A DNA stretch of 11,458 bases from an uncultured Lachnospiraceae bacterium. GTDB taxonomy: Bacteria; Bacillota; Clostridia; Lachnospirales; Lachnospiraceae. Where the stretch lies: positions 1-11,458 of the forward strand of contig CANQEB010000059.1 in NCBI GenBank assembly GCA_947594085.1, read 5' to 3'. A program made the position numbers and the translations under genes. Numbering within the stretch: the stretch's first letter is position 1; each line of letters starts with the position of its first letter. The notes under the pieces were generated by a model that had not been told where the DNA came from, searched no databases, and was given only the letters and a program-made list of their open reading frames with translations. This document shows, in pieces, positions 1 through 11,458 of the stretch.

Positions 1-718
1 GCAATTCAGCCAGAGAAATTCCCTCGATCGTCACGGTCTCGGCCGTCCGGATCATCTGCTTGAGCTCCTCGGTTGTGCCGGATGCGATTGCTCGCCCGTG
101 ATCCATAATGACAATACGGCTACAAATTTGTTCGACTTCCTCCATGTAGTGTGAAGTGTAGATCACCGTCGCGCCGTTTTGGTTCAGCTCCACGATCCCC
201 TCGAGGATCCGGTTGCGGCTCTGTGGATCCACCGCGACCGTCGGCTCATCTAAGATGATAAGCTTTGGCCGATGCGCAATCCCACAGGCGATATTGAGTC
301 TGCGCAGAAGCCCGCCGGAGAGCTTCTTCGGCACCATCTTCCGGTAATCCTCCAGCCCCACAAAGCGGATCGCCTCCTCTACGAGTTCTCTGCGCTTCGC
401 CTTGTCCGGTATATACAGTCCGCAGAAATAATCGATGTTCTCCCAGACCGTCATCTGCTCGAACACTGCCACATTCTGCGGCACGATACCGATCTGCCGC
501 TTCAGCTCATAGCTATCCGGGCGCATCTCTTGTCCAAGCACAGTAATCTCTCCCTTATCATACTTCAAAAGCGCGAGCAGACAGTTGATCACCGTCGTCT
601 TTCCGGAACCGTTCGGCCCAAGCAGGCCGAAGATCTCCCCCTCCTGAATGTCCAGGTCAAAGTGGTCAAGTGCCGTCAACTGCCCATAGCGCTTCACAAG
701 ATTTTTGATATGAATCAT
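1..718 (-). CDS. ABC-2-type exporter, ATP-binding subunit (partial, C-terminus beyond left edge)
   Basis: Reading leftward from ATG at 716-718, 239 codons are visible and the frame is still open at base 1. It is a cytoplasmic ABC ATPase that would power a membrane permease, presumably encoded further left. Seen: Walker A GPNGSGKTT (residues 34-42), Q-loop Gln81 in VPQN, signature LSGGLLRRL (133-141, with Leu where Gln is usual), Walker B LIILDEPT (153-160) and the switch His190 in TSHYMEE. The LSGGxxRRL signature and overall pattern resemble the drug, bacitracin and lantibiotic exporter group (CcmA/YhaQ-like). A strong GAGGAGG lies 5 bases before the start and supports it. The gene is divergent from a two-component system starting 197 bp away, an arrangement common for exporters induced by an envelope-active compound. 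The substrate cannot be told. Confidence 0.93.
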   Translation of the reverse strand, partial: MIHIKNLVKRYGQLTALDHFDLDIQEGEIFGLLGPNGSGKTTVINCLLALLKYDKGEITVLGQEMRPDSYELKRQIGIVPQNVAVFEQMTVWENIDYFCGLYIPDKAKRRELVEEAIRFVGLEDYRKMVPKKLSGGLLRRLNIACGIAHRPKLIILDEPTVAVDPQSRNRILEGIVELNQNGATVIYTSHYMEEVEQICSRIVIMDHGRAIASGTTEELKQMIRTAETVTIEGISLAEL

Positions 719-815
719 GTCTACCTCCTCATCTGCGCGGTCCTATTCCCGGTTTTCGCATAAATAATATCACTTTTATCTTTCCAATCACAGTGTCGAA
801 TGTCAGCACAGCAGG

Positions 816-827
816 TGACAAATGTCA
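816..827. promoter_or_regulatory. Candidate operator: TGACA-AA-TGTCA palindrome
   Basis: A perfect 5+2+5 inverted repeat ends one base before the proposed -35 box of the kinase promoter. A further TGTCA half-site lies at 801-805 and pairs with the left arm as a wider inverted repeat. NarL/LuxR-type regulators bind short palindromes of this size, so the divergent response regulator is the natural candidate. The link is inferred from position only. Confidence 0.4.
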
Positions 828-828
828 T

Positions 829-857
829 TTGATTTTAAGCGGCATGTGTGTTACGAT
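829..857 (+). promoter_or_regulatory. Candidate sigma-A promoter of the histidine kinase gene
   Basis: TTGATT (829-834) and TACGAT (852-857) each match the consensus at four of six bases and are separated by exactly 17 bases. The start of transcription would be near 864, giving a leader of about 50 bases that contains the 875-892 palindrome. It is a modest promoter, as expected for a regulated gene. Confidence 0.45.
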
Positions 858-874
858 AAATCCGTCTCATTCCC

Positions 875-892
875 GGAAATCATGTGATTTCC
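875..892. promoter_or_regulatory. Perfect 18-bp palindrome GGAAATCA-TG-TGATTTCC
   Basis: Two perfect 8-base arms with a 2-base centre lie just downstream of the proposed kinase transcription start and end 10 bases before its ribosome binding site (AGAGGG, 902-907). As DNA it suits a dimeric repressor or NarL-type operator acting as a roadblock. The 2-base centre is too tight for a good RNA hairpin, which favours a DNA site. Its binding protein is unknown. Confidence 0.5.
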
Positions 893-915
893 CGTAAATC
901 CAGAGGGCAAATACT

Positions 916-2043
916 ATGTACGGTGTGTTCGACAAATGTATCCTTTTTCTGTTCTGTCTCGTGCTGTTTCCCTTTGATCACATCATGCCAATTTGCGTGC
1001 TCGCCTGTCTTTTGGCGGTCGCCGTCAGCGCAGGACTTTCCGCTTTCCCCGATCATGCGAGTCGCATATTGTTCCCCGTGTACGTCTTGCTGGTGATCCT
1101 TTTCCCGCAGCCCTGCATGTTTCTTCCTCTTCTCACCTATGATGCCTTTCCCCGGGCGGATAGAGCTGACCCTCTCCCGCTTTGTCCAGCCGACTGGGTC
1201 GCTCCGTTTTGCATTGCAATCGCTCTTTTCCTGTGTCTTTTTCGCAGAAGCTTCGGATTTCAACATGCATTTCTGCCGTACCGTTTTCAGCTTCTGCTTC
1301 TGCTGTTCGGCTGTGCTCTAGCCGTACTGCTTTATTGGAAAACAGACACTCTGCTTCGTCTCCGTCAAAAGCTTCTCCGTACCAAGGATGATGATACAGA
1401 GCTACAACTGCTGCTCGAGGAACGCAACCGGACACTTCTCGAAAAACAGGACAACGAAATCTACACGGCCACCCTGCGCGAGCGCAACCGAATCGCGCGG
1501 GAGATCCACGACAACGTCGGTCATCTGTTGACACGCGCAATCCTAATGGTGGGCGCGATGAAGGCAGCCGGCCGAGATTCCTCTGAATCTGAGCCACTGC
1601 AGCAACTGGGAGACACATTGAATCAGGCGATGGACAGTATCCGCAGCAGTGTACACGATCTGCATGACCGCTCTGTGAATCTGGAGGAATCGCTTCGTAC
1701 ACTGACACAGGAATTTTCCTTCTGCCCGGTCAGCCTGCAATATCAAATGTCAGCAGAATTGCCGCGCGAAGTGAAATACAGCCTGATCGCAATCGCGAAG
1801 GAAGCGCTGGTCAACATTTCCCGGCACAGCAGTGCCACAAGCGCATCTATCACAGCGATCGAACATCCCGGATTTTATCAGTTTATCATCCAGGACAACG
1901 GAACGCCATCTGACACTGCCACCTCGAAGCCTTCCGGTATCGGCCTTGAGAATATACGCGCTCGCGTGAATGCGCTGAATGGAAGCCTCCAAATTCAGGT
2001 CACCGACGGTTTTCGTATCTATGTCACGATTCCGCGGACATAA
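916..2043 (+). CDS. Sensor histidine kinase, HisKA_3 / DesK-LiaS type
   Basis: 375 residues, start ATG preceded by AGAGGG 8 bases upstream. The N-terminal 140 residues are very hydrophobic, with about five likely membrane segments (roughly 8-20, 25-44, 49-65, 95-109, 124-141) and no large outer domain, so it probably senses within or close to the membrane. A charged coiled-coil-like linker (145-190) leads to the dimerisation/phosphotransfer helix, where RERNRIAREIHDNVGH places the phospho-acceptor at His198. The HATPase domain follows: N-box EALVN with Asn300, DNGT (327-330) and GIGLENI (341-347). Length and motif order are normal for the NarX/DesK/LiaS class, which pairs with NarL-type regulators. 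Such a regulator starts 30 bp downstream, so the two genes are almost certainly co-transcribed. The signal is unknown; the divergent exporter suggests an antimicrobial or envelope stress. Confidence 0.95.
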   Translation: MYGVFDKCILFLFCLVLFPFDHIMPICVLACLLAVAVSAGLSAFPDHASRILFPVYVLLVILFPQPCMFLPLLTYDAFPRADRADPLPLCPADWVAPFCIAIALFLCLFRRSFGFQHAFLPYRFQLLLLLFGCALAVLLYWKTDTLLRLRQKLLRTKDDDTELQLLLEERNRTLLEKQDNEIYTATLRERNRIAREIHDNVGHLLTRAILMVGAMKAAGRDSSESEPLQQLGDTLNQAMDSIRSSVHDLHDRSVNLEESLRTLTQEFSFCPVSLQYQMSAELPREVKYSLIAIAKEALVNISRHSSATSASITAIEHPGFYQFIIQDNGTPSDTATSKPSGIGLENIRARVNALNGSLQIQVTDGFRIYVTIPRT

Positions 2044-2073
2044 TTTCTTGTAAGCACAACGAAAGGAGCACCT

Positions 2074-2694
2074 ATGGACCTTATTTTAATCGACGATGAT
2101 CTTCTCGTCACCACTGCCCTGAAAACTATATTGGAGGCCGACCCGGAACTGCATGTGCTTGCATCCGGATGCTCTGGCAAAGACGCCGTCGCCCTGTATG
2201 AGAGGTTACAGCCGGACGTTCTCCTGATGGACATCCGCATGAAGGACGTGGATGGGCTCACGGCCGCACAGGCAATTCTGGCGAAGGATCCAAATGCCAG
2301 GATTCTTCTGCTCACAACCTTCTCTGACGACGAGTATATCGTCAAGGCTCTGAAAATTGGTGCATGTGGTTACCTGCTAAAGCAGGATTACAGCCATCTG
2401 ATTCCTGCCATCAAGGCAGTATATACCGGTCAGACCGTGTTCGGTACAGAGATTACCGAGCGGCTTCCCTTGCTTCTGCGTGGCACGCAGAAACCGAATC
2501 TGATCGAATATCAGATTTCTGAAAAGGAGCTTGCGATCATAAAAGGTGTAGCGGATGGTCTGAGCAACCGAGAGATTGCAGAGGCCCTGTACCTCAGCGA
2601 GGGAACCGTGCGCAATTATCTCAGTACGATTCTCGCCAAGCTGGAACTGCGCGACCGCACACAGCTTGCCGTATTCTATCTGACGCGCTGTTAG
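2074..2694 (+). CDS. NarL/FixJ-family response regulator
   Basis: 206 residues, with ribosome binding site AAAGGAG 5 bases before ATG. The receiver domain (1-115) has the acidic pocket DDD (7-9), phospho-acceptor Asp53 in LLMDIRMKD, the switch threonine in LLLTTF (around 81) and the conserved Lys103 in YLLKQ. After a linker, a LuxR-type helix-turn-helix occupies about 149-200, with core GLSNREIAEALYLSEGTVRNY. It should be phosphorylated by the kinase encoded immediately upstream and then bind DNA as a dimer. Likely targets are the palindromes in 816-892 and the divergent ABC operon, by analogy with other exporter-linked systems; this is inference. No clear Rho-independent terminator follows the stop codon. 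Confidence 0.95.
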   Translation: MDLILIDDDLLVTTALKTILEADPELHVLASGCSGKDAVALYERLQPDVLLMDIRMKDVDGLTAAQAILAKDPNARILLLTTFSDDEYIVKALKIGACGYLLKQDYSHLIPAIKAVYTGQTVFGTEITERLPLLLRGTQKPNLIEYQISEKELAIIKGVADGLSNREIAEALYLSEGTVRNYLSTILAKLELRDRTQLAVFYLTRC

Positions 2695-2696
2695 CC

Positions 2697-2820
2697 CGCA
2701 ATATCTGATACAATTCTGCCTTTTATAGCAGCGATCTGATCCTTGTCGTATGTATATTCGCAATATCTGGTACAATTCTGCCTTTTATCGTAGCGCTGCA
2801 AATCCTTGCGCAATGTTTTT
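2697..2820. repeat. 62-bp imperfect tandem duplication (2 units)
   Basis: Unit 1 is 2697-2758 and unit 2 is 2759-2820. The first 37 bases of the units match at 34 positions; the rest is more diverged but still alignable with small indels. A fragment of a third unit (CGCAA) begins at 2821. Each unit carries TGnTACAAT, an extended -10-like motif, but neither has a good -35 box at the right distance. The duplication starts 3 bases after the response-regulator stop codon. Confidence 0.85.
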
Positions 2821-2830
2821 CGCAAAAGTC

Positions 2831-2859
2831 TTGTCAGCGTCTCGCAATGAGACTATAAT
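2831..2859 (+). promoter_or_regulatory. Strong sigma-A promoter for the beta-propeller gene
   Basis: TTGTCA (2831-2836, five of six matches) and a perfect TATAAT (2854-2859) are separated by the ideal 17 bases. Transcription would start near 2866, giving a leader of about 74 bases before the ATG at 2940. The downstream gene therefore has its own promoter and need not depend on the two-component operon. Confidence 0.75.
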
Positions 2860-2884
2860 CTATCCAATGAGACTATAATCTATC
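2845..2884. repeat. Perfect 20-bp tandem duplication carrying the -10 box
   Basis: The unit CAATGAGACTATAATCTATC occurs twice with no mismatch (2845-2864 and 2865-2884). Each unit contains TATAAT (2854-2859 and 2874-2879). Only the first has a -35 box at the correct spacing; the second lies 37 bases from it. Perfect identity suggests a recent duplication. Confidence 0.95.
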
Positions 2885-2939
2885 ATGCATGATATTTCGC
2901 AGTTTTCCTTCCATACTGCCAATTAACGGAGCAAAAGAT

Positions 2940-4859
2940 ATGTCCACGGGAACCGATTACGACAGACAATTCAGCCGCTATGCGGACAAAATAGACCAGA
3001 CTAAACTGTCCGCAGAAGCAAATTACGACAAACAATTCAGCCGCTATGCGGACAAGACAGGGCAGCCTCCGAAGACAGCCCGAATGAAATCTCACAGAAT
3101 GCGCATTCTGCTGGCCTTGGCCAGTATTTTTATATTGCTGTGCGCTACTCTAGCTCTCGTCTGCGTTCTTCGGAGTACAGATCCCGTCACGCTGGTGCAA
3201 AGCCTTGCCTCCAGGCGGATGGATGCTTCCTTCTTCCTCGCGGGAGATGAGACCGAAACTGAGCAGGAAACAGAGCCGGATACTTCTCTGACTATCGCCG
3301 AGGAGATTCAGACAGAAGCTCCCGACCCGGAATTTTTCCCCTATTGCACAGACGCAACCAATCCAGACAACCTAATCGAATTTACGGAAGTGGAAGTGAA
3401 CGATACGATCTTGGAAAGTGTCTCGGAATACGCTCCCGCCTCCGAAATCAGCTTCGATCCAGGCGAGGATTATACCGACGTGGATGGAATCGTCACGTTC
3501 CGCGGCGATAATTTCCGCAATCATCCCGCATACGGTTACGCGGAAATGTCGGTCGACACAATGTCCGGCATCTGGACTCAGACCACCGGCGGCCTAACCT
3601 ACGGCAGCGCGACCTGGTCTGGAAGCGGATGGACCGGGCAGCCATTGATGATGAAATGGCCACGCGCAGCCAAAGAACACATGAACATGTACGATGAGGC
3701 GAAGGAGAACGATGAGCTCGTCGAGGTGATCTATGCATGCATGGACGGATATGTGTACTTTCTCGACCTGCAAACCGGCGAGAAAACACGTGATCCGCTG
3801 TATCTCGGTTATACTTTCAAGGGAAGCGGAGCCCTCGACCCGCGCGGATATCCAATTCTGTATGTAGGCGCAGGTTACGACAGCGCCGAGGGAACGGCCC
3901 GTGTCTTCATTGTCAATCTCCTAGACTGCAGCATCATGCTAACCTTCGGAAACAATGACCCATTCTCTCTGCGTGGTTCCCTAAGTTACTTTGATTCCTC
4001 AGCCCTTGTGGACGCAGAGACCGACACGCTAATTTACCCCGGAGAAAATGGGATTCTCTATTTGATGAAGCTCAATACCTCCTACAATGAGGCGGCCGGC
4101 ACACTCTCCATTGCGCCAGATCCGATCGTCAAATGGCGCTACAGCGGTGTGCGGACCACCGTCGGTTCCTACTGGGTGGGCATGGAGACAAGTGCTGCCG
4201 TCTACAAGGGTTTTCTGTTCATCGCAGACAACGGCGGCAATCTCATGTGCCTGAACTTGAATACACTGCAGCTTGTCTGGGTGCAGGATACGCTTGACGA
4301 TACCAACTCTACCCCGGTTCTCGCGTTTGAAGACGGACACCTGTATCTCTATGTCAGCACTTCCTTCCACCTCGGCTGGAGAAGCTCAACCTCCGCGACA
4401 GTTCCGATCTGGAAAATCGACGCGGAGAACGGGGAGATCGTCTGGCAGACCGATTATGAATGCTACACAGTAGACGGTGTGTCTGGCGGTGTACAATCGA
4501 CCATCGCAGTTGGAGAACACGATCTTTCTGACTATCTTTATGTCACAGTTTCACGCACAGGCGGCCTCTACGATGGGGTTCTCGCCTGCTTAAACCGAAA
4601 TACAGGCGAGATCGTCTGGGAACACAAGGCATATTATGCCTGGTCTTCCCCGGTCTGCGTGTACAATTCAGACGGAAGCGGCCGTGTGATCTACTGCAGC
4701 TGCGCCGGCTATATGTATCTGATGGACGCCCTGTCCGGAGATGTTCTCGATGTGTGCCAGATCAGTGAAGGCTCCATCGAGGCCTCACCTGCCGTCTACA
4801 AGGATATCGCGGTGATTGGCACGCGGGCCTGCCGGATCATGGGAATCCAACTGCACTGA
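2940..4859 (+). CDS. Membrane-anchored PQQ-like beta-propeller protein of unknown function
   Basis: 639 residues from ATG 2940, chosen because GGAG (2928-2931) stands 8 bases before it. The in-frame ATG at 2889 has no binding site and lies close to the promoter. A hydrophilic cytoplasmic head of about 53 residues holds two copies of YD(R/K)QFSRYADK. A single membrane segment follows (about 55-77), with no signal-peptidase site seen, then an acidic linker rich in Glu and Thr (101-130). The large outer domain contains propeller-type repeats, such as DGYVYFLDLQTGE (269-281), LFIADNGGNLMCLNLNT (426-442), WKIDAENGEIVW (491-502), CLNRNTGEIVW (550-560) and YMYLMDALSGDV (591-602). These match the PQQ/YncE/BamB-like fold. 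In Gram-positive bacteria such proteins are mostly uncharacterised surface or assembly-scaffold proteins, and nothing here indicates a dehydrogenase. It is probably monocistronic. Confidence 0.9.
   Translation: MSTGTDYDRQFSRYADKIDQTKLSAEANYDKQFSRYADKTGQPPKTARMKSHRMRILLALASIFILLCATLALVCVLRSTDPVTLVQSLASRRMDASFFLAGDETETEQETEPDTSLTIAEEIQTEAPDPEFFPYCTDATNPDNLIEFTEVEVNDTILESVSEYAPASEISFDPGEDYTDVDGIVTFRGDNFRNHPAYGYAEMSVDTMSGIWTQTTGGLTYGSATWSGSGWTGQPLMMKWPRAAKEHMNMYDEAKENDELVEVIYACMDGYVYFLDLQTGEKTRDPLYLGYTFKGSGALDPRGYPILYVGAGYDSAEGTARVFIVNLLDCSIMLTFGNNDPFSLRGSLSYFDSSALVDAETDTLIYPGENGILYLMKLNTSYNEAAGTLSIAPDPIVKWRYSGVRTTVGSYWVGMETSAAVYKGFLFIADNGGNLMCLNLNTLQLVWVQDTLDDTNSTPVLAFEDGHLYLYVSTSFHLGWRSSTSATVPIWKIDAENGEIVWQTDYECYTVDGVSGGVQSTIAVGEHDLSDYLYVTVSRTGGLYDGVLACLNRNTGEIVWEHKAYYAWSSPVCVYNSDGSGRVIYCSCAGYMYLMDALSGDVLDVCQISEGSIEASPAVYKDIAVIGTRACRIMGIQLH
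2955..3056 (+). repeat. Intragenic duplication with 66-bp period in the propeller protein
   Basis: Two 36-bp copies (2955-2990 and 3021-3056) match at 33 positions and keep the reading frame, so the protein carries a 22-residue unit twice in its cytoplasmic head. The conserved core is YD(R/K)QFSRYADK. The position, facing the cytoplasm next to a membrane segment, suggests a duplicated binding peptide. Confidence 0.9.
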
Positions 4860-4902
4860 GAAAGGCATCACAGATTCCCTGCTCTTCACGTAGATTTGGC
4901 CC

Positions 4903-4972
4903 AAAAAAGAGTGTCCGAAAAGCACTGCAAAGCTCCGAAGATTCGATGTCTCTGCTATGTTTCCGAACACTC
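4903..4972 (-). terminator. Rod-like Rho-independent terminator of the small RNA
   Basis: On the minus strand, arms 4972-4960 and 4921-4909 form 13 continuous pairs (two of them G-U). An internal loop and a 6-bp helix follow (4955-4950 with 4932-4927, one G-U), and a small apical stem tops the rod. The hairpin ends directly at six U residues (4908-4903). On the plus strand the helix has mismatches and only a weak CTCTTTCTT tract, so it could at best weakly end the propeller-gene transcript coming from the other side. Confidence 0.75.
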
Positions 4973-5109
4973 TCTTTCTTATATGAACACAAGACACAAA
5001 CTCCGGCCCCAAGCTGCCTCTTCTCCTGTCCTGCCGGAACGCTCATGCCAATGTGAACGATGCAGAACAATCTCAACCGCATTTCTACTACTATTGTGTT
5101 CATAAAGAC
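4903..5109 (-). ncRNA. Candidate structured small RNA, about 207 nt, unassigned class
   Basis: Read on the minus strand, a consensus promoter is followed by an 11-bp perfect closing helix P1 (5094-5104 with 4982-4992). P1 encloses three hairpins set end to end with no spacer between them: P2 (5077-5082 with 5060-5065), P3 (5054-5059 with 5040-5045) and P4 (5033-5039 with 5001-5007). A rod-like terminator hairpin with U6 comes next. P2, P3 and P4 each contain one G-U pair and the terminator rod has three; on the plus strand all would be C/A mismatches, so the structure is specific to this strand. The P4 loop is purine-rich. No minus-strand gene follows within reach, so it is more likely a free RNA than a leader. 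Hallmarks of SRP RNA, tmRNA, RNase P RNA or 6S RNA were not recognised. It could still be a diverged known class. Confidence 0.6.
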
Positions 5110-5115
5110 AATGGA

Positions 5116-5144
5116 ATTATATAATAATTTTCAGTCTAAGTCAA
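5116..5144 (-). promoter_or_regulatory. Strong sigma-A promoter of the small RNA
   Basis: On the minus strand TTGACT (5144-5139, five of six) and a perfect TATAAT (5121-5116) are separated by exactly 17 bases. The sequence upstream of the -35 box is very AT-rich, like an UP element. Transcription should start near 5109-5112, just before the closing helix of the RNA. No ribosome binding site follows. Confidence 0.8.
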
Positions 5145-5151
5145 TTATTTT

Positions 5152-5206
5152 CGAAAAAATATCTGGCTTTTTCGTTTTTCTCCGAAATTTGCTTTTATAC
5201 AAGCAA
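5152..5206 (-). terminator. Possible weak terminator region after ispG
   Basis: Two AT-rich inverted repeats follow the ispG stop codon on the minus strand: TTGCTT/AAGCAA (5206-5189, 6-bp stem, 6-base loop) and CGAAAAA/TTTTTCG (5174-5152), the second with a T-run in its distal arm. Neither is a strong GC-rich hairpin followed by a U-tract. Some read-through from ispG into the small RNA is possible. Confidence 0.3.
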
Positions 5207-5219
5207 TTGTGTCATTTCA

Positions 5220-6275
5220 TTATTCTTTCCAGTGAAGCAGTTCCTCGCGCAGGGTACTCAAAAGCTCACTCTCCGGCACCTTGCGGACAACCTCTCCCTT
5301 CTTGATCAGAAGTCCCTCTCCGATTCCTCCGGCAATGCCGATGTCGGCCTCCTTCGCTTCGCCCGGGCCATTCACGACACAGCCCATCACAGCCACCTTC
5401 AGATCGAGCGGGATATCCTCCACCATCTCTTCCACCTGGTTCGCCAGTCCGATCAGATCGATGCGCGTGCGCCCGCAGGTGGGGCAGGAAACGACCTCGA
5501 TCCCGCCCTTTCGCAGTCCGAGCGTGCGCAGGATCAGCTTCGCGGACTTTACCTCCTCGCGCGGGTCTCCGGTCAGCGAGACACGGATCGTATCGCCGAT
5601 CCCCTGTGAGAGGATCAGTCCCAGACCGATCGCCGACTTGATGTTCCCGGACAGCAACGTCCCTGCCTCCGTGATGCCGACATGCAGCGGATGAGTCGTC
5701 TTCTGAGCCAAGAGCTCATGCGCTTTTGCACACATCAGGACGTCCGAGGACTTGATGCTGATAACCAGATTATCGTAACCCATATCCTCGATCACAGTCG
5801 TCTGTCGCAACGCGCTCTCGACAATCCCCTCCGCCGTCACGCCGTGGTCGCGCTCGACGATCTCCTTCTCAAGCGAGCCACTGTTGACCCCGACGCGAAT
5901 CGGAATATTGTGCTCCTTGGCTGCGTCGACCACCGCACGCACACGCTCTGTGCTGCCGATATTCCCCGGATTGATACGGATCTTGTCCGCACCCGCCTCA
6001 ATCGCCGCGATCGCCAGCTTATAATCAAAATGGATATCTGCTACCAGTGGAATCGAAATGCGCTTTTTGATCTCAGCAAGCGCCTGTGCAGCTTCCATCG
6101 TCGGCACAGCGCAGCGAATAATGTCACAGCCCGCAGCCTCAAGCCTCTCGATCTGAGCGACGGTAGCCGCCACATCCTCTGTCCTCGTGTTTGTCATCGA
6201 CTGGATCAGGATTGGATTGCCACCCCCGATCACGCGGTCGCCGATCTTTACCACTTTCGTATGTTCCCGGTACAT
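5220..6275 (-). CDS. ispG: 4-hydroxy-3-methylbut-2-en-1-yl diphosphate synthase (flavodoxin), IspG/GcpE
   Basis: 351 residues, a normal length for the short bacterial form. The cytoplasmic iron-sulfur enzyme converts 2-C-methyl-D-erythritol 2,4-cyclodiphosphate to HMBPP, the penultimate step of the MEP isoprenoid pathway. The N-terminal TIM-barrel part shows GGGNPILIQSMTNT (17-30), PLVADIHFDYKLA (76-88) and KIRINPGNIG (98-107). The C-terminal part carries the three 4Fe-4S cysteines, Cys264 and Cys267 in SCPTCGRT and Cys299 in MGCVVNGPGEA, plus the catalytic Glu306. AGGA lies 7 bases before the ATG. It starts 107 bp after the ppk stop codon, in the same direction. A weak hairpin and AT-rich, promoter-like sequence in that gap leave open whether it is co-transcribed or has its own promoter. 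Confidence 0.98.
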   Translation of the reverse strand: MYREHTKVVKIGDRVIGGGNPILIQSMTNTRTEDVAATVAQIERLEAAGCDIIRCAVPTMEAAQALAEIKKRISIPLVADIHFDYKLAIAAIEAGADKIRINPGNIGSTERVRAVVDAAKEHNIPIRVGVNSGSLEKEIVERDHGVTAEGIVESALRQTTVIEDMGYDNLVISIKSSDVLMCAKAHELLAQKTTHPLHVGITEAGTLLSGNIKSAIGLGLILSQGIGDTIRVSLTGDPREEVKSAKLILRTLGLRKGGIEVVSCPTCGRTRIDLIGLANQVEEMVEDIPLDLKVAVMGCVVNGPGEAKEADIGIAGGIGEGLLIKKGEVVRKVPESELLSTLREELLHWKE

Positions 6276-6382
6276 TTTTGTTTCCTGCTTTCTATGTTTT
6301 CTTTATGTTCTTTCTCTGTATATTTTTTATGGTTCCAACCTTCATCAAAGGCTGTCTTCTCACACAGTCCATATGCCTTGCT

Positions 6383-8572
6383 TCAGTCTTCCGCCGGCTC
6401 TGCCGGGATGAACACGCGACTCCTTGTCTCCTCCGGCGCCGTCTGCGCTTGCTTCACCGCTTCCTCGCAGAAATAGTCCTGTGCACAGAGCAATGTCTTT
6501 CCCCGCTTATCGATTTTCTCGTAGCTGCCATCTGGCTGCATCACATGTGCCTTCACATTGTCCTCAAGCTGGATCTGCAGAATATGTCGCACTTTTTCGC
6601 GAATCTGGGGCGACTCTACCGGGAACAAGATCTCTACGCGCTTGTCGAGGTTGCGCGGCATCCAGTCCGCGCTCGCCATATAGAATTCCTCATCTCCGCC
6701 GTTGCGGAAGTAGAAAATACGTGCATGCTCTAAGAAGTTTCCAACGATGGAGCGCACTTGGATATGCTCGCTGATCTTAGGAACGCCAGCACGCAGACAG
6801 CAGATTCCCCGGATGATCAGGTCGATCTCCACGCCTGCCGCTGAAGCCTCATAGAGTGCCGCAATAATCTCCTTATCGCAGAGCGAATTCATCTTCGCAA
6901 CGATCTTCGCCGGCTCTCCCGCCTTCGCGTGGCGCGTCTCTCTCTGAATCAAGCGCATGAATGCATCGCGCATCCACAGCGGAGCGAGCACCAATCGATT
7001 CCAGTGCTTCGGCTCTGAGTATCCGGAAAGCATGTTGAACACTGCCGTCGCGTCCTCACCGATCGGTTCTGCGCATGTCATAATCCCACAGTCCGTGTAG
7101 AGCTTCGCCGTAGAATCATTATAATTCCCTGTGCCAAGATGCACATAGCGCCGGATTCCGTCCTCCTCGCGACGGACAACCAAAGTAATTTTGCTGTGCG
7201 TTTTTAACCCAAGCAGCCCGTAAATCACGTGGCAGCCCGCCTGCTCCAGCATTTTCGCCCAGAGAATATTGTTCTCCTCGTCAAAACGCGCTTTCAGCTC
7301 GACGAGCACCGTCACCTGCTTACCATTCTCGGCCGCCTGCGCAAGTGCCGCCACAATCGGTGAGTGACCACTGACGCGATACAAGGTCTGTTTGATCGCG
7401 AGCACGTCCGGATCCTTTGCCGCCTGTTTCACAAAGTTTACGACCGGCTCAAAAGTCATATACGGATGATGCAGCAGAATATCGCCTTTGCGGATCTGCG
7501 TAAAAATGTCTTCCTCATCATTCATGCCTGGCACACTCTGAGGCTTGTATGGTTCATAGCGATACCCATCCATTCCCTCTATACCATACAGTTTCATCAG
7601 AAATGTCAGATCCAGCGGCCCGCTGATCTTGTAGATATCCTCTTCCTTCACATTCAGCTCGGTCTTCAGGATCTTCAGAAGCTTCGGCTCCATCTTCTCC
7701 TCAATCTCCAGCCGGATTACCTCGCCCCACTGACGCTTTTTCAGCTTCTTCTCGATCTCCTTGAGCAGATCGGCCGCCTCGTCCTCATCGTACGCCAGGT
7801 CGGCATTGCGCATAATTCGATACGGGTGTGCACAGACCACATTGTAGTTCAAGAACAGTTTGTCGATATTGCGCTCGATAATCTCCTCGAGCAGGATCAC
7901 GCTGCGCTTTCCGTCCGCACCCTCCGGAAGCTGCACAATCCGCGGCAACACCGAAGGTACCTGTACCGTCGCGAACTCGGTCTTCGTCTTCCCCTTTGCG
8001 TTCTTTTCTTTCGTGTCCTTTTCTTTCGCGTCTTTCTCTTTCGTGTCCTTCTCATCCTTCTTCGAGATCAGGGCTCCGATGTTCAACGTCTTGTTTCGAA
8101 TCAGCGGAAACGGCCGCGCCGAGTCCATCGCCATCGGCGTCAAAACCGGATAGACATTCTCCTCGAAATATCGGTCCACAAACGCCTTCTGCTGCTTCGT
8201 CAGCTTCTCATGCTCCGTCACAAGCTCCAGCCCGCACTGCTTCATCAGCGGGAGCAAGGAGCGATTGTAGGTGCTGTACTGCTGCGCCACCAGCTCGTGC
8301 GCCTGCACTGCGATCGCGGCAAGCTGCTCCTGCGGCGTCATCCCCGCAATATCTTTCTTCGTATACTTCGCGTGTACCATGTCCTTCAGCGACGCGACGC
8401 GAATCATAAAGAATTCGTCCAGATTGGAGGAAGTGATACTCAAAAATTTTAACCGCTCCAGCATCGGGAGACTCTTGTCCCGCGCCTCTGAGAGCACCCT
8501 GCTGTTGAACCCGAGCCAGCTGCATTCTCTGTTGATATAATACTCCGGCTTCTCAAAATCGATCGTCGCCAT
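6383..8572 (-). CDS. ppk1: Polyphosphate kinase PPK1
   Basis: 729 residues, longer than the typical length near 690. It reversibly moves the gamma-phosphate of ATP onto polyphosphate chains. N-terminal domain: NRECSWLGFNSRVL (14-27) and SSNLDEFFMIRVA (48-60). Head domain: YPVLTPMAMD (141-150) and PFPLIRNKTLNIG (154-166). C-terminal PLD-like domains: ELKARFDEENNI (425-436), LKTHSK with His459, YVHLGTGNYND (476-486) and FLEHARIFYFRNGG with His616. The spacing of 157 residues between His459 and His616 equals that of the catalytic pair known from the E. coli enzyme (His435, His592). The extra length is mainly a Lys/Glu/Asp-rich insert at 171-197, listed separately. GGAG lies 8 bases before the ATG. 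The gene begins 63 bp after the ppx-like stop, so the two are very likely one operon. Confidence 0.97.
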   Translation of the reverse strand: MATIDFEKPEYYINRECSWLGFNSRVLSEARDKSLPMLERLKFLSITSSNLDEFFMIRVASLKDMVHAKYTKKDIAGMTPQEQLAAIAVQAHELVAQQYSTYNRSLLPLMKQCGLELVTEHEKLTKQQKAFVDRYFEENVYPVLTPMAMDSARPFPLIRNKTLNIGALISKKDEKDTKEKDAKEKDTKEKNAKGKTKTEFATVQVPSVLPRIVQLPEGADGKRSVILLEEIIERNIDKLFLNYNVVCAHPYRIMRNADLAYDEDEAADLLKEIEKKLKKRQWGEVIRLEIEEKMEPKLLKILKTELNVKEEDIYKISGPLDLTFLMKLYGIEGMDGYRYEPYKPQSVPGMNDEEDIFTQIRKGDILLHHPYMTFEPVVNFVKQAAKDPDVLAIKQTLYRVSGHSPIVAALAQAAENGKQVTVLVELKARFDEENNILWAKMLEQAGCHVIYGLLGLKTHSKITLVVRREEDGIRRYVHLGTGNYNDSTAKLYTDCGIMTCAEPIGEDATAVFNMLSGYSEPKHWNRLVLAPLWMRDAFMRLIQRETRHAKAGEPAKIVAKMNSLCDKEIIAALYEASAAGVEIDLIIRGICCLRAGVPKISEHIQVRSIVGNFLEHARIFYFRNGGDEEFYMASADWMPRNLDKRVEILFPVESPQIREKVRHILQIQLEDNVKAHVMQPDGSYEKIDKRGKTLLCAQDYFCEEAVKQAQTAPEETRSRVFIPAEPAED
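7991..8050 (-). repeat. 4 x 15-bp tandem repeat inside ppk1
   Basis: Four consecutive 15-bp units encode KDTKE, KDAKE, KDTKE and KNAKG (residues 175-194), embedded in a longer charged stretch (171-197). The insert lies in the head domain, right after the strand NIGALIS and before TEFATVQVP, so it is probably a surface loop. As the period is a multiple of three, changes in copy number would keep the frame. Confidence 0.9.
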
Positions 8573-8635
8573 GTTCCTTTCTCCTTTTTGCTATTTTCTT
8601 TCTTCGTGTTTAGCTCACTAGGCCCGACTACAGCC

Positions 8636-10180
8636 TTAAAGCTGCTTCCTCTGCTTGAACACCGGATGCACATTGAACACTTCCTCGAAGAACTCCGCCT
8701 TCTCGTTGAACGTCCCGATCTCGAGCGACAGATCCTCCTGGCTCGCGACCGTAATCTTCAACTCATGCTCTTTGAGCGTCACCACTGCGTTTTTGCACTT
8801 CTGCCGGTGCGTGCGGTCGAGCGCGTTCACCATGCGCAGAATCGCGGTCAGCTTCGCCACCGACATATATTCGTTCCGGCTGATACCCGTCCGAACCGAG
8901 AGCTCATCGTAATAGATGAAACGGCTCGTGTTGAACTTCACCGTGTAGGCGATCATCTCGCGCTCCACGTCGGACAGGCCGATGATCTCCGTCGCCATGA
9001 TGATGTTGTAGGCGCACTCGGAGACGTCCTCGAGGCTGATGAATTTCCCGCAGTTGTGCAGGATCACGGAAATCTGCAAAAGCAGCCTCTCCCGCTTACC
9101 CATCCCGTGGATCTTCTTCATGCGGTCGAACACCTGCAGCGCCAGCTCCTCGAGATTGCGGATATGCGCCTGGCTGCACTTGTAGCGCTTCGAGATGCTG
9201 CGGGCTGACGCAAGAATATCCTCCTCGAAGCTGTGCGTGCTCTTGATAAATTGATTCTTCAAAGCATAGTCATAGGCCAGCCCATCGCATAGGCTGTAGT
9301 CCGGCACCCAAAGCGTCTCCGCACCGAAGTCGCTCAACATGCACTTGCAGAAAATCGCGGACGGAACGATCCCGGCCGCCTGCTCCGAGGAAATCTCGAA
9401 GCGCTCCGCGATCTCCTCCGGGTTCATCGCGATGATCCGGTCGTAGACCGTCTGGAACTGCTCCTGCGTCACGGAGGTAATCTTCCGGTTCTGCTGTTCG
9501 TACTGGCGCGTCAGCTCCGTGAGCCCGCCGCCGATGACGATCAGATTTCTGATCTGGCGATCCTTCTGGTACAGCTTCCCGAAACCCGCGAGCTCATGCC
9601 CAAGGATCTCGATCACCATCTTCTCGAAATGTGCGCGATTCTTCATGAGCGGCGCGAGGCGCTCTCTGGTCGTCACGCTTCCCACGCGGACATTCTGCGT
9701 TGTAATCAGCCTGTCCTTGTCGAACAGCGAAATCTGCAGGCTGTCGCCGCCGATGTCGACGATCGCCGCCGGATTCTGGATGATCTGCTCGAACTCCGCA
9801 GTAACCGACGCGATTGACTTGTAGTCGACAAAGCGCTGCTCAGAATTGCTCAGCACGTCAATCTTCAGTCCTGTCTGCTTTTCAATGTAATCCCGCATGA
9901 TCAGCATATTCCTCGACTCACGGAACGCGCTGGTCGCGCAGGCCTTGTAATCTGTCACCCTGTAGCTCTGCATCGTGCGCCTGAAATCGTTCAGCACCTC
10001 GCAGAGATCCTCGATCTTCGCGCTGCTGATATGCCCCATGCTGTACGCGTCCAGACCGATGTTCAGCCTGGCATTGACGCACTCGATCTCCTTCATCGGC
10101 TTCCGGCCGCCAAACTCAAAAATCTTCATTTCCGTCACGGTCGACCCGATCGCGATCGCCGCAAACATTTTAATGCTCAT
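8636..10180 (-). CDS. Ppx/GppA-family phosphatase-like protein with degenerate HD-like domain
   Basis: 514 residues. The family hydrolyses polyphosphate or pppGpp, using an actin-like ATPase fold. Seen: first phosphate motif as AIAIGSTVTEM (8-18), the CATSAFRES segment (81-89), LSNSEQR with Glu114 aligned to the usual catalytic Glu, VDIGGDSLQIS (141-151) and VIGGGLTELTR (215-225). A C-terminal helical HD-like domain spans about 315-460, then a short tail. Oddities: the usual DIGS/DLGS Asp is Ala10, and the HD pair is His375-Asn376, with Cys389 where a His is common in relatives. Activity is therefore uncertain. Start ATG 10180 has AAGGA 6 bases upstream, the last of several such motifs in a repeat; Met5 is an alternative. 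It is followed 63 bp later by ppk1, so a role in polyphosphate or (p)ppGpp balance is likely, possibly regulatory. Confidence 0.9.
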   Translation of the reverse strand: MSIKMFAAIAIGSTVTEMKIFEFGGRKPMKEIECVNARLNIGLDAYSMGHISSAKIEDLCEVLNDFRRTMQSYRVTDYKACATSAFRESRNMLIMRDYIEKQTGLKIDVLSNSEQRFVDYKSIASVTAEFEQIIQNPAAIVDIGGDSLQISLFDKDRLITTQNVRVGSVTTRERLAPLMKNRAHFEKMVIEILGHELAGFGKLYQKDRQIRNLIVIGGGLTELTRQYEQQNRKITSVTQEQFQTVYDRIIAMNPEEIAERFEISSEQAAGIVPSAIFCKCMLSDFGAETLWVPDYSLCDGLAYDYALKNQFIKSTHSFEEDILASARSISKRYKCSQAHIRNLEELALQVFDRMKKIHGMGKRERLLLQISVILHNCGKFISLEDVSECAYNIIMATEIIGLSDVEREMIAYTVKFNTSRFIYYDELSVRTGISRNEYMSVAKLTAILRMVNALDRTHRQKCKNAVVTLKEHELKITVASQEDLSLEIGTFNEKAEFFEEVFNVHPVFKQRKQL

Positions 10181-10183
10181 GAC

Positions 10184-10244
10184 TTATCCTTTCCTTATCC
10201 TTTCCTTATCCTTTCCTTATCCTTTCCCTTTCCTTATCCTTTCC
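10184..10244. repeat. 11-bp tandem repeat in the leader of the ppx-like gene
   Basis: TTATCCTTTCC occurs four times head to tail (10184-10194, 10195-10205, 10206-10216, 10217-10227). After a 6-base CTTTCC piece, a fifth copy follows (10234-10244). On the coding (minus) strand the unit is GGAAAGGATAA, so every copy offers AAGGA, a Shine-Dalgarno-like motif; the last one serves the start codon at 10180. Confidence 0.95.
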
Positions 10245-10417
10245 CTTGCCTTTCTTTTGCCTGCTGCAAAATCACAGCTATTGCCTTCCTGCCCTCTTCT
10301 CTCATCTATCCAGGCCGCCGGACAAAAACCAGCCAATGTTCTTCGTCTGCTATATTGCCTGCTCCTTCCCTTGCCCGAACTGGTAAGCAGAATGAATTTC
10401 TTTGTTCGCCATATGGA
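10245..10417 (-). other. Intergenic stretch between the DUF815 gene and the ppx-like leader repeat
   Basis: No convincing gene, promoter or terminator was found here. Two tiny minus-strand frames exist: 10350-10412 (20 codons, no ribosome binding site) and 10234-10305 (23 codons, stop codon within the 11-bp repeat, no clear binding site). The coding strand is purine-rich towards the ppx-like gene. With the repeat, this makes a 237-bp gap, long for a tightly coupled operon. Confidence 0.4.
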
Positions 10418-11458
10418 TTATTCTTTTACCTGCCCGAGCAGATAATCAATGAACTGCTGCGCCGTCCGACCCGAAAGCCCGCCGTGGCTCAGCTCCCACT
10501 TGTTCGCCTCCAGGAGCAGCTCCTCCTCCGGCATCGTCACGCCGTAGCGCGAAGCCAGCGTCCGCACGATATTCTGAAATTCCTTCTTGTTCGGCGCGCC
10601 GAAATAGATTGTGACGCCGAAACGCGAGACGAGCGACATCTTCTCCTGCAGCGTATCGTTGCGGTGGATGTCTCCGTCCTGCTCCTCCCAGTTGTCGCTG
10701 AAGCGCTCGCGGATCAGGTTGCGGCGGTTGGACGTCGCGTAAATCAGGACATTCTCCGGCTTTCGCTCCAGCCCGCCCTCGATCACGGCCTTCAGATATT
10801 TGTACTCGATCTCAAACTCCTCGAACGAGAGGTCGTCCATGTAGATGATAAACTTATAATTGCGGTTCTTGATCTGCGCGATTATCTCGTTCAGATCCTG
10901 GAACTGATGCTTGTAGATCTCGATGATGCGCAGCCCCTGGTCGTAATAGCGGTTCAAAATCGCCTTGATGCTCGAGGATTTCCCCGTCCCGGCGTCGCCG
11001 AACAACAGGCAGTTGTTCGCCCTCCTGCCCTGCACGAACGCCTCCGTATTGTCGATGAGCTTCTGCTTTGGAATCTCGTATCCGACCAGATCGTCCAGAT
11101 TCACATGCGCGATGTTCGTGATCGGGCAGATCTGCACGCCCGAGTCGCCATGCACGACGCGGAACGCCTTGTGCAGCCCGAGCTTGCCGACGCCGAACTC
11201 CCGGTAGAAACGGATCATGTACTGCGTGAACTCCTCGACGTCCCGCGCGCCCGCCAACTGCAAAGACAGCTCGCTGATGCGATCCCGGATGCGGCAGTTG
11301 AACACGCGGCTCGCCACACCCGCCCTCCGGTAACTCAATATCTCTTCAAAAAATCCGGCCTGCAGCGTCCGCTCCAGCTCGGAAAAATCATAGGCGAACA
11401 GCTCCCGGAAGATCGCGAAGTCGTGCCGCGCCAGCTCCAACAGGCTCCCCTCCGTGAT
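10418..11458 (-). CDS. AAA+ ATPase of the DUF815 family (partial, N-terminus beyond right edge)
   Basis: The frame is open to the right edge; 346 codons are visible and the true start is probably outside, as relatives are longer at the N-terminus. A TTG at 11440-11438 could act as a start but is simply an internal Leu if the frame continues. Seen, counting from the edge: a helical N-terminal part, then LVGYEIPKQKLIDNTEAFVQG (within 124-144), Walker A GDAGTGKS (154-161), Walker B FIIYMDD (203-209), sensor-1 ATSN (241-244) and a C-terminal lid segment ending HGGLSGRTAQQFIDYL. The family is a widespread but poorly understood group of cytoplasmic AAA+ ATPases, perhaps remodelling or chaperone-like. 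It sits upstream of and in line with the ppx-like and ppk1 genes, with a 237-bp gap, so co-transcription is possible but not shown. Confidence 0.92.
   Translation of the reverse strand: MTEGSLLELARHDFAIFRELFAYDFSELERTLQAGFFEEILSYRRAGVASRVFNCRIRDRISELSLQLAGARDVEEFTQYMIRFYREFGVGKLGLHKAFRVVHGDSGVQICPITNIAHVNLDDLVGYEIPKQKLIDNTEAFVQGRRANNCLLFGDAGTGKSSSIKAILNRYYDQGLRIIEIYKHQFQDLNEIIAQIKNRNYKFIIYMDDLSFEEFEIEYKYLKAVIEGGLERKPENVLIYATSNRRNLIRERFSDNWEEQDGDIHRNDTLQEKMSLVSRFGVTIYFGAPNKKEFQNIVRTLASRYGVTMPEEELLLEANKWELSHGGLSGRTAQQFIDYLLGQVKE

Follow-up and report, generated by a model that had tools for sequence, protein, structure and literature searches.

A putative promoter-driven structured RNA gene downstream of ispG in a group of Lachnospiraceae

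Results

A candidate RNA gene follows ispG

On the minus strand of an 11,458-nt stretch of DNA from an uncultured Lachnospiraceae bacterium (contig CANQEB010000059.1; hereafter, the window), positions 4903 to 5144 hold a sigma-70-type promoter, a folded domain of about 125 nt, and a terminator rod. From comparison of related sequences, the interpretation of this locus as an independent, promoter-driven RNA gene, the transcription of which we infer, is well supported. Seven genomes keep promoter, domain, and rod together, and an eighth keeps promoter and domain (Table 1). Judged by sequence motifs only, the RNA has its own promoter in 8/8 copies and its own terminator in 7/7 close genomes. An initial sequence-only reading of the window had proposed a stand-alone structured RNA gene here, a proposal well supported, at the level of sequence, by the conserved promoter, domain, and rod, by compensatory changes, and by a negative Rfam search (see below).

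Table 1. Predicted features of the RNA locus and its upstream neighbor, with positions in the window.
Feature	Positions	Strand	Description	Basis
ispG (GcpE)	5223..6275	-	upstream neighbor in all 8 genomes	Pfam PF04551 E 3.9e-150; synteny
Putative promoter	5116..5144	-	-35 TTGACT 5144-5139, 17-nt spacer, -10 TATAAT 5121-5116	motif; 8/8 copies
Structured RNA domain	4982..5108	-	~125 nt	covariance models match 8/47 genus genomes
P1 5' strand	5094..5104	-	UAUGAACACAA; pairs with 4982-4992; 98.9% of cells paired	model-fitted alignment
P2 5' strand	5076..5079	-	CGGU; up to 5 bp in relatives	helix alignment
P2 3' strand	5058..5061	-	AUCG	helix alignment
P3a 5' strand	5042..5049	-		helix alignment
P3b 5' strand	5033..5038	-		helix alignment
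P3 apical loop	5008..5032	-	purine-rich; core GACAGGAGAAGAGGCAGC at 5030-5013, partly kept in G003	alignments
P3b 3' strand	5002..5007	-		helix alignment
P3a 3' strand	4993..5000	-	abuts P1 directly	helix alignment
P1 3' strand	4982..4992	-	UUGUGUUCAUA	model-fitted alignment
Terminator rod	4903..4977	-	15-bp base 4977-4963 / 4917-4903, imperfect upper part, six terminal U	fold, alignment

The TTGACT-17-TATAAT motif noticed in the sequence-only reading is present on the minus strand, 75 nt past the ispG stop, and matches 11 of 12 consensus positions. A search for TTGACN-17-TAT(A/T)AT finds a match in all eight RNA copies. In shuffled sequence the promoter scan would expect 0.9 sites of this quality per kilobase, and it also listed a second, weaker site. 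The RNA probably starts 7–8 nt past the -10 box. In the gap between ispG and the promoter (e.g., L029 of G009; about 5190–5215 in the window), a palindrome-like stretch, TTGTGCAA...TTTGCACAA, was seen by eye; it recurs in some relatives, is weaker in the window, and may be an operator or serve ispG as a weak terminator.

The rod ends in U6 at 4903, as had been read from the sequence; its base comprises 15 bp. These 15 pairs are formed in 100% of cells in six distinct sequences representing seven genomes (G003, which is not alignable here, was left out), with one pair changed on both sides, no more than shuffles give (293/500). Five or six U follow the rod in 6/8 copies and three in G005, and there are none after the last hairpin of G003. 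A simple terminator scan of the window gave no site at the rod, probably because the scan wants a short loop and an ungapped stem, and the rod is long and imperfect above its base.

The 212-nt stretch folds at -78.4 kcal/mol, compared with -57.0 for shuffles (z -5.38; 0/200 as good). For the domain alone the window gives a weaker z of -2.78 (2/200 shuffles as good), or -2.41 in a second run (5/200), so much of the window's folding excess comes from the rod; seven homologues of the domain give z of -2.65 to -5.66. Mean identity across 14 close pairs, from which G003 pairs, the near-identical G365/G366 pair, and G023 were left out, is highest in the domain (0.79), followed by promoter and terminator (0.76 each), and is lower at ispG fourfold sites (0.65), in the spacer (0.58), and in the 120 nt past the rod (0.52).

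The RNA is narrowly distributed

Searching 60 genomes at the DNA level, with the window's own among them, gave four relatives at 73–79% identity. A covariance model built from these five sequences (model R1) detects the RNA in 8/47 genus genomes, the window's included (E up to 0.1), with one match per genome. Seven copies score 127–143 bits. The eighth, G003, scores 26.8 bits (E 0.04 for that genome); with model R2 it scores 69 bits, a partly circular value given that G003 is among the sequences of that model. The G003 copy is credible mainly because its position after ispG is the same, its promoter motif reads TTGACA-17-TATAAT, and it retains the loop core on a different stem. Its identity to the other copies, only 51–56%, counts against homology; the fourfold sites of its ispG (0.54–0.61) are little more distant than those among close copies.

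The ispG gene was found in 45/47 genus genomes, and the DNA that follows it was read in 30 loci, one genome each, of which seven contain the RNA and the remaining 23 showed none on reading. The further copy, in G023, where ispG is split, is on locus L005. One RNA-less locus was tested; its next gene matches PolC models but, being truncated by the locus end, scores under their cut-off. The ispG match of G363 (G363:C136:15440-16489) contains one in-frame TGA. Six carriers have whole ispG proteins 94–96% identical to the window's, the pieces of the G023 protein are 91% and 97% identical, and the next genomes stand at 90%; by these identities the carriers look like one clade.

Sampling of genomes of the family (299 with model R1 at its default limit, 397 with model R2 at E up to 0.01) and of the order and class (295 and 391, respectively, with model R2 at E up to 0.01) returned the window's own copy only, in samples that overlap and in which 8–11 candidates were scored per genome, so that weak copies could be missed. 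An exact scan of genome contigs for the loop pattern, which is blind to copies with another loop or stem, gave 44 stretches; model R1 scores seven of these at 26.8 bits or more and five more at 12–16 bits (E 1–8.4), and does not match the rest. The seven best all belong to uncultured Lachnospiraceae MAGs with isolates labeled 'Lapin', which presumably denotes the rabbit gut.

The homologues share a three-way junction

The predicted fold common to the homologues is a three-way junction: the 11-bp P1, a short arm P2, and P3, which is long, consists of two parts, and is capped by a loop. RNAalifold, given an unconstrained MAFFT alignment of eight sequences, returns this junction with 31 pairs, six of which show compensatory change. 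Over the 28 of these pairs that were counted, 95.1% of cells pair, a value that falls to 28–51% when the partners are slid. Both sides have changed in five pairs, which 4/500 shuffles attain, and the covariation score is equaled by 7/500 shuffles; the number of further pair types is not above shuffles (481/500 reach the same number). In a model-fitted alignment, which is biased towards structure, 95.8% of cells pair and nine pairs have changed on both sides (0/500 shuffles).

Most of the support for the fold is carried by P3 (99.1% of cells paired and six pairs changed on both sides in the model-fitted alignment), and some is added by P2 (five pairs, 97.5% of cells, two pairs changed on both sides). 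Lengthening P2 by 3 bp fails across the homologues, with 66.7% of cells paired. P1 hardly varies and thus says little about the fold by itself. Since seven of the eight sequences are close kin, covariation support for a conserved junction is moderate, not overwhelming. The excess of G-U over A-C cells (19 vs 4) places the structure on the minus strand. P1 is missing from the free-folding minimum of G003, where forcing four P1 pairs costs 3 kcal/mol.

This fold differs from the one drawn in the sequence-only reading, which placed three abutting hairpins inside an 11-bp closing helix. The closing helix was confirmed, but the three hairpins were not borne out. The proposed P2 (5082-5077/5065-5060) and P3 (5059-5040) can both form in the window, and most of the latter hairpin is in the minimum-energy prediction for the window's nascent transcript, yet across the eight homologues they pair in 59.6% and 57.8% of cells, respectively. 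The proposed P4 fares better, pairing in 92.7% of cells, but makes up only the apical half (P3b) of a longer arm that continues as P3a. Zero-base linkers had been placed between P2 and P3 and between P3 and P4; the sole zero-linker step is instead from P3a to P1, on the 3' strand. Helices are conserved in related genomes, then, but partly other ones than those proposed. The earlier fold as a whole pairs in 79.6% of cells, with a covariation score equaled by 409/500 shuffles; its P2 and P3 were rejected.

A second pairing competes with the junction in some copies. For G365 and G366 the predicted minimum contains a hairpin of the P2 3' side with the P3a 5' strand, replacing P2 and P3a; the centroid fold of G366 is the junction. 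The P2 3' side repeats the P3a 3' strand (UUAUGCC; L028 of G365, L030 of G366), so the P3a 5' strand can pair with either. Of the seven pairs of the competing hairpin, all are possible in G365 and G366, six in G009, five in G016, G005, and G023, and four in the window's genome (G000) and G003. In G365 and G366, these folding predictions make a two-state switch possible.

The P3 loop as a candidate contact site

The core of the P3 loop reads GAC(A/G)GGAGAAGAGGCAGC in 6/8 copies and GACAGGAGAAGGGACAGC in G005, and the G003 loop keeps GACGG, an A-rich middle, and AAAGGCAGCA. Because the P3 stem covaries and its loop hardly changes, function is probably to be sought in the loop.

With promoter and rod motifs, a conserved fold, a conserved loop, and changing neighbors (see below) evident from sequence comparison, we favor, at a probability of about 0.55, a promoter-driven RNA that would be expressed and act in trans, the junction presenting the P3 loop to a partner. 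The sigma-70-type promoter would start a transcript of about 205 nt that ends at the rod, the putative intrinsic terminator. The 5' portion, some 125 nt, would fold such that P1 closes the domain and P2 forms a short side arm. P3, which follows P1 without a linker, may stack on P1 and display its purine-rich loop of about 25 nt as the likely contact site, the junction serving as a scaffold that presents it. The loop's partner, presumably engaged in trans, would be a protein, a ligand, or an RNA with short or dispersed contact.

As a special case of trans action, the loop might act as an antisense seed for mRNAs in a base-pairing sRNA that works without Hfq, a reading we consider rather unlikely. 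A stand-alone gene with a promoter, a rod, and a conserved unpaired loop is what this reading would have, but the complement of the loop is no more common than that of a reversed control: a loop 14-mer with at most one mismatch has 29 complementary places in eight genomes, including the RNA itself six times, and the control has 49. Only one orthologous pair (G365, G366) occurs among the 23 non-self places, within a long ORF of the opposite strand; in the eight genomes, the one 14-mer tried revealed no orthologous target close to a start codon. Conservation between G003 and the other copies, moreover, is scattered, GGCAGCA apart. An Hfq-dependent sRNA was rejected as defined, as the Hfq profile (PF17209) matched 0/47 genus genomes and 5/14 control genomes.

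Unlikely, too, is the more elaborate proposal of a new RNA class that arose in one gut Lachnospiraceae clade, where searches gave neither Hfq nor CsrA, binds a protein or metabolite through the purine-rich loop on the covarying P3 arm, and alternates between two states through the competing P2/P3a pairing predicted in some members.

That the RNA is a protein sponge or a 6S-like decoy of RNA polymerase seems distinctly improbable. Purine-rich unpaired stretches containing GGA occur in the loop and, in several relatives, also between P1 and P2. Such stretches resemble CsrA sites, and in this the RNA is like sponges of the CsrB/RsmZ type, but it has no series of GGA hairpin loops, and the CsrA profile (PF02599), which matched 3/14 control genomes, matched none of the 47 genus genomes, of which 25 have a completeness of 90% or more and contamination of 5% or less. 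A CsrA sponge was accordingly rejected; a sponge, if any, would bind another protein. With 6S RNA (RF00013) the RNA shares similar length, stand-alone organization, and single copy; it differs in its separate terminator rod and in its conserved fold, a three-way junction where 6S RNA is a long hairpin opened on both sides by a central bubble. RF00013 matches neither the window (E up to 10) nor six homologous loci (E up to 5), and the window's genome has a separate 6S gene at G000:C142, so 6S RNA was rejected as well.

Gene neighborhood

Wherever the contig is long enough, ppk1, ppx, and ispG lie upstream of the RNA, and in 7/7 close genomes a convergent histidine kinase and response regulator lie past it (the window's own proteins were the only synteny queries). 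A gene with PQQ/beta-propeller repeats (window 2889-4859) stands between the RNA and this pair in only four of the seven (G000, G005, G009, G365), so the neighborhood is in flux. In G003 (L026 about 8240-8560), the next genes are glgC and glgD, which share the RNA's strand and come about 140 nt past its last hairpin, a hairpin that has no U tract in the sense direction.

A riboswitch-like aptamer, binding a ligand and acting through the terminator or as a free-standing sensor, would account for the compact junction, the conserved loop on a covarying stem, and the place of the G003 RNA upstream of glgC and glgD. We nonetheless hold it to be very unlikely, given that the next matched gene is convergent in 7/7 close genomes, where the RNA is consequently not a 5' leader, and that the G003 RNA is set apart from glgC by a strong hairpin and some 140 nt. 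Only in G003, before glgC, might the RNA be a leader.

Coding potential and mobile elements

A sense ORF starting inside P1 is 88 aa long in the window, 19, 6, 11, 18, 17, and 19 aa in six relatives, and absent in G003; a sense peptide gene was rejected on this variation. Single frames are open across the whole region in some genomes, but no frame is open in all eight, and in G023 and G003 every one of the six frames is interrupted by stops.

On the plus strand, a frame beginning MNTRHK... (window 4983-5105) gives similar peptides over 26 codons in G000, G365, G366, G009, and G005. Its variable sites fall 6, 7, and 11 to the three codon positions, a third-position excess that random placement equals in 9.8%, and its codon differences are 32 synonymous and 36 non-synonymous in six non-independent pairs. 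In G016 the frame shifts across the loop, and in G023 it does so from about codon 19; G003 shows no such frame, and the end point varies between 28 and 118 aa. Its ATG comes right after the rod, with no visible ribosome-binding site. From these comparisons, the antisense frame is unlikely to be a gene.

The least credible alternative, to which we attach very little weight, is that there is no RNA gene and that the locus is a DNA-level inverted repeat left by a mobile element or a short peptide gene on either strand: P1 is nearly invariant, as in a terminal repeat, and the antisense peptides are similar in five genomes with a weak third-position excess, but the element is single copy in each genome and always adjoins ispG, its G-U pairs are strand-biased and its changes compensatory, and neither coding frame is maintained in all eight genomes. 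A mobile element is without support, as the RNA was matched neither in phage and plasmid records (blastn) nor in IMG/VR viral contigs (loop pattern).

Discussion

We would class the RNA as a new and apparently undescribed family with a narrow distribution, belonging to a familiar kind, the stand-alone structured RNAs of bacteria. The sequence-only reading had recognized no known class, and a scan with 4227 Rfam 15 families agrees, giving chance-level matches far below gathering scores; the only one to overlap the locus is PART1_3 (E 7.7). An Rfam search of the RNA in six relatives gave no match, and literature searches found nothing on this RNA. Sets of candidate structured RNA motifs from comparative genomics (PMC8040213, PMC8632094) share with it the type of evidence, a conserved intergenic fold without an assigned function; neither ispG nor Lachnospir- occurs in their main texts.

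Stand-alone intergenic bacterial sRNAs offer the nearest comparison in terms of a promoter motif, a length of about 200 nt, a terminator-like rod, and the lack of a conserved sense ORF. The RNA described here departs from them in its covarying junction and large conserved loop, and in that Hfq was not found in the genus (0/47 genomes) and no target was found.

A partner, if found, would raise the importance of this RNA, which otherwise counts as just another orphan. Because it appears confined to one clade, it may be a young RNA gene with a fixed place after ispG. The family has a defined fold and an evident candidate contact site, and searches of its hosts' genus turned up neither Hfq nor CsrA, the usual partners of sRNAs.
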